Made by a program: the position numbers and the translations under genes. A stretch of DNA of 64,000 nt. It comes from an uncultured Roseobacter sp. (GTDB lineage Bacteria; Pseudomonadota; Alphaproteobacteria; Rhodobacterales; Rhodobacteraceae). This document shows positions 1 to 64,000 of this stretch, piece after piece; positions within the stretch are counted from its first letter, which is position 1; each line of letters begins with the position of its first letter. The stretch spans positions 62,001 to 126,000 of the forward strand of contig CANMWT010000003.1 in NCBI GenBank assembly GCA_947501635.1. Reading direction: 5' to 3'. The notes below the pieces were generated by a model that was not told where the DNA came from, ran no database searches, and worked only from the letters and a program-made list of their open reading frames with translations.

Positions 1-635
1 ATCCCCATGGGCAAGTCCCGCAACTCCGAAAACGGCGCGAAGTCGCGCTCTTCCAAATCCTGCAAGTCGGCATCAACACGCGGCAGATCAAAGTGGCTAT
101 CAAGCGTTGCACGCCCGTGGCCCGGAATATGCTTCAGTACAGGGAGGACCCCACCCGCCAGCATGCCGTCTGCCGCAGCGCGCCCCAGACGCGCGACCTC
201 GGCGGGCTTTGTCCCGTAGCAGCGGTTACGCAGGAATTCATGGGTGTTTTGGTCAGCAACATCAACCATCGGCGCGCAGTTGCTGTCGATACCAAGATCG
301 TAAAGTTCCTGCGCAATCAGACGGTAGCGCAGATACATCGCCTTTGTAGCATGCCTGCCCGCAGCCGCGATGAAATCCAGAGGTGGCAGCCATTCGGTCC
401 AGTAAGGGCCGCGCAAGCGCTGCACGCGCCCGCCTTCCTGATCGATCGTAATCGGCGCATCGCGCCCGACCGCTGTGCGCAACTCATCGCAAAGTGCGCG
501 CACCTGATCGGCGGTATCGATATTGCGCGCGAACAGGATAAATCCAAAAGGATCGGCATCGCGGAAAAAGGTTTTCTCTTCTGCGCTAAGCCGCAACCCG
601 TCCGCATCCAGAATAGTCGCGCCAAAAGCGGCCAT
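1..635 (-). CDS. nagZ: Beta-N-acetylhexosaminidase NagZ, cut by the left window edge
   Basis: Glycoside hydrolase family 3 enzyme that removes GlcNAc from muropeptides during cytoplasmic cell-wall recycling. Only the first 211 residues are present and the reading frame is still open at base 1. Visible family motifs are DQEGGRVQRL near residue 65 and KHIPGHG at about 168-174, followed by DSHFDLP, which matches the NagZ substrate and catalytic loop region. The ATG at 635 lies 4 bases after the stop of the SPOR protein gene, so the two are probably co-transcribed; the order argS-SPOR-nagZ supports a cell-wall role for this group. The C-terminal third lies outside the window. Confidence 0.93.
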   Translation of the reverse strand, partial: MAAFGATILDADGLRLSAEEKTFFRDADPFGFILFARNIDTADQVRALCDELRTAVGRDAPITIDQEGGRVQRLRGPYWTEWLPPLDFIAAAGRHATKAMYLRYRLIAQELYDLGIDSNCAPMVDVADQNTHEFLRNRCYGTKPAEVARLGRAAADGMLAGGVLPVLKHIPGHGRATLDSHFDLPRVDADLQDLEERDFAPFSELRDLPMG

Positions 636-639
636 CCGG

Positions 640-1656
640 TTATCTGGCCTGCACAGGAATGCAGTCAACGCCCTCGGCCTTGACCGCCGAGCAGAACCGG
701 CGCGTGTCGCTCAGGTCAACAAAGCCCATGGCACGCAGACGGTAAAAGGTACGTCCGCCTGATTGCGCTTCTTCGATGACGCGCGATTTCCCCTGCAGGA
801 TATCGCCAAAGCGAGTTTGCATACGACCCCATTCGGAGCGCGCCACATCGGGGCTGTCGAAGGCACCGAGTTGCGCCAGACGTGTGCCCGAAGGTATCTC
901 TGCAGGGTTGATCTCGACACTTTGTTGCGCCGGCGCAAAGGACGCAGGCTGCACAGCCGCCGCACCACCTGCCGGCCTGAGCCTCGGACGGATGGACTGG
1001 GCAAGGCCCTGCTGCGGCGCAGGCTCTTCAGTCACCAGCACTGCCGGCGTGGCGGTCAGCCCATCGGCGGCATCCGCCGCAATACTACGCGCGCCAACAA
1101 CTTTGGCACCCGGCACGTCCACACGCGGTTGCGCCTCTGACATCACCTCGGCAACGATGCTGTCAATTGCGTCTTCGGACAGCACTTCCGCGGGGGCCGC
1201 AGCCTCCACGGTGTCAAGTCGCATCACCTCTGCGTCATCGGATTGCGGCGCGGCAGCGGGCGCAATGACGGGCGCTGCGGGAACGGGTTGATCCTCGATA
1301 TCGAGCGAGACCGCAGGAGGTGCCAGTGTCACCTGATCGACAGGTCCGGCCGCGCGTCCGTTGGCCGCAATCTCGTTCACAGCAAGCCCTTGATGTTCAG
1401 CCAGAATGCCGCCGGGGTCTTCGGGGCGCACCCGCATCTCGCCTTCTGCCGCCCGGACCACCGGAATGCCGCTGACATCGCGCACCATCAATTTGTATCC
1501 CCAAACCCCGACACCAGCGATTAGCGCAAGCGACACAAGCGCACCTGCGATATTCGTCATCGTTATCAGAGAGTTCGGCCCGACCGGTTGCGGAGCCTGC
1601 GCGCCCGCCTCACGACCGTAAGCCCCCATGTTATGGGAGAATTCAACATCCGCCAT
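640..1656 (-). CDS. SPOR-domain membrane protein
   Basis: Single-pass inner-membrane protein of about 338 residues: short cytoplasmic N-terminus, one membrane segment at about residues 34-56, a long Ala/Pro/acid-rich periplasmic linker, and a C-terminal SPOR domain (about the last 75 residues, beginning GTRLAQLGAFDS). SPOR domains bind denuded peptidoglycan, typically at the division septum. I chose the ATG at 1656 because GGTGAGG lies just upstream; an ATG nine codons earlier (1683) lacks a good ribosome site. It sits between argS and nagZ on the same strand. The linker is low-complexity and not informative about function. Family assignment is firm; the precise cellular role is inferred. Confidence 0.85.
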   Translation of the reverse strand: MADVEFSHNMGAYGREAGAQAPQPVGPNSLITMTNIAGALVSLALIAGVGVWGYKLMVRDVSGIPVVRAAEGEMRVRPEDPGGILAEHQGLAVNEIAANGRAAGPVDQVTLAPPAVSLDIEDQPVPAAPVIAPAAAPQSDDAEVMRLDTVEAAAPAEVLSEDAIDSIVAEVMSEAQPRVDVPGAKVVGARSIAADAADGLTATPAVLVTEEPAPQQGLAQSIRPRLRPAGGAAAVQPASFAPAQQSVEINPAEIPSGTRLAQLGAFDSPDVARSEWGRMQTRFGDILQGKSRVIEEAQSGGRTFYRLRAMGFVDLSDTRRFCSAVKAEGVDCIPVQAR

Positions 1657-1736
1657 CAGTGCCTCACCGCCATCAGGGTACATTGCCCGTCAGGTCTGTC
1701 TTATGGTTGTCTGCTCTGGCGCCTGTGCAGCTTATT

Positions 1737-3479
1737 TTACCGCATTTCCTGCGCCGGTGTGACACCCAGAATACCAAGACCCGCTGCAATTACAACGCTG
1801 GTGGCACGGGCGAGCGCGATTTTTGACTGTGTGACTTTTGGGTCATCCTGTACAAACCGCAATTCGGGCAGGTCATTCCCCTTGTTCCAGAGCGCATGGA
1901 ACACACCCGCGAGCTCATATAAGTAGAACGCTACGCGATGCGGCTCGTTGCTGCGTGCGGCGGTTTCCACCAGACGCGGCCATTCCGCCAGTTTGGCGAT
2001 CAGGCCAATTTCAGACGGGTGGCTTAACAGTGTTGCATCCGCTGCTTGCAGCGTGGCGTCATCGGTCGCGATCCCCGCCTCTGCGGCTTTGCGCATCACC
2101 GATGCGACCCGCGCATGGGCATACTGCACATAAAACACGGGGTTTTCGCGGCTCTGCTCCAACACTTTGTCAAAGTCAAAATCCAACATGGCGTCGTTCT
2201 TCCGGGTCAACATGACAAAGCGCGTCACATCCGGCCCCACCTGGTCCACCACATCGCGCAGGGTCACGAATGTCCCTGCCCGCTTGGACATTTTGAATGG
2301 CTCGCCGTTTTTAAAAAGCTTCACCAACTGCGTCAGTTTTATATCCAGCGGCGTTTTCCCGTCAGACAAAGCCGATACGGCCGCCTTCATTCTTTTGACA
2401 TACCCACCGTGATCAGCGCCAAAGACGTCGATTAACGCATCAAACCCACGCTGCACCTTATCGTAGTGATAGGCGATATCCGGTGCAAAATAGGTCCAGC
2501 TGCCATCTGATTTCTTTACCGGCCGGTCCACGTCGTCGCCATGTTCCGTCGATCTGAACAACGTCTGTTCGCGTGGCTCCCAGTCTTCGGGTTTTTTACC
2601 CTTGGGGGGCTCAAGCACGCCCTCATAGATCAGCCCTTTGGCTTTCAGATCCTCGATCGCCGCCTCGATCAGACCGGTGCCATAAAGGGATTTCTCGGAA
2701 TAAAACACATCCATCTCGACGCCCAAAGCCTTCAGGTCCGCCCTGATCAGATCCATCATGGCATCAGTCGCAAACGCGCGGACATCTTGCAGCCAGAACT
2801 CTTCGGGCTGGCCCACATAGGCATCCCCCTTCAGGGCCTTGAGCCGCTCTCCCACGGGGATCAGATAGTCGCCCGGATAGGTGCCATCCGCAAAGGCGAC
2901 CTCTTGCCCGTGTGCTTCGAGGTACCGCAAATAGACCGAGCGCGCCAACACGTCGACCTGTGCGCCGCCATCGTTGATGTAGTACTCGCGCGTTACGTCA
3001 TAGCCTGCAAAATCCAGCAATGAGGCCAGCGCATCGCCGAAAACCGCACCGCGTGTATGGCCCACATGCAACGGCCCCGTCGGGTTGGCAGAGACATATT
3101 CGACATTTACCCGCTGACCGGTACCAATATCGGCGCGGCCAAAACCGGTGCCTGCCACCAAAATGGCATCCAGCACATCGTACCAGGCCTCTGGTGACAG
3201 CCGCAGGTTCAAGAACCCCGGCCCCGCGACCGACGCTGAAACGACCCGTGGATCTGTATTAAGCTTTTCAGCCAGAGCTTCGGCAATGTCGCGCGGTTTC
3301 AGACCGGCCGGCTTGGCCAGAACCATTGCGGCATTCGTTGCCATGTCCCCATGCGCGGGATCTCGCGGTGGCTCGACCGTCACATTGGTCAGCACCAGAC
3401 CTTCGGGCAGCTGCCCCTCGGCGGTCATCTGCCCCAGGCAGTCAAGCACAAGCTCGCGAATATTGGCAAAGAGGTTCAT
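1737..3479 (-). CDS. argS: Arginyl-tRNA synthetase
   Basis: Class I aminoacyl-tRNA synthetase charging tRNA-Arg. The 580-residue length is normal. An N-terminal Add-1-type domain is followed by the HIGH-type signature [12 protein letters not shown] (HVGH at 138-141) and a KMSK signature (FKMSKRAG, around residue 380), then an all-helical DALR anticodon-binding domain ending at the C-terminus. It is the first gene of a minus-strand group continuing into the SPOR protein and nagZ, after an 80-base gap. The start at 3479 is the only sensible one, with GGATCC-rich sequence upstream. Nothing unusual is seen. Confidence 0.98.
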
Positions 3480-3565
3480 AAGGATCCCACATCAAAACTC
3501 TGGCGCGGTTTATCACGCAGCGGGCGCGGGTCAACCTGCGCGTTGACGCACGACGGGTTCTCGCC

Positions 3566-4705
3566 CTAGAGGCCCACCAACCGCGTGTGCTCTTGAAGCG
3601 CAAAGCGGTCGGTCATACCGGCGATGTAATCCGATACAATGCGCGCCAGATCGGTTTCGGTCTGTGCCGCGTGCACATCCTTGCGCCATTGCTTGGGCAA
3701 CTGGTCGGGGTGCGCCATGAAGTGGGGAAAAAGCTCTTCCACAACCTGCGTGACCTGTTTGCGCATCACCACAACGCTGGGGGCGCGATACATGCGATCG
3801 AACAGAAAGGCGCGAATGACTTTCAGGTCTTCGAACACATCGTCGGAAAAGCGAATGATCGCATGGTCCGCTGCACGGATATCATCAACAGACTGCGGCG
3901 CAAGCTGGGACAGGCGTATTTGTGCCAGCCCGATCACATCTTCGACCAGAACCCCAAAGAAGCGGCGCAAGGCTTCATGGCGTCGGCGGTAGTAGTTCAG
4001 CCCCGGATACAGCGTATCCACATCCGAAAAACAGGCATTCAGGATCGGAAGCTCGGCCAATTCATCCGTCGAGAACAGTTCTGCCCGCAGCCCGTCATGC
4101 AGATCGTGATGATTGTAAGCGACATCGTCGGCAATCGCGGCCACCTGCGCCTCGGCGCTGGCAAAGGTATGAAGCTCAAGATCATGGCGCGTGTTGTAGG
4201 CGGCGAGCGCCCAAGGGACTTCACCGATTACGGGCCCGTTGTGCTTTGCCAAACCTTCCAGCGTTTCCCAGGTCAGGTTCAGACCGTCAAATTCCGCGTA
4301 ATGACGTTCCAGATCGGTGACGATGCGGATGGCCTGCGCGTTGTGGTCAAAACCGCCATAGGGTGCCATCATTTCCGCCAGCGCGTCTTCTCCGGTATGT
4401 CCAAAAGGGGTGTGGCCCAGATCATGCGCCAGTGCGACAGCCTCGGTTAACTCGGCATTCAGTCCCAAAGCGCCGGATATCGTCCGCGCCACCTGCGCCA
4501 CTTCGATGGAATGGGTCAGCCTGGTACGGTAGTAATCACCCTCATGCTCGATAAAGACCTGTGTTTTGTGCTTCAGCCTGCGGAACGCGCTGGCGTGAAT
4601 GATGCGGTCGCGGTCGCGCTGAAAACAGGACCGGAAAGTACTCTCCTGCTCGGGGATAAGCCGCCCGCGCGCCCTTGCGGGATCGGAAGCAAAGGGTGCT
4701 GTCAT
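3566..4705 (-). CDS. dgt: dGTPase-like deoxynucleotide triphosphohydrolase
   Basis: HD-domain dNTPase of about 379 residues, hydrolysing dNTPs to deoxynucleosides and triphosphate. Metal-binding HD elements are visible: RLTHSIEVAQVAR, then ALAHDLGHTPFGH with the paired HD, and a later D in DDVAYNHHD. The N-terminal basic stretch FRRLKHKTQVF is typical of the family. I take the ATG at 4705 (protein begins MTAPFASD) because AAGGAC lies upstream; a longer frame to 4792 would overlap the divergent Fe-S carrier gene. The divergent dgt/A-type carrier arrangement is common in alphaproteobacteria. Substrate preference among dNTPs is not readable from sequence. Confidence 0.93.
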   Translation of the reverse strand: MTAPFASDPARARGRLIPEQESTFRSCFQRDRDRIIHASAFRRLKHKTQVFIEHEGDYYRTRLTHSIEVAQVARTISGALGLNAELTEAVALAHDLGHTPFGHTGEDALAEMMAPYGGFDHNAQAIRIVTDLERHYAEFDGLNLTWETLEGLAKHNGPVIGEVPWALAAYNTRHDLELHTFASAEAQVAAIADDVAYNHHDLHDGLRAELFSTDELAELPILNACFSDVDTLYPGLNYYRRRHEALRRFFGVLVEDVIGLAQIRLSQLAPQSVDDIRAADHAIIRFSDDVFEDLKVIRAFLFDRMYRAPSVVVMRKQVTQVVEELFPHFMAHPDQLPKQWRKDVHAAQTETDLARIVSDYIAGMTDRFALQEHTRLVGL

Positions 4706-4786
4706 GGGCTGGGTCCTTGTCGCCTGTACTTTGAGTTTATATATTGTACTCGACACGTTAATAAAACCGCTTGACGGAGCACGGCA

Positions 4787-5110
4787 ATGCAACTCCCGCC
4801 CAAAGTAACCCCCCGCGCATTCGAACGTTTGGCCGAGATCGGCGCATCCGATCAGGGCAAGGCGCTCAGAGTTGCTGTCGAAGGGGGTGGCTGTTCAGGT
4901 TTTCAGTACGAGATTGATCTGGACGAGCCGCGCGCAGACGATCTGGTGCTTGAGGGTGCAGGTCAGAAAGTAGTTGTGGACGCGATATCGCTGCCATTTC
5001 TGGCCGACGCGGTGATTGACTTCAGCGAAGAGCTGATCGGCGCGCGGTTTATCATCAACAATCCCAACGCCAGCAGTTCCTGCGGCTGCGGCACATCCTT
5101 CTCGATGTAA
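4787..5110 (+). CDS. erpA: A-type iron-sulfur carrier (ErpA/IscA family)
   Basis: A 107-residue HesB/IscA-type protein that accepts and delivers Fe-S clusters to apoproteins. All three cluster-ligating cysteines are in place: GGGCSGFQY near residue 36 and SCGCGTSF at the C-terminus. It is divergently transcribed from dgt across an 81-base gap rich in A/T (TATATATTG around 4738), which probably holds both promoters. No isc or suf genes are adjacent, which favours an ErpA-like housekeeping carrier over a dedicated IscA, but the symbol remains an inference. It converges with the 349-residue unknown gene that ends at 5147. Confidence 0.9.
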   Translation: MQLPPKVTPRAFERLAEIGASDQGKALRVAVEGGGCSGFQYEIDLDEPRADDLVLEGAGQKVVVDAISLPFLADAVIDFSEELIGARFIINNPNASSSCGCGTSFSM

Positions 5111-5146
5111 CTTGAGCTTTCAGCTGCAATACATTGAATTAGAATG

Positions 5147-6196
5147 CTATAGCGCCCTCGAGAAACCCTCGAAGAAGGTCTCGAAACGCTGAGAAGACTG
5201 CGCCGCGCCTATGAGGATCGAGTGATGCTCGGGCGGCAGTGCCTGTTCAAACAAAACACGCATATGTGTCCAATTTCCGCTGCGGGCCGTGCCGAGTTGA
5301 TACATCAATTCGGAAATTGCGCGCAAAGGTCCGCGCTGCGAATGATGTCTTGAAATCTCAATAGCACCCGGCTGCTGCACACTGCGAAACCCGGACAGGC
5401 CGGCGATTGTGGCCCACCAGCTGGTCACAAGATACTCGTGATACGCATCCGCCGCAGGCGCTGAACCCACCGACCTGACGACAAAACCATGGACTTCTGT
5501 TTCCAGCCATTGCTCCCAGATTTCACTGGGCAACTGACCTGCAAACCGCAGGGCCACGCAGACTTCGGACAAAAGATCGACGTCCTGATCCAGATAGGCC
5601 AGCAAACCTGCATATTCGAGGCTGGTGATCGCGCGTTCTGGCAACGCAAGCGGCTGCGCACCATAGTCAGAGAGATAAAACACAATATGCGTCAGCTCGT
5701 AAGCAACTTTCTTGTTGGGCAATGCGAAGGTTTCCGCATGCGAGATAAACCGCAACAAGCGCGCATGAAGCGCCTCATCCGGCTCCGCCACATCTCTGCG
5801 GGCAAGCAAACGGTTTGCCTCCGCACGTTGTAAATCAGACAGCTCGCTTTCCGGCAGGGACGCCGCGCGCACTGTGTCGCACAGCCGCCGGCCCGTATCG
5901 CCGGGCATGCCCAGTTCCTCAAGATCAAGACAAATGGACAGCAGAAACCGGTAGTATTGCGGGAAAAACCGCATCCGTTCTTCAATTGTGTCGTAAAACG
6001 ACGCGTAAACCTCCAGCGCGTGTGTCGGCAACACCGCCCCGCTGGTTGCAAGTATATTCAGAACCTCGGCATTTTCCTTCAGCCAGAACACGTCGTCCGC
6101 CGGGCGTCTGTGCTGTGCAAAACTGCCGAGCAGTGCCGCCTGACGCTGCCCAAGGTTTGGTTTTTTCGGCAAGCCGATCGAAACAACATTTGTCAT
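5147..6196 (-). CDS. Unknown helical protein, partner of the LFTTSM-repeat gene
   Basis: A 349-residue soluble, mostly helical protein that I cannot assign to a named family. The most distinctive stretch is ELTHIVFYLSDYG at residues 167-179; another conserved-looking aromatic patch is YHEYLVTSWWA near 252-262. No signal peptide, membrane segment, nucleotide-binding loop, radical-SAM CxxxCxxC or protease motif is visible. The ATG at 6196 is chosen because AGCAGG precedes it; upstream in-frame codons overlap the repeat gene. It follows the LFTTSM-repeat gene by 79 bases on the same strand, with a strong hairpin between them, so the two are probably one transcript with reduced expression of this second gene. 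A role in handling or modifying the repeat peptide is inference only. Confidence 0.85.
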   Translation of the reverse strand: MTNVVSIGLPKKPNLGQRQAALLGSFAQHRRPADDVFWLKENAEVLNILATSGAVLPTHALEVYASFYDTIEERMRFFPQYYRFLLSICLDLEELGMPGDTGRRLCDTVRAASLPESELSDLQRAEANRLLARRDVAEPDEALHARLLRFISHAETFALPNKKVAYELTHIVFYLSDYGAQPLALPERAITSLEYAGLLAYLDQDVDLLSEVCVALRFAGQLPSEIWEQWLETEVHGFVVRSVGSAPAADAYHEYLVTSWWATIAGLSGFRSVQQPGAIEISRHHSQRGPLRAISELMYQLGTARSGNWTHMRVLFEQALPPEHHSILIGAAQSSQRFETFFEGFSRAL

Positions 6197-6235
6197 GAAA
6201 ATACCTGCTGGTTCGCGAAGGGTTTGTATCAGAAC

Positions 6236-6265
6236 CGGGCCGCGCCTTACCCCAGACGCGGCCCG
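6236..6265 (-). terminator. Intercistronic hairpin between repeat-peptide gene and its partner
   Basis: Perfect 9-bp GC stem (CGGGCCGCG at 6236-6244 with CGCGGCCCG at 6257-6265) and a 12-base loop. It falls between the stop of the repeat gene and the start of the downstream gene on the minus strand. No long T tract follows, so it is more likely an attenuator or mRNA-stabilising structure than a full terminator. Confidence 0.65.
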
Positions 6266-6275
6266 GCGGCAGACC

Positions 6276-6569
6276 TCAGCGGGCCGGCGACATGCTGGTG
6301 GTGAACAGCTCGGTGGCCTCACCAGAAAATGCATCGCGGCCGGATACCATGCTTGTTGTGAAAAGCCCGGTCTGAGCGCCCGTCATTGTGGACCCTTGTG
6401 GTGCCATGGAAGTTGTAAACAAGTCCGTCCCCTCACCGCTCATCATATCGGTGCCCTGTGGCGCCATCGATGTGGTGAAAAGACCAGTGGCTTCGCCCGA
6501 ATACGCATCGGCGCTCTGGTGGACATCAATTGCGTCAAAAGCTTCTACGGTCAGTGCTGAAGTATTCAT
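6276..6569 (-). CDS. Small protein with four LFTTSM repeats (candidate peptide precursor)
   Basis: A 97-residue protein with about 20 non-repetitive N-terminal residues (MNTSALTVEAFDAIDV...) followed by four near-identical 19-20-residue units. Each unit has the core SGEATxLFTTSM, with LFTTSM at residues 30-35, 50-55, 69-74 and 88-93, often followed by APQG. There is no cysteine, signal peptide or membrane segment. The ATG at 6569 has AAAGGGAT upstream. A perfect CtrA-type site sits 78 bases before the start. The leader-plus-repeated-core layout, the small size and the adjacent unknown gene resemble multi-core precursor peptides, but no recognised maturation enzyme is nearby. It could equally be a structural or regulatory repeat protein. 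Function unknown. Confidence 0.85.
   Translation of the reverse strand: MNTSALTVEAFDAIDVHQSADAYSGEATGLFTTSMAPQGTDMMSGEGTDLFTTSMAPQGSTMTGAQTGLFTTSMVSGRDAFSGEATELFTTSMSPAR
6279..6512 (-). repeat. Four tandem 57-60-bp coding repeats
   Basis: DNA encoding residues 20-97 of the LFTTSM protein. The period is 60, 57 and 57 bases. The four units share the LFTTSM block exactly but differ at synonymous and flanking positions, so the peptide rather than the DNA appears to be conserved. Confidence 0.85.
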
Positions 6570-6646
6570 CGTTTATCCCTTTCTGTGGATGCTTAATGCC
6601 CTTTCACGTTTGCCCGCATAAGGAGAGTTTAAAAGAAATATTCTCG

Positions 6647-6663
6647 TTAAGGATACGTTAACC
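6647..6663. promoter_or_regulatory. CtrA-type site TTAA-N7-TTAACC
   Basis: TTAA at 6647-6650, seven bases, then TTAACC at 6658-6663. This matches the full alphaproteobacterial CtrA consensus TTAA-N7-TTAA. It lies 78 bases upstream of the repeat-peptide start and about 250 bases upstream of xthA. Binding is inferred from the match only. Confidence 0.6.
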
Positions 6664-6668
6664 ACCGG

Positions 6669-6810
6669 TTATCCACAGGCTCGCTTCCCGGCATATCTTC
6701 CCGTCGGGCGGGAATAATCCGACATTGCATCTGCAGAAAAAAAATTTGTCCACAGGGGATAACTCTGTGGATATTAACCATTCACAATCGTTAACGATCA
6801 AAAGGTTAAC
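6669..6810. promoter_or_regulatory. DnaA-box-like 9-mers and TTAAC half-sites in the 342-base intergenic region
   Basis: The gap 6570-6911 holds no convincing gene. It contains TTATCCACA at 6669-6677 (exact DnaA box), TTGTCCACA at 6746-6754 and, inverted, TGTGGATAT at 6766-6774 (each one mismatch). The last two form the arms of an inverted repeat, TCCACAG at 6749-6755 and CTGTGGA at 6765-6771. TTAAC half-sites follow at 6774, 6791 and 6806. The segment is A/T-rich compared with its surroundings. It probably regulates the divergent repeat-peptide gene and xthA; no replication genes are adjacent. Confidence 0.5.
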
Positions 6811-6911
6811 AAGAATCACCTCCCCCGAATTGGTGAGTTGGTGGTCGCTTCGCTCTTGCCCGGGGAGCACGCATCAGCGATACCCCATGAGAGACGCAAA
6901 GGAGCTGGGGC

Positions 6912-7694
6912 ATGAAAGTCGCAACATTCAACATCAACGGCATCAAAGCCCGCATCGAGGCACTGCCAGCATGGCTGGACGAGGCGCAACCCGACGTGGC
7001 CTTGCTGCAGGAAATCAAGTCAGTGGACACGGCATTCCCGCGCGAGATTTTCGAAGACCGTGGGTACAATGTCGAAACCCACGGGCAGAAAAGCTTTAAC
7101 GGTGTGGCCATATTGTCGAAGCTGCCGCTGGAAGATGTCACACGTGGGCTGCCCGGTGATGACGACGACGAACAGGCGCGCTACATCGAAGCAACCGTGA
7201 TGGGCGATCAGCATGCGGTGCGGCTCTGCGGATTGTACCTGCCAAACGGGAATCCCGCGCCGGGGCCAAAGTACGACTACAAGCTGGCGTGGATGGAGCG
7301 TCTCTACCGCCGGGCACAGGTTTTACTGGCCAGTGAGATGCCCTTTGTCATGGCCGGCGACTACAACATCATCCCGCAAGCAGAGGATGCCGCCAAACCC
7401 GACAGCTGGCGCGAAGATGCCTTGTTCCGTCTGGACAGCAGAACGGCCTTTCGAAAACTATTAAATCTGGGGCTGACCGAAGCCTTCCGGGCCCGAACGC
7501 AAGGCCCCGGGCACTACAGCTTTTGGGATTATCAGGCCGGCGCGTGGAACCGCAACAATGGTATTCGCATCGATCACTTGCTTCTGAGCCCACAGGCGGC
7601 GGACATGCTGACAGATTGCCAGATCGACAAGGACGTGCGCGGACGCGACAAGCCATCGGACCACGTGCCCGTGTGGATCGATCTGGCTGCCTGA
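6912..7694 (+). CDS. xthA: Exodeoxyribonuclease III
   Basis: AP endonuclease and 3'-5' exonuclease of base excision repair, 260 residues, normal length. The exonuclease-endonuclease-phosphatase fold is evident from ATFNINGIKAR at the N-terminus, the metal-binding Glu in LLQEIKS (about residue 34), LYLPNGNP, the GDYNIIP motif with catalytic D-x-N, and the C-terminal SDHVPVWIDL carrying the Asp-His pair. AAGGAG precedes the ATG. It stands alone, divergent from the repeat-peptide gene and convergent with the TerB-like gene that ends at 7722. Confidence 0.97.
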   Translation: MKVATFNINGIKARIEALPAWLDEAQPDVALLQEIKSVDTAFPREIFEDRGYNVETHGQKSFNGVAILSKLPLEDVTRGLPGDDDDEQARYIEATVMGDQHAVRLCGLYLPNGNPAPGPKYDYKLAWMERLYRRAQVLLASEMPFVMAGDYNIIPQAEDAAKPDSWREDALFRLDSRTAFRKLLNLGLTEAFRARTQGPGHYSFWDYQAGAWNRNNGIRIDHLLLSPQAADMLTDCQIDKDVRGRDKPSDHVPVWIDLAA

Positions 7695-7721
7695 CCGGTC
7701 CGGCCCTTGACCGCCGCTACA

Positions 7722-8462
7722 TCATTGATAGATGCGTGGCACCGCAAGACTGTCATGCAACTGATTAACCGTCGAAGGCGACAGCCCCAGACGCTGCGCT
7801 AAAGTGTGCAGATACTCGGCTTCGGCGCGATTGTCGGGACTGATGGCGTTCAGGGACATGGTGTAGACCTGTGTCTCTACCCCTTTCGGTGTTGCATCTG
7901 CGATTGCGGTGGGGTCCGCCGTTTCCCGCAGTATCTTGCTGACCGTCTCCATCTCCTCGGGCCCTGACCCCTCAAAAGCTTCAAGCAGCTTGGCCTTTTC
8001 CTGCGGATCGATATCGCCGTCCGCGCGCGCCGCATAGAGCATGGCGCGTAGCATCAGTTGCGCCATCTCGTCCTCGTCCGGTTCCTGAGAGGGGTTGTCC
8101 TGATCAAGCAATGCTTCAAGCTGGCTGGCCGCGGCCCCCCCGCGCGCCCCTGCGAGCCCGCCCAGAAGCCCGCCGATACCCGCCAATCCGCCAGCGGAAG
8201 CCGACTGCCCGCCAGAGCCCGAGCCGGTAAGCTGGCCCAGCATATCGCCCAAACCGCCGGACGCTCCACCGCCCGCACCAGAAAGTTGGCCCAAAAGGTC
8301 ACCAAGGCCACCCATTCCTCCGGCACTGCCAGCTTGCGACGTGGCAGCGCCTTGCAAGTCCTGCATCAAAGCGCCGATCCCGCCGCGTTGATTGACGGCC
8401 TGCATTCCCTTGGCGACGGCAAACCCTATCGCCATTTTCGTAACGGTATTCATCAGTGACAT
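7722..8462 (-). CDS. TerB-like (DUF533-type) protein with Gly-rich middle
   Basis: A 246-residue protein. A short N-terminal segment (MSLMNTVTKMAIGFAVAKG) is followed by about 90 residues rich in Gly, Ser and Ala with GGLGDLLGQL-like repeats, then a C-terminal TerB-like helical domain containing MLYAARADGDIDPQEKAKLL. That is the acidic metal-binding signature of tellurite-resistance TerB and of YebE/DUF533 inner-membrane proteins. I choose the ATG at 8462 because GGGGAG sits nine bases upstream; an ATG three codons earlier directly abuts that site. Biological role of the family is poorly known. No other ter genes are in the window. Confidence 0.8.
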   Translation of the reverse strand: MSLMNTVTKMAIGFAVAKGMQAVNQRGGIGALMQDLQGAATSQAGSAGGMGGLGDLLGQLSGAGGGASGGLGDMLGQLTGSGSGGQSASAGGLAGIGGLLGGLAGARGGAAASQLEALLDQDNPSQEPDEDEMAQLMLRAMLYAARADGDIDPQEKAKLLEAFEGSGPEEMETVSKILRETADPTAIADATPKGVETQVYTMSLNAISPDNRAEAEYLHTLAQRLGLSPSTVNQLHDSLAVPRIYQ

Positions 8463-8662
8463 CGATCGCATCTCCCCAGAGCTTCGCTTACTGTTACTAT
8501 CCGCCGATCTTGGACGGCTGATACAGACAGGTCCAGTATATTTATGTGACACGTTGAACGCAGCATTTGGCTGTGTCATCCGCAGGTGGCTTTACCGATG
8601 GCTGCAAACTATCCCCCCACCATTGCACCAAAAGCGCCGCAGCAAGGATCGCGCGGTCAGCG

Positions 8663-9247
8663 CTATGCCTCCAATTCGGCATCCCAATACAGAAAATCCA
8701 TCCAGCTTTCATGCAGGTGGTTGGGCGGAAACTTTCTGCCCATGTTGCGTAGTTCTTCTGCCGCAGGCTGGCGCGGTGGTTTGCGCAACGACAGCCCCGT
8801 TCGGTGCAGCGGTTTGGAGCCTTTTTTGAGGTTGCAAGGGCTGCAGGCGGCCACCACGTTCTGCCAGCTTGTGACACCGCCCGAGGCCCGCGGCACCACG
8901 TGATCGAAAGTCAGATCGCCGCGCGCGCCGCAATATTGACAGCGGAATTCGTCCCTCAAAAACAAATTAAAGCGCGTGAAGGCCACGCGCTTTTGAGGTT
9001 TCACATAGTCTTTGAGAACAACGACCGACGGTATCCTGATCTCGGTGCTTGGGCTTCTGACGATATCATCATACTCCGCGACGATATCCACCCTGTCGAG
9101 CCATGCCGCCTTGACCGCTTCCTGCCAGGGCCACAGCGACAGAGGGTAATAGCTCAGTGGTCGGTAATCTGCATTGAGCACCAATGCCGGCCGGTGTTTC
9201 AAGCTTGCAGGGTTACGGGTAAACTCAGTTCTGAAATCGCCGTCCAT
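8663..9247 (-). CDS. HNH endonuclease
   Basis: A 194-residue HNH-family nuclease of the small stand-alone type widespread in bacteria. The zinc and active-site elements are in order: RCQYCGA, LTFDHVVPRASGG, a Trp-Asn pair (SWQNVVAAC) and SPCNLKKG. The N-terminal VLNADYRPLSYYPLSLWPWQEAV is typical of this subfamily. It is monocistronic, and a candidate promoter (TTGCCA-N16-TATAGT read on the minus strand, about 9337-9310) overlaps one arm of an inverted repeat, suggesting regulation. Such proteins have no fixed function; they are not necessarily linked to restriction or mobile DNA. Confidence 0.9.
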   Translation of the reverse strand: MDGDFRTEFTRNPASLKHRPALVLNADYRPLSYYPLSLWPWQEAVKAAWLDRVDIVAEYDDIVRSPSTEIRIPSVVVLKDYVKPQKRVAFTRFNLFLRDEFRCQYCGARGDLTFDHVVPRASGGVTSWQNVVAACSPCNLKKGSKPLHRTGLSLRKPPRQPAAEELRNMGRKFPPNHLHESWMDFLYWDAELEA

Positions 9248-9307
9248 AGTGCACTGTACCTTTTGCCGTTCCGCGTCCGGTCCGGCGGGCCAGTCCCGCC
9301 GATAGCT

Positions 9308-9365
9308 TGACTATATCTCGTGGTTTTTCTCTGGCAAGCCCTTCGTTGACCACAAGATATCGCTC
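9308..9365. promoter_or_regulatory. Inverted repeat overlapping the HNH gene promoter
   Basis: ATATCTCGTGG (9313-9323) and CCACAAGATAT (9350-9360) are inverted copies with one mismatch, separated by 26 bases. The left arm overlaps a possible -10 box of the HNH gene. The arms loosely resemble halves of NrdR boxes. The regulator is unknown. A further exact DnaA-box 9-mer, TTATCCACA, lies at 9402-9410. The rest of the gap 9248-9510 shows nothing recognisable. Confidence 0.45.
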
Positions 9366-9510
9366 AATACGTAGAATGCACAGATGACAGGCAGATGACA
9401 GTTATCCACAGGCCGGCAAGCCATGCCACAGGGATCATCCCTTTCAAGGCCGCGGCCAGAAAGACATGGAAACCCCGGGGGTTCTACTATTCAGGCAGGT
9501 GCGTGTGGAA

Positions 9511-9669
9511 TCACTTGCGGCCGCTGGCCGCCTCATGGCCGTCCCCACGGGACTGCGCCGCCATCCGCGCGGCCAGTGAACGCTTGCGCATGACGAAAAT
9601 CGCGACGAATACCGCGAGGCAGATCAACGTGCCGATGTTAGCTTCCTCAAGCAGTTCTTGAAGCATCAT
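9511..9669 (-). CDS. Possible small membrane protein (52 aa)
   Basis: A short frame starting MMLQELLEEANIGTL with one predicted membrane helix (GTLICLAVFVAIFVM, about residues 14-28) followed by a basic stretch (RKRSLAARMAAQ). This is a typical positive-inside single-pass layout. The ribosome site is weak, and a longer frame to 9897 exists but reads like non-coding sequence upstream. Function unknown. The 276-base gap to the next gene at 9946 shows no clear elements. Confidence 0.4.
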   Translation of the reverse strand: MMLQELLEEANIGTLICLAVFVAIFVMRKRSLAARMAAQSRGDGHEAASGRK

Positions 9670-9945
9670 TTGACCGGTTTCCGTTCTGTTGGTTTCGACC
9701 ACACCGCTGACGCGTAAGGTGCAAAGCTGACAATTCTGTGGCAATTGCTGCAAATTCTTTAGTGTTATGCCGGGTGCCCGTGATTGCCGTCCACAGCGTG
9801 TCGGGCGGCACAAAGGCCGGATCGGCGCCGGACCCGCGGGGGACTTGGCCTGCTGCGAAGGCATGCAAATGCCCTTGTATCGCCCTGATCCAGACACACA
9901 GGACGCCGACTGTTTTCGGATATTTTAGTCAAAAGGAATATACCC

Positions 9946-10281
9946 ATGCGTAAACTCATAGCCGCAGCAACGCTCGGCGCAATTCTTGGTAGCGCTGCAA
10001 CCGCGCAGTCTTACAATCTGGAAACCTGCTTTGAAGAGGCGGGCCTTAAATACGTGGCCCAAGAGGCCGGCATCGACATGGCCACCGCCCGCCAGGTTGC
10101 TCCGCTGATGCCGCAGGGCAAGGCCATGCTCGCATCCATGCGCGACTCCGCCGCCGCTGCAGACCGCGCCCGCGCGTCCGGGGTCGACAAAGACACCCTG
10201 ATGATCGTGGCCCGCGGGTCCATGGCCGACACGCCCGCTCTGGGCGGCTACGTGGCGTCTTGCATCAACAGATACTACTGA
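9946..10281 (+). CDS. Small exported protein of unknown function
   Basis: A 111-residue protein with a clear Sec signal peptide (MRKLIAAATLGAILGSAATAQ, cleavage near residue 21). The mature part of about 90 residues is helical, contains two cysteines (about residues 28 and 106) that could form a disulfide, and ends in NRYY. AAAAGGAA precedes the ATG with good spacing. I do not recognise the family. It is a single gene, with the esterase gene running toward it on the opposite strand. Confidence 0.75.
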   Translation: MRKLIAAATLGAILGSAATAQSYNLETCFEEAGLKYVAQEAGIDMATARQVAPLMPQGKAMLASMRDSAAAADRARASGVDKDTLMIVARGSMADTPALGGYVASCINRYY

Positions 10282-10356
10282 CAGACCGTTCCCTGCGGGG
10301 CGGGCCATGCGGCGGCTTTCAACAAGCCGTCGCCGCTGCCAAACCGCACGCTGTGA

Positions 10357-11022
10357 CTACAGGCTCAGCTTGTCGCGCATAAACGCCAGTGCCACCGACA
10401 GCCCATCAGGCGCGATGCCGTGGCCTGTGCCTTTCATGATATGCGCGTAGACGTCCTTCCAGCCCGCTTCCTGCAAGGCCTCGGCGGCTTGTGGCAGCGA
10501 TTGCGGCGGGACAACATCATCCGCATCGCCGTGCACCAACAGAACCGGGGGGCGCACCACGACCTCATCCGCCAGTGTTTCGGGTGACAGCAAGCGGCCG
10601 GAAAAGGCGACGATACCCGCGACCTCGTCTTCGCGCCGCGGCGCCACATGCAAAGCCATCATTGTGCCTTGCGAGAAACCAAACAGCACCACCTGCTCGG
10701 GCAGCACATCTTCATCCACCATGAGAGCGTCGAGAAAGGCATTCAGGTCATCGACTGCCTGAACCATGCCGCGCATCGATTCTTCCTCGGAAGAGCCGTC
10801 AATCCATGGGATGGGGAACCACTGGAAACCGAACGGGGCCCCCGCACAGGCCTCGGGCGCATCGGGTGCAATGAACATCGTGTCGGGAAGATGCTCTCCC
10901 AGCGGGTCGGCAAGACCCAACAAATCAGCGCCATTTGCGCCATAGCCATGCAGAAAGACAACGATGGAGCGCGTCTGCCCCGAAACCGGCGCGCGGCGCT
11001 CTGCTTTCAGTACCCGTGTCAT
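10357..11022 (-). CDS. Phospholipase/carboxylesterase family alpha/beta hydrolase
   Basis: A 221-residue alpha/beta hydrolase of the YpfH/EstB carboxylesterase family. The oxyanion segment FLHGYGANGADL is followed by the nucleophile elbow GFSQG (Ser around residue 115), the acid HGDADDVVP, and the catalytic His in GTGHGI. It overlaps the end of alkA by 4 bases, so the two are translated together on one transcript with cobK. The substrate is likely a short-chain ester or thioester and cannot be specified. Confidence 0.88.
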   Translation of the reverse strand: MTRVLKAERRAPVSGQTRSIVVFLHGYGANGADLLGLADPLGEHLPDTMFIAPDAPEACAGAPFGFQWFPIPWIDGSSEEESMRGMVQAVDDLNAFLDALMVDEDVLPEQVVLFGFSQGTMMALHVAPRREDEVAGIVAFSGRLLSPETLADEVVVRPPVLLVHGDADDVVPPQSLPQAAEALQEAGWKDVYAHIMKGTGHGIAPDGLSVALAFMRDKLSL

Positions 11023-11666
11023 AATATACCTTCCCGTTCCTTGATAACGCGGTAGTACGCAAACAAAAGCCGCGCTGCAACAGAGCGCCAGGGCGACCAG
11101 CTTTGGGACATTTTCCGCAGCTGCCCATCGGTCGGTCGGGTGTCGAGCGCATAGAGGTTCTGAGCCGCCATTTGCAGCGCCAGGTCGCCGGAGGCAAAAA
11201 CATCCGCGCGCCCCAGGCTGAACATCGCGTAAATTTCTGCCGTCCAGCGCCCGATCCCCGGTACAGCGGTCAGTGTCGCGACGATTTCCTCGTCTGGCAT
11301 GTCACGCAACGCGGCATAATTGATATCCGCTGCGGCCAGCGCCTGCGCGTATCTGACTTTCTGTCGGCTGAGCCCCAACGCCCGCAGATCCTCGGCACCT
11401 GCCGTGCTGATCGCGTCTGGCGTTGTCATGCCCGCGCTGTGCAAGCGGTCCCAGATCGCCCGTGCCGAGGCGACGCTGACCTGCTGGCTGACAATAGCGT
11501 TGAAAAGTGCGCCAAAGCCATCGTCACGGCGGCGCAAAGGCAAAGGACCTGTCTGCTGCAGGGCGCGGTGCATATGCGGGCATTGCGCGGCAAGCCATGC
11601 AGCCCCTTCTGCCACATCCGCATCGGTGTCGATCAGTCGGCGCTGTGCCAAAGCGCGGCCTCCCAT
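11019..11666 (-). CDS. alkA: DNA-3-methyladenine glycosylase II (AlkA-type)
   Basis: HhH-GPD superfamily glycosylase of about 215 residues that excises alkylated purines. The helix-hairpin-helix LTAVPGIGRWTAEIYAMFSL is followed by the catalytic Asp in ASGDLAL. IVSQQVSVASARAIW in the first half is also characteristic. The ATG at 11666 is preferred; upstream codons in the same frame read into cobK and look non-coding. It overlaps the 3' end of cobK by 34 bases and the esterase by 4. It lacks the N-terminal AlkA domain of E. coli, as many alphaproteobacterial homologues do. Confidence 0.92.
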   Translation of the reverse strand: MGGRALAQRRLIDTDADVAEGAAWLAAQCPHMHRALQQTGPLPLRRRDDGFGALFNAIVSQQVSVASARAIWDRLHSAGMTTPDAISTAGAEDLRALGLSRQKVRYAQALAAADINYAALRDMPDEEIVATLTAVPGIGRWTAEIYAMFSLGRADVFASGDLALQMAAQNLYALDTRPTDGQLRKMSQSWSPWRSVAARLLFAYYRVIKEREGIL

Positions 11667-12391
11667 GACAAGGCCTCGGCCACGGTTTCGACCTGTGGGA
11701 CAGTTTGCGCGGGCAGCTGGCGGTCCACCATTATCACCGGCAGGCGCAGCGCACGCGCCGCCAGTAGTTTCGACATACTTGAGGGCCCTCCGACATTGCG
11801 ACAAACAAGATGCGTCACACCCAAACGCCGAAAGAGGTCTTCTTCCTGAAACTGCGAAAAGGGAGGCTGACCTTCGATACATTCGACAAAATCGAAGGGC
11901 GGTGGCCGCGCGGTGCTGCCGGTCTGGCGCAAATAGAGCTTGCGCCCCTTGAATTCCGCAAAAGCGCCCAGGCTTTGCCAGCCCGTGTTTGCAAAAACGC
12001 GCGCGTCACGCGGCAAGGCGGCAGCCGCGTCTTGCAGGCTTGCTACATGTTGCCAGATATCGTGCGCTGTGGCGGTCCAGGGGGGGCGCAGAAGGCGCAG
12101 GTAGGCCAGTCCCTGTGCCGCGGCAACGGTACGAGCCATGTCACAGACATCATCGTCAAAGGCGTGGCTGGCATCGAGGATGACGCCCACGTTGTTGTGC
12201 AACAGCCAGTTGGCAAAGCTGCGCGGTCCATCAAAGAGACCGACCCTTGTGGGCACCGGCAACGCGTCGAACATCCGCTCGGGTTCGGGCAGGCTCGCGA
12301 TAACCCGCCGGCCACGCGAGACCAACCCTGTGACCAGCGCATGCGCTTCGCGCGCGCCTGCCATCACCAGCGTTGTGTGTTCCACATTCAT
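11633..12391 (-). CDS. cobK: Precorrin-6A / cobalt-precorrin-6A reductase
   Basis: NADPH-dependent reductase of corrin-ring synthesis, 252 residues. Family features are the central VILDASHAFDDDV (cognate of the DATHPFA motif), the C-terminal CRNVGGPSSMSKLLAAR, and RLPVIMVDRQ. The start at 12391 gives MNVEHTTLVMAG, a good Rossmann-like opening. It is separated from other cob genes in this window. The product would feed the B12 needed by the class II ribonucleotide reductase at 24-28 kb. It is divergent from the MFS transporter. Confidence 0.9.
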   Translation of the reverse strand: MNVEHTTLVMAGAREAHALVTGLVSRGRRVIASLPEPERMFDALPVPTRVGLFDGPRSFANWLLHNNVGVILDASHAFDDDVCDMARTVAAAQGLAYLRLLRPPWTATAHDIWQHVASLQDAAAALPRDARVFANTGWQSLGAFAEFKGRKLYLRQTGSTARPPPFDFVECIEGQPPFSQFQEEDLFRRLGVTHLVCRNVGGPSSMSKLLAARALRLPVIMVDRQLPAQTVPQVETVAEALSWEAALWHSAD

Positions 12392-12467
12392 GGATGCGAC
12401 TTTAAGCCTGTGACGCGGCGGAGCAATAGGCTTGCAGCCGGGCGGTTTTTGACGATACCCAGAGCGC

Positions 12468-13679
12468 ATGGAAGATACATCCGATACCCGGGCGAAACGC
12501 AACGTGGTGGTCCTTGTACTGGCGCAGGCCGTGTTGGGCGCACAGATGCCGATGCTGTTTACGATCGGGGGGCTGGCCGGCCAGTCTCTGGCCAGCAACA
12601 TCTGTTTTGCCACCCTGCCGATCACCCTGATCGTGCTGGGGTCAATGCTGGCCGCGACGCCGATTTCGGCGATCATGCAACGTTATGGCAGGCGGGCAGG
12701 CTTTATGGTCGGGGCGGCAGCGGGTGCCCTGGGGGGCGCTGTGGGCGCTTATGGGCTTTATCTTGCCTCTTTCCCGGTGTTTCTGCTGGGCAGTCTGATA
12801 ACCGGCTTTTACATGTCCGCACATGGGTTTTACCGCTTTGCTGCGGCCGATACCGCCTCGGAGAGCTATCGGCCCAAGGCCATTTCCTACGTGATGGCAG
12901 GGGGGCTGGCCGCCGCGATTGTGGGCCCGCAGTTGGTCAAGTTGACGGCCGACGCCTATGTCATACCCTTTATCGGCACCTATGTGGCGATCATCGGGTT
13001 GAATGTGGCAGGGGCGTTTTTGTTTTTCGCGCTCGATATCCCCAAACCGCCGCCGCCAAGTCCGGAAGAGGGTGCCGGTCGCACGCGTTGGGAGCTTATC
13101 ACCACGCCGCGCATCGCGGTTGCTGTCATTTGCGCCACCGTCACCTATGCGCTGATGAATCTGGTGATGACATCGACCCCGCTGGCCGTTGTCGGCTGTG
13201 GCTATACCACCAACAACGCGGCAGATATTGTCACCGCACATGTTCTGGCGATGTATGTGCCGTCGTTCTTTACCGGGCATCTGATTGCTCGTTTCGGGGC
13301 TCAGCGCATCATGGCGCTGGGGCTTTTGATCCTTGGGGGCGCGGGAGGTGTTGCCCTGTCAGGCGTCGCGTTGGAAAACTTTTTTGCGGCCCTGATACTT
13401 TTGGGCCTGGGCTGGAACTTTGGCTTTATCGGGGCGACTTCGATGCTGGCCGAGGAGCACAGCGCACAGGAGCGTGGTCGCGTGCAGGGGCTGAACGATT
13501 TCATTCTTTTTGGCGGTGTGACGCTGGCATCGCTATCCTCGGGGGGGTTGATGAATTGCTCCGGTGGGTCCCCCGAGGAAGGGTGGATGGCGGTGAACAT
13601 CGCGATGGTGCCGTTTCTTGTGCTTGCCGGTGCCGCCCTGATCTGGTTGATGTTCCAGCCGAAGACACGGGTGGCCTGA
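12468..13679 (+). CDS. MFS transporter
   Basis: A 403-residue major facilitator protein with about 12 membrane segments. The loop-2 signature appears as RYGRRAGFMVGAAAGALGG and its second-half copy as ARFGAQRIMALGLL. A Pro-rich, charged central loop (IPKPPPPSPEEGAGRTRWEL) separates the halves. It belongs to the YfcJ/riboflavin-like bacterial MFS group, but the substrate cannot be deduced. It is divergent from cobK over a 76-base gap. Confidence 0.9.
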   Translation: MEDTSDTRAKRNVVVLVLAQAVLGAQMPMLFTIGGLAGQSLASNICFATLPITLIVLGSMLAATPISAIMQRYGRRAGFMVGAAAGALGGAVGAYGLYLASFPVFLLGSLITGFYMSAHGFYRFAAADTASESYRPKAISYVMAGGLAAAIVGPQLVKLTADAYVIPFIGTYVAIIGLNVAGAFLFFALDIPKPPPPSPEEGAGRTRWELITTPRIAVAVICATVTYALMNLVMTSTPLAVVGCGYTTNNAADIVTAHVLAMYVPSFFTGHLIARFGAQRIMALGLLILGGAGGVALSGVALENFFAALILLGLGWNFGFIGATSMLAEEHSAQERGRVQGLNDFILFGGVTLASLSSGGLMNCSGGSPEEGWMAVNIAMVPFLVLAGAALIWLMFQPKTRVA

Positions 13680-13689
13680 GCGGGCTTGG

Positions 13690-13745
13690 GGGGGCGCTGC
13701 CCCCGGCCCTTGCAGGCCTCCCCCGGGATATTTCAGGACCAAAGA
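13690..13745. repeat. GC hairpin plus dispersed intergenic repeat copy
   Basis: GGGGGC (13690-13695) and GCCCCC (13699-13704) form a tight hairpin between two converging genes. It is followed at 13716-13745 by a copy of a short dispersed element (core GCCTCC-CGGGATATTT, then GACCAAAGAA). Related copies are at 16941-16980 and 32660-32743. Probably a terminator-associated repeat. Confidence 0.6.
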
Positions 13746-13752
13746 AGCCTTA

Positions 13753-14526
13753 TCACGACCAGCGCCACAGCAGGACAGAACGTTTGAGCGGCGTGATTTC
13801 AACGCGTCCGTCGGCGACGTGCTGCGGGTTGGCGGCGATGAGTTTAAGGGTGCTTTGAGCGAGATAGGCTTCGGTGATCGCAGGGCGGGCATCGGCTGCA
13901 AGCTGCTGTCTGAGCGCGCGGCGCTTTGGGAAATCTGACAGGGCGTTCTGCGCGAGTGCGGCAACCGCCTCTGCCCTGCCATCAAGCAGCGGGATCCGGT
14001 TTTGCGCTTCGAGTGCGGGGACGGCGCGTAAAAACCGCGCAAGGCCGGTGCAATAGCCGAGCGCGTTCAGTAGCTGTGCTGTCTGTGTGTCGGGCGGGGC
14101 GCTCAGAGCGGATGCGGCCGCCGCCATCAGGGGGGCGGTTGTTTCTGTCAGGTAGTTTTTCAAGTGGGCCGCATCCTCGAACGGGTCTTTGTAGATATCC
14201 CAACGGCGCGCAGCCACGAGGCGGTCGAGGGCTGCTGCGCTGGCGGCTGAAAGACAGCGGCTGAGGGGTGTCACGACTTCGTGCCGGCGCACGGTTTTGC
14301 CGGATGCGATTTCCTCCAGCGCATCGCGCCACCACTGCAGCCGCATTTCTGCGATCATGGGTTCCTGTGTGACCCAGGGCGCACGCGACACCTCGACGTT
14401 GAACGCATAGAGGGGAAAGAGGATTTCGCGCGCAGCGAGCGGGCTTGCCATGGCTGCAGCGAACCTTTCCGGATCGCCTTTTTCAACAATCGCAGCGCAG
14501 GCGGTCAGATCAGCGTCGAAGCTCAT
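13753..14526 (-). CDS. Squalene/phytoene synthase-like protein (NDUFAF6-type)
   Basis: A 257-residue all-helical protein of the squalene/phytoene synthase superfamily. LFPLYAFNVEVSRAPWVTQEP and MRLQWWRDALEEI match the family, but the DxxxD prenyl-diphosphate-binding motifs of true synthases are not visible. This points to the alphaproteobacterial and mitochondrial NDUFAF6-like branch linked to complex I assembly instead of carotenoid synthesis. No crt genes are adjacent. The ATG overlaps the stop of the methyltransferase gene in an ATGA junction, implying translational coupling. Confidence 0.8.
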   Translation of the reverse strand: MSFDADLTACAAIVEKGDPERFAAAMASPLAAREILFPLYAFNVEVSRAPWVTQEPMIAEMRLQWWRDALEEIASGKTVRRHEVVTPLSRCLSAASAAALDRLVAARRWDIYKDPFEDAAHLKNYLTETTAPLMAAAASALSAPPDTQTAQLLNALGYCTGLARFLRAVPALEAQNRIPLLDGRAEAVAALAQNALSDFPKRRALRQQLAADARPAITEAYLAQSTLKLIAANPQHVADGRVEITPLKRSVLLWRWS

Positions 14527-15251
14527 ACCGGGCGTGCGACGCAGAGCAGATAACCAAAACTGTCGCGTTCGGCGCGCCACAGGTCTGCCTCGGCGCGGGC
14601 TTCTGCAAGAACGTCCGCCAGCGCGGTGCCGGCGGTGTCGCTGTCGCTGAGTACGGAAATGCGCGCGTCCAGTGGGGTGTAATAGGCTTCCCAAGCCGCA
14701 TCAGAGAGCCGTTTTGACGCCACGCAATCATAGCCCGCATCCGCGATCTGTTGCAGCACACCTGCTTCATCGGTCATTTGCGGATAGTCGGCCCAGCCTG
14801 CGCGCGCGGCCGCGGAGGGAGTTTGCGTGAACCAGCAGGCTTGCGAAAACGCGACAGCCCCCCCGGGTGCGAGCGCATGCCGCCAGAGGCTCAGCGCCTC
14901 CTTCACGCCCAGAAAATAGACCGCGCCCGCGCTCCAGATAAAATCATACGGGCCTTTGATTTCTGCCATATCCCCCACACAGAGAGTGACGGCAGGGTCA
15001 TTGGCATATGTGGCGCGGGCCTGATCGACAAAGGCGGGCATTTTGTCGATTGCTGTGATCTGTCCCAGCGGGGCGGCGGCCTTGAGTGCTGCGATATCCG
15101 CACCCGGACCGCAGGCCGCGTCACAGATGCGGGCGTCTGCGCGCAGCCCCGCCACCTCGGCTGCCCATGCGACATCCGACGGCAGCCCCGGACCTTCCCG
15201 CGGCAGGTCACGGTGCAACTCAAAGAACGCATTCCAATAGGCTTCTGTCAT
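14523..15251 (-). CDS. SAM-dependent methyltransferase
   Basis: A 242-residue class I methyltransferase. The SAM-binding motif I is ICDAACGPGADIAAL, followed by the acidic end of beta-2 (ITAIDKMPAF) and a motif II/III region GDMAEIKGPYDFIWSAGAVYFLG. The substrate is unknown. It overlaps cimA by 4 bases upstream and the squalene-synthase-like gene by 4 bases downstream, so all three form one translationally coupled unit. Confidence 0.85.
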   Translation of the reverse strand: MTEAYWNAFFELHRDLPREGPGLPSDVAWAAEVAGLRADARICDAACGPGADIAALKAAAPLGQITAIDKMPAFVDQARATYANDPAVTLCVGDMAEIKGPYDFIWSAGAVYFLGVKEALSLWRHALAPGGAVAFSQACWFTQTPSAAARAGWADYPQMTDEAGVLQQIADAGYDCVASKRLSDAAWEAYYTPLDARISVLSDSDTAGTALADVLAEARAEADLWRAERDSFGYLLCVARPV

Positions 15252-16864
15252 GACGGTTCCCAGTCACGCAGCAGTTTCCAGCGGATTGCATCCAGCAAGG
15301 CCTCGAAAGAGGCATCGACGATGTTTGCAGACACACCCACCGTGGACCAGCGCCGCCCGGCCGCGTCCTCGCTGTCGATGATGACGCGGGTGACCGCTTC
15401 GGTGCCGCCTTGCGTGATACGCACCTTGAAGTCGACAAGGCGCATGTCGTCGATGATCTGCTGGTAGCGGCCAAGATCTTTGGCGAGCGCTTTGGACAGG
15501 GCGTTCACTGGACCGCGGTCACTGCCGGTTTCATCCATCGATTCCGACACCGACAGTTTCTTTACCCCGTCCACCTTGACCACGACGACCGCCTCGGACA
15601 GACTAACCATTTGATCATATTTATTTTTACGCCTCTCGACAGTAACCCTGTAGCGCTTGACCTCGAAGAACCGAGGCATCTGCCCCAGCGCATCACGTGC
15701 CAACAATTCAAAGCTGGCTTGAGCGGTATCATAGGCATAGCCGAGCGCCTCACGCTCTTTGATGCGGTCCAGAATGAGACCCAGCGCAGGGTCGCCCCTG
15801 GCCACTTTGAGGCCCGCGCCCTGAAGTCTTTCGCGCAGATTGGACTGACCTGCCTGATTGGACATCGGGATAATGCGCAGATTGCCGACGCTTGCGGGGT
15901 CGATATGTTCGTAGGTTGTCGGGTCCTTGAGGATCGCGGAGGCATGCAGGCCGGCCTTGTGCGCAAAGGCCGATGACCCGACAAAGGCCGCCTGCCGGAA
16001 GGGCACGCGGTTGAGAATTTCATCGAGCATCCGGCTGGTACGGGTAAGCGATGTGAGCGCGTCGCGGGTGATGCCGGTCTGATACCGGCTGGCGTAGGGT
16101 TCCTTGAGCAGCAGGATCGGGATAAGTGCGGTGAGATTGGCATTGCCACAGCGCTCTCCGAGCCCGTTGAGCGTGCCTTGTATCTGCCGCGCGCCCGCAT
16201 CGACCGCAGCGAGTGTACAGGCCACGGCGTTTTCGCAGTCATTGTGCGTATGGATGCCGAGGTGGGTACCGGGCACACCTGACGCGATCACTTCTTTTGT
16301 AACCTTTTCAACCTCTTGTGGCAGTGTTCCGCCATTGGTGTCGCACAGGACAACCCACCGTGCGCCAGCCTTGAAGGCGGCATGCACAGCGGCAAGCGCG
16401 TAGTCGGGATTGGCGCGGTACCCGTCAAAGAAATGCTCGGCGTCAAAGAGCGCCTCGCGGCCTTGCGCCCTCAGGTAGGCGATGGATCTGGCGATATTGT
16501 CCGTGTTTTCTTCAAGGCTGATGCCGAGGGCTTTTTCGACGTGGAAATCATGCGTTTTGCCCACCAGACAGACTGCCGAGGTGCGTGCGTTCATGACGCC
16601 CGCTAGAACATCGTCGTTTTCAGCCGAAAAGCCTGCGCGCTTGGTCATGCCGAAGGCGGTCATGGTGGCGCGTGTCTTGGGGGCGGCTTCGAAGAACGCG
16701 CTGTCGGTGGGGTTTGCGCCGGGCCAGCCGCCTTCGATGTAGTCCACGCCCAGCGCATCGAGCGCCTCGGCGATGGTCCGTTTTTCATCGGTGGAAAACT
16801 GCACGCCCTGTGTTTGCTGGCCATCGCGCAGGGTTGTGTCATAGAGGTAAAGGCGATCTGTCAT
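15248..16864 (-). CDS. cimA: (R)-citramalate synthase
   Basis: Condenses pyruvate and acetyl-CoA to citramalate, opening the threonine-independent route to 2-ketobutyrate and isoleucine. The protein has 538 residues: an HMGL-like TIM barrel with LYDTTLRDGQQTQG at residues 7-20 and HTHNDCENAVA around 200, a subdomain linker, and a C-terminal LeuA dimerisation/allosteric domain from about residue 410. The length and DTTLRDGQQ start fit CimA better than LeuA. It is first in the unit with the methyltransferase gene. The upstream gap 16865-17120 (256 bases) contains only a dispersed repeat copy. Confidence 0.92.
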   Translation of the reverse strand: MTDRLYLYDTTLRDGQQTQGVQFSTDEKRTIAEALDALGVDYIEGGWPGANPTDSAFFEAAPKTRATMTAFGMTKRAGFSAENDDVLAGVMNARTSAVCLVGKTHDFHVEKALGISLEENTDNIARSIAYLRAQGREALFDAEHFFDGYRANPDYALAAVHAAFKAGARWVVLCDTNGGTLPQEVEKVTKEVIASGVPGTHLGIHTHNDCENAVACTLAAVDAGARQIQGTLNGLGERCGNANLTALIPILLLKEPYASRYQTGITRDALTSLTRTSRMLDEILNRVPFRQAAFVGSSAFAHKAGLHASAILKDPTTYEHIDPASVGNLRIIPMSNQAGQSNLRERLQGAGLKVARGDPALGLILDRIKEREALGYAYDTAQASFELLARDALGQMPRFFEVKRYRVTVERRKNKYDQMVSLSEAVVVVKVDGVKKLSVSESMDETGSDRGPVNALSKALAKDLGRYQQIIDDMRLVDFKVRITQGGTEAVTRVIIDSEDAAGRRWSTVGVSANIVDASFEALLDAIRWKLLRDWEPS

Positions 16865-16940
16865 GGGTGGCTTTCCGCTATTGGATGACTGGTGCGCCCA
16901 AGAGAGCCAACGCGCGCCCGTGCAGCAGGAAAGCGAGAGA

Positions 16941-16980
16941 AGATTTTATGCCTCCGGCGGGAGTTTACTGGGCAAGATGA
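16941..16980. repeat. Dispersed intergenic repeat copy
   Basis: Contains the core GCCTCCGGCGGGAGT preceded by AGATTTTAT and followed by a GGCAAGATGA tail. The 5' 21 bases are identical to 32660-32680, about 16 kb away. It lies between cimA and cysS. Confidence 0.65.
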
Positions 16981-17120
16981 TGGGAGCTTTGTTTGGAAAA
17001 GCATGAGTGGCTGCAGATCATCGCGCGTCGTGGCGTTTTGGGCCTTGGTATCTTGAAGCAAGGTATCGTGTGGGAGTCCGATGTATATTTGTGCACCAAC
17101 GGTTCTTTTGACACTAAGGA

Positions 17121-18545
17121 TCATCTGACAGCGTCCAGTTTGGTTGGGTCAAAACTGTCCTTTGGGCTCAGAGTTACGCTGTCTTTTGACATTTTCACTT
17201 CGACGCCTGCTTCCAAAAGCTGCGCTTTGAGTTGATCCACTCGATCGAAGTTTTTTGTCTCCATCGCTTTGACCCGTGTTTCATGCAACAACACCTCCAA
17301 ATCCTTCAGAATTTTCCTATTTGTAAATTCGTCCAGGTGAGGTTCTAACGCCCATCCGCCCATGTTTGAGCTATCTTCCAAAAGGCCTAGAAATTGAGCC
17401 GATGCGAGAAAAATGGAAACTTCTTTCGGTGGTACGTCCATGCGTTGTTTTTGTTCGATTTCCTTCGCGAAGCGATGAAGCACCGCTATTGCACCTGAAG
17501 TATTCAGATCTTCGCTGAGTGCGGCGATGATCTCGGAGGCCGGGTTCGCTGCCGGCTCAACCGCATTGGTCAGCTTGCGCCACTTCCGCAGCGTCTTTTC
17601 CGCTTCTTCGCGCTTCTTTTCGGTCCAGTCCATTGGTTTGCGGTAATGCGTGCTCAGCATCACAAAACGGATGACTTCGCCCGGTACACCTTCGTCCAGC
17701 AGATCGCGCACGGTAAAGAAGTTGCCCAGCGACTTGGACATCTTCCTGCCTTCGACTTGCAGCATCTCGTTGTGTAGCCAGACGTTGGCAAAAGCGTGGC
17801 CTGCGCATTTGCTTTGGGCGATCTCGTTTTCATGGTGGGGGAACATCAGATCATTGCCGCCGCCGTGGATGTCAAAGGCCGCGCCCAGCAGGTCATGCGC
17901 CATGGCCGAGCATTCGATATGCCAGCCAGGACGCCCCCTGCCCCACGGGCTGTCCCAACCGGGAGTTTCAGCGTCCGAGGGTTTCCACAGCACGAAGTCC
18001 ATCGGGTCTTCTTTGAAGGGGGCCACTTCGACCCGCGCGCCGGCGATCATGTCATCGACCGAGCGGCCCGACAGCTTGCCGTAGTCCTTGTAGGATCGCA
18101 CACGGAACAACACATGCCCTGCCTTGGCATAGGCATGGCCCTTGGAGACAAGGTCTTCGATCATCGCCACCATCTGTGCAATGTAATGCGTCGCACGTGG
18201 CATGGCGTTCGGTTCAAGTGCGCCGACCGCGGCCATATCGTCCAGAAACCACTGTGTGGTTTCGGCAGTGATCTCACCGATGCTGCGGCCGCTTTCAGCC
18301 GCGCGTGCGTTGATCTTGTCGTCCACATCCGTGAAGTTGCGCACATAGGTGACGTGATCGGCGCCATAGACATGACGCAGCAACCGGTAAAGCACGTCAA
18401 ACACGATGACCGGCCGTGCATTCCCCAGATGCGCGCGGTCGTACACCGTCGGCCCGCAGACGTACATCCGCACGTTGTCCGGATCGATTGGCACGAGCAC
18501 CTCTTTGCGGCGCGTTCTGGTATTGTAAAGCGTGAGTTTTGTCAT
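17121..18545 (-). CDS. cysS: Cysteinyl-tRNA synthetase
   Basis: Class I synthetase of 474 residues. The HIGH region is [19 protein letters not shown], with the zinc-binding Cys in CGPTVY; later zinc ligands are GWHIECSAM and HHENEIAQ, and KMSKS appears as [10 protein letters not shown]. The ATG at 18545 (MTKLTLYNT) is the conserved start. The final third (17121 to about 17550) is distinctly lower in GC than the rest of the gene, roughly 40-50% against about 60%, while the frame stays intact, suggesting replacement of the DALR-domain end by recombination. It is divergent from the aminotransferase gene. Confidence 0.96.
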
Positions 18546-18772
18546 CGCGTGGCGTCCTTGGTGCGGGCTCAGGCGCGGGCATAACAATCTTGTTCGAAGA
18601 TGAAAACGACCTATTGCCGCCCGCAGATGGGGTTCAGCAAATAATACAGCAAATAGGCGATATACGGGTCATGCCCCTGTGGTAGCCGCAGCGGGTGCCT
18701 GCGGTCAAGCCTGATTGACGAATCGTGCGGCCTCTGCGTCCTTGCGGTCAGGATCAACGGAAGGACAGGCAC

Positions 18773-19984
18773 GTGAAGCTTTCAAATCGCATTACCGGAT
18801 TGACCGGCGGTGGATCGGACGGCTGGGACGTTTTTACAAAGGCGCGCGAGATGATTGCCGCTGGTGAGGATGTCACTGAACTGACCATCGGAGAGCATGA
18901 TATCCGCACGGCAGCACCGATCCTGCAGCAGATGCACCAAAGCGCCCTTGGCGGGCACACTGGCTATGCCGCTGTGCCGGGAACCCGCGCGCTGCGTCAG
19001 ACGGTGGCGGCGCGGGTCGCTGCGCGCACCGGTGTGCCCACGGGCCCCGAGAATGTTCTCATCACACCGGGCGGGCAAGCCGCCTTGTTCGCGGCACATA
19101 TCGCGGCCTGCGATCCGGGTGACACGGCGCTTTACATCGACCCTTATTACGCCACCTATCCCGGCACGCTGCGCGGCGCGGGCGCCCGACCGAAGGCAAT
19201 CGCGGCGCGGGCAGAAAACGCGTTCCAGCCACGTGCCGCGGACATCGCCGCGCAGGCGCGCGGGGCGGCATCCCTGCTTATCAACACGCCCAATAATCCC
19301 ACAGGCGTCGTCTACGGGCAGCAGACCCTGTCAGAGATCGCCGCGCTGTGCTGTGCCGAAGACATGTGGCTGATCTCGGACGAAGTCTACGACACGCAGG
19401 TCTGGGACGGCACTCATCTGAGCCCGCGCTCCCTGCCCGACATGGCAGAGCGCACATTGGTCGTCGGCTCCATGTCCAAATCACACGCCATGACCGGATC
19501 TCGCTGTGGCTGGATCATCGGCCCCGCGGCAGCGATCCGGCATCTGACCAATCTGGCCACCCATACGACCTACGGGGTGCCGGGCTTCATACAGGATGCC
19601 AGCACCTTTGCCCTGCAGCAGGGTGCGGCTTTCGAAGCTGAGATCGCGGCCCCCTTTCTGCGGCGCCGGGCGCTGGCGCAAAAGGTGATCGCCGCGCAGA
19701 ACATCGTGGGGTTGGTGCCCGCGCAGGGCGCGATGTATCTGATGCTCGACATTCGCGCGACCGGCATGACCGGCGAGGCTTTTGCCTTTGATCTGCTGGC
19801 CACGCACCACATTGCCGTGATGCCCGGCGAGAGCTTTGGTCAGGCGGCGGCAGGGCATCTGAGGATCGCAATGACCGTGGCGGACGACGCCTTTGAAGCC
19901 GCGCTGAAAACCACGCTGGAGCATGCCGCGCGACGGGCCGGCGAACACGCGGGCCATCAACCGCGCGGCCACGCCCTGCCCTAA
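18773..19984 (+). CDS. PLP-dependent aminotransferase (class I/II)
   Basis: Fold-type I aminotransferase of about 403 residues. Landmarks are the TPGGQAALF cofactor loop, LLINTPNNPTGVVY with the substrate Asn, SDEVYD with the ring-stacking Asp-x-x-Tyr, and the PLP Lys in GSMSKSHAMTGSRCGW. I choose the GTG at 18773 since AAGGA stands eight bases before it. It precedes the MttB-family gene by 210 bases on the same strand, and could act in the same amine-related pathway, though this is inference. The substrate is unknown. Confidence 0.9.
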   Translation: MKLSNRITGLTGGGSDGWDVFTKAREMIAAGEDVTELTIGEHDIRTAAPILQQMHQSALGGHTGYAAVPGTRALRQTVAARVAARTGVPTGPENVLITPGGQAALFAAHIAACDPGDTALYIDPYYATYPGTLRGAGARPKAIAARAENAFQPRAADIAAQARGAASLLINTPNNPTGVVYGQQTLSEIAALCCAEDMWLISDEVYDTQVWDGTHLSPRSLPDMAERTLVVGSMSKSHAMTGSRCGWIIGPAAAIRHLTNLATHTTYGVPGFIQDASTFALQQGAAFEAEIAAPFLRRRALAQKVIAAQNIVGLVPAQGAMYLMLDIRATGMTGEAFAFDLLATHHIAVMPGESFGQAAAGHLRIAMTVADDAFEAALKTTLEHAARRAGEHAGHQPRGHALP

Positions 19985-20194
19985 AAGCCCAAAAGCGACC
20001 ACGGGTCGCAAACAGGACAGACGTGGCAGTCGACCCGACCGAGGCTGGTAGAAGTCTCGGGAGGGCGCATGGTTGCAGACCGTATCAAGATCACGCTTGT
20101 GTCACGCACCATCGGCGCGGATCGTGGTCGCGCGGCGCGCGGACGCCCCTGAGAGTGGCTCACCCTTCAAACGCTACTCTTACAGGACCCTGAT

Positions 20195-21733
20195 ATGAAC
20201 CAAAGAATACAATCCCGCGCTGGTGGCCGCTCTGCCCGACGTGCAGCCCGCGCCGCACCGCTTGCCGATCATCTGCGCCCGATCCGTCCGGGTCTGGAGG
20301 GCGGGCGGTATGCGCCCATGACCCCGGCGGAACTTGACCGTATCCACAATGCAGCCCTTGAAGCGCTGGAAACCATCGGCCTTGTGGATGCGCCTGACAG
20401 CGGTATCGCCTATCTGACAAAAGCCGGTGCCGTGCTGGGAGACGACGGGCGTATCCGCTTTCCCCGCGCGCTGGTGGAGGATGCAATTGCCAAGGCCAAC
20501 CGGTCGATTACCCTGCATGCACGCGACCCGCGCCACGATCTGGATTTGTCCGGCACCAAGGTCCACTACGGGACGGCAGGCGCCGCCGTGCATCTGGTAG
20601 AGCCGGACGGCCGCAACTACCGCGAAAGCACCCTGCAGGACCTGCACGATGCAGCGCGTATCAGCAATGTGCTCGACAATCTGCACTTTCTGCAACGCCC
20701 CATGGTGGCGCGCGACATTGAAGACAACCGCGACATGGACCTCAACACGGTCTATGCAACAACCAGCGGCACGACCAAGCATATTGGCACTTCTTTTTAC
20801 GACCCCGCGCATGTCGCCCCGGCCATCGAAATGCTGCACATGATCGCGGGGGGCGAGGACAAGTGGCGCGCGCGCCCTTTCATGAGCAATTCCAACTGCT
20901 TTGTCGTCCCGCCGATGAAGTTTGCCACCGAATCCTGTCAGGTCATGGAAGAGTGCATCAAATACGGCATGCCGGTGCTGTTGCTCTCTGCCGGGATGGC
21001 CGGTGCCACGGCCCCCTCGACGGTCGCAGGTGCGATCGTGCAGGCCACGGCAGAGTGTCTTGCCGGTCTGGTGTATGTTCAGGCGGTCAAACCCGGGCAT
21101 CCCGCGATTTTCGGCACATGGCCCTTTGGTCTTGACCTGCGCACAGGTGCCATGACCGGCGGATCGGGTGAACAGGCCTTGCTGACGGCGGGATGCGCGC
21201 AGATGCACCGCTATTACGACCTGCCTGGCGGGGCGGCGGCGGGGATCGCCGACAGCAAACTGCCGGACATGCAGGCGGGTTGGGAACAAATGTGTTCGAA
21301 CGTGATGGCGGGGCTTGCGGGGCTGAATATGGTCTATGAAGCGGCAGGCATGCACGCCTCGCTGCTGGGCTTTTGCCACGAATCCCTCATTCTGGGTGAT
21401 GATCTGATCGGACAGGCGTTGCGCTGTGTCCGCGGCATCGAGGTCAATGACGAAACACTGGCGCTGGATCAGATGCGGTCGGTCTGTATGGGCGGGCCCG
21501 GCCACTATCTGGGCACCGAACAGACGTTGGGCCGCATGCAGGCGGATCATGTCTATCCCAGCCTGGGAGACAGGACCTCGCCCAAGGAATGGGTGGAAAA
21601 CGACAAACCCGACCTGATTGCAAAAGCGACAGCGCGCAAGGAGGAGCTCCTGTCACAGCGCTCTGAAGCGCGGTTCGATCCGGCTCTCGATGCCGAGATC
21701 CGCAAAAGGTTCAGGATTTACCTGCCCGCGTAA
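20195..21733 (+). CDS. MttB-family methyltransferase lacking pyrrolysine
   Basis: Homologue of trimethylamine:corrinoid methyltransferase, 512 residues. It carries the family regions VHYGTAGAAVHLVEPDGR, HIGTSFYDPAHVAPAI, and AGMAGATAPSTVAGAIVQ. The frame has no internal amber codon, so it belongs to the large non-pyrrolysine branch, some members of which demethylate quaternary amines such as glycine betaine. The N-terminus is Arg/Ala-rich. There is no corrinoid protein or reductive activase gene next to it, which leaves the methyl acceptor open. A hairpin terminator follows at 21752-21777. Confidence 0.88.
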   Translation: MNQRIQSRAGGRSARRAARAAPLADHLRPIRPGLEGGRYAPMTPAELDRIHNAALEALETIGLVDAPDSGIAYLTKAGAVLGDDGRIRFPRALVEDAIAKANRSITLHARDPRHDLDLSGTKVHYGTAGAAVHLVEPDGRNYRESTLQDLHDAARISNVLDNLHFLQRPMVARDIEDNRDMDLNTVYATTSGTTKHIGTSFYDPAHVAPAIEMLHMIAGGEDKWRARPFMSNSNCFVVPPMKFATESCQVMEECIKYGMPVLLLSAGMAGATAPSTVAGAIVQATAECLAGLVYVQAVKPGHPAIFGTWPFGLDLRTGAMTGGSGEQALLTAGCAQMHRYYDLPGGAAAGIADSKLPDMQAGWEQMCSNVMAGLAGLNMVYEAAGMHASLLGFCHESLILGDDLIGQALRCVRGIEVNDETLALDQMRSVCMGGPGHYLGTEQTLGRMQADHVYPSLGDRTSPKEWVENDKPDLIAKATARKEELLSQRSEARFDPALDAEIRKRFRIYLPA

Positions 21734-21751
21734 CTTATTGCTTTGCAAAAG

Positions 21752-21777
21752 CTTCCCCGACTGCGAAGCCGGGGAAG
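21752..21777. terminator. Hairpin between the MttB-family and EF-hand genes
   Basis: CTTCCCCG (21752-21759) pairs with CGGGGAAG (21770-21777) around a 10-base loop. It lies between two converging genes and could serve both. Confidence 0.65.
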
Positions 21778-21796
21778 TCAGGGCAAGTCCGGGCGC

Positions 21797-22030
21797 TTAG
21801 GCGGGCATCAGCCCCGCGTCCTGTGCGGCCTGCACTTCGGCGGCATCCAGAGCGCCATCCGCGTTGAGGTCCATCGCGTTAAAGCTCTCAGCAGTGATAT
21901 CCGGCATCACAGCCTGCACTTCATCGATGGTCAGCACGCCGTCGCCATTGGCATCCGCCGCCGTGGCGGCAGAGACCGCACCAGCCAGCCCGAGGCTGAG
22001 AAGGATCGTTGCAATTGATGATCTGGTCAT
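21797..22030 (-). CDS. Small exported EF-hand protein
   Basis: A 77-residue protein with an N-terminal signal peptide (about residues 1-23) and two EF-hand calcium loops, DANGDGVLTIDE and DLNADGALDAAE, each with the expected D-x-D/N-x-D-G spacing and terminal Glu. It probably binds calcium in the periplasm. Its target is unknown. The 300-base gap upstream (22031-22330) holds only the hairpin at 22278-22316. Confidence 0.85.
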   Translation of the reverse strand: MTRSSIATILLSLGLAGAVSAATAADANGDGVLTIDEVQAVMPDITAESFNAMDLNADGALDAAEVQAAQDAGLMPA

Positions 22031-22277
22031 GTCTGTTCACTCCCGTTTTATCTGCGGAACCACTCCGCGTCACCGGGATGGCACAAGGCAGGCGCGCCGG
22101 CATCGGGACAGGGTAAACAACCCCAAAACCGGCAGGGGTTTGCAAATCTGGCCCATCGCGCACGGTGAGTCTTCGCCGGGCAAAATTCCGCCAAGGGTGT
22201 TTTCGGCAATCCTTGACCGATGAAGGTGCTTCACAGGCACGATACCGCCACCGCGCAGAAGGCAGCTTGGTTTCGCA

Positions 22278-22316
22278 CCGCACCGCCGGACACGGCGTGG
22301 TCCTCCGGCGGTGCGG
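22278..22316. terminator. Strong terminator hairpin downstream of the YHS gene
   Basis: A perfect 13-bp stem (CCGCACCGCCGGA at 22278-22290, reverse complement at 22304-22316) with a 13-base loop. A CCTTTTC tract follows on the plus side. It sits just past the YHS-protein stop on the minus strand. Confidence 0.75.
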
Positions 22317-22330
22317 CCTTTTCGGGGTCT

Positions 22331-22765
22331 TTAGAACGGATGGATGCGCGGCCAGTTTTCATTGCCCGCCGTGATATACGTGGGGATATCCTCCTGCCAC
22401 AGTGTCTGCGCGCGCGGATGCACCTGAACGTAAAGTGTACCCTCTACCACCTGCCAGACGTTCGGATCTCCGGGGGCCTTGTAGCCCTGGCTTGCCGCCC
22501 AGGAGCAATACCCGTCATAAGCCGGTGCAAAGGCCGCGGGGTCCGCTTTGAACTTGTCGCGGTTCTCTTCGTTGGTGAAATACCAGATCGCACCGTTGTA
22601 GAAATGGTTGAAGCGGGCCTCGCCCTGCGCAGGTGTGCCGTCATGATAGGAAACGGTATCATACCCCCCGATGGCGACCGCCAGCTGATTGCCGGCACCA
22701 GCTGTTTGTGCGGCCAGTGCAAAGCCTGCCGCCAAACCAAGCGCGAGAAGTGTCTTCTTGAACAT
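22331..22765 (-). CDS. Exported YHS-domain protein
   Basis: A 144-residue protein with a signal peptide (residues 1 to about 22, MFKKTLLALGLAAGFALAA) and a YHS domain: VAIGGYDTVSYHDGTPAQG, then FNGAIWYF-like NGAIWYFTNEENRDKF and DPAAFAPAYDGYCSWA. YHS domains are thought to bind metal; exported forms are common in marine Rhodobacterales. GGAGG lies eight bases before the ATG. The C-terminal half ends with WQEDIPTYITAGNENWPRI, also a recurrent feature. Function is not established. Confidence 0.87.
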   Translation of the reverse strand: MFKKTLLALGLAAGFALAAQTAGAGNQLAVAIGGYDTVSYHDGTPAQGEARFNHFYNGAIWYFTNEENRDKFKADPAAFAPAYDGYCSWAASQGYKAPGDPNVWQVVEGTLYVQVHPRAQTLWQEDIPTYITAGNENWPRIHPF

Positions 22766-23087
22766 ATCGTCCTCCAATTGAGTTGCGTCCCGAGGATGAG
22801 ACACCCTTGAGGTACGCAAGACCGGGATCACTTGCACTTAACGTCTGCGCCAAAAAGCAGAGCGGATTTCTCGCGCGTAGTTTATCGGTGCGTGAGGCGC
22901 TCTGACCTGCGCCGCAAGCCTCCGCCAAGCAATGTGATAGCAAACGAAAGGCGACTGCTCGCACAGCACCATTGCCCTGAAGCGTATACCTGTTGCAGAC
23001 TTGGCCAAAGAGACGGGGCGTTTGGTCATCGCGATACTGCGCGCGAAAAGGTTCGAGATGCCGCCGCCCCCTTGGAAGGAGTGCGTC

Positions 23088-23906
23088 ATGCCATCTGAAA
23101 CCGAAGGCTCCACACCACCAGGCACCTTGCAGCCACGGCAGGCTGCAACGCTTGAGGTCAACACAGTCACAGCCGATGACGTCAAAGCGTCTTTAAAAGC
23201 TGGTTTTGCCGACTTTCTGGCCCATCCGTTCATGAGCGGCTTTTTCGGGTTGTTCTATGCGGTTTTCGGCATCCTGTTCGTCTGGATACTGGTATGGCTG
23301 GAAAAGATATGGATGATCATCCCCGCCGTCATAGGCTTTCCGCTGGTCGCCCCCTTTGCAGCGGCCGGACTTTACGAAATGTCCCGAAGGATGGAAAAGA
23401 ACGAAAGTTTTGGATGGTCGGACATCCTTACCGTCATGGCCAGCCAGAGCAAACGGGAAATGGGCTGGATGGCCTTTGTCACCCTGTTCGTTTTCTGGGT
23501 ATGGGTCTATCAGGTGCGGCTGTGGCTCGCGCTCCTCTTACAGCATGCGTCTTTTTCGGATTTCAGTGGCTTCGTAAACATTGTGTTCTTCACGCCGGAG
23601 GGCTGGGCCTTTCTGGCCATAGGGACCGGCGTCGGCGCTTTTCTGTCAGCTGTTTTGTTTTCACTGACCGTAGTCGCCATGCCGCTGCTGCTGGACAGGG
23701 AAATGAATTTCGTCACGGCGATGCTGACATCTTTACGTTTGGTCGCTGAAAACCCCGTTGTCATGTTGGGCTGGGCGGCAATCATCTCAGTGACAATGCT
23801 GTTGTCCCTTGTCCCCGCCTTTCTTGGGCTGATCTTCACCTTGCCGATCCTCGGACACACCACCTGGCATCTTTATCAGCGGGCCGTGCCCCGGGCGGAA
23901 GAGTGA
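23088..23906 (+). CDS. DUF2189-type integral membrane protein
   Basis: A 272-residue membrane protein with about six hydrophobic segments. VTADDVKASLKAGFADFLAHP near the N-terminus and the segment GFPLVAPFAAAGLYEMSRRME are characteristic of DUF2189 proteins. The ATG at 23088 has GGAAGGAG upstream, making it clearly better than the frame's earlier codons. The function of the family is unknown. The 320-base stretch between the YHS start and this gene (22766-23087) shows no recognisable element beyond the two opposing starts. A terminator hairpin follows at 23983-24002. Confidence 0.88.
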   Translation: MPSETEGSTPPGTLQPRQAATLEVNTVTADDVKASLKAGFADFLAHPFMSGFFGLFYAVFGILFVWILVWLEKIWMIIPAVIGFPLVAPFAAAGLYEMSRRMEKNESFGWSDILTVMASQSKREMGWMAFVTLFVFWVWVYQVRLWLALLLQHASFSDFSGFVNIVFFTPEGWAFLAIGTGVGAFLSAVLFSLTVVAMPLLLDREMNFVTAMLTSLRLVAENPVVMLGWAAIISVTMLLSLVPAFLGLIFTLPILGHTTWHLYQRAVPRAEE

Positions 23907-23982
23907 CCACCGTAGCCACTATGCAGGCTGACCGAATGTGCAAGCGATGATCGGGTATGCCCCAAGATAGTGACAAAGAAAA

Positions 23983-24002
23983 AAGGGGGCCGAAGCCCCC
24001 TT
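23983..24002. terminator. Hairpin terminator between DUF2189 gene and nrdJ
   Basis: AAGGGGGC (23983-23990), tetraloop CGAA, GCCCCCTT (23995-24002), with an A-run before and Ts after. It can act in either direction between the converging genes. The remaining 198 bases to nrdJ show nothing clear. Confidence 0.8.
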
Positions 24003-24200
24003 GATAAGTTTCGCCGTTCAGGCTCAATTTGTTAACCGCTCGGTATTTTTCTGCCTGCGGCCTGAACGTCGTCTGGGGCGAACGCATCCGCCCCGGATGA
24101 AGGTGGGAAGGAACAATAGTCGCTCCCACCCTATTCGTCGGGGTGCGTCCGCTTGGGCACGGACTGCCACCCCTACGCGTCCCCCAGGGACGCGTTTGGT

Positions 24201-27200
24201 TTAGCTACACCCGGACGTTCCGCCGCAGGTGTTGCATTTCATGCAGGTGCCGTTGCGCACCAGCGTGTAGTTGCCGCATTCGCCGCAGGCTTCGCCCTCG
24301 TAGCCTTGCATCTTGGCCTTGGTGCGGGCGTCCATCTCGACGGTGCCGGTGGCGACTGCGGTTGTCGCCGTCATGGCAACCGCCACATTGCCCCCCTCAA
24401 CAGGCGCGATGTTGTCGAAAGAGACCACTTGCTCGGTCAGGTGTTGGCCGCCCTGAAGCACGACCAATTCCTGCGGCAGACGCTTGCGCAGATAGCCCGT
24501 CGAACTGATTTGTTTCAGCACTTCCAGCGACTTGGAGGCCGCAGTTTCACTGATTTCGGCGACGTTGCTGACGCCTTCGCTCTCGCCTGCGCCCAGATCA
24601 TCAAAGGTGTGTCCCTCGGGCTGAACATGCGCCAGATCGGTACGGTCCAGATAGCTGACGGCCAGTTCGCGGAAGACATAGTCAAGGATCGACGTTGCAT
24701 TCTTGATCGTCTCGTTGCCCTGTACCATGCCTGCCGGTTCGAACTTGGTGAAGGTGAAGGCGTCGACGAACTCCTCCAGCGGCACCCCGTACTGCAGACC
24801 GACCGACACCGCGATGGCAAAGTTGTTCATCATCGCACGGAAGCCTGCGCCCTCTTTGTGCATGTCGATGAAGATCTCGCCAAGGTTGCCGTCTTCATAC
24901 TCGCCGGTCCGCAGGTAGACCTTGTGGCCCCCGACGATCGCCTTTTGCGTATATCCCTTGCGACGCTGGGGCATCTTCTCGCGGTGCGATTTGACGATTT
25001 CCTTGATGATGACCTTCTCGACCACTTTCTCGGCCAGCACGGCGGCCTTTTCCTGCGGCGTGCCGCTCTCGAGTACTTCTGCTGCGTCTTCGTCGTCTTC
25101 CACCAGTGCCGCCGCAAGCGGCTGGCTCAGCTTTGAGCCGTCGCGGTAGAGCGCATTGGCCTTCACCCCCAGTGACCAAGACAGTTCGTAGGCCTTTTGG
25201 CAGTCTTCGATGGTGGCGTCATTGGGCATGTTGATCGTCTTGGAGATCGCACCCGAGATGAACGACTGGGCCGCGGCCATCATGTGGATGTGGCTGTCGA
25301 CGCTCAGGTAGCGCTTGCCCTTTTTGCCGCAGGGGTTGGCGCAGTCAAAGATCGGGTAATGCTCTTCTTTAAGGTGCGGTGCCCCTTCGAGGGTCATGGT
25401 GCCGCAGACATGGTCGTTGGCGGCCTCGATATCCTGCTTGGAGTAGCCCAGATGCTTGAGCAGGTCGAAGGTGGGATCGTTCAACTTTTCAGCCGGAATA
25501 CCCAAGACCTGCGTGCAGAATTCTTCGCCCAAGGTCCACTGGTTAAATACAAAGCGGATGTCGAAGGCCGAGGCCAGCGCCGCGTCAACTTTCGCCAGCT
25601 CGTTGGCACCGAACCCGTGGCCTGCCAGCGTGGTGTGGTTCACACCGGGCGCATTGCCGATGGTGCCGTGACCGACCGCATAAGCGACGATTTCTTCGAT
25701 ATCGGCCGAGCCGTACCCCAGCTTTTCCAAAGCGGCCGGTACGGATTGGTTGATAATCTTGAAATAGCCGCCCCCCGCAAGCTTCTTGAACTTGACCAGT
25801 GCGAAATCAGGCTCGATCCCGGTGGTGTCGCAGTCCATGACAAGACCGATGGTACCGGTGGGCGCGATCACGGTGGATTGCGCATTGCGGTAACCGTGCT
25901 TTTCACCCAGCTCCAGCGCCTGATCCCAAGAGCCGCGGGCCACTTCGATGAGGCGCGCGTCAGGGCAGGATTTGTAGTCGAGCGGCACGGGTGCCACGGC
26001 CAGCTTTTCATAGCCACCCACCTTGCCGTAAGCGGCCTGACGGTGGTTGCGGATGACGCGCAGCATATGGTCTGCGTTCTTGGTGTAACCGGGGAACGGC
26101 CCGAGCTCGCCGGCCATTTCTGCCGATGTGGCATAGGCGACACCTGTCATGATCGCTGTCAGCGCACCGCACAGCGCGCGGCCCTCGGGGCTGTCATAGC
26201 TGTAGCCCATGTTCATCAGCAGCCCGCCGATATTGGCATAGCCCAGACCAAGGGTGCGGAAGTCGTAAGACCGCTGTGCGATCTCTTTGGACGGGAACTG
26301 CGCCATCATCACAGAGATTTCCAGTGTGACAGTCCACAGACGGGAGGCGTGCATGTAGTCCTCAACCTGAAACTCGCCATCCTTGAGGAAGGTCAGCAGG
26401 TTCATAGACGCGAGGTTACAAGCCGTATCGTCGAGGAACATATACTCAGAACACGGGTTGGAGCCGCGGATCTCGCCATCCTCAGGGCACGTATGCCAAT
26501 CGTTGACCGTGTCGTGATACTGGATGCCCGGATCGGCGCAGGCCCAGGCCGCGTGGCCGACTTTTTCCCACAAATCCCGCGCCTTGACGGTCTTGGTGAC
26601 TTCGCCGTTTACGCGGTTGATCAATTCCCAGTCCGCGTCTTTTTCAACGGCAGTCAGGAAGGCGTTTGTCACGCGGATGGAGTTGTTTGAGTTCTGACCG
26701 GAGACGGAGTTATAGGCCTCAGAGTCCCAGTCGGTGTCGTAGGTCGGGAATTCAATCGCGGTGTGGCCCTGCTTGGCGTAGTCGAGCACGCGCTTGACGT
26801 ATGTCTCGGGGATCGCGACCTTTTTGGCTTCGCGGATGGCCTGCTTGAGCGCATCATTCTTGGCCGGGTCATAGGCATCTGCCTCGGCACCGTCCCATAT
26901 CTTGATCGCCTCGAAAAGACCGTTCAGTTTTTGCTCGTGCATTTTTGAGCCTGCGACGATGCTGGCTACTTTCTGCTCTTCGACGACCTTCCAGTTGATA
27001 AAGTCCTCGATATCGGGGTGGTCGGCGTCGACGATAACCATCTTGGCCGCGCGGCGCGTGGTGCCACCCGATTTGATAGCGCCGGCAGCACGGTCGCCAA
27101 TCTTCAGAAAGCCCATGAGGCCGGATGACTTGCCCCCGCCTGAGAGCCCTTCGCCCTCGCCGCGCAGCGAGGAGAAATTCGTACCGGTACCAGAGCCGTA

Positions 27201-27854
27201 TTTGAACAGCCGCGCCTCGCGAACCCAGAGGTCCATGATACCGCCTTCATTCACCAGATCGTCGGATACGGACTGGATGAAGCACGCATGCGGCTGCGGG
27301 TGCTCGTAGGAGGATTTCGACTTGGTCAGTTTGCCGGTTTTGTAGTCAACATAATGGTGTCCCTGCGCGGGTCCGTCGATACCGTATGCCCAGTGCAGGC
27401 CGGTGTTGAACCACTGCGGGCTGTTGGGGGCGGCGCGCTGGCTGGCGAGCATGTGACGCATTTCATCAAAGTAGGTTTTGGCGTCTTCCTCGGTCGAAAA
27501 ATAGCCGCCCTTCCAGCCCCAGTAGGCCCATGCGCCGGCAAGACGGTCGAAGACCTGTTTGGATGATGTTTCGCCACCCATCTCAGCACCTTCTGCCGGC
27601 ACCGAGCGCCAGAGAAACTCGGGCACGCCCTTTTCCTTGACCTTGCGTGTCTTGGAGGGGACACCTGCTTTGCGGAAATACTTTTGCGCGATGACATCGC
27701 TGGCCACCTGGCTCCAGGTCGAGGGCACCTCAACGGCGTCGAGACGGAACACAACAGTACCGTCAGGGTTACGGATTTCAGAAACGGTACTAATGAAATC
27801 CAGATCCGCGTAAGCGTCTTGACCGGCCGTCGTGAATTTACGTTCAATTTTCAT
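24201..27854 (-). CDS. nrdJ: Class II (adenosylcobalamin-dependent) ribonucleotide reductase
   Basis: Reduces ribonucleotides to deoxyribonucleotides with B12 as radical source, 1217 residues. The catalytic barrel contains [21 protein letters not shown] with the reactive Cys and surrounding motif, and [13 protein letters not shown]; the C-terminus carries a Cys-rich zinc-ribbon-like tail ([19 protein letters not shown]). The ATG at 27854 (MKIERKF) is the conserved start. It is a single gene, with a leader of over 150 bases and an NrdR-box-like palindrome upstream. This appears to be the window's only ribonucleotide reductase and it makes the cell B12-dependent for this step. Confidence 0.96.
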
Positions 27855-28050
27855 GTGCGCTGCCTCATATTCAGCTTTCCATCCCAAGAGGCCTGCTGTC
27901 TATGCAACACAGCCCCCGCCTTGTGCCATCGGTCAGAGGGCAAAACTCCGGTGTCTGCCGGCGCTGCATATCGCGCCCTCAGCCCACAGGTTGATCCGAA
28001 ACAAGATCGTTTGTTGTCCCCGTCCCGCCGGTTATCCGTTTGAGTGGTTA
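27855..28050 (-). promoter_or_regulatory. Candidate structured leader of nrdJ
   Basis: In the minus-strand transcript GAGGGC (27980-27975) can pair with GCCCTC (27941-27936), enclosing two small hairpins (GCG/CGC and CCGG/CCGG). This gives a possible three-way junction about 80-125 bases before the start codon. The conserved core of a cobalamin riboswitch is not visible. Regulatory function is inferred. Confidence 0.4.
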
Positions 28051-28051
28051 T

Positions 28052-28098
28052 CCACTACATGTTGTGGCGTTACCGTCGGCTTGCACAAACTGACGTAT
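28052..28098. promoter_or_regulatory. NrdR-box-like pair upstream of nrdJ
   Basis: CCACTACATGTTGTGG (28052-28067) closely follows the 16-base NrdR consensus (acaCwAtATaTwGtgt). A degenerate second match starts 31 bases further at 28083-28098, the helical-turn spacing usual for NrdR boxes. NrdR represses ribonucleotide reductase genes. The rest of 28099-28526 holds long T and A runs and no convincing gene. Confidence 0.55.
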
Positions 28099-28526
28099 AT
28101 AGCCCTATCCGGTCAACGCCCTTTTTAATTTTTTTTTGCGCATCGCCCGCTTGACGGATCGCATTTTTTTAGCGTGTCCGCCCGCAGATGTGATTCAACA
28201 AGTTAACGCAAGAGCAACCACAGGCATGTGGTGCGGTGTGTGCTGCATCGCGGTACCAGCAATTTCATGAATAATTGCTGCCGTTTAACCTTGGCCGTTC
28301 AGGTAAAGGGTCAATCCGCGCCTGCCTTGGTGGCGCGTCGAAAGTTTAACGGCACAGTTTATGAGTTTGCGCGACTCGCCCCGCGGCGCGCCAACCAATC
28401 GCCAACGTATTGTGTCGGGAACACAACAAAACGGTCCCTGAACAGTCTTTCCTAGGCAACATATGCGGGGCGTGTCGGGGCAGCATACACAAGATGTGGT
28501 GCTCACAGTCATCCGCGCCCACAAAA

Positions 28527-28549
28527 AAAGCACCCGCTAGGGGTGCTTT
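28527..28549 (-). terminator. Terminator of tRNA-Pro
   Basis: AAAGCACCC (28527-28535) and GGGTGCTTT (28541-28549) form a 9-bp stem. On the minus strand it is followed by a run of seven Ts, just past the tRNA 3' end. Confidence 0.88.
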
Positions 28550-28556
28550 CTTGAAG

Positions 28557-28633
28557 TGGTCGGAGCGAGAGGATTCGAACCTCCGACCCCCTGTACCCAA
28601 AACAGGTGCGCTACCAGGCTGCGCCACGCTCCG
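28557..28633 (-). tRNA. tRNA-Pro (anticodon TGG)
   Basis: The 77-base gene folds as a full cloverleaf. Acceptor strand CGGAGCG pairs with CGCTCCG; the D loop has AGCCTGGTAG, the anticodon stem-loop reads CCTGT-TTTGGGT-ACAGG with anticodon TGG, and the T arm contains GGTTCGAATCC. The CCA end is encoded. A rho-independent terminator follows directly. Confidence 0.97.
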
Positions 28634-28675
28634 ACTGGCGCCTCTTTAGACCGCCTTTTCCGGTTTGAAAAGCCC

Positions 28676-29167
28676 CTAACAGGGCCATGCCGCATTCTCT
28701 TGTGCAAAACTTGGATGGCGGATCACATCTCCAACGCCGATCCCCAGCTGTTCCGCCACACCGCCGTTCACCTCCAGCACATGTGTCAGACCCCGTCCGC
28801 CCAGTACTGGTGTTTCGTCCAGGGGCTGGGCGCGGTGATGCACGTGGTGGACGACGCCTTGCGGGTCGATGAAAATCATGTCGAGTTCAATGAGCGTGTT
28901 GCGCATCCAGAACGAGAGGCTTTGCGGATGTGGGTAGACAAAGAGCATTCCGGAGAAGGTCGGCAGCTCTGTGCGGTGCATCAGCCCTTCGGCACGTTCC
29001 GCCGCATCATCGGCGATTTCCACCGCAAAACGCGCCTGCCCCCAGTCGCCTTTGAGGTACACAGCCGTGTCGCTGCAACTTTGGGCCACTGCGGCGCTTG
29101 CGGCCAACAGCAAAGCCCCAGCAAGCTGCGCGGTCAGTCGTCTTCGGAATCGAGCGCTGCTTCCCAC
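28676..29167 (-). CDS. Exported DUF192 protein
   Basis: A 163-residue protein with a signal peptide (about residues 1-29) and a DUF192 domain: FAVEIADDAAERAEGLMHRTELP, SGMLFVYPHPQSLSFWMRNTLIELDMIFID, and a C-terminal VLEVNGGVAEQLGI. The family is widespread and uncharacterised. Its start overlaps the end of the cold-shock gene by 34 bases, so both are probably on one transcript; no alternative start is better. Confidence 0.88.
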   Translation of the reverse strand: MGSSARFRRRLTAQLAGALLLAASAAVAQSCSDTAVYLKGDWGQARFAVEIADDAAERAEGLMHRTELPTFSGMLFVYPHPQSLSFWMRNTLIELDMIFIDPQGVVHHVHHRAQPLDETPVLGGRGLTHVLEVNGGVAEQLGIGVGDVIRHPSFAQENAAWPC

Positions 29168-29670
29168 GCAAAGACCTCAGCCGCCATATGTCCGCGTTTG
29201 CCTTCGATGACCCGGATCGCCAGCGCCTCGCCCGGAGACAGATCCGACAGGCCGGAGCGACGCAGCACTTCCATATGCAGGAAAATGTCTTCGCGCCGGC
29301 CAAACACATTGGCAAAGCCAAAGCCCTTGCCCTTGTCGAACCACTTGACCCGTGCAGGTTGCAGCGGTGCGGCGGCGACCACTTCAGGATCCAGCGCGGC
29401 AATATCCGACAGGCCGACCGAGTCGTCTCCCTGCGGCGGCAACAGCGACACCACTTGTGTCGCCTGCACCCCACGGTCGGTGCGTTGCACCTCAAGTTCC
29501 ACGCGCGCGCCATCCGCAACAGAGCTTTGGCCGAAATTTCTAAGGACGTTCACGTGAAGCAAGATGTCAGGACCGCCGGCATCAGATACCACAAACCCGA
29601 AACCTTTGACCGGGTCGAACCACTTGACGACCCCGACGACAGGGCTGGTCGTATCTGAGGCGTCGTTCAC
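29134..29670 (-). CDS. Cold-shock protein with two CSD domains
   Basis: A 178-residue protein with two cold-shock domains in tandem, each with the RNA-binding motif: GVVKWFDPVKGFGFV (residues 13-27) and ARVKWFDKGKGFGFA (around 105-119). DILLHVNVL and DIFLHMEVL supply the second RNP-like strand. A two-domain arrangement is typical of alphaproteobacteria. Translation begins at a GTG with AGGAAG just upstream. The 278-base upstream gap (29671-29948) could carry a long cold-shock leader; no clear structure was identified. Confidence 0.92.
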   Translation of the reverse strand: MNDASDTTSPVVGVVKWFDPVKGFGFVVSDAGGPDILLHVNVLRNFGQSSVADGARVELEVQRTDRGVQATQVVSLLPPQGDDSVGLSDIAALDPEVVAAAPLQPARVKWFDKGKGFGFANVFGRREDIFLHMEVLRRSGLSDLSPGEALAIRVIEGKRGHMAAEVFAWEAALDSEDD

Positions 29671-29948
29671 GTGCTTCCTACTCGCATTGTTCGAAACAAC
29701 CTTACTGTTTTTGCGCCAAGGCGCATCGATCTGTCACAGCGGCACCGTGAACAAACATCACACCCGCGTAAAGGGTATACTGTAGTATTCACCATTATCA
29801 CAAGTTTGTGAACACGCCCGTGTCACCGTTTTCCGTGTTTTAGTCCGATTAAACAGCACTTCTGCGTTAGTAAAGCAGTGCGCCGCACACGTTCTGTGCA
29901 AATTCCCACAGGTAAAGGAGGAAACACAGCAGAAGCGCACCAAATAAC

Positions 29949-30554
29949 CTAGGGATTCAGGCGTGTTACAGACCAATCGTCAGACAATTGCGCCCGCCGC
30001 CACACAAACCTGTCATGCAACCTGAAATCACCGTCTGCCCAAAATTCAATCTCGAGCGGTGCGATACGGTAGCCCCCCCAGAAAGGTGGCCTCTCGGGGT
30101 TTGTGCCGTGTGTGGCCGTGACCTTGGCCACTTCTGCCATCAAGGCCGCGCGGTTCGCAAGCGGTCGCGATTGCCGCGACGCCCAAGCGCCCAGACGGCT
30201 TTTGAGTGAGCGCGATCTGTAATAGGCGTCCGCAGCCGGCCCGTCCTCACGGGTCACCAGACCGCGCACACGGATTTGCCGGCGCAGAGATTTCCAATGC
30301 AGCACAAAAGCCGCCTTGCCCGCGGCATCCAGTTCGCCTGCTTTTGCGCTCTCGTAATTGGTGTAAAAAACAAAGCTGTCAGGATCGACGCCCTTCAACA
30401 GCACCATGCGGACATTGGGCAAACCATCGCTGTCCACCGTACTAAGCGCAATGGCGTTCGGGTCGTTCGGCTCGCTCGTTTCGGCCTCGGCCAGCCAGTC
30501 ACGTGCGATGACGAAGGGATCGCTGCCCGCAAATTTGCCTGTTCTGTTTTCCAT
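29949..30554 (-). CDS. pdxH: Pyridoxamine 5'-phosphate oxidase
   Basis: FMN enzyme making pyridoxal 5'-phosphate, the last step of B6 synthesis. The 201 residues include [21 protein letters not shown], the substrate/FMN-binding [10 protein letters not shown], and the C-terminal signature ending [17 protein letters not shown]...RLHDRF and VTRLNP. The ATG at 30554 has GGAGTAACGAG upstream. Divergent from fabI across 159 bases. The product serves the two aminotransferases of this window among many others. Confidence 0.96.
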
Positions 30555-30713
30555 CTCGTTACTCCGTGCAATCACCGCTGCGCCAAGAGGTGAGGGAAAT
30601 GCCGCGAAGGTCAAGGGTTTCAGGTGGAATGGACGGGTATCATGCCTTGATGGGCTGCACGCAATCGCCTAAAGATCGGCGACAGACAGAAATTTGATGA
30701 CCGGGGGCCATCT

Positions 30714-31520
30714 ATGGGCAACGAACTTCTCGCAGGCAAACGCGGCCTGATTATGGGCCTTGCAAACGACAAATCCATCGCATGGGGCATTGCTAAGGCT
30801 TGTGCCGAAGCTGGCGCGCACCTGGCGTTTTCCTATCAGGGCGAGGCGTTGAAAAAGCGTGTCGGGCCTCTGGCAGAACAACTTGGCAGCTCCATTGTGC
30901 TTCCCTGCGACGTCTCGGACGAAGCCTCGATGGACGCGCTCTTTGACGCCTTGAAAGAGGAGTGGGGCACCCTCGATTTTATTGTGCATGCCATCGGGTT
31001 CTCGGACAAATCGGAATTGCGCGGGCGCTACGTCGACACCAGCCGCGACAACTTTACCATGACAATGGACATCTCGGTCTATTCTTTCACCGCGGTAGTC
31101 CAGCGGGCAGAGAAGATGATGAACCCGGGCGGCTCGTGCCTGACCATGACGTACTACGGCGCGGAAAAGGTCATGCCGCACTATAATGTCATGGGCGTCG
31201 CCAAGGCAGCGCTTGAGGCGTCAGTCAAATACCTCGCGGAAGACCTGGGCAAGGACGGTATCCGCGTAAACGCCATCTCGGCCGGCCCGATCAAGACGCT
31301 TGCAGCCTCCGGTATCGGGGATTTCCGCTACATTATGAAATGGAACGAGTACAATTCGCCCCTGCGCCGTACAGTGACGACGGAAGACGTGGGCAAGGCC
31401 GCACTTTTCCTGTTGTCAGATCTGGGGTCCGGCACGACGGGCGAGAACCTGCACGTGGATGCAGGCTATCATGTGGTAGGGATGAAATCGGTCGATGCGC
31501 CGGACATGAGCAAGGAATAG
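30714..31520 (+). CDS. fabI: Enoyl-[acyl-carrier-protein] reductase (NADH), FabI type
   Basis: Reduces the trans-2-enoyl-ACP double bond in fatty-acid elongation. The 268-residue short-chain-dehydrogenase-like protein opens with the altered cofactor loop GLIMGLANDKSIAWGIA, carries HAIGFSDKSELRG, and has the Tyr-x6-Lys active site as YNVMGVAK, followed by RVNAISAGPIKTLAASGI. The GTG start of the LysE-type gene is six bases downstream, so fabI probably heads a unit with that gene and gpt. Confidence 0.96.
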   Translation: MGNELLAGKRGLIMGLANDKSIAWGIAKACAEAGAHLAFSYQGEALKKRVGPLAEQLGSSIVLPCDVSDEASMDALFDALKEEWGTLDFIVHAIGFSDKSELRGRYVDTSRDNFTMTMDISVYSFTAVVQRAEKMMNPGGSCLTMTYYGAEKVMPHYNVMGVAKAALEASVKYLAEDLGKDGIRVNAISAGPIKTLAASGIGDFRYIMKWNEYNSPLRRTVTTEDVGKAALFLLSDLGSGTTGENLHVDAGYHVVGMKSVDAPDMSKE

Positions 31521-31525
31521 GTCCG

Positions 31526-32137
31526 GTGAGTGCCGAAAGCCTCATCGCGTTCAACCTTGTGCTGATGGCTGCAATAGCGAGCCCCGGCGCGGCTTTGATG
31601 TTTTTTGTCAAGACCACAGTAGCCTCCGGGCGGCGCGCAGGCATCGCAACGGGTGCGGGTCTTGGAGTGGCAGCGAGCCTTTGGACCCTTGCGGCACTGC
31701 TCGGGCTTGAAAGTCTTTTTCGGCTATTTCCATGGGCCTATACCACGCTGAAAGTCGCAGGCGCAGCCTACCTGCTCTGGATCGCCGTCGACACCTGGCG
31801 ACACGCAAGCGCCCCGGTGGGCAAGGCGGCCCGCGCATCCGGCCGGTCGTTTCTGGCGGGCCTACTGGTCAATGCCGGCAATCCAAAATCAGTTTTGTTT
31901 GCGGCGGCGGTGATTGTTGTGGTTTTCCCACAGGGGCTGAATGGGGTCGAGATCGCTCTGATTGTCGCAAACCATCTTGCTCTCGAGATCGCCTTCTACA
32001 CTGTTGGCGCATTCGCGCTGTCCAGTGCCCCCGCACGCCAGGGATATCTGAACGCCAAACCGGTGATCGACCGGATTTCAGCAACCATATTGGGCGCGCT
32101 GGGGCTGCGCCTGCTCTTTGAGAAGGAAACACCATGA
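31526..32137 (+). CDS. LysE/RhtB-family exporter
   Basis: Amino-acid or metabolite efflux protein of 203 residues with about six membrane segments. It carries the family's first-helix motif [23 protein letters not shown] and the mid-protein [14 protein letters not shown]. The likely start is GTG at 31526, six bases after the fabI stop. The ATG of gpt overlaps its stop. The exported compound cannot be named. Confidence 0.88.
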
Positions 32138-32649
32138 GCGCTAGAGATCCGGGCCGCCTGCCGCATGAAAAAGGATTTCACATCAGCTGGGACCAAATTC
32201 ACCGTGACAGCCGCGCACTGGCCTGGCGCCTCGATGGGCAGGGGCCCGATCACGGCGCCTGGCGCGCGGTCGTAGCCATCACACGTGGCGGCATGGCCCC
32301 GGCGATGATTGTGTCGCGCGAGCTTGATATCCGTACTGTCGATACAATCTCTGTCAAGTCATACGATCATCAGCAGCAAGCCGAGGCGCGGGTCTTGAAA
32401 GCACCAGATGCAAACTTGATGGGCGATGGCACCGGTATTTTAATCGTTGACGATCTGGTCGACAGCGGGAAAACGCTGGAGCTTGTCCGAGAAATGTTTC
32501 CGGCCGCGCATTTCGCCACTGTCTACGCGAAGCCAAAAGGACGCCCGCAGGTCGATACCTTCATCACCGAGGTCAGTCAGGATACGTGGATTTTCTTCCC
32601 CTGGGATATGGCATTGCAATACGTCGAGCCCTATCGCGGCACGGACTGA
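32134..32649 (+). CDS. gpt: Xanthine phosphoribosyltransferase
   Basis: Type I phosphoribosyltransferase of 171 residues that salvages xanthine and guanine. The PRPP-binding signature is [15 protein letters not shown] (around residues 102-116), and [20 protein letters not shown] and the C-terminal [10 protein letters not shown] are typical of bacterial Gpt. It overlaps the LysE-type gene by 4 bases. A large inverted repeat follows the stop at 32669-32743. Confidence 0.94.
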
Positions 32650-32659
32650 AGACCAAAAC

Positions 32660-32743
32660 AGATTTTATGCCTCCGGCGGGGATATTTTGTGACCAAAGAA
32701 ATTGGAGCCGCTTCTTTGGTTTGTAAATATCCCCGCCGGAGGC
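32660..32743. repeat. Large inverted repeat built from two dispersed-repeat copies
   Basis: Left arm 32669-32700 and right arm 32712-32743 face each other across 11 bases. The outer 19 bases (GCCTCCGGCGGGGATATTT) pair perfectly and the inner GACCAAAGAA pairs nearly perfectly with TTCTTTGGTT. The left arm, with its AGATTTTAT prefix, repeats the element at 16941-16980. As RNA it would be a very stable hairpin, and could terminate gpt transcription. Confidence 0.85.
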
Positions 32744-32782
32744 TCCCGAACTTTCAAAAACACCAACGAAGGTTTTGACGCG

Positions 32783-33958
32783 ATGACGCTTTCACGGACA
32801 AAAACAACTTTCAGGCCACCCGTAATGGAAGCGCGGCGCTGGCTTGATGGCGTTGACTTACCGTCGGACATGCCACTTATCAATGTCAGCCAGGCCGCCC
32901 CGGTCGCCCCGCCGCCTGCCGGCTTGAGACAGGCCATCTCAGATGCAGCCGTCAGTGACGATGCGGCGCATCTTTACGGGCCGGTTTTGGGCTTGCCTGC
33001 CCTGCGCGATGCACTGGCGGATCGCACAGCATCACTCTACCGCGGCGTCGTAGCCGCCCGTCATGTGGCCATCACTTCCGGCTGCAACCAGGCGTTTGCC
33101 GCAGCCGTTGCGGCGCTTTGCGCGGAAGGCGACGAAGTGATCTTGCCGACACCCTGGTACTTTAACCACAAAATGTGGCTGGATATGTCAGGTGTGCGTT
33201 CAGTTGCCTTGCCAACCGGTCGAGACTTGTTGCCGGATCCTGAAACTGCGGCGGCACTCATCACGCCCAGGACGCGTGCGATCGCTTTGGTAACGCCCAA
33301 CAATCCGGCAGGGGTAGAGTATTCTGCGGATTTGCTCGAGGCTTTCATGCAGCTCGCCCGCGCGCGCGGCATAGCGCTGATTTTAGACGAGACCTACCGC
33401 GACTTTCACAAAAAAGAAGGCGCGCCGCATGCGCTGTTCGAGGATCCCGACTGGGAGGACACGCTGATCCATCTCTATTCGTTTTCCAAGGCTTACCGTC
33501 TGACCGGCCATCGTGTCGGCGCTTTGATTGCGTCAGAGCACCGTCTGGCAGAGATCGAGAAGTTTTTGGACACAGTTGCCATCTGTCCGGGGCAGCTTGG
33601 TCAGCGCGCGGCGCTATGGGGCATGAAAAACCTGTCAGACTGGCTTGCGGGAGAGCGCACGGAAATACTTGCGCGGCGCTCTGCCATCGAGACCGGTGTC
33701 CATGCGCTTGCCGCGCAGGGGTGGCGGCTTTTGGGAAGCGGCGCGTATTTCGCCTATATGGCGCATCCGTTCGATGAGAGTTCCGCGGATCTTGCACCGC
33801 GCATGGTGCGCGATTGTGGTGTGTTGTGTCTGCCCGGAACGATGTTCATGCCGCAAGACGACCCTGCGGGCAGAGGCCAGTTGCGGATCGCTTTTGCCAA
33901 TCTGGACGTCGCTGGCATCGGCACGCTCTTTGAACGTCTGGCAGCGCTCAGGGCCTGA
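32783..33958 (+). CDS. PLP-dependent aminotransferase
   Basis: Fold-type I aminotransferase of 391 residues. Visible landmarks are LYGPVLGLPALRDAL, SGCNQAFAAAVAALC, LVTPNNPAGVEY, ILDETYRDF and the PLP Lys in YSFSKAYRLTGHRVGA. The chosen ATG (32783) follows the inverted repeat; a longer frame would start inside it. It resembles aspartate/tyrosine-type enzymes, but the substrate is unknown. ppiD begins 84 bases later. Confidence 0.9.
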   Translation: MTLSRTKTTFRPPVMEARRWLDGVDLPSDMPLINVSQAAPVAPPPAGLRQAISDAAVSDDAAHLYGPVLGLPALRDALADRTASLYRGVVAARHVAITSGCNQAFAAAVAALCAEGDEVILPTPWYFNHKMWLDMSGVRSVALPTGRDLLPDPETAAALITPRTRAIALVTPNNPAGVEYSADLLEAFMQLARARGIALILDETYRDFHKKEGAPHALFEDPDWEDTLIHLYSFSKAYRLTGHRVGALIASEHRLAEIEKFLDTVAICPGQLGQRAALWGMKNLSDWLAGERTEILARRSAIETGVHALAAQGWRLLGSGAYFAYMAHPFDESSADLAPRMVRDCGVLCLPGTMFMPQDDPAGRGQLRIAFANLDVAGIGTLFERLAALRA

Positions 33959-34042
33959 TCCTCACAAGCCCTTGCTCCTCTGCGCGCCACCGCATAGATA
34001 GGCGTGCAACAGGGTGAAAACCGCAGCGGATAAAGGACGACC

Positions 34043-35881
34043 ATGGCCAAAGGCTCAACCATTTCAAAAACCGCAATCTGGATCCTCTTGGGCCTTTTGA
34101 TCTTGGGTCTGGCCGGTTTTGGTGCCACCAATCTGTCGGGCACGATCCGCACCATCGGAACCGCGGGCGACAAGCCGATTTCCGTCGACACCTATGCGCG
34201 ACAACTGCAACAGGAAATCCGCGCGGTCGAGCAACAGCAGGGTGCCGCGCTGCCCTTTGCACAGGCGCAGCAATTCGGTCTGGACCGGGCTGTCTTGCAG
34301 CGGTTGGTGGCGACACGGTCGCTGGATCATGAAACGGCGCAGTTAGGGTTGTCGATCGGCGATGGCGAGTTGCGCGACCGGGTGCTTGAGATTGACGCCT
34401 TTCAGGGGATCAATGGCGAGTTTGATCGCGAAGGCTATCGCTTCGCGCTCGAACAGGCCGGGCTGAGCGAGGCACAGTTCGAAACGCAGTTGCGCGAGGA
34501 AGTCGGACGCACAATCGTGCAAGGCGCAGTTCTGGGCGGGATTGCAATGCCCAACACTTATGTAGACACGCTTGTCGATTTTGTGGGCGAGCAGCGCAGT
34601 TTCACCTGGTCGGTGCTGGACGCGGGTGATCTGGATGCACCCCTGCCCGAACCGGATACAGCGACGCTGCAGGCGCATTACGAGGAAAACATCGACCGGT
34701 TTACGCTGCCAGAGACCAAAGAGATAACATATGCATGGCTGAGCCCTGATGCGCTGTTGGACGAGGTCGAGATAGACGAGGCCGCACTGCGCGCGGCTTA
34801 TGAAGAGCGCGCGCCGGAATTCAACCGCCCCGAGCGCCGCCTTGTGGAGCGACTGGCCTTTCTGGACGCGGCCTCTGCCGAAGCTGCTGCGGCTGCCCTG
34901 GCTGAGGGTACAGGTTTTGAAAGCCTCGTTGAGGAACGCGGGCTGACACTGGCGGATGTGGACATCGGTGATGTCACCTTGTCGGAGTTGGGTGAGGCTG
35001 GTGTCGGGGTTTTCGCCGCAGATGTTGGCAGCGTTGTCGGTCCGCTGCCCAGCACGCTGGGCCCTGCGCTTTTCAGGGTGAACGCGGTACTGGACGCCCA
35101 GCAGACCCCGTTTGAGCAGGCCGTCGACATCCTGCGTCCACAACTGGCCAATGACCGCGCTATCCGTTTGGTAGAAGCGCAGGCGGAGAACCTTGATGAC
35201 CTGCTGGCCGCCGGTGCCACGCTGGAAGAGCTGGTTGCCGAGACCGACATGGTGTTGGGCGAGATTGCCTGGAGCCGCGAAAGCGCGGAAGACATCGCTG
35301 CCTATGAGGCTTTCCGCGATGCAGCCTCTGCCGTCACGGCCAGCGACTTCCCGAAAATCGAGCGTATGGATGACGGTGGTCTGTTTGCGCTGCGGCTGAA
35401 TGCTGTGTTGCCGCCGCGCCCTGCCCCTTTTGACACAGTGCAAGACGCGGTACGCGCCCATTGGGAGGAAACCCAGACCACAAATGCATTGCTGGCGCAG
35501 GTCGCACAGGACGTGAGCTTGCTGGAGGCGGGCAGCAGTTTTGCCGAGTTGGAGCTTGACGCGATTGCCGAAGAGAACCTGCTGCGCAGCGATTTTGTGC
35601 CGCGCACCCCACCGGGATTTCTGAATCAGGTTTTTGAGATGGAACCGGGAGAGGCGCGCGCGATAGAGAGCCAAGCAGCGGTCATTCTTGTCCGTCTGGA
35701 CAGCATCGCCCCGCCTGCCGATGACGGCGAAGCGGCGACGCTTCGGGTGCAGTTATCACAGCAAGCGGCGCAACAACTCGCGCGCGACGTGTTTCAGGCC
35801 TATAATGCCGACGTGATCCGGCGCGCCGATCCGCAAATCAACCAGCAAGCCTTGCAGGCTGTTCATGTGAATTTCCCCTGA
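34043..35881 (+). CDS. ppiD: PpiD-type periplasmic folding chaperone / peptidyl-prolyl isomerase
   Basis: A 612-residue protein with an N-terminal membrane anchor (about residues 11-28), a SurA-like N-domain (ISVDTYARQLQQEIRAVEQQQG), a central parvulin-like region around residues 260-360, and a long C-terminal domain. This is the PpiD/SurA layout that helps outer-membrane proteins fold at the Sec translocon. The parvulin segment looks divergent, so isomerase activity is uncertain. The stop is one base before the trpE ATG, an arrangement indicating co-transcription with tryptophan synthesis. Confidence 0.87.
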   Translation: MAKGSTISKTAIWILLGLLILGLAGFGATNLSGTIRTIGTAGDKPISVDTYARQLQQEIRAVEQQQGAALPFAQAQQFGLDRAVLQRLVATRSLDHETAQLGLSIGDGELRDRVLEIDAFQGINGEFDREGYRFALEQAGLSEAQFETQLREEVGRTIVQGAVLGGIAMPNTYVDTLVDFVGEQRSFTWSVLDAGDLDAPLPEPDTATLQAHYEENIDRFTLPETKEITYAWLSPDALLDEVEIDEAALRAAYEERAPEFNRPERRLVERLAFLDAASAEAAAAALAEGTGFESLVEERGLTLADVDIGDVTLSELGEAGVGVFAADVGSVVGPLPSTLGPALFRVNAVLDAQQTPFEQAVDILRPQLANDRAIRLVEAQAENLDDLLAAGATLEELVAETDMVLGEIAWSRESAEDIAAYEAFRDAASAVTASDFPKIERMDDGGLFALRLNAVLPPRPAPFDTVQDAVRAHWEETQTTNALLAQVAQDVSLLEAGSSFAELELDAIAEENLLRSDFVPRTPPGFLNQVFEMEPGEARAIESQAAVILVRLDSIAPPADDGEAATLRVQLSQQAAQQLARDVFQAYNADVIRRADPQINQQALQAVHVNFP

Positions 35882-35882
35882 C

Positions 35883-37394
35883 ATGTCACTGGTTCCTGAA
35901 TTCGACACTTTTGAGGCCGCCTACTCTGCCGGTCGCAATCAGGTTGTATACACCCGCCTGGCCGCGGATCTCGACACGCCTGTGTCCTTGATGCTGAAGC
36001 TGACCGGCGCACAAAAGGATGCCTTTGTGCTTGAATCGGTCACCGGCGGCGAAGTGCGCGGGCGATATTCGATCATCGGGATGAAACCCGATCTGATCTG
36101 GCGGTGTCAGGGCGAGACCAGTGCCGTGAACCGGCAGGCGCGCTATGACGCCGAGGCATTTGTGCCAATCGAAGGCAACCCGCTTGATGCGGTGCGCGCG
36201 CTGATCGCAGAGAGCAAGATCGACCTGCCACAGGATTTGCCGCAGGCGGCTGCGGGCCTTTTTGGTTATCTGGGGTATGACATGGTGCGTCTGGTCGAGC
36301 ATTTGCCCGACGTGAACCCCGACCCCTTGGGATTGCCGGATGCGATCATGCTGCGCCCTTCCGTCGTCGCCGTACTGGACGGGGTCAAGGGAGAGGTCAC
36401 CGTGGTTTCGCCCGCTTGGGTCTCTGAGGGGCAGACAGCGCGGGCCGCCTATGCGCAGGCTGCGGAGCGTGTCATGGATGCGGTGCGCGATCTGGAGCGT
36501 GCGATACCCGCCGCGACGCGCGATCTGGGCGAAGCGGATGCACCGGCCGCGCCAGTCAGCAACTTCACCCATGAAGGTTACAAGGCCGCAGTTGAAAAGG
36601 CGCGCGACTATATTTGCGCGGGCGATATCTTTCAGGTGGTGCCCGCACAGCGCTGGTGTCAGGACTTCGCACAAGACCCCTTTGCGCTTTACCGGTCGCT
36701 GCGACGCACCAACCCCTCGCCTTTCATGTTCTATTTCAATTTCGGCGGTTTTCAGGTGATCGGTGCCAGTCCCGAAATTCTGGTCCGCGTTTTTGGCGAC
36801 GAAGTAACGATCCGTCCGATCGCCGGCACCCGTCCCCGCGGGGCGACGCCCGAAGAAGACAACGCGCTGGAAGCAGACCTGCTTGCCGATCAGAAAGAGT
36901 TGGCCGAACATCTGATGCTGCTGGATCTGGGGCGCAATGACGTGGGACGGGTTGCCAAGATCGGCACCGTACGACCCACCGAAGAATTCATTGTCGAGCG
37001 CTACAGCCATGTGATGCACATCGTCTCGAATGTGGTGGGAGAATTGCGCGACGACGCCGACGCGCTGGACGCCTTTTTTGCGGGGATGCCAGCGGGCACC
37101 GTGTCGGGTGCACCCAAGGTCCGCGCGATGGAGATCATCGACGAACTGGAGCCTGAAAAGCGCGGCGTTTACGGCGGTGGTGTCGGCTATTTCAGCGCTG
37201 GCGGCGATATGGACATGTGTATCGCGCTGCGCACCGCGGTTGTGCAGGACAAGAAGCTCTATATTCAGGCCGGTGGCGGTGTGGTCTATGACAGTGACCC
37301 AGAGGCGGAGTATCAGGAGACCGTGCACAAGTCGAACGCCATTCGGCGTGCCGCAGCCGATGCCGCGCGCTTTAGCGGGCAAGGCAACCAGTGA
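35883..37394 (+). CDS. trpE: Anthranilate synthase component I
   Basis: Converts chorismate to anthranilate using ammonia from TrpG. Normal length, 503 residues. The feedback-site motif reads VLESVTGGEVRGRYSIIG near residues 48-65. Catalytic regions include SPFMFYFNFGGFQVIGASPE, IRPIAGTRPRGATPEED, ELAEHLMLLDLGRNDVGRV and PAGTVSGAPKVRAMEIID. It follows ppiD by one base. Its partner trpG lies 5.7 kb downstream, separated by three genes, one on the opposite strand. No leader peptide is visible, consistent with its position inside a transcript. Confidence 0.97.
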   Translation: MSLVPEFDTFEAAYSAGRNQVVYTRLAADLDTPVSLMLKLTGAQKDAFVLESVTGGEVRGRYSIIGMKPDLIWRCQGETSAVNRQARYDAEAFVPIEGNPLDAVRALIAESKIDLPQDLPQAAAGLFGYLGYDMVRLVEHLPDVNPDPLGLPDAIMLRPSVVAVLDGVKGEVTVVSPAWVSEGQTARAAYAQAAERVMDAVRDLERAIPAATRDLGEADAPAAPVSNFTHEGYKAAVEKARDYICAGDIFQVVPAQRWCQDFAQDPFALYRSLRRTNPSPFMFYFNFGGFQVIGASPEILVRVFGDEVTIRPIAGTRPRGATPEEDNALEADLLADQKELAEHLMLLDLGRNDVGRVAKIGTVRPTEEFIVERYSHVMHIVSNVVGELRDDADALDAFFAGMPAGTVSGAPKVRAMEIIDELEPEKRGVYGGGVGYFSAGGDMDMCIALRTAVVQDKKLYIQAGGGVVYDSDPEAEYQETVHKSNAIRRAAADAARFSGQGNQ

Positions 37395-37506
37395 GCGGCA
37401 CGACCGATATTAGGGTGAAGCGCCCAACGCGGCCGCTGCAATGCGGTCTGTGCCGGGATGCCTAAGCGGCATTCCGCGTGGCGCGGCACCGGGGCCAAGG
37501 CCTGAA

Positions 37507-38544
37507 ATGGCGCGTGCGGCTTTCGAGATCGCGGGGCAGAAAATTGCCAGAGGCGCGGTTGGGACCGTGCATTTGCCGGTGTCGATCATGCCCGACCATA
37601 CGCCCGTCAACCTGTCGCTTCAGGTGCATCACGGCAAACGTGAAGGGCCGACGGTTTTTGTATCGGCCGCCGTGCACGGTGACGAGGTAATCGGTGTCGA
37701 GATCGTACGGCGCCTGTTGCGTGCACCGCAACTGGCACATCTGCGGGGGACGTTACTGGTGGTGCCCGTGGTCAATGCCTTCGGGTTTCTCAACCGCTCG
37801 CGCTATCTGCCGGACAGGCGCGATCTGAACCGCTGTTTTCCCGGCCACCCGTCGGGCTCGCTCGGGGCGCGTCTGGCACATATCTTTCTGAACGAAGTCG
37901 TGCTGCGGTGCGATTGCGGGATCGACCTGCATTCAGCGGCGATCCACCGCACGAACCTGCCTCAGATCCGCATTTCGCCCAAAGATCCGGTAACAGCGCA
38001 TATGGCCATGTCCTTTGGCGCGCCTGTCGTTCTGACCTCGCCCTTGCGCGAGGGATCCCTGCGCGCCGAGGCGGCAGAGCGCGGCACACCTGTCTTGCTC
38101 TATGAGGCCGGCGAGGGATTGAGGTTTGACGAGATCGCCGTGCGCGCGGGCGTTGCGGGCATTCTTCGGGTACTGCGCGGTCTGAACATGTTGCCCGCCA
38201 AGGGCATCGCACGGGCAAAGGCGCAGCCCTATTTGTGCCGGTCCTCCTCCTGGGTACGGGCCCCTGCGGGTGGGTTGCTGCGCACATTCCGGGCCGAGGG
38301 TGAACTGGTGGAGGAAGGCGATGTGCTCGCCTCTGTCGCTGACCCCTTCGGGGCGGTGGACACCGATATCACCGCGCCGTCTTCGGGCATTCTGATCGGG
38401 CGCGCGATTTTGCCGGTGGTGAATGAGGGCGATGCGGTCTTTCACCTCGCTCGCCTCAGCCCGAAAGCGGCCGAGGACACGGTCGAGGGGCTGACACAGC
38501 AGCTTGAAAGCGACCCGCTTTTCGATGAGGACGAGATCATCTGA
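37507..38544 (+). CDS. AstE/AspA-family deacylase
   Basis: Zinc-dependent carboxypeptidase-like protein of about 345 residues, related to succinylglutamate desuccinylase and aspartoacylase. Zinc-binding elements: AAVHGDEVIGVEI (H and E) and DLHSAAIHRTNLPQ (H); the Arg-rich RRDLNRCFPG binds substrate. The C-terminal part contains a barrel-like domain (VRAPAGGLLRTF...). The ATG at 37507 follows AAGG and matches the usual N-terminus; an ATG at 37441 would add 22 Pro-rich residues. No ast operon is present, so the actual substrate is unknown. Confidence 0.83.
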   Translation: MARAAFEIAGQKIARGAVGTVHLPVSIMPDHTPVNLSLQVHHGKREGPTVFVSAAVHGDEVIGVEIVRRLLRAPQLAHLRGTLLVVPVVNAFGFLNRSRYLPDRRDLNRCFPGHPSGSLGARLAHIFLNEVVLRCDCGIDLHSAAIHRTNLPQIRISPKDPVTAHMAMSFGAPVVLTSPLREGSLRAEAAERGTPVLLYEAGEGLRFDEIAVRAGVAGILRVLRGLNMLPAKGIARAKAQPYLCRSSSWVRAPAGGLLRTFRAEGELVEEGDVLASVADPFGAVDTDITAPSSGILIGRAILPVVNEGDAVFHLARLSPKAAEDTVEGLTQQLESDPLFDEDEII

Positions 38545-38703
38545 GCCGGCACCCGCCATCCCGGACAGCTTGCTCTTTAGTCAAATCCCCTTAAAACCTT
38601 CCGAACAAAAAACGCAGCGATCTGCTTGCAGCGGTGCATTTGTTTACGTCTGGCGCTGCAGACTGCCCCTGAATCGTTTTACGGGACACAAAGCAGCGCA
38701 GGC

Positions 38704-40770
38704 ATGAAAAAATCGGGGCGAGTGATAGGGATAATGGCGCGTATTCTCAACACGCGGCGGCCGCGCGCGCTCTGGCACCGGTATGTTCTGGGGTTCTTTT
38801 TCATTTTTGTGACCGTCTCTGTGTCGCATTGGGCCTCGGTTGAAACCATCACAGCGGCCGAGGATGATGCAGAGGTGCTGTCGGTTTCGGCCCGCCAGCG
38901 CATGCTGAGCCAGCGCATCCTGTTCCTGATGTCCGAGATTGATGAGGCGCATGCTCCGCATGCCGACCACCGCCTTGAGGCCGCCCTTGATCTGTTTGAA
39001 ACATCGCACGACTGGCTTGTGTCCCGCCCCGACCTGTCTGACGAGTTAAAGGCGGTTTACTTTGAGAACGGTGCCATTCCGCTGGACGCATTTTCGCGCC
39101 GGTTTGTCCAGCTGGTGGGCATAGCAAGCAATGCGGAAGGGGCCGAACAGCAAGAGCTGCGTGCGCTACTGGCCGATTGGGGCACCCATGATCTGCTGGC
39201 TGCACTCGCCGCGGCGGCTGACCTCTTTCGGCGCGAGTCGGAGGCGCGGATCGCGCGGCTGCAAGCGATCCAGCAGATCACTCTGCTGGCTGCGCTGCTG
39301 GTACTTTTACTTGAAGCGCTGCTGATTTTTCTGCCCGCCCAGTTGTCGGTCAATCGGGCCATTGATCGGCTGGAGGCGCGGACGAAACACCTGAAGACAT
39401 CGCTCAAAGTGCTCAAAAAGCGTAACGTAGAGTTGTCGAATGCACGCCAGAACCTGACCCATGCCGCCAATCATGATGCCCTTACCGGGCTGCACAACAG
39501 ACGCTCCATCTACGAACATCTGAGTTTTGACGCCCCCGCTACTCAGCGCGGAGATACCGCGCGTTGCGTGATGAAGATTGATCTGGACCTCTTTAAAGAA
39601 GTCAACGACACGCTGGGACATCACGCCGGTGACAAAATGCTTGTGCATGTGGCACAGACCCTGACCCGTGAGACCCGCGCGCAAGACGTAGTGGGCAGGA
39701 TCGGTGGCGACGAATTTGTGATTTTGCTTACCGACCCGCCATCGGTTGATATGATCATGGCGCTGGCAGAACGTATTACCGCGGCAGTGGCTCAGCCTGT
39801 ACAGTTGGAGCATACAAGCTGTAGCATCGGTGCAAGCATCGGCTACACGCTGGCCACGTCGACGGATGCCACAGCAGATCAAATGCTGGTCGAGGCGGAT
39901 CTGGCACTTTACGAGGCAAAACGCGCCGGGCGTGGACGCGCCTGTGCCTATTCCGACGCTCTTGCTCAGGAGCTTGAGATGCGACGCGCGCTCTTCAGGG
40001 AGATCAACGAGGCGCTGGCGCAGGATCAGTTCGAACCCTTTGTGCAGCCGCAGGTCTTCACCTCCGACGGAGCAATTTACGGTTGTGAAGTGCTGGCGCG
40101 GTGGCGCCATCCGGAGCGCGGGATTGTGCCGCCCGCAACCTTCATCGCCGCCGCAGAAGAGGCGCAGTTGATCGACCAGATCGACCGGATCATGATCTGC
40201 AAGGGTCTGGACTTTCTTGAAGAAATGCATGCGGCAGGTATCGAGCTGCCGTCGATCTCGGTCAACGCCTCTCCAACCACGCTGCGCGATGTCCATTTGA
40301 CAGACAGGCTGTTACAGGAGGTGCGCGCGCGGCATCTGGCACCTGCTCATCTGATCGTGGAAGTGCTGGAAAGCACGCTGATCGAACATGACGACGATGC
40401 AGCACTGCACACGATCGAAGCACTGTCCAAGGCAGGTTTCAAGGTCGTGTTGGATGATTTCGGCACAGGCTATGCCTCTATGTCCAACCTGTCGCGGCTC
40501 AGACTAGACGGGATCAAACTGGATCAGTCGCTGGTCAAGCCGGTGCCCGAACCCCGCGCTGACAGCATTATCACAGCTCTGGTCACGCTTGCACGCAGTC
40601 TCAATATGTCGGTGGTGGCCGAAGGGGTCGAGACGGCATCCCATCACGCCTGTATCTCGCGCCTTGGGTGTGATGTGGTGCAGGGCTATCACATTGAAAA
40701 GCCAATGCCGGTGCGCAACTTTGCCGACTGGTACTTCGGCTATACGGCGTATGTAGCCGCGCGCGCGTAA
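38704..40770 (+). CDS. GGDEF-EAL cyclic-di-GMP protein with PilJ-like sensor
   Basis: A membrane-bound c-di-GMP enzyme of about 688 residues. After an N-terminal membrane segment (WHRYVLGFFFIFVTVSV) comes a PilJ/NIT-like extracytoplasmic domain with SARQRMLSQRILFLM, a second membrane segment, a short coiled coil, then GGDEF and EAL domains. The GGDEF is intact (GRIGGDEFVILL) and RAQD five residues before it forms an inhibitory I-site. In the EAL domain the first motif is EVLAR, with DDFGTGYAS and VVAEGVET preserved, so phosphodiesterase activity is plausible. The start could instead be the ATG at 38734, which has AGGGA nearby. Confidence 0.9.
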   Translation: MKKSGRVIGIMARILNTRRPRALWHRYVLGFFFIFVTVSVSHWASVETITAAEDDAEVLSVSARQRMLSQRILFLMSEIDEAHAPHADHRLEAALDLFETSHDWLVSRPDLSDELKAVYFENGAIPLDAFSRRFVQLVGIASNAEGAEQQELRALLADWGTHDLLAALAAAADLFRRESEARIARLQAIQQITLLAALLVLLLEALLIFLPAQLSVNRAIDRLEARTKHLKTSLKVLKKRNVELSNARQNLTHAANHDALTGLHNRRSIYEHLSFDAPATQRGDTARCVMKIDLDLFKEVNDTLGHHAGDKMLVHVAQTLTRETRAQDVVGRIGGDEFVILLTDPPSVDMIMALAERITAAVAQPVQLEHTSCSIGASIGYTLATSTDATADQMLVEADLALYEAKRAGRGRACAYSDALAQELEMRRALFREINEALAQDQFEPFVQPQVFTSDGAIYGCEVLARWRHPERGIVPPATFIAAAEEAQLIDQIDRIMICKGLDFLEEMHAAGIELPSISVNASPTTLRDVHLTDRLLQEVRARHLAPAHLIVEVLESTLIEHDDDAALHTIEALSKAGFKVVLDDFGTGYASMSNLSRLRLDGIKLDQSLVKPVPEPRADSIITALVTLARSLNMSVVAEGVETASHHACISRLGCDVVQGYHIEKPMPVRNFADWYFGYTAYVAARA

Positions 40771-40862
40771 CAGCGCGATGCAGGCACGGTGCCTCGGAAC
40801 ACTCTATCTGTTTTGTGCGCTGTCAGGCGGTAGGGCAGATTCTGCAAGTGGCGCCAGAGCTG

Positions 40863-42884
40863 TCAGGGCTGTTGCGTCAGCACTGCGGAAACCGGCGCCA
40901 TGGCCACAGTAGCCGCGCGATCCTGCAAGGACCAGGACAGCAGTGCCGCCAGTGTTTCAGGGCGCACACGGCCCAACATTACCACGCCGCCGTCCTGCCC
41001 CGCACGGAATGCCGCCTGATCCATGAAGCGGCGGATCACGACTTCGCTCTGGTCCTTGCCGTCAAGATCACGGAAAACCGCGCGCGCGGGCACGCCTTCG
41101 CGCAGCGCCAGTTTCTGAACAGTGTTCAGACCGCGGTTCTGTGTAACAAAACCGTGGCCTGTCTGGGCCAATATCTGCGCGACCTGACGGCCCGCCATGG
41201 GCGTCGTCTGCACGCCAGTGTCAGTGCCTTCAAACACGCCGATAACCTCGGGCAGCTTTTCCAGTGCCACAGACAGGTTCACCTCGGCGTCCGTGGCCGT
41301 CGCACCTGCGGGCAGGTCGATGCCCGCAAGCACCTCAAAGCCCGCCGCACGATATGCCGCCATACGCTCCGCGGCATCTGGCATCAATGCATTGACGGCA
41401 AAGCTGACCGGATAGGGCAACGCGCTGATCGCTGCCAGGCCGTTGTCCGCAGACTGCAGATCAATCCCCTCGTCCATCAGAATGACGGCCATCAGTGGTT
41501 TGCCATCAGGCGCCTCGAAGGGAACACGATAGCGCTCCATCGGGGTGGCGAGCGCATCACCCTCCACTGGGGCCTGCGCTGCGGCAGTCTCCGGCTCATC
41601 CTCTGGTACCGCGTCAACCTCAGGTGTTGCGGAGCCAAGCGACGGCAGGCGGTTCACGCGCACAGCCGCCGACGGCGCTTCGACTGACGGCGCGCTTTGC
41701 GGGTCTTCGGCCGGCGCAGCTGGCGCCTGTGCCTGCGTGGGCACGATTCGATCGGCCGTTTGTTGCACCGCCGGCGCCAATACTGTTTCAATCCGCGCAA
41801 TCTCGGGCAAAACGGTCTGGCCCGGCAGTTCGGGTGCGGGCGATGCTGTCACATCGACGGATGGTGCCACCTCTGAAGGTGCGACAGTCTGCGGCGTCTC
41901 AACGACGAGTTCAGCCGACACCTGCGCGTCCGTGCTGTCATCTTGCTTGCTTTCCACCTCTTTGGCATCCGGTTGGGGCAAGTCGGCGACATCCAGAACC
42001 GCGGGCGCCGAGGGTTCCTGCGCAGCGATCGCGGCAACCACCGCGACAGTTTCAGGCACCGACGCCGGCACAGGCTGCTGGGTCGTCTGCGCGACCTCAG
42101 GGGCCGGCGCGGGTGGGACGACTTCGGCAGGCGCCGGGGCCGCCACAACCGCAACCACCTCCGCCTGCTCAGCAGCTGGCGCCTCAGAAGCAGCGGGCAT
42201 CTCCGGCTCAAAGGCCGTGGCCGGCATCTGGGCCGACGGCAGCGCTGGCTGGTCGGGATCAAGGGCGATGGCACCGATTTCAAAGCTGCCGGCTTGGGCC
42301 GGTTGCTGCTCATCCGGGGCAGCAACGTCTGCATTGCCCGCCACCATCTCAGGCTCCGACGGCACGGCAGGCGCTTGCGGCACCTCGGGATCAACAAAGG
42401 CTGTCGCTTGCGGCACGGCATTGGGCTGCGGGGGTTGCGCCGGCTCAGTACTGATTGGCAGCCCCGGCTCCGTGGCCGGTACTTCCAAAGACCCGGTGCT
42501 GGAATACCTGACGGCTGGCGCCTCTGTATCCGGGGTCGCGATACCGCTCAGCGCGCTATCTTGCAGCGGTGCAGTCTGCGGTAGCGCTGATGCCCCGCCC
42601 GTCTGCGGCACCGCAGCGGGAGACAATGCATCACTCAGCAACGCTGCCAGCGTGTCGGGCTTTGGCGCCGGCACATCCTGTGTCGCGAGCCCGACGGCGG
42701 TCGGGCCAAGCCCGTCCTTGCCGCGATTGCTACCAGGGGCGGAGGCGTCGGAGGTGCGCAGGACAGAGGCATCCCCCCCCTGACCACGGTACTGCGGGTC
42801 CGCACTCATGAGCGACAAAAGTGTAACAGCGCCAAAGCTGACACCCGCGCCCCACAATGTTCCTCTGATAAAACCCTTTGCCAC
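40863..42884 (-). CDS. Divergent polysaccharide-deacetylase-like membrane protein
   Basis: A 673-residue protein. An N-terminal membrane segment (FIRGTLWGAGVSFGAVTLLSLM) is followed by some 430 residues rich in Pro, Ala and acidic residues, then a C-terminal domain (from PDGKPLMAVILMDEG) of the divergent polysaccharide deacetylase family. Residues normally binding metal in that family (paired Asp, GHEV-x-LH and NNMGS motifs) read MDEG, GFEVLAGIDLP and GVFEGTD, so the domain looks catalytically degraded. The long linker would let it span the periplasm. The gene separates trpE and trpG and is read against them. Confidence 0.8.
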   Translation of the reverse strand: MAKGFIRGTLWGAGVSFGAVTLLSLMSADPQYRGQGGDASVLRTSDASAPGSNRGKDGLGPTAVGLATQDVPAPKPDTLAALLSDALSPAAVPQTGGASALPQTAPLQDSALSGIATPDTEAPAVRYSSTGSLEVPATEPGLPISTEPAQPPQPNAVPQATAFVDPEVPQAPAVPSEPEMVAGNADVAAPDEQQPAQAGSFEIGAIALDPDQPALPSAQMPATAFEPEMPAASEAPAAEQAEVVAVVAAPAPAEVVPPAPAPEVAQTTQQPVPASVPETVAVVAAIAAQEPSAPAVLDVADLPQPDAKEVESKQDDSTDAQVSAELVVETPQTVAPSEVAPSVDVTASPAPELPGQTVLPEIARIETVLAPAVQQTADRIVPTQAQAPAAPAEDPQSAPSVEAPSAAVRVNRLPSLGSATPEVDAVPEDEPETAAAQAPVEGDALATPMERYRVPFEAPDGKPLMAVILMDEGIDLQSADNGLAAISALPYPVSFAVNALMPDAAERMAAYRAAGFEVLAGIDLPAGATATDAEVNLSVALEKLPEVIGVFEGTDTGVQTTPMAGRQVAQILAQTGHGFVTQNRGLNTVQKLALREGVPARAVFRDLDGKDQSEVVIRRFMDQAAFRAGQDGGVVMLGRVRPETLAALLSWSLQDRAATVAMAPVSAVLTQQP

Positions 42885-43064
42885 GATCCGCTCATCCTCT
42901 GTCTCGGCGCGACCGGATCATTCCCTGCACAGGGCCTGCCCGCTCGTTCAACCTCATGGCCGCCTCCGCACCTCTTGACGCTGGGGGCTAAGCCTGAACA
43001 TGTATGCCGCACGTATACCGCGCCTGGGGCCTTGGTCTCCAGCCCTGAATGAAAAGTTTTGAGA

Positions 43065-43646
43065 ATGTTGCTGCTGATCGACAACTATGACAGTTTTACC
43101 TACAACCTGTTGCATTATTTGGGCAGTTTAGGCGCCGATGTTGTGATCCGGCGCAACGATGCGCTGGATGTGCAGGAAGCCATGGCAATGAAACCGGCGG
43201 GAATCCTCCTATCACCCGGGCCCTGCGATCCCGATCAGGCCGGAATTTGCCTCGCCTTGACGGCCGCCGCAGCAGAGACGCGCACGCCGCTGATGGGGGT
43301 GTGTCTGGGACATCAAACGATCGGACAGGCCTTCGGCGGCAAGGTTGTGCGCGCGCATGATATCGTGCACGGAAAGCTGGGCGAAATTCACCACGATGAA
43401 GCTGGCGTCTTTGCCGGACTACCAAGCCCCTTTGCCGCGACGCGCTACCACTCGCTTGTGGTTGAGCGCGCTAGCCTGCCCGACTGCCTTGAGATCACCG
43501 CGGCGTTGACCGATGGCACAATCATGGGCCTGCAGCACAAAGAACTGCCTATTCACGGCGTGCAATTCCATCCCGAATCCATCCGCTCTGAGCATGGCCA
43601 CGCAATGCTGCAGAACTTCCTGAAAGAGATGAAAGTCCCCGCATGA
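43065..43646 (+). CDS. trpG: Anthranilate synthase component II (glutamine amidotransferase)
   Basis: Supplies ammonia to TrpE from glutamine. The 193-residue class I amidotransferase has [13 protein letters not shown] at the start, [14 protein letters not shown], the nucleophile Cys in [16 protein letters not shown], and the His/Glu pair in [10 protein letters not shown]. It heads a tight series with trpD (4-base ATGA overlap). The 180-base gap upstream probably holds the promoter. Confidence 0.97.
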
Positions 43647-44662
43647 GTGACGCGCTGAAACCTTTGATCGGTGCGGCGGCCGACGGCCCGCTGAGCCGCG
43701 CGCAGGCCGAAGAAGCCTTTGCCATCCTGTTTGACGGCGAAGCCACCCCCAGCCAGATCGGTGGCCTGTTGATGGCGCTGCGCACACGCGGTGAAACTGT
43801 CGCGGAATACGCGGCGGCGGCGGCCGTCATGCGGGCCAAATGCAATGCTGTCAGGGCCCCGAAAGGTGCAATGGACATCGTAGGAACGGGCGGCGACGGT
43901 AAAGGCACGCTGAACATCTCAACCGCGACGGCATTCGTGGTCGCGGGCGCAGGGGTGGTCGTGGCAAAGCATGGCAACCGCAATCTCAGCTCAAAGTCGG
44001 GCGCAGCCGATGCACTGACCCAGATGGGGCTGAACGTCATGGTCGGCCCCGATGTGGTTGAAAAAGCGCTTAACGAGGCCGGTATAGGCTTTATGATGGC
44101 GCCTATGCATCACCCGGCAATCGCCCATGTGATGCCCACACGCGCGGAACTGGGTACACGTACGATCTTTAATATTCTGGGCCCACTGACCAACCCTGCC
44201 GGTGTCAAAAGGCAACTGACCGGCGCCTTCTCCCGTGATCTCATCCGCCCCATGGCCGAGACACTGGGCGCACTTGGGTCCGAGAAAGCATGGCTTGTGC
44301 ACGGCTCGGACGGGACGGACGAATTGACGATCACCGGCACAAGCTGGGTGTGTGTGCTGGCGCCGGACGGATCTGTCACCGATATGGAGGTGCACCCCGA
44401 GGACGCGGGTCTGCCAACCCACGACTTTGAGGCCATCATCGGCGGCACACCAGAAGAAAATGCGCGCGATTTCAAAGCTCTGCTTGAAGGTGCGCCATCT
44501 GCATACCGCGATGCGGTGTTACTGAATGCGGCTGCTGCGCTTGTTGTGGCGGACGCGGCGGATGACCTGCCTACCGGTGTGGAAATGGCGGCACAGTCGA
44601 TCGATAGTGGTGCGGCATCCGCCAAGATCGACGCCGTGGCGCGGATCACACAGGCCGGGTGA
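43643..44662 (+). CDS. trpD: Anthranilate phosphoribosyltransferase
   Basis: Transfers phosphoribose to anthranilate, second step of tryptophan synthesis, 339 residues. Signature elements are [18 protein letters not shown] (PRPP loop) and [17 protein letters not shown], then [32 protein letters not shown]. Starts in an ATGA overlap with trpG and ends in a GTGA overlap with the uracil-DNA glycosylase gene. Confidence 0.98.
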
Positions 44663-45330
44663 CAGGCTTTGACCTCAGCCGCCTGGGCGACTGGCGCCGG
44701 TTGCGCTTTTTTGACAACACGCTGCCCGCGATAGAAAGCGCGCTGGCGGCAGAAACTGCTCAAATCCTGCCGCCACGGGGCCTCGTCTTTGCGGCGCTTG
44801 AGCGGACACCTCCGGACAGGGTCAGGGTTGTGATCCTTGGGCAGGACCCCTACCCAACACCCGGCCATGCGCATGGATTCGCTTTTTCCGCCGAAGCCGA
44901 TACACGGCCGTTTCCCCGTTCACTGAGCAATATTTTCAAAGAAATGGAAGCCGATGTCGGCGCAGCACCGCGCCAGCCTGATCTGCGGTTCTGGGCTGAT
45001 CAGGGGGTGCTTTTGCTGAACACAAGCCTGACCGTGCCAGCCCATGACGCCGGCGGGCATGCCAAACTGGGCTGGCATCATCTCACCGCGCAGGTGCTTG
45101 ACAGGCTCGCGGACCGGCCGCGCGCCTATCTGTTGTGGGGCGCGCATGCCCAAAAGGCCGCGCACAATGTAGCGCAAGGCCAAAACCTCAAGATAGAGAC
45201 CGCGCACCCCTCGCCGCTATCAGCAAGGCGCGGATTTTTTGGCTCTAGACCCTTCAGCCAAGTGAATGCGTGGTTGCAGGCGCAAGGGCATCGCGCCATA
45301 AACTGGGCCAACCCGCCGGAGACGTCATGA
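44659..45330 (+). CDS. ung: Uracil-DNA glycosylase, family 1
   Basis: Removes uracil from DNA, 223 residues. Motif A is [21 protein letters not shown] with the catalytic Asp kept, but the His that follows Tyr in the usual GQDPYH is Pro. Motif B is HPSPLSA with the catalytic His. LLLNTSLTV is also conserved. It starts with GTG overlapping the trpD stop and ends in an ATGA overlap with trpC, so a repair gene is embedded inside a translationally coupled tryptophan operon. Confidence 0.92.
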
Positions 45331-46139
45331 CCGAAACAATACTTGATAAAATCAAAGCGTATAAGCTGGAAGAAGTGGCCGCGGACAAAGCCGCCAAACC
45401 GGTGGAGGCCGTCGAGGCGGAAGCGCGCGCCGCACCGCCGGTCCGGGCTTTCGCGGAAAAGCTTCACCAGTGCTCCATTCAAGGCTACGGGCTGATTGCT
45501 GAGATCAAAAAGGCGAGCCCCTCAAAGGGTTTGATCCGCGAAGACTTTGACCCCGCCACATTGGCATCCGCCTACGCGGAAGGGGGCGCGACTTGCCTGT
45601 CGGTACTGACCGATACACCAAGTTTTCAGGGGGCCAAAGACTATCTGGTGCAAGCCCGCGCCGCCTGTGATCTTCCGGTCCTGCGCAAAGACTTCATGTA
45701 TGACACCTATCAGGTGGCCGAAGCGCGCGCGCTTGGGGCTGACTGCATCCTGATCATCATGGCTTCCGTCAGCGATGCGCAGGCACAAGAACTGGAGGAT
45801 GCGGCCACAGCATGGGGCATGGATTGCCTTTTGGAAGTGCACGATGCGCAGGAGCTGGAACGCGCAGGCGCGCTGAAAAGCAGGCTCATGGGGATCAACA
45901 ACCGCAACCTGAAGACCTTTGAAACCACGCTTGATACAACGCGCACCCTGTCGCGCGACGTGCCGCCGGACAGGCTGATTGTTTCGGAATCCGGGCTGAA
46001 CACGCCTGCAGATCTGGCAGATATGGCACGATATGGCGCACGCATTTTCCTGATTGGCGAAAGCCTTATGCGTCAGGCGGATGTCGCCGACGCGACCCGC
46101 AGGCTCTTGGCGGACCCTCTCAGAGCGGGGGGCATGTAG
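45327..46139 (+). CDS. trpC: Indole-3-glycerol-phosphate synthase
   Basis: Ring-closing enzyme of tryptophan synthesis, a 270-residue TIM barrel. Key elements are [17 protein letters not shown] (catalytic Lys and the SPS motif), [34 protein letters not shown] and VSESGL. The ATG at 45327 overlaps the glycosylase stop. There is no fused TrpF domain. moaC follows after one base. Confidence 0.97.
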
Positions 46140-46140
46140 C

Positions 46141-46620
46141 ATGGCCGACAAGCTGACCCATTTCGACGCAAAGGGCGACGCACATATGGTCGATGTGGGT
46201 GACAAAGCTGTCACGGACCGCATCGCAACCGCAAGATGTAACATTAAGATGCTGCCTGAAACATTTGATATCATTGCAGAAGGCCGCGCGAAAAAAGGCG
46301 ATGTTCTCGGCGTTGCGCGTTTGGCGGGTATCATGGCTGCAAAGCGCACGGCCGATCTGATACCACTGTGTCATCCGCTGCCGATCACCAAGGTCGCCGT
46401 GGAGCTTACCCCCAACGCAGCGCTGCCCGGTATCGATGTCGAAGCAACGGTCAAGACCACTGGCCAGACCGGCGTGGAGATGGAAGCCCTGACAGCAGCG
46501 AACATCGCTGCACTTACTGTCTACGATATGTGCAAGGCGGTTGATAAGGGCATGGTGGTCAGTGACCTGCGCGTTGTTCTCAAGGACGGCGGCAAGTCAG
46601 GCCGGTTCGAAGCCAAATGA
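46141..46620 (+). CDS. moaC: Cyclic pyranopterin monophosphate synthase
   Basis: Molybdenum-cofactor enzyme acting after MoaA, 159 residues. The N-terminal [14 protein letters not shown], the central [31 protein letters not shown] and the C-terminal [12 protein letters not shown] are all characteristic. One base separates it from the trpC stop, and moeA overlaps its stop in ATGA. No moaA lies in the window. Confidence 0.97.
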
Positions 46621-47789
46621 TTACCGTTGAAGAGGCTCTGACGCATCTTTTCGACCTGATTGCACCGCTTGAGGCCGAAGAAGTACCGCTACGCGAGGCA
46701 GCGGGCCGGGTGCTTGCACGGGATGTGACGGCAGAGCGGACACAGCCCCCCTTTTCAGCCTCGGCCATGGACGGCTACGCGTTGCACAAGAACGAAGTCG
46801 AACCAGACGCCATGTTCAAGGTCATCGGTGAGGCTGCTGCGGGACACGCCTTTGCCGGACAGGTTGGCCCGGGTCAATGCGTTCGTATTTTCACCGGCGC
46901 CCCCGTGCCTCAAGGTGCTGATTTCGTTGTTATCCAGGAAGATGTAACGCGCCGCGGCGATCTTATTACACTGGGGCGGTCTTTGGGCGAGAAATCGCAC
47001 ATCCGGCCAGCAGGCGGGGATTTCAAAGCCGGTGACAAGATGGCGGCACCGAAAGTACTGGGGGCAGCCGACATCGCCTTGCTGGCTTCGATGAATATTC
47101 CGCTGGTGCCTGTGGTGCGCCGCCCCACGGTTGCGATCATGGCGACCGGAGACGAGCTGGTCGCGCCCGGAGAGATACCGGGACCGGATCAGATCATCGC
47201 CTCCAACAGCTACGGGCTTGCGGCGCAACTTGAAAACATTGGCGCCTGCGCAAGGCTTTTGCCAATTGCCCGCGATACGGCCTCTTCGCTCAAAACGGCC
47301 TTTGAACTTGCGCTGGATGCGGACCTTATCATCACAATCGGTGGCGCATCAGTGGGAGACCATGACCTTGTCGCGGGCGTGGCTGCAGATCTGGGCATGG
47401 CACAATCCTTTTACAAAGTCGCTATGCGCCCCGGCAAACCGCTTATGGCCGGCACGCTGCGTGGTGTGCCGATGATCGGTCTACCCGGAAATCCCGTCTC
47501 GGCACTGGTTTGTGGCACGGTTTTCGTAGCTCCTGTCGTGCGCGCGATGCTCGGACTCGACCGGGTGGCCGCACCCCGAAACAGCGCGATACTCGCGGCG
47601 CCATTGGGCCAGAACGGGCCACGCGAACACTACATGCGCGCTACACTGCAAGCCGACGGCTTACGCGCGTTTGACCGTCAGGACAGTTCGCTTTTGTCGG
47701 TACTTGCGGGTGCAAACGCACTTTTGGTCCGACCGCCACACGACCCGCCACAACCCATGGGCGCACAGGTCGACTACATCCCTTTGTGA
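46617..47789 (+). CDS. moeA: Molybdopterin molybdenumtransferase
   Basis: Inserts molybdate into adenylated molybdopterin, 390 residues, normal length. Domain features are [52 protein letters not shown] and [10 protein letters not shown] followed by [15 protein letters not shown] overlap with moaC. A 90-base gap with an SOS box separates it from lexA, suggesting lexA has its own promoter. Confidence 0.97.
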
Positions 47790-47832
47790 CCGGATTGGGC
47801 CGCCAGGTAAAGGAAACGTTGACACAAAACAG

Positions 47833-47847
47833 GAACATGAGTAGAAC
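47833..47847. promoter_or_regulatory. LexA (SOS) box of the alphaproteobacterial type
   Basis: GAAC (47833-47836), seven bases ATGAGTA, GAAC (47844-47847). This is an exact match to the direct-repeat LexA site of alphaproteobacteria. It lies 33 bases before the lexA ATG, indicating autoregulation. Confidence 0.85.
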
Positions 47848-47879
47848 AAAAGCAAATCAAGCGTCGGAGGACCAAAAAG

Positions 47880-48581
47880 ATGCTCACCAAGAAGCAGTTG
47901 GATTTGCTGGATTTCATCCATAAACGCGTACAGCGTGACGGTGTTCCGCCAAGTTTTGATGAAATGAAGGAAGCTCTCGACCTGAGGTCGAAATCCGGCA
48001 TCCACAGGTTGATCACCGCATTGGAAGAACGTGGATTTATCCGACGCCTCGCCCACCGCGCGCGCGCCATCGAGATCGTAAAGCTTCCCGAAAGCCTTGG
48101 CGGCGAACCGCAGGTCGGTTTCACGCCGCGCGTTATCCAAGGTGACAGGCCAGATAGGCCACAACCTGCTGGCGCGCAACCTGTGACCCATGCCGCCGCC
48201 ACCGAAGTGCCCTTAATGGGACGTATCGCGGCGGGGGTGCCAATCGAAGCCATCAGCCAGCGCGACGCCAGCGTGACGGTGCCCGGTCAGATGCTTTCTG
48301 GCGCGGGCGAACACTATGCGCTTGAGGTCAGGGGCGACTCTATGATCGACGCAGGGATCAACGATGGTGATGTGGTGGTCATTCGCGAAACGTCGGTCGC
48401 CGACACAGGCGACATTGTCGTGGCTTTGGTCGAGGATCACGAAGCAACGCTCAAACGCTTTGTACGGCAAGGGCGTTCCATCGCTTTGGAAGCGGCCAAC
48501 CCGGCGTATGAAACGCGTATCTTTTCGGAAGATCAGGTCAAAGTGCAGGGCAAGCTTGTAGGACTTATCCGCACTTACTGA
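47880..48581 (+). CDS. lexA: LexA repressor
   Basis: SOS repressor of 233 residues. The N-terminal winged helix starts [21 protein letters not shown] with recognition region [22 protein letters not shown] linker leads to the S24 peptidase domain: the Ala-Gly self-cleavage bond lies in [10 protein letters not shown], the Ser is in [13 protein letters not shown] and the catalytic Lys in EATLKR. An exact SOS box precedes the start. It is convergent with comEC (stops overlap by 7 bases). Confidence 0.97.
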
Positions 48582-50638
48582 CCTGCCGTTTTTGTATCCG
48601 GCCAGCGGCTCCAAAGCCGCGTGCCGGTGACGTCGCGCACCGTTCTCATCTTCAGGCCGTCCGGCTCTGAATAAAACGCAACGGCACCCGTCTCGCGCAG
48701 GCGCGGCGGGTCGAATATTTCGCAAGCATGCGTATTTGATCTGTGCGCGGTGATTTTGGCGGAGGCGACGATAATCTGCCCCTCGTTACAGTCTTCAAAA
48801 GACGCGATCGCCCGTTTGCCCGACAGGTGTCTTACGTACAAGTTCTGGAGCGGCGCACCACGATCACCCCTGTGCCACCGTGCGGCGGCCTGCACCTGAT
48901 CGCTGGGGTCGCCATCGTTTTCCAGCCAGTTCTTTGCGATAAATCCTGCCCCTTTCGGCTTGCTCAGTGCGCGCCCCTCTTGTGTCATCACCCCTACCAG
49001 TGCCCCGTTTTCGGCGATCAGCGCTGCGGGCCGTTGCACCACGCCCCAAAGCGCAAAGGCCGCCAGCACCGGCACCGCACCCAAGACCCGCAAGCGCCCC
49101 TGCCACAAAACAATCCACAAAAAACCCAGCGCCAGCGTGGGCAGCACCACACCACCTGGCCCCGGTACAAAGGACCGCGCCCCATCCAGACCGGCCACGA
49201 AGGCGCCTACCTCCAGTATCCAGCGCAGACCGATGCCCATGATCCATAGCCCGATCCAGTCAAGCCCCACTGGCAAGAGGCAGAAGGCCAGCACGGCCGC
49301 GGGCACCACGACAGCGCCCATAACCGGGACAGACAGCAGATTGGCCAGCAAACCATAGTGCGAGATTGCGTTGAAATGGGCCGCCCCGATGGGCGCAGTC
49401 GCCAACCCCGATATACCAGACGCCAGAAGCACGCCCAAAACCGGCTGCAACCACTTTGGTCCGATCGTAATGCGCGCGTCACGCATATAGCCGAAGACGG
49501 CGACCAGAGCCGTTGTAGCGGCAAAGGACATCTGGAACCCGGGGCCCAGCAGCGCTTCGGGGCGCAACAACAGCACGATGGTTGCAGCGATCGCAACGGC
49601 GCGCAAACTGATGGCGCGCCTGTTGACCATCACTGCACAGAGGGCAACCGCCACCATTATAAATGCACGTTCTGTCGCTACATTACCGCCCGAAAGCGCA
49701 AGGTATCCGCTGGCCGCGATCAAGGCCCCGCCGGCAGCCATCTTGCGCGCGGGGATCCGCAGTACCAGCGGCGGCACCAAGGCAAAACCTGCCCGAAGCA
49801 GGCCAAAGACAAAGCCTGTCAGCAAGCCCATGTGCAACCCGGAAATGGCCAGAAGATGCGCAAGGTTGCTGGCGCGCAAGTCATCCAGCGCCTGCTGGCT
49901 TATGGCAGAGCGCGCACCGGTGGTCACCGCAACGGCGAAACCGCCTGTGTCACCGGGCAGCACATCAAGAACCCGGTCTGCTGCGGCCATGCGCAGTTGA
50001 AAAACGGCCATTCCGGCATCCCCGTCGCTGGCAGGTGCTATGGCAAGGACAGGCACGCGGGAGTACCCAACTGCACCCAATTCGGCGAACCACGCATGTC
50101 GCTGAAAATCGAACCCGCCCGGCTCCACCGGGCCGCCGGGCGGCGAGAGATGGCCTGTCGTCATGATCCGCATACCCGGTTCAGGCGTCACGCTCTGGCT
50201 TTGGTCACCGTGTAAGGAGATGCGCACACGGGTCGGAGTTCTTTCGGGCAGCGTGTCTTCCAGAACGACGGCGTCCAAGGTGATACGCAAAGCATCGGAC
50301 GCGCTGCGGTCAAGATTGACAACGCGGCCTTCGATCGGTCCGTAGTAGCGCCACCCCAGCACGGGCCCCGCCACATCATGCGCGCGGTGCGCGGCAAGAA
50401 GAGTGCCGCCGAAGACAAGAGCCGCCCCGATAGCAAGAGGCCCGAAGGCATCGCCCAGCACACGCGAAACGACCAGCAAAGCCACCGCCGCACTGGCAAG
50501 GCCAAGGTAAACCGCGAGCTCCGGTTCGAACTTTAAAGAAAAGTAGGCACCGATCCCGCAGGCCAGACAAATCGGCACCCATTCAAAGAGGTGTCCCCGC
50601 TGGAAGAGCAATTGCAACCTGATGCGCGCCAAAAGCAC
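48575..50638 (-). CDS. comEC: ComEC/Rec2-type DNA-uptake membrane protein
   Basis: Inner-membrane channel for transforming DNA, about 687 residues by the GTG at 50638. An N-terminal DUF4131-type region with membrane segments and an OB-like part ([13 protein letters not shown]) leads into the competence domain: [51 protein letters not shown]. The C-terminal metallo-beta-lactamase-like domain of full-length ComEC is not seen. Start choice: GGGGCAAGG lies upstream and earlier codons overlap gltX. Divergent from gltX. Confidence 0.87.
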
Positions 50639-50719
50639 CGCCTTGCCCCCGTTCCCCGCACTGGATAGACACGCATCAAGACTTACGCCTCCCTTGGTTA
50701 CTGAAAGGTTAACTCCCGC

Positions 50720-52120
50720 ATGTCCGCGCCCGTTGTCACCCGTTTCGCCCCCTCGCCCACCGGCTTTCTGCATATCGGCGGCGCCCGCACCGCCCTTTTC
50801 AACTGGCTTTATGCCCGTGGTCGGGACGGCAAGTTCCTGCTGCGGATCGAAGACACGGACCGTGCCCGCTCCACCCCTGAAGCGACGCAGGCGATCTTGC
50901 AAGGGATGTCTTGGCTTGGTCTGGATCACGACGGCGAAGTCGTCAGCCAGTTTGACAATGCTGCGCGTCACGCAGAAGTGGCCCTCGAACTGCTCGCTGC
51001 CGGAAAAGCCTACAAGTGTTTTTCCACGCAGGAGGAAATCACAGCCTTTCGAGACGCTGCGCGGGCCGAAGGGCGCAGCACGCTGTTTCGCTCGCCCTGG
51101 CGCGATGCGGACCCGCAGACGCACCCTGACACACCCTATGTCGTGCGCATCAAAGCCCCGCAAAGCGGCGAGACGGTCATCCACGATATGGTTCAAGGCG
51201 ATGTTGTGATCCGAAACGATCAGTTGGATGATATGGTGCTGCTGCGGTCGGACGGCACTCCGGTTTACATGCTGGCCGTGGTGGTCGATGACCATGATAT
51301 GGGGGTCACACATGTTATTCGAGGCGACGACCATCTGAATAACGCCGCGCGGCAGATGATGATCTACGAAGCGATGGGCTGGGATGTGCCGGTCTGGGCG
51401 CACATACCTCTGATCCACGGACCTGACGGAAAAAAGCTGAGCAAGCGCCACGGCGCTTTGGGCACGCAGGAGTATCAGGCGATGGGCTATCCGGCCGCCG
51501 GTATGCGCAACTATCTTGCGCGCCTCGGGTGGAGCCACGGAGACGACGAGTTTTTCACCGACGCACAAGCGCTTGAATGGTTTGACCTCGACGGGATCGG
51601 CAAAAGCCCTGCGCGTTTTGACTTCAAGAAACTGGAGAACCTGTCAGGGCAGCATATCGCACGCGCCGATGACGCTGCACTGCAGAAAGAGATCATCGCC
51701 TTTTTGGAGGTGTCAGGTGGTAAGTCACTGACCGCGTCACAATTACACATGCTGGAAAAAGCAATGTACTGTGTGAAAGAACGTGCGAAAACGTTCCCGG
51801 AACTCCTTGAAAAGGCAGAATTTGTTCTTGCTTCCCGTCCAATCGAGCCAGATGACAACGCCGCGAAGGCACTGGACGCGGTATCCCGTGGTATACTGAA
51901 AGAATTGACGCCGCACCTGCAAGATGTTAGCTGGACGCGAGACGATCTGGAGGCGGCCTTGAACGCATTTGCTGCGCAAAAGGACACCAAGTTCGGCAAG
52001 CTCGCCGGGCCACTTCGCGCCGCTCTGGCGGGGCGGGCGGTCACCCCCTCTGTGTTCGATATGATGCTGGTCTTGGGACAAGATGAAACCATGGCCCGCT
52101 TGACAGAAGCTGCTGACTGA
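50720..52120 (+). CDS. gltX: Glutamyl-tRNA synthetase
   Basis: Class I synthetase of 466 residues. The HIGH signature is [20 protein letters not shown] (residues 8-27) and the KMSKS equivalent is [23 protein letters not shown] and [15 protein letters not shown] are also conserved. A helical anticodon-binding domain forms the last third. Alphaproteobacteria often have two GltX copies; which tRNA this one charges cannot be decided here. Divergent from comEC, and 104 bases before gltA. Confidence 0.96.
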
Positions 52121-52224
52121 CGGGAACTTCCATCAGCTTACGCAGTGAAAACGGGCTTGGCCGGGTCGCGTGCCAAGTTCGGGCGGCGCTGCGCTGCCCG
52201 CAATGATGAATGGAAGGACCACCT

Positions 52225-53520
52225 ATGGCCGAAAGCACAAAATCCGCAAAGCTGACCATCGATGGCAAAGATTTCGACCTGCCGATCTATAGCCCGACGG
52301 CGGGCCCGGATGTCATGGACATCCGCAAGCTCTATGCACAGGCCGGTGTGTTCACCTATGACCCCGGCTTTACGTCAACCGCGAGCTGTGACAGCACAAT
52401 AACTTTTATCGACGGTGGCAAGGGCGAGCTGTTGCATCGCGGCTATCCAATCGACCAACTGGCCGAGAAATCGCACTATCTCGAAGTGTGCTACCTGCTG
52501 CTCTACGGAGAGCTGCCCTCTCCCGCACAGCTTGAAGACTTTGAAAGCCGCGTGACCAACCATACGATGCTGCACGAGCAGATGATGAACTTCTTCCGCG
52601 GGTTCCGCCGTGATGCGCATCCGATGGCTGTTATGGTCGGTGTCGTGGGGGCCATGTCCGCGTTCTATCATGACAGCACCGACATCCACGATCCATGGCA
52701 GCGCGAAGTCGCTTCAATCCGCCTGATTGCGAAGATGCCAACGATTGCGGCGATGGCCTATAAATATACAATCGGCCAGCCATTCATCTACCCGCGCAAC
52801 GATCTCGACTATGCATCGAACTTCATGCGCATGTGTTTTGCCGTACCTGCGGCAGACTATGAGGTGAACCCGATCCTGAGCCGCGCCATGGACCGTATCT
52901 TTACGCTGCACGCGGATCATGAACAGAACGCTTCCACCTCAACGGTGCGGTTGGCGTCCTCTTCGGGGGCCAATCCTTTCGCATGTATCGCAGCAGGCAT
53001 CGCCTGCCTCTGGGGCCCTGCCCACGGAGGTGCAAATCAGGCCTGCCTTGAGATGCTCAAGGAAATCGGCACGCCAGACCGCATCCCCGAGTATATCGCA
53101 CGCGCCAAAGACAAGGATGATCCGTTCCGCCTGATGGGCTTTGGTCACCGCGTCTACAAGAACTTTGACCCGCGCGCGACGGTGATGAAAAAATCTGCGG
53201 ACGAAGTGCTTGATCTTCTGGGCGTCGAGAACAACCCGATCCTTGCCACAGCAAAGGAACTGGAAGCCGCCGCTCTGGCCGATCCGTATTTTGCCGACAA
53301 GAAGCTTTTCCCGAACGTTGACTTCTATTCCGGTATCATTCTCGAAGCCATGGGCTTCCCGACATCCATGTTCACGCCGATCTTTGCCGTGGCGCGAACC
53401 GTGGGTTGGATTTCGCAGTGGAAAGAGCAACTGAGTGATCCTCAACACAAGATCGGGCGGCCACGCCAATTGTATCTGGGCGATACGCTCCGCGACTATC
53501 AGGACATCGAAAACCGCTGA
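52225..53520 (+). CDS. gltA: Citrate synthase
   Basis: First TCA-cycle enzyme, 431 residues of the long hexameric type. Active-site residues are in [16 protein letters not shown] (His), [14 protein letters not shown] (His) and [16 protein letters not shown] (Asp). The N-terminal region [21 protein letters not shown] marks the type II branch. The ATG at 52225 has GGAAGGACC upstream. A terminator follows at 53547. Confidence 0.98.
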
Positions 53521-53546
53521 TTGCGAGATTTTGGATTATCCAATGG

Positions 53547-53580
53547 GGGCCGGCAGAGAAATCTTCCGGCCCTTCTTCTT
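53547..53580 (+). terminator. gltA terminator
   Basis: GGGCCGG (53547-53553) pairs with CCGGCCC (53566-53572) around 12 bases, followed by TTCTTCTT. Placed 26 bases after the gltA stop. Confidence 0.82.
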
Positions 53581-53835
53581 GGCATGGCGAATCGCTCTGG
53601 TGCCGTTTGTTTCGCACAAAGGCTCTACTGTTGCCCGTCCCGAAAAGGAAATATGGCAAAAATAAGACATTGTTTCGAGCCAGCCCCATAATACCCCCGA
53701 AAATTTGACCGCTCCGCTTGAACCCGCCTAGTGTGCAGTAACTAGAGCGTTGTTTTAGTTAAAGATATGCGTTGATGGCTTTCGTTCGCTGCCATTTAGA
53801 GCGGCAGCCCGACCTTACAGCAATTGAGGTAACTC

Positions 53836-53855
53836 CGCAGGTCTGGCGACCTGCG
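53836..53855. repeat. Perfect hairpin in a 305-base gap before the 100-aa unknown gene
   Basis: CGCAGGTC (53836-53843), loop TGGC, GACCTGCG (53848-53855). It lies 30 bases ahead of the next start. The rest of the gap 53581-53885 is comparatively A/T-rich and shows no recognisable gene. Confidence 0.55.
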
Positions 53856-53885
53856 TCCCAAGAAAAAGTGTGAGTGTTTACGATT

Positions 53886-54188
53886 ATGCCAAACCGAAAT
53901 CGCGAGATTACTGACGGACGGGCACACCAGATGCCGATGGGTCTGCGCGCCTCGGCCCGCCCTCAGGGCGCGCTGATTTCTGCGCGAAATGAAAACGAAG
54001 AACGCATTGCCGTTGTCTATGAACACGGCGATACGCCACCGGAAATTACGATCACGCAAACGGCGGGTAACATTCAGACCATTCTGGCCAATGGGATTGC
54101 TGTGGCGATTGTAGCCTGCGCTGCCGGGCCAAGCCTGTCAGTCAAAGACGTCGTGCTGGTGGAGCGTTTTGCAGGCGCCGCCGGCTAG
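53886..54188 (+). CDS. Small protein of unknown function
   Basis: A 100-residue frame with coding-like third-position GC. It begins MPNRNREITDGRAHQMPMG, has a charged middle (RNENEERIAVVYEHGD) and a hydrophobic stretch (TILANGIAVAIVACAAG, about residues 64-80) too short to be certain as a membrane helix. There is no family I recognise. The ribosome site is weak; a GTG at 53874 is an alternative start. It stands alone, converging with the hydratase gene 14 bases later. Confidence 0.55.
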   Translation: MPNRNREITDGRAHQMPMGLRASARPQGALISARNENEERIAVVYEHGDTPPEITITQTAGNIQTILANGIAVAIVACAAGPSLSVKDVVLVERFAGAAG

Positions 54189-54202
54189 GCGGCAGCTGTT
54201 GG

Positions 54203-54979
54203 TCAGCGCCCTTCGAACTTCGGCGCGCGTTTCTCGGTAAACGCCAGGACGCCCTCTTTGAAATCCCGTGATTTTCCCACGATGCCTTGCTGGCGCGCTT
54301 CATGGGCTATCTGTTCCTCGAAATCGTTGCCCCAGCTTTCGCGCAGCACCGATTTGATGACCGCGTAGGTTTCGGTTGGGCCATTCGCGAGATGCCGTGC
54401 ACGCGCGCGCCAATGCGCGTCAAAACTGTCGTCCTCTACGGCCTCCCAGATCATCCCCCACGCATCTGCTTGCCGCGCCGAAATCTTATCTGCAAATAGC
54501 GCCGCCCCCATGGTCTTGGCCATGCCCATGCTGCGCGGCAGGACGTAAGTACCGCCCGCGTCCGGGATCAGACCGATACGTGCAAACGCCTGCACGAAAT
54601 ATGCGCTCTCCGCCGCGATAACCACATCCGCGACCAGCGCAAGGTTTGCGCCTGCCCCCGCTGCTGCCCCATTCACCGCGGCAATGGTGGGCACCGGACA
54701 ATTTGTAATCGCGCGGATCATCGGCGCGTATTCGTCGCGCAGCGTGCGCTCCAGATCAAGGTTAGATGCCGACACCCGATCGCCCAGATCCTGACCCGAA
54801 CAGAAAGCTTTGCCGGTGCCGGTCAGGACAACGACCCGTGCGGCTTTGCCCGCCTCGGTCACCGCAAAAGTTAGTTCTGCACGCATCTGCGTGGTCAGCG
54901 CATTCATCTTCTCAGGTCGGTTAAGCGTTATCACAGCCACGCCGTCTTCGAGAGTATAGGTGAGCGTTTGATAGTCCAT
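54203..54979 (-). CDS. Enoyl-CoA hydratase/isomerase, PaaG-like
   Basis: Crotonase-family enzyme of 258 residues. VITLNRPEKMNALTTQM, AFCSGQDLGDR, NGAAAGAGANLALVADVVIAA and the isomerase-like ARIGLIPDAGGTYVLPRSMG are seen; the Asp in IPDAGG is the residue used by PaaG (ring-1,2-epoxyphenylacetyl-CoA isomerase). WGMIWEAVED is another PaaG trait. No other phenylacetate genes are nearby, so the substrate may differ. AGGA has better spacing to the second ATG (54979) than to the first (54982). Confidence 0.85.
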   Translation of the reverse strand: MDYQTLTYTLEDGVAVITLNRPEKMNALTTQMRAELTFAVTEAGKAARVVVLTGTGKAFCSGQDLGDRVSASNLDLERTLRDEYAPMIRAITNCPVPTIAAVNGAAAGAGANLALVADVVIAAESAYFVQAFARIGLIPDAGGTYVLPRSMGMAKTMGAALFADKISARQADAWGMIWEAVEDDSFDAHWRARARHLANGPTETYAVIKSVLRESWGNDFEEQIAHEARQQGIVGKSRDFKEGVLAFTEKRAPKFEGR

Positions 54980-55055
54980 CATTGATCCTTAAAGCCAAGC
55001 GCGTTGTTGGCCGGACCCTATCAGATATCGCAAGCGGCAAAAGCTGAACGAGGCG

Positions 55056-55508
55056 TCATTCTTTCAGAATTTCCTTGAGACGCGCCGCCTCTTGCGGGCT
55101 CAGCGCCTCTTCGTGGGGGGCTGCGGCGGTTTCACGGCCACGCAGGTACATCACGCCAATCAGACCCGCCAACAGCAGCATGATCGGCCCTGCCGCCCAC
55201 AACAGCCAGTTAGAGCCGCTGGGACGCGGTGACATCAGCACAAACTCGCCGTAGCGAGCAACGAAGAAGTCGAATACCTCGTCATCCGTCGCCCCATCTG
55301 CCACCAGTTCGCGCACCGTGCGGCGCGCGTCTTCGGCCCAGTTGGCATTGGACGAAGCAACCGATTCAGACTGGCAGACAACGCAGCGCAGCGCATGATC
55401 CAAGGAACGTGCACGCTCCTCCAAAGCCGGATCGGCGAGCATCTCCTTGGGATCAAGCGCCCAGGCCGGTGCCGCGAGCAGCAGCATGAGCAGAGCGGCG
55501 CGGATCAT
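55056..55508 (-). CDS. ccmH: Cytochrome c maturation protein CcmH
   Basis: Thioredoxin-like apocytochrome c reductant, 150 residues. It has a signal peptide (MIRAALLMLLLAAPAWA), the LRCVVCQSESVASSNA motif holding the redox CxxC, and one C-terminal membrane helix (LLWAAGPIMLLLAGLIGVMYL). It overlaps ccmF by 4 bases. The short form without a CcmI-like extension is present. Confidence 0.95.
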   Translation of the reverse strand: MIRAALLMLLLAAPAWALDPKEMLADPALEERARSLDHALRCVVCQSESVASSNANWAEDARRTVRELVADGATDDEVFDFFVARYGEFVLMSPRPSGSNWLLWAAGPIMLLLAGLIGVMYLRGRETAAAPHEEALSPQEAARLKEILKE

Positions 55509-57472
55509 TCGGCTGGTACCGGCGACGCGGCTGTCTTGCGCGCGCCGGCCGCCACACGGAACCGACGGTCAGACAGGCTCAGCAAGCCGCCCAACGCCAT
55601 CAAACCGCTGCCAATCCAGATCCAGTTGGTCAGTGGCTTGATGTAGGTGCGCACGGCCCAACCACCGCCGACCTGTTCGTCGCCGATCACGACATAGACG
55701 TCGCGCGCAAGGTCATAGTCAATCGCAGCTTCGGTCGTCGGCATCTGTGCGACCGGATAAATCCGTTTCTCGGGCTTGAGCTGGGCGATGACCTCCCCGT
55801 CCTGAGCCAGTGTGATGTAGCCTGTGGTCGACAGGAAATTCGGCCCTTCATAGCGGTTCACCTCATCGAGTGTGATTGTATAGGCGCCAACGTCATAGGG
55901 CTCTCCGAACTGAGCCACGCGGATGTCTTCCTGCTGCCAGGCCATCAGGCCACAGACCCCCATCATGGTGATACCCAGCCCGGAATGCGCGACCATCTTG
56001 CCCCAGTCCGCGCGCGGCAAGCGCAACAGACGACCCCAGCGTTCCGGCCCACGCCCCGCGCGCTGGACAAAATCGACGATCGTACCCATCACGATCCATG
56101 CGGCAAGAAACAGCCCAATGGGTCCCAACAAGCTACGCCCGGTCTGCATGGCATAGGCCAGCCCGCCCACTGCCAATGCCAGTACAAAGACATAACGCAG
56201 CGGCTTGACCGCCCGCGCGATGCGCGCCCGTTTCCATGGCATCGCTGACCCGATGGGCAGCAACAACCCCAGCACCAGCATGAAGGGCGAGAAGGCCATG
56301 TTAAAGAACGGGGGCCCAACGCTGAGTTTGCGGTCAAAGAACATCTCGGCCACAAGCGGCCACATGGTCCCCACAAACACGACAAAACAGCTCACCGCCA
56401 GCAACAGGTTATTTGCAACCAGCGCGCTTTCGCGGCTGACAAGGCTGAAGACACCGCGCGCCTCCATGGCACTGGCCCGGAAGGCAAACAGGATAAGTGC
56501 GCCGCCCATGAAAAAGCCCATGATCATCAGAATGAAAACACCGCGTTCCGGATCATTGGCGAAGGCATGCACAGACGTCAGCAACCCCGACCGCACGATG
56601 AATGTGCCAATCAACGAAAAGCCGAAGGCGAGGATGGCAAGCAATATGGTCCAGCTTTTCAGGCTTTCGCGCTTTTCAACCACAATGGCGGAATGCAGCA
56701 GCGCCGCCGCCAGAAGCCATGGCATGAAAGACGCGTTTTCCACAGGATCCCAGAACCAGAACCCTCCCCAGCCAAGCTCATAGTAGGCCCACCATGAGCC
56801 GAGCGCTATTCCAATGGTCAAAAATACCCAGGCCGCCAGCGTCCACGGGCGCACCCATCTCCCCCAGGCCGCATCCACACGCCCTTCGATCAGGGCCGCA
56901 ACCGCGAAGCTGAACGCCATGCTAAGGCCGACGTAGCCCAAATACAGAAACGGCGGATGGAATGCGAGGCCAGGGTCCTGCAACAGCGGGTTCAGATCCT
57001 GCCCGTCAAAGGGCGGCACGACAAGTCGGACAAAAGGGTTCGACGTAAACAGGATAAAGGCGAAAAAGGCCACGCCAATCGCTGCCTGTACAGCCAGGAC
57101 ACGTGCGCGGAGAGTTGGCGGCAGGTTGCCGCCAAACCAGGCCGCCGTCGCGCCGAAGAGTGCTACAATCAACACCCACAAAAGCATCGAACCCTCATGA
57201 TTACCCCATGTGCCGCTGATTTTATAAATCATTGGCTTGGCGGAATGACTGTTCAATGTGACCAGCTGCAGGCTGAAGTCTGAGACGATAAAGGCCCACA
57301 TCAACGCACCAAAAGCAAAGGCTGTCAGCAAGAACTGCGCTGTCGCTGCAGGTTCCGCAACGGCCATCCAGGCAGGCCAGCGTTTGTGCGCGCCAATCAG
57401 CGGCACAACCGTCTGTACGATGGCGACAATAAAGGCAAGAATGAGGGCGAAGTGACCGAGTTCTGTAATCAT
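55505..57472 (-). CDS. ccmF: Cytochrome c heme lyase subunit CcmF
   Basis: Multi-pass inner-membrane protein of 655 residues with about 14-15 helices that attaches heme to apocytochrome c. The WWD-type heme-handling region reads WAYYELGWGGFWFWDPVENASFMPWL. Other typical features are WGNHEGSMLLW, HPPFLYLGYVG and a long periplasmic C-terminal domain. The ATG at 57472 (MITELGHFAL) is the conserved start. It is separated from ccmE by the holin and endolysin genes; the gap to the holin stop is 59 bases. Confidence 0.97.
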   Translation of the reverse strand: MITELGHFALILAFIVAIVQTVVPLIGAHKRWPAWMAVAEPAATAQFLLTAFAFGALMWAFIVSDFSLQLVTLNSHSAKPMIYKISGTWGNHEGSMLLWVLIVALFGATAAWFGGNLPPTLRARVLAVQAAIGVAFFAFILFTSNPFVRLVVPPFDGQDLNPLLQDPGLAFHPPFLYLGYVGLSMAFSFAVAALIEGRVDAAWGRWVRPWTLAAWVFLTIGIALGSWWAYYELGWGGFWFWDPVENASFMPWLLAAALLHSAIVVEKRESLKSWTILLAILAFGFSLIGTFIVRSGLLTSVHAFANDPERGVFILMIMGFFMGGALILFAFRASAMEARGVFSLVSRESALVANNLLLAVSCFVVFVGTMWPLVAEMFFDRKLSVGPPFFNMAFSPFMLVLGLLLPIGSAMPWKRARIARAVKPLRYVFVLALAVGGLAYAMQTGRSLLGPIGLFLAAWIVMGTIVDFVQRAGRGPERWGRLLRLPRADWGKMVAHSGLGITMMGVCGLMAWQQEDIRVAQFGEPYDVGAYTITLDEVNRYEGPNFLSTTGYITLAQDGEVIAQLKPEKRIYPVAQMPTTEAAIDYDLARDVYVVIGDEQVGGGWAVRTYIKPLTNWIWIGSGLMALGGLLSLSDRRFRVAAGARKTAASPVPAE

Positions 57473-57531
57473 GAGGCTGAGTATAATCTGCCCCGCGACA
57501 TCATCCAACGACAAACGGTCGCATCAGGCGA

Positions 57532-58122
57532 TCACTTTGTCGCGGGTCCCGAGACACTGCGCTGCCAATCCTCAAGCGCACGATTTTCCCCCGGCCGCAA
57601 TGATGCCCCGTAAAGGCGCGCATCACTGCCGGTTGCAGCGATGCCGGGCGTTTTGTCACTTAGCTGTCGCAGATTTCTGATGTTCTTCGCGACGGTCGGC
57701 GCCATGGCGATACTATGTGCGACAGATCTTTGAAATTGCTGGCTTTTGATCTGATGACGTGCCCCAAAATAGAAAGACACAATGACGCCCAACAGCCACC
57801 AAAGCGGCTCGGGCACAAGGGCAATACCCTGCATGCGCGCGGCAAACCAGATCGGATCAATCATGGCAGAGACGAATAAGGCCAACGTCCCCACGGCCAG
57901 CGCCGGCCGCGGAATTCGGTTAACGCCATCCATGATGCGGTTAAAGAGGCTATCGTTTTTTGCCTCGAACTCGCGACCAAACTGCTTGAGCACCTCGATC
58001 CGAAGCTCTTGGCCTCGGGCGGCTTCCTCTTCCGCGTTCTCTCGAAATACCTCAGCCGTCTCCTTCAACACATTGCGGTTACTGCCAAAAACAATGTCCA
58101 ACAATCCTGCGATCAACCCCAT
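57532..58122 (-). CDS. Holin of gene-transfer-agent type (3 TM family)
   Basis: A 196-residue protein. A soluble N-terminal segment (MGLIAGLLDIVFGSNRNVLKETAEVFREN, then a charged helix) precedes hydrophobic segments LAVGTLALFVSAMIDPIWFAARM and PLWWLLGVIVSFYFGARHQIK. This pattern fits the GTA-holin family that permeabilises the membrane for release of gene transfer agents in Rhodobacter capsulatus. It follows the endolysin gene with a 10-base overlap. AAGGG stands before the ATG. No GTA structural genes are in the window. Confidence 0.82.
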   Translation of the reverse strand: MGLIAGLLDIVFGSNRNVLKETAEVFRENAEEEAARGQELRIEVLKQFGREFEAKNDSLFNRIMDGVNRIPRPALAVGTLALFVSAMIDPIWFAARMQGIALVPEPLWWLLGVIVSFYFGARHQIKSQQFQRSVAHSIAMAPTVAKNIRNLRQLSDKTPGIAATGSDARLYGASLRPGENRALEDWQRSVSGPATK

Positions 58123-58724
58123 GCGGCAACCCTTTCCTGAAACTGTCGATCGGTAAGGTGGTACCGGTCGGAAATGAACTCTTCTGCCCGTCTGATCCAC
58201 CCCCCTTTGCCGCCCGCGCGGGTACGCGCATATTTGCGGCTCGCGATCCGCTTGTCGGCTATTCGAAAGTAATAGTTGCGCCGCGCAATACCGTAGGCAT
58301 CCACAAGATGTTCCGGCGCGTTCAGATATGCCGCTTGCGCCGCCCCGCTTGTCTTGGGCCCCAGAGTGCCATCAATGACCAGTCCGTACCCCATATCACG
58401 CAACAGGCGTTGCAGTATCCGAATGGCATTGCTACCGGCGTTGACATACATGTCAAAGACGGTCGCCTGCAGCGCATCGGGCAGCGTCGCGATCAGAGGT
58501 TTTTCGAAGTAGTGCTTTACAAAGATGTCGATGGCCTGATCCTGGGACAGCGCACGCACGTCCTCAATGGAAACGGTGCCGTCTCCGTCCAGGTCAAGCC
58601 CCAGCCTGCGCATTGTATGGATGGTGACGCCATAATTCGTGGCGCCACCCGGATCATCCGGGTCGTTCACAAACCCACCCTCGCGCGCAACAACCTCTTT
58701 GGCGATTTGCCTGACTGACTGCAT
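58113..58724 (-). CDS. GH108-type endolysin of gene-transfer-agent lysis
   Basis: A 203-residue glycoside hydrolase family 108 lysozyme-like muramidase. The catalytic Glu lies in VAREGGFVNDPDDPGGATNYGVT (residues 13 on), followed by an EF-hand-like insert DLDGDGTVSIED (residues 43-54) and a C-terminal peptidoglycan-binding part with VIDGTLGPKT. There is no signal peptide, so export would depend on the holin encoded next to it. The pair matches the known endolysin-holin order of R. capsulatus. A CtrA-like palindrome lies upstream at 58773. Confidence 0.87.
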   Translation of the reverse strand: MQSVRQIAKEVVAREGGFVNDPDDPGGATNYGVTIHTMRRLGLDLDGDGTVSIEDVRALSQDQAIDIFVKHYFEKPLIATLPDALQATVFDMYVNAGSNAIRILQRLLRDMGYGLVIDGTLGPKTSGAAQAAYLNAPEHLVDAYGIARRNYYFRIADKRIASRKYARTRAGGKGGWIRRAEEFISDRYHLTDRQFQERVAAWG

Positions 58725-58772
58725 GATATCCCCTCGGCACTGTGCATGACGTGGGGAAAATGGAACAGGAGT

Positions 58773-58790
58773 GGTTAACAGCGATTAACC
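58773..58790. promoter_or_regulatory. CtrA-like palindrome upstream of the lysis genes
   Basis: GGTTAA (58773-58778), six bases, TTAACC (58785-58790). The halves are CtrA half-site sequences in inverted order. It lies 49 bases before the endolysin start. In R. capsulatus GTA lysis genes depend on CtrA; binding here is inferred. Confidence 0.5.
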
Positions 58791-58803
58791 GCAGCGTACG
58801 CAG

Positions 58804-59247
58804 TCAGCCTTCCGGGGCTTGGTAAACCCCTTGCTCCTTCAAGGCGTCGACGACCTCGGCTGGCATGTAGGTTTCGTCATGTTTCGCAAGAATTTCATGA
58901 GCTTCAAAGACGCCGTTGATATATTTTCCGGTGCCCACCATGCCTTGGTTTTCCTCAAAGAGGTCAGGCAACACTCCTGTGTAGGTCACAGGTACAACGC
59001 CGTTTCCATCGGTAACGCTAAAGCGGATCGTCTCGCCCTGACCACGCACGATCGAGCCTTCTTCAACCAGCCCGCCAATGCGGAAAACTTCCGTGGGCGG
59101 GGGTGGCTCGGCCAAAATCTGCGTCGGTGCACGAAAGAAATTGATGCCGTCCCGCATCGCATAACCGATCAGGGACACCGACAGGACAAGCGCCAGCGTC
59201 ACCAGCATGATGATCTGAATGCGTCTTTGTTTTTTAAGGTTCTTCAT
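58804..59247 (-). CDS. ccmE: Heme chaperone CcmE
   Basis: Periplasmic, membrane-anchored heme carrier of cytochrome c maturation, 147 residues. It has an N-terminal membrane helix (IIMLVTLALVLSVSLIGYAM), the FRIGGLVEEGSIVRG and VTYTGVLPDLFEENQGMVGTG strands, and the heme-binding His in AKHDETYMP (about residue 122). It starts six bases after the argC stop. The lysis genes stand between it and ccmF. Confidence 0.96.
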   Translation of the reverse strand: MKNLKKQRRIQIIMLVTLALVLSVSLIGYAMRDGINFFRAPTQILAEPPPPTEVFRIGGLVEEGSIVRGQGETIRFSVTDGNGVVPVTYTGVLPDLFEENQGMVGTGKYINGVFEAHEILAKHDETYMPAEVVDALKEQGVYQAPEG

Positions 59248-59253
59248 AACCCC

Positions 59254-60282
59254 TCACGGAAACAGCGGCGCCATTGTGAGCCCTTCGACCTCCTCAACAT
59301 CTAACATCAGATTGGCGTTTTGCAACGCCTGCCCGCTGGAGCCCTTTGTCAGATTGTCCAGTGCTGCCACTACGATAGAGCGGCCTTCGATACGGTCCGC
59401 GACGACCCCGATATGGCAATAGTTTGAACCCCTTATGTGACGCGTGCTCGGCGCCTCTCCCAGCGGCAACACCTCAAGGAAAGGCTCGTTTGCGTAAGCC
59501 TGCGACAAGGTGTCATGCAAAACCTTCGCTTTGCCATGCAAATACGCCGTAGCCAGAATACCGCGGTTGGCCGGTATCAGATGAGGCGTAAACTGGATAT
59601 GGACGGGCCGCCCCGCCAGCGCACTGAACTCCTGATCAAACTCGCCCAGGTGCCTGTGTGTACCTCCTACGGCATAGGCATGATAGCCTTCTGAAAGCTC
59701 TGCGTGCAGCAGGTTTTCTTTCAAGCTGCGCCCCGCTCCGGACACTGCGCACTTCAGATCAAGAATGATATTGTCCAGATCAATCACACCCGCCGAGATC
59801 AGCGGCCGAAGGATGTATTGCCCTGTAGCCGCATTGCAGCCCGTGCCCGCAACAAGCCGCGCGCCCCGGATCTCGTCACGATAGAATTCCGTCAAGCCGT
59901 AGACAGCTTCTTTTTGTTGTGCGAGCGCGGCATGCGGATTGCCATACCATTTTTCATACTCCGCCGGGTCGCGTAGACGGAAATCCGCGCTCAGATCGAC
60001 GATCTTCAGGTGCGACGGCAAAGCTGCTATAACTTGCTGACTGGTCTTGTGCGGCAAGGCGCAGAAACAAAGATCAATGTTTGCAAAGTCGATTTCATCT
60101 ATTTGCAAAAGTGGCGGAAGGTCGAGATGACGCAGATGCGGGAACACTTGAGCAATACTTTGCCCCGCCTTTGAATTTGCGCCCAGTGCTTTGATTTCCA
60201 TATAGGAATGACCAGCCAGAAGCCGGATCAATTCTGCCCCGGTGTAGCCCGAGGCGCCAAGGATAGCGATAGAATATGTCAT
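59254..60282 (-). CDS. argC: N-acetyl-gamma-glutamyl-phosphate reductase
   Basis: Arginine biosynthesis enzyme, 342 residues. N-terminal NADP-binding [18 protein letters not shown]; the catalytic Cys is in [15 protein letters not shown] where other homologues show [18 protein letters not shown] and [11 protein letters not shown] follow. It lies 32 bases after murI on the same strand and directly precedes ccmE. Confidence 0.95.
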
Positions 60283-60314
60283 TTTATTTGGTCCGTTGAG
60301 GATAGCGTGTCAGA

Positions 60315-61124
60315 TCAGGCGGCAGTAAATTCGATCCGTCGTCGCAAAAACTGTGTCGCCCGGTCGCTGACGCGCGACGGCTCACCTGTCGTCAGAAACG
60401 CCGCCTCGCCGGTTCCACGCATATCAGGATGCCGGTCCAGATAGTCAGCAAGACTTTCGGCGACCAGGTTGGCCTGACTGAAAACTTTGACACCACCGCC
60501 AAGCGCTTTTTGAAAAATGTCCTGCATCAGCGGATAATGCGTGCATCCCAGAATGGCCGCGTCAGGCGCCGGCATCTTGCGCTTAAGCGCGTCGACATGG
60601 CTGCGCACCAGTGCCTCGGCGAGCATGTTATCCCCGTCCTCGATGGCATCCACAACGCCGCCACACGCCTGCGCCTCCACATCGACCCCGATTGCGCGAA
60701 AGGCAAGCTCACGTTGAAAGGCACGGCTGGCGACTGTTGCCGGCGTGGCAAACAGAGCCACATGTTTCACCGCGACCTCGCGCGGTGGGGAGTTGTCTCC
60801 CCATTGCCGTTCGGTCATGGCTTCAATCAGCGGCACGAACACCCCAAGCACCCGTTTATCCGACGGCACCCAGGCTTCTTGCATGCGGCGCAGCGCGGCC
60901 GCGGACGCCGTGTTGCAGGCCAGAATGACCAAATCGCAGCCAGCGTTAAACAGACGCTCGACCGAGGCGCAGGTCAGCTGGAAGATATCTTCGGATGTCC
61001 GCACGCCGTAGGGTGCATGCGCGCTATCGGCCAGATACACAAAAGGCACCTCAGGAAGCCGCTTTTGCACGGCGTCCAACACGGTCAAACCGCCCAGTCC
61101 ACTATCAAAAATTCCTACCGCCAT
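60315..61124 (-). CDS. murI: Glutamate racemase
   Basis: Provides D-glutamate for peptidoglycan, 269 residues. Opening [17 protein letters not shown], substrate loop [10 protein letters not shown], and the two catalytic cysteines in [11 protein letters not shown] and [10 protein letters not shown] are all present. It lies 27 bases after the acyltransferase stop and leads into argC, so the group acyltransferase-murI-argC-ccmE may be one transcript. Confidence 0.96.
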
Positions 61125-61151
61125 GCGTTCCGTGCCTTTATGGGCACCCTG

Positions 61152-62033
61152 TCACATGCGGTGCCGCTCTTCGAATTCATACCCCAGCTGAAAGCTTTTC
61201 TGTGGGTCTGGTGAAAGCTCATACGTCGCTTTTCGCAAGAAATCCATCATCGCTTTACTGTCTTTGGAATATGTTGCCAGCGTGTCAGCTCCAATCGGCT
61301 CGCCAATGGCGAGATTGACAGGCGTATCGACACGCCGCCCAAATTCTTTTATCAGCAGGCCCATGCGCAACGTGTTATGCGTATGGCTGGCGATCTGAAA
61401 CAAACGACTGGTGTGCCCGTCAAAGTAAATGGGCAGCACGGTTGCCCCAGATTTGACGATCATCCGCGCTGTAAAGTTGCGCCAGCCGGGATCCATCGGC
61501 TTGGCAAACGGACGCACGGCCGTGCTGACCGTTCCGCCCGGAAAGACTCCGATCGCCCCCCCATCTGCCAGATACTGCAAGGCGTGTTTACGAGTAGCAA
61601 TATTCAGTGCCATCGCTTCTTTGTCTTCGTCAAAACTAATCGGCAGAACCACACGGTTCACCATTTCGGCCTTGCGGAAGACAGAGTTGGCCAGAATCCG
61701 GAAATCGCCGCGCGTTTGTTCAAGGATGTGCCCCAACGTCAGCCCGTCCAGAATGCCGTAAGGATGATTTGCAATCACAATAAGCGGCCCGGTCTTTGGG
61801 ATATTCGCCAGCGCGCCGCGCACGACATTCAGCGTCAGACCGTACCGTTCTAGCATGACCGTGAAAAACTGCCGGCCCGCGGCCACGTCATCCTCGTAGC
61901 CCGCCGCGCGCTTAATCAGTCCAAGCCGGCCTGTGGTGTTTTCCATCAGCCGGATCAGGGCGCGCCCGCCTTTTGTTTCCGCACTATACGCATAGCTGAT
62001 GTCTCTTGTCGTGTTTACATCTGCTGCGCCCAT
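61152..62033 (-). CDS. PlsC-like 1-acyl-glycerol-phosphate acyltransferase
   Basis: A 293-residue lysophospholipid acyltransferase-family protein of the hemolysin-like branch common in Rhodobacterales. The HxxxxD motif is NHPYGILDG and the second motif GVFPGGTVST; an Arg-Ser motif region LPIYFDGHTSRLF follows. The ATG at 62033 has GGGGAAGG close upstream, while a GTG at 62069 lacks a good site. It may acylate lysophosphatidic acid or ornithine lipid precursors; the substrate is not resolved. First gene of the minus-strand unit with murI. Confidence 0.85.
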   Translation of the reverse strand: MGAADVNTTRDISYAYSAETKGGRALIRLMENTTGRLGLIKRAAGYEDDVAAGRQFFTVMLERYGLTLNVVRGALANIPKTGPLIVIANHPYGILDGLTLGHILEQTRGDFRILANSVFRKAEMVNRVVLPISFDEDKEAMALNIATRKHALQYLADGGAIGVFPGGTVSTAVRPFAKPMDPGWRNFTARMIVKSGATVLPIYFDGHTSRLFQIASHTHNTLRMGLLIKEFGRRVDTPVNLAIGEPIGADTLATYSKDSKAMMDFLRKATYELSPDPQKSFQLGYEFEERHRM

Positions 62034-62106
62034 GGCCTTCCCCGTGGCTCCGATCAAATCCGAATGCACGTCAGTCTAAACCGACGATTGTGACAAAACT
62101 CTAAAA

Positions 62107-64000
62107 TTATTCAGCCGCGTCTGCCATAGCAGACCCGCCCGAGCGGATCACCGACAAAAGCTCTTCGCGGCGTTTTGCCGCTTTGTGCTCGTTGGCCTGT
62201 TTGACCGGACCGAACCCTCGGATGTCCGTTGGCAGTTCCGCCAGCGCGATCACCGCGTCTTTGGTTGCGTGCGTAACCAGTGGCAGAACCTCTTTCATGT
62301 CTTTTTCATATTGTCGGATCAGCGCGCGTTCCATCCGGCGTTCGGCCGTGTAGCCAAAAAGATCAATCGGCGTGCCACGCAGCCAGCGCAGACGCGCCAG
62401 AACGCGCAGAGGTCGTTCCATCCACGGCCCGAACTCACGCTTGATCGGGCGACCGTCGGGACCGGGTTTGGAAAAGAGCGGCGGCGCCAGATTAAAGCGC
62501 ATCGTGAAGTCTCCGTCGAATTCAGCGCGCGCCTTTTCGCGGCTGGACAAAAGCAGCCGCGCAACTTCATATTCATCCTTGTAGGACAATAGCTTGTGAT
62601 AGCCAATTAATGCAGCCTTGCGGATGTCCTCATCCGCGATCGCGTCAAGGAACCTGCGGTAGCGCCTGGCCAGCCTGCGCCCTTGATAGGCCTCAAGATG
62701 GGTTGCTCGGAAATCGATCTTGTCCGAGGTCGATTTAGGCAGTTGCACAACCGTTGGCGTGATAAGACGGGCAGCCTCCTCTGGGTTCAAAACGGCCCAC
62801 CGGCCGATTTCAAAGGCACGTAGATTGCGCTCGACCGCTGCACCATTCATGCGGATCGCTTCGGTTATGGCCTCGTGGCTTAAGGGAACAAGACCGCGCT
62901 GCCATGCGCCGCCAAAAACCATCATGTTAGAAAAAATGGAATCTCCCAAACTCACCCGGGCCAGCTCCGTTGCGTCGAAAAGATCAAGGCGGTCTTTCAT
63001 GCGCGCCTGCAACGCCAAAGACAGCTCTTCGCCAGGCAAGCGAAACGCGCTGTCGCGGGTAAACTCACCGGTTATGATTTCATGGGCGTTCACCACGGCG
63101 CCAGTCTTGCCAATGCTGGTCAGGCCAAGCGTTTTGGAACCGGCCGACACGACCAGATCGCCACCGATCAGCGCATCGGCCTCGCCCGTGGCCACACGAA
63201 TAGCCGAAATATCGCTCGGTTTGTTGGCCAAGCGACAGTGAATATGAACGGCGCCACCTTTTTGAGCGAGGCCCGCCATCTCCATCATACCCGCGCCCTT
63301 TCCATCTATGTGGGCGGCTTGCGCAAGCAGCGCCCCGATCGTGACCACGCCAGTGCCACCGACCCCCGTCACGACGATGTTCCATGTGCCGTCGATCTTC
63401 GGCACCTCTGGTTGCGGCAGGTTCGGCAGGTCCAGTTCAGCCGTCGGCTCCTTTCGGATCTGTGCGCCTTCCAGCGTTACAAAAGACGGGCAGAAACCTT
63501 TGATACAGCTAAAATCCTTATTGCACGAAGACTGGTCAATCGCGCGCTTGCGACCCAGTTCGGTTTCTGCTGGCACAATAGAGACGCAGTTGGATTGCAC
63601 CCCGCAGTCCCCGCAGCCTTCGCAAACGTCCGTGTTGATAAAAAGTCGTTTGTCCGGGTCAGGAAAAAGACCGCGTTTGCGGCGGCGGCGTTTTTCGGCG
63701 GCGCATGTCTGGATATATACGATGGCCGAAACGCCCGATAACTTTGCAAACTTCTCTTGTACAGTTTGCAAATGGGCGCGCTCATAGGTGTCTACCCCTT
63801 TCAGAGCGTCAAAATCGACGTCCTCTTTCTCGTCGTAGACAACTGCAAGATGCCCCACGCGCATCGCTTGCAGTTCCTGCACGATTTGGACAGCAGTCAG
63901 CCCGCCATCATTGCCCTGCCCGCCGGTCATCGCCACGGCATCATTGTACAGAATCTTATAGGTAATCGTGGTGCCCGCTGCGATTGCGGCCCGAATGGCC
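62107..64000 (-). CDS. Indolepyruvate ferredoxin oxidoreductase, cut by the right window edge
   Basis: C-terminal 631 residues of a fused indolepyruvate (2-oxoacid):ferredoxin oxidoreductase; the frame stays open to base 64000, so the 5' part lies outside. Order seen: the end of the TPP-binding region (ITYKILYNDAVAMTGGQ), a ferredoxin-like cysteine cluster (CEGCGDCGVQSNC and FSCIKGFCPSF), then the gamma-type domain starting NIVVTGVGGTGVVTIGALL and a C-terminal helical domain. It oxidises arylpyruvates or related 2-oxoacids with acyl-CoA formation; substrate preference is not readable. 73 bases separate its stop from the acyltransferase start. Confidence 0.93.
   Translation of the reverse strand, partial: AIRAAIAAGTTITYKILYNDAVAMTGGQGNDGGLTAVQIVQELQAMRVGHLAVVYDEKEDVDFDALKGVDTYERAHLQTVQEKFAKLSGVSAIVYIQTCAAEKRRRRKRGLFPDPDKRLFINTDVCEGCGDCGVQSNCVSIVPAETELGRKRAIDQSSCNKDFSCIKGFCPSFVTLEGAQIRKEPTAELDLPNLPQPEVPKIDGTWNIVVTGVGGTGVVTIGALLAQAAHIDGKGAGMMEMAGLAQKGGAVHIHCRLANKPSDISAIRVATGEADALIGGDLVVSAGSKTLGLTSIGKTGAVVNAHEIITGEFTRDSAFRLPGEELSLALQARMKDRLDLFDATELARVSLGDSIFSNMMVFGGAWQRGLVPLSHEAITEAIRMNGAAVERNLRAFEIGRWAVLNPEEAARLITPTVVQLPKSTSDKIDFRATHLEAYQGRRLARRYRRFLDAIADEDIRKAALIGYHKLLSYKDEYEVARLLLSSREKARAEFDGDFTMRFNLAPPLFSKPGPDGRPIKREFGPWMERPLRVLARLRWLRGTPIDLFGYTAERRMERALIRQYEKDMKEVLPLVTHATKDAVIALAELPTDIRGFGPVKQANEHKAAKRREELLSVIRSGGSAMADAAE

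Follow-up and report, generated by a model that had tools for sequence, protein, structure and literature searches.

Within the window, that is, the whole 64,000-nucleotide stretch of Roseobacter DNA that we analysed, two genes follow one another on the minus strand: a 97-aa open reading frame (6276-6569) and, after a gap of 79 nt, a 349-aa one (5147-6196). Both lie where the sequence-only reading had located them. The features of the locus are listed below.

5147..6196, minus strand: DUF6902 protein of 349 aa, the proposed core-modifying enzyme and probably a peptide epimerase, with conserved Y166-x-L-T-H170-x-x-F-Y, D207/E211 and Y252-H253
6235..6266, minus strand: GC-rich hairpin between the two genes, with a perfect 10-bp stem (6235-6244 / 6257-6266), mostly unconserved in relatives
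6276..6569, minus strand: putative tandem-core precursor of 97 aa, an N-terminal part of about 24 residues and four units ending in G-[E/A]-x-T-x-L-F-T-T-S-M
6465..6482, minus strand: core 1, LFTTSM, residues 30-35
6405..6422, minus strand: core 2, LFTTSM, residues 50-55
6348..6365, minus strand: core 3, LFTTSM, residues 69-74
6291..6308, minus strand: core 4, LFTTSM, residues 88-93
6669..6677, plus strand: DnaA-box consensus TTATCCACA, the gene-proximal member of a pair, upstream of the precursor
6746..6754, plus strand: DnaA-box-like TTGTCCACA, 77 bp from the first and in the same orientation
6766..6774, minus strand: third, inverted DnaA-box-like sequence ATATCCACA
10357-11022: Abhydrolase_2 gene, 3.8 kb from the gene pair
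12468-13676: MFS transporter gene, 5.9 kb from the gene pair

In the 97-aa protein, LFTTSM starts at residues 30, 50, 69 and 88 (spacing of 20, 19 and 19), and Cys is absent. This bears out the earlier description of four such units with a period of 19-20 residues and no Cys. When the residues were shuffled, any 6-mer was present even twice in 28 out of 20,000 shuffles, whereas the real precursor holds one 6-mer four times. A degenerate DNA pattern for the core gave 4 matches in the 4.2-Mb assembly, all of them inside this ORF. Summed over unit pairs, differences between the four cores amount to 30 synonymous and 0 nonsynonymous changes. They use differing codons without any change of residue, and therefore it is the protein sequence that is kept.

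Neither Pfam nor NCBIfam gave anything above cut-off for the window peptide. Pfam returned nothing above cut-off for 4 further precursors either, the sole weak match among these being to IQUB (E 0.0026, below its cut-off); a known repeat family was rejected accordingly. No signal peptide was seen by eye. The AlphaFold model of the window peptide has a mean pLDDT of 43 and no predicted fold, which makes a folded structural repeat protein less likely. In one genome of the window's own genus (L036, 989-1282), FVSAS replaces LFTTSM in all four units.

The partner gene was taken to start at 6196, which yields 349 aa; an earlier ATG would yield a 395-aa ORF. An M-x-N-[VI] start lies at this point in 16 out of 19 aligned relatives, their start codons being those chosen nearest to the start of the window partner. 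The sequence-only reading had described a 349-residue protein with a distinctive motif that could not be placed. The size and the motif (ELTHIVFYLSDYG, residues 167-179) stand, but the protein can be placed: it belongs to the Pfam family DUF6902 (PF21843; 464.1 bits against a cut-off of 27, E 3.3e-139, residues 1-348) and is related to DUF6895 (PF21836), whose curated threshold it also passes (73.8 bits, cut-off 23.8). No Pfam family other than these two matched at E <= 1.

Comparison of the DUF6902 family with a plasmid DUF6895 protein in hhalign gave a probability of 87.5 (E 3.6e-6) over a stretch that contains His170, Asp207, Glu211 and His253, and the motifs Y-x-[LV]-T-H, D-x-x-x-E and Y-H are common to both. 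In an alignment of 20 partner proteins, which includes one member at only 21% identity, the invariant residues are Y166, L168, T169, H170, F173, Y174, D207, E211, D250, Y252 and H253. From this conservation, the His, Asp and Glu residues common to DUF6902 and DUF6895 look catalytic.

AlphaFold (50 sequences) produced a confident, nearly all-helical model of the partner, with a pLDDT of 93 and a pTM of 0.91; the helix at 162-175 contains H170, that at 206-218 both D207 and E211, and that at 252-264 H253. A search of the PDB by sequence gave no match at E <= 1, and a search by fold with Foldseek gave nothing at E <= 0.001. Among the weak, non-significant Foldseek matches are chains of the pheromone receptor PrgX and a designed repeat protein that has a peptide bound.

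Partner homologues are 49-65% identical to the window protein in 49 relatives, the closest among the best 80 of 359 relatives being that of Roseobacter sp. H9 (65%). A match to the enzyme superfamily was found in 11 out of 11 genomes searched of the window's genus, the window genome included, while 72,556 plasmid records yielded no DUF6902 match at E <= 0.001.

From the letters alone, the locus had been read as a possible multi-core peptide system, with the questions of whether the two genes always co-occur and whether the repeat number varies. We surveyed 295 genomes of the family, representing 294 genera. The enzyme is present in 82 of them and the repeat peptide, searched for with a profile built from 18 precursors, in 76. 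All 76 peptide genomes also hold the enzyme, and in the 213 enzyme-negative genomes no profile-detectable repeat peptide was found. Of the six enzyme genomes missed by the profile, three contain a divergent repeat peptide, with AMMCCS-type cores twice, MMSCS twice or ALSPSC many times; in two (G039 and G288) no precursor was seen, and in one (G139) the locus is interrupted by a contig end. Among the loci of the best 80 of 359 relatives, an array lies upstream of the enzyme in 78, the remaining two being interrupted by contig ends. The number of units varies from 2 to 20 across 82 precursors. This linkage and the variable repeat number support the reading as a multi-core peptide system.

The 82-precursor set consists of the window, 78 loci of relatives and 3 divergent loci, and differs from the 82 enzyme-positive genomes. 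It comprises 563 units (median of 7 per precursor), spaced mostly 19-21 residues apart, and 24 dominant 5-residue cores. The C-terminus coincides exactly with the end of a core in 63 precursors. Apart from the variable core, the units repeat a recognition part, G-[D/E]-x-[T/V]-x-x-[M/L], with Gly at position -6 in 95% of 568 units (a count in which locus L121 was taken as 13 units, 7 of them real, as it also was for the spacing and for the consensus-based identity and pN/pS values). The cores are rich in Ser and Thr at positions +1 and +2. At the N-terminus, conservation is weak over a short stretch of 20-30 residues, with M-[NST]-A-x-x-K in many precursors.

Cores are alike within a precursor and differ between precursors. 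For positions +1 to +4, identity was 98-100% within and 33-56% between precursors, the former being inflated because the units had been chosen by likeness to the consensus 5-mer. As such a choice favours within-precursor likeness, we also used a core-independent anchor (81 of the 82 precursors, 553 units), which includes some mis-registered units and gave 85-89% within and 32-53% between. Between units of one precursor, pN/pS rose from 0.11 in the core through 0.52 in the recognition part to 0.87 in the linker for consensus-picked units (pS 0.51-0.58), and from 0.26 through 0.52 to 0.88 with the independent anchor (pS 0.53-0.58). Thus, at a similar synonymous divergence, amino-acid change is 3.5 to 8 times lower in the core than in the linker. 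Hence the cores are mostly old copies that selection has kept alike, rather than freshly copied units alone. That their identity is due entirely to recent gene conversion is unsupported, since synonymous divergence in the core is as high as in the linker.

The whole set of cores nevertheless switches between close relatives: two loci whose enzymes are 94.6% identical carry FSSGS in all 6 units of one precursor and FTSGS in all 7 of the other. In one clade of Marivita and relatives we found IMSAS, FTSAS, FTSGL, FTSGS and FTTSC. Mapped onto the enzyme tree, the cores of 79 labelled rows can be explained by 28 changes, a figure obtained without a shuffle control. Precursors with mixed cores also exist, e.g., in L066 and in a Ruegeria pomeroyi strain (L076; FSSGS and FSTSC).

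Between the two genes, the sequence-only reading had noticed a 9-bp hairpin without a strong T tract and described this as a layout that often serves to make more precursor than partner. The hairpin is there and has no T tract, but its stem is 10 bp long, and the proposed role does not generalise. A perfect stem of at least 7 bp between precursor and enzyme genes occurs in just 20 out of 78 loci, the window included and L063, L065 and L071 left out of the count, and the mean z against mononucleotide shuffles is -0.65 (78 loci). We therefore rejected an attenuator hairpin as a general device for the precursor-to-enzyme ratio. In L065 and L007 the gap between the genes, mostly 37-106 nt elsewhere, reaches 343 nt and holds another small ORF, perhaps the decayed end of an array.

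In the window, the pair is surrounded by genes for arginyl-tRNA synthetase, an HD phosphohydrolase, an Fe-S biosynthesis protein, an exonuclease III-type protein and DUF533, and further by those for an HNH protein, an Abhydrolase_2 protein, HhH-GPD, CbiJ and an MFS transporter. None of them is known to belong to the pair, and neither is any exporter, protease or second modifying enzyme. Pfam detected neither a lasso leader protease nor a lactam synthetase among the 12 proteins of window 640-13676, one of which had no match. We followed seven neighbours across 62 loci with full flanks. The usual ones are the housekeeping genes xth (61 loci), erpA (57), dgt (57) and argS (55); HNH (12), Abhydrolase_2 (5) and DUF533 (1) are uncommon, which leaves them unsupported as parts of the system. 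As only housekeeping genes are usual among these neighbours, the pair stands alone, and no conserved protease or exporter lies beside it among those tested.

In 14 enzyme-negative genomes (obtained from 30 erpA loci fetched, 80 genomes searched), the gap between xth and erpA measures 35-284 nt in 11 and 600-700 nt in 2, and xth is out of reach in 1. Since xth and erpA are neighbours in enzyme-negative genomes too, the pair looks like a cassette that some genomes carry at this one site and others lack.

Upstream of the peptide ORF, strict TTATNCACA sequences, which we take to be the DnaA-box consensus, are concentrated. Within 350 nt there are 88 of them in 75 loci, with at least one in 54 loci. 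By comparison, the 75 kb lying further upstream contain 0 and the 221 kb downstream 1, and mononucleotide shuffles yield 0.88. In 35 out of 79 loci (the window and among L048-L127), two boxes of the relaxed TGTGNANAA form point the same way at a distance of 74-79 bp. In the 3.3-kb erpA locus of the 14 enzyme-negative genomes there is no strict box in any. Genome-wide, the box itself is not enriched in the window's genome (43 occurrences, 46 in the reversed control). A second exact TTATCCACA lies at window 9402-9410, 2.7 kb from the first. Judging by the motif, the pair may be under DnaA control, or under that of another regulator with a similar site.

The DnaA-box pair raised the question of an oriC. 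Coarse GC skew, sampled in 20 stretches of 12 kb from each of two complete genomes, puts the locus near a positive-to-negative switch or some 0.6-0.8 Mb from it, and not at a negative-to-positive one. Together with the absence of a strict box from the erpA locus of 14 out of 14 enzyme-negative genomes, this led us to reject the site as oriC, on such coarse sampling.

Clues to function come from the related family. According to its title, a paper by Shi et al. (2026, ACS Catal. 16, 1757; cited in PMC13352647) presents a DUF6895 member as an epimerase that takes part in modifying lasso peptides. For the window partner, an epimerase activity is thus drawn from this title and from a distant relative. 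With the enzyme so named, the window partner shares homology above the Pfam cut-off; it differs in belonging to a separate Pfam family, DUF6902.

We examined 12 DUF6895 loci outside the bacterial family surveyed, eight from plasmids (four from Streptomyces, two from Kitasatospora and one each from Pseudalkalibacillus and Cupriavidus) and four from other genomes. All 12 pass the DUF6895 cut-off, and similar Y-x-[LV]-T-H, D-x-x-x-E and Y-H motifs occur in the plasmid proteins; five more matches (G337, G356, G461, G747 and G757) remained below threshold. In all 12 a small precursor-like ORF lies ahead of the enzyme gene or operon, clearly in 11 and plausibly in Cupriavidus. Several of these precursors have a leader resembling [SA]G[IL][IVL][ND], some have a GPW[YF] tail, and at two loci the unit is doubled inside one ORF. 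Such small ORFs fit a superfamily that would act on short ribosomal peptides. Inspection of the Roseobacter window peptide, a tandem array, revealed neither this leader nor the tail.

Taken together, we consider it fairly probable that the pair is a minimal two-gene multicore module of the RiPP type, in which every core is modified by DUF6902, most likely through epimerisation. The data show the array, its adjacent and almost obligate link to DUF6902, its variation and selection pattern, and the homology of DUF6902 to DUF6895; from these we infer catalysis, the kind of modification, cleavage, export and a biological role. The small protein would be a leader-poor multicore precursor whose unit of about 20 residues combines a recognition part with a core of 5-6 residues. 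DUF6902 would bind G-[D/E]-x-[T/V]-x-x-[M/L] of each unit and convert at least one residue of the core to the D form, with two of His170, Asp207, Glu211 and His253 serving as acid and base. The array would next be cleaved by proteases of the host into several short peptides of identical sequence, so that each lineage may make a modified peptide of its own. Points against this reading are the want of a classical leader and the different look of the precursors next to DUF6895 genes, and also the lack of a PDB match, the two enzyme genomes in which no precursor was seen, and the precursors with mixed cores.

The same multicore precursor might serve another reaction, e.g., dehydration, cyclisation or hydroxylation of the Ser/Thr-rich core. 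Ser and Thr at +1 and +2 would suit this, as would the placement of DUF6902 and DUF6895 in separate Pfam families with substrates that look unlike. However, epimerisation is the sole activity that we found named for the superfamily, in a source known by its title, and the partner matches no other Pfam family at E <= 1, so we regard a different modification as unlikely. Quite unlikely is that DUF6902 is a helical receptor or chaperone that binds the cores, the array being a pro-pheromone and the pair a signalling system. The all-helical model, its non-significant resemblance to PrgX chains and to the peptide-bound designed protein, and cores that vary by lineage and switch as a set are in line with this idea, but no PDB match reached E 0.001, Pfam finds no DNA-binding domain in the partner, and the His, Asp and Glu conserved in common with DUF6895 look catalytic.

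It is very unlikely, in our view, that the repeat protein acts uncut, a disordered scaffold of many binding sites with DUF6902 as its partner, and that nothing is released. This would agree with the lack of a predicted fold, of a signal peptide visible by eye and of a conserved protease or exporter among the tested neighbours; arrays of 2-20 units with wholesale switching of short cores nevertheless fit many copies of one product better, and in 63 out of 82 precursors the last residue of a core is also the last of the protein. Least credible is an array of toxins or bacteriocins for which DUF6902 would supply the matching immunity or antitoxin function, an explanation to which we give hardly any weight. 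Variable cores do adjoin a constant partner in a cassette present or absent at one site, but the partner is conserved (49-65% identity in 49 relatives) while the cores vary widely, and its DUF6895 kin adjoin other small peptides.

Several known systems share some properties with the epimerising module that we favour. Multiple D-residues in a ribosomal peptide are known from radical-SAM peptide epimerases and proteusins; the DUF6902 partner matches no radical SAM family. Microviridins are made by an ATP-grasp enzyme. In multicore microviridins, several cores per precursor are served by one processing enzyme (PMC5934393), and in this the proposed module is like them. Here the enzyme is a different one, there is no long separate leader, and the cores are replaced as a set between relatives. 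Lasso systems differ in that no lasso genes were found among the 12 neighbouring window proteins tested. MslH is the metal-dependent epimerase of the lasso peptide MS-271 (PMC10406935). The proposed common reaction is L to D inversion within a ribosomal peptide; the DUF6902 partner, in contrast, has no metallophosphoesterase match and an all-helical model. The fold of MslH is presumably that of a metallophosphoesterase, unlike this model. The literature that we consulted, which was open-access and mostly without subscription papers, contained no recognisable description of the precursor/DUF6902 system.

If the proposed module is real, about a quarter of the family genera sampled (81 out of 294) make a modified peptide of an undescribed kind, and DUF6902 would be a peptide epimerase consisting of one compact protein, able to act on very short and variable sequences and so useful for placing D-residues in peptides. 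The array itself is a natural experiment, with many copies of a short core kept identical by selection and yet switched as a set between close relatives. A bolder extension, which we offer as speculation with a modest chance of being right, is a widespread leaderless class of multicore D-peptide RiPPs in roseobacters. One enzyme would mark every core and so give many copies of a D-containing peptide of 5-6 residues, every lineage would hold to a single core sequence, replaced as a set, as a lineage-specific signal or kin tag, and synthesis would be tied to the replication state via the paired DnaA boxes. Because the Ruegeria pomeroyi strain (L076) carries the pair, it can be tested in a culturable species.

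Some DUF6895 loci show additional features. A helical-looking protein follows DUF6895 in L136 (7831-8316), L137 (7643-8290) and L138 (8482-9576), where these three separate proteins match no Pfam family, and seems to be fused in L139. The Pseudalkalibacillus plasmid (L137, 3163-8290) has a bacteriocin-like layout: an 86-aa peptide precedes the DUF6895 gene, and upstream lie genes of SpoIIM type and for an ABC transporter. Two Streptomyces plasmids (L178, 6037-9892, and L180, 5644-9724) encode a small peptide ending in LLLSPP[AT]PRPKKG together with an unplaced protein, two DUF6895-like genes in tandem and a serine hydrolase; this group of genes looks like a separate peptide cluster.
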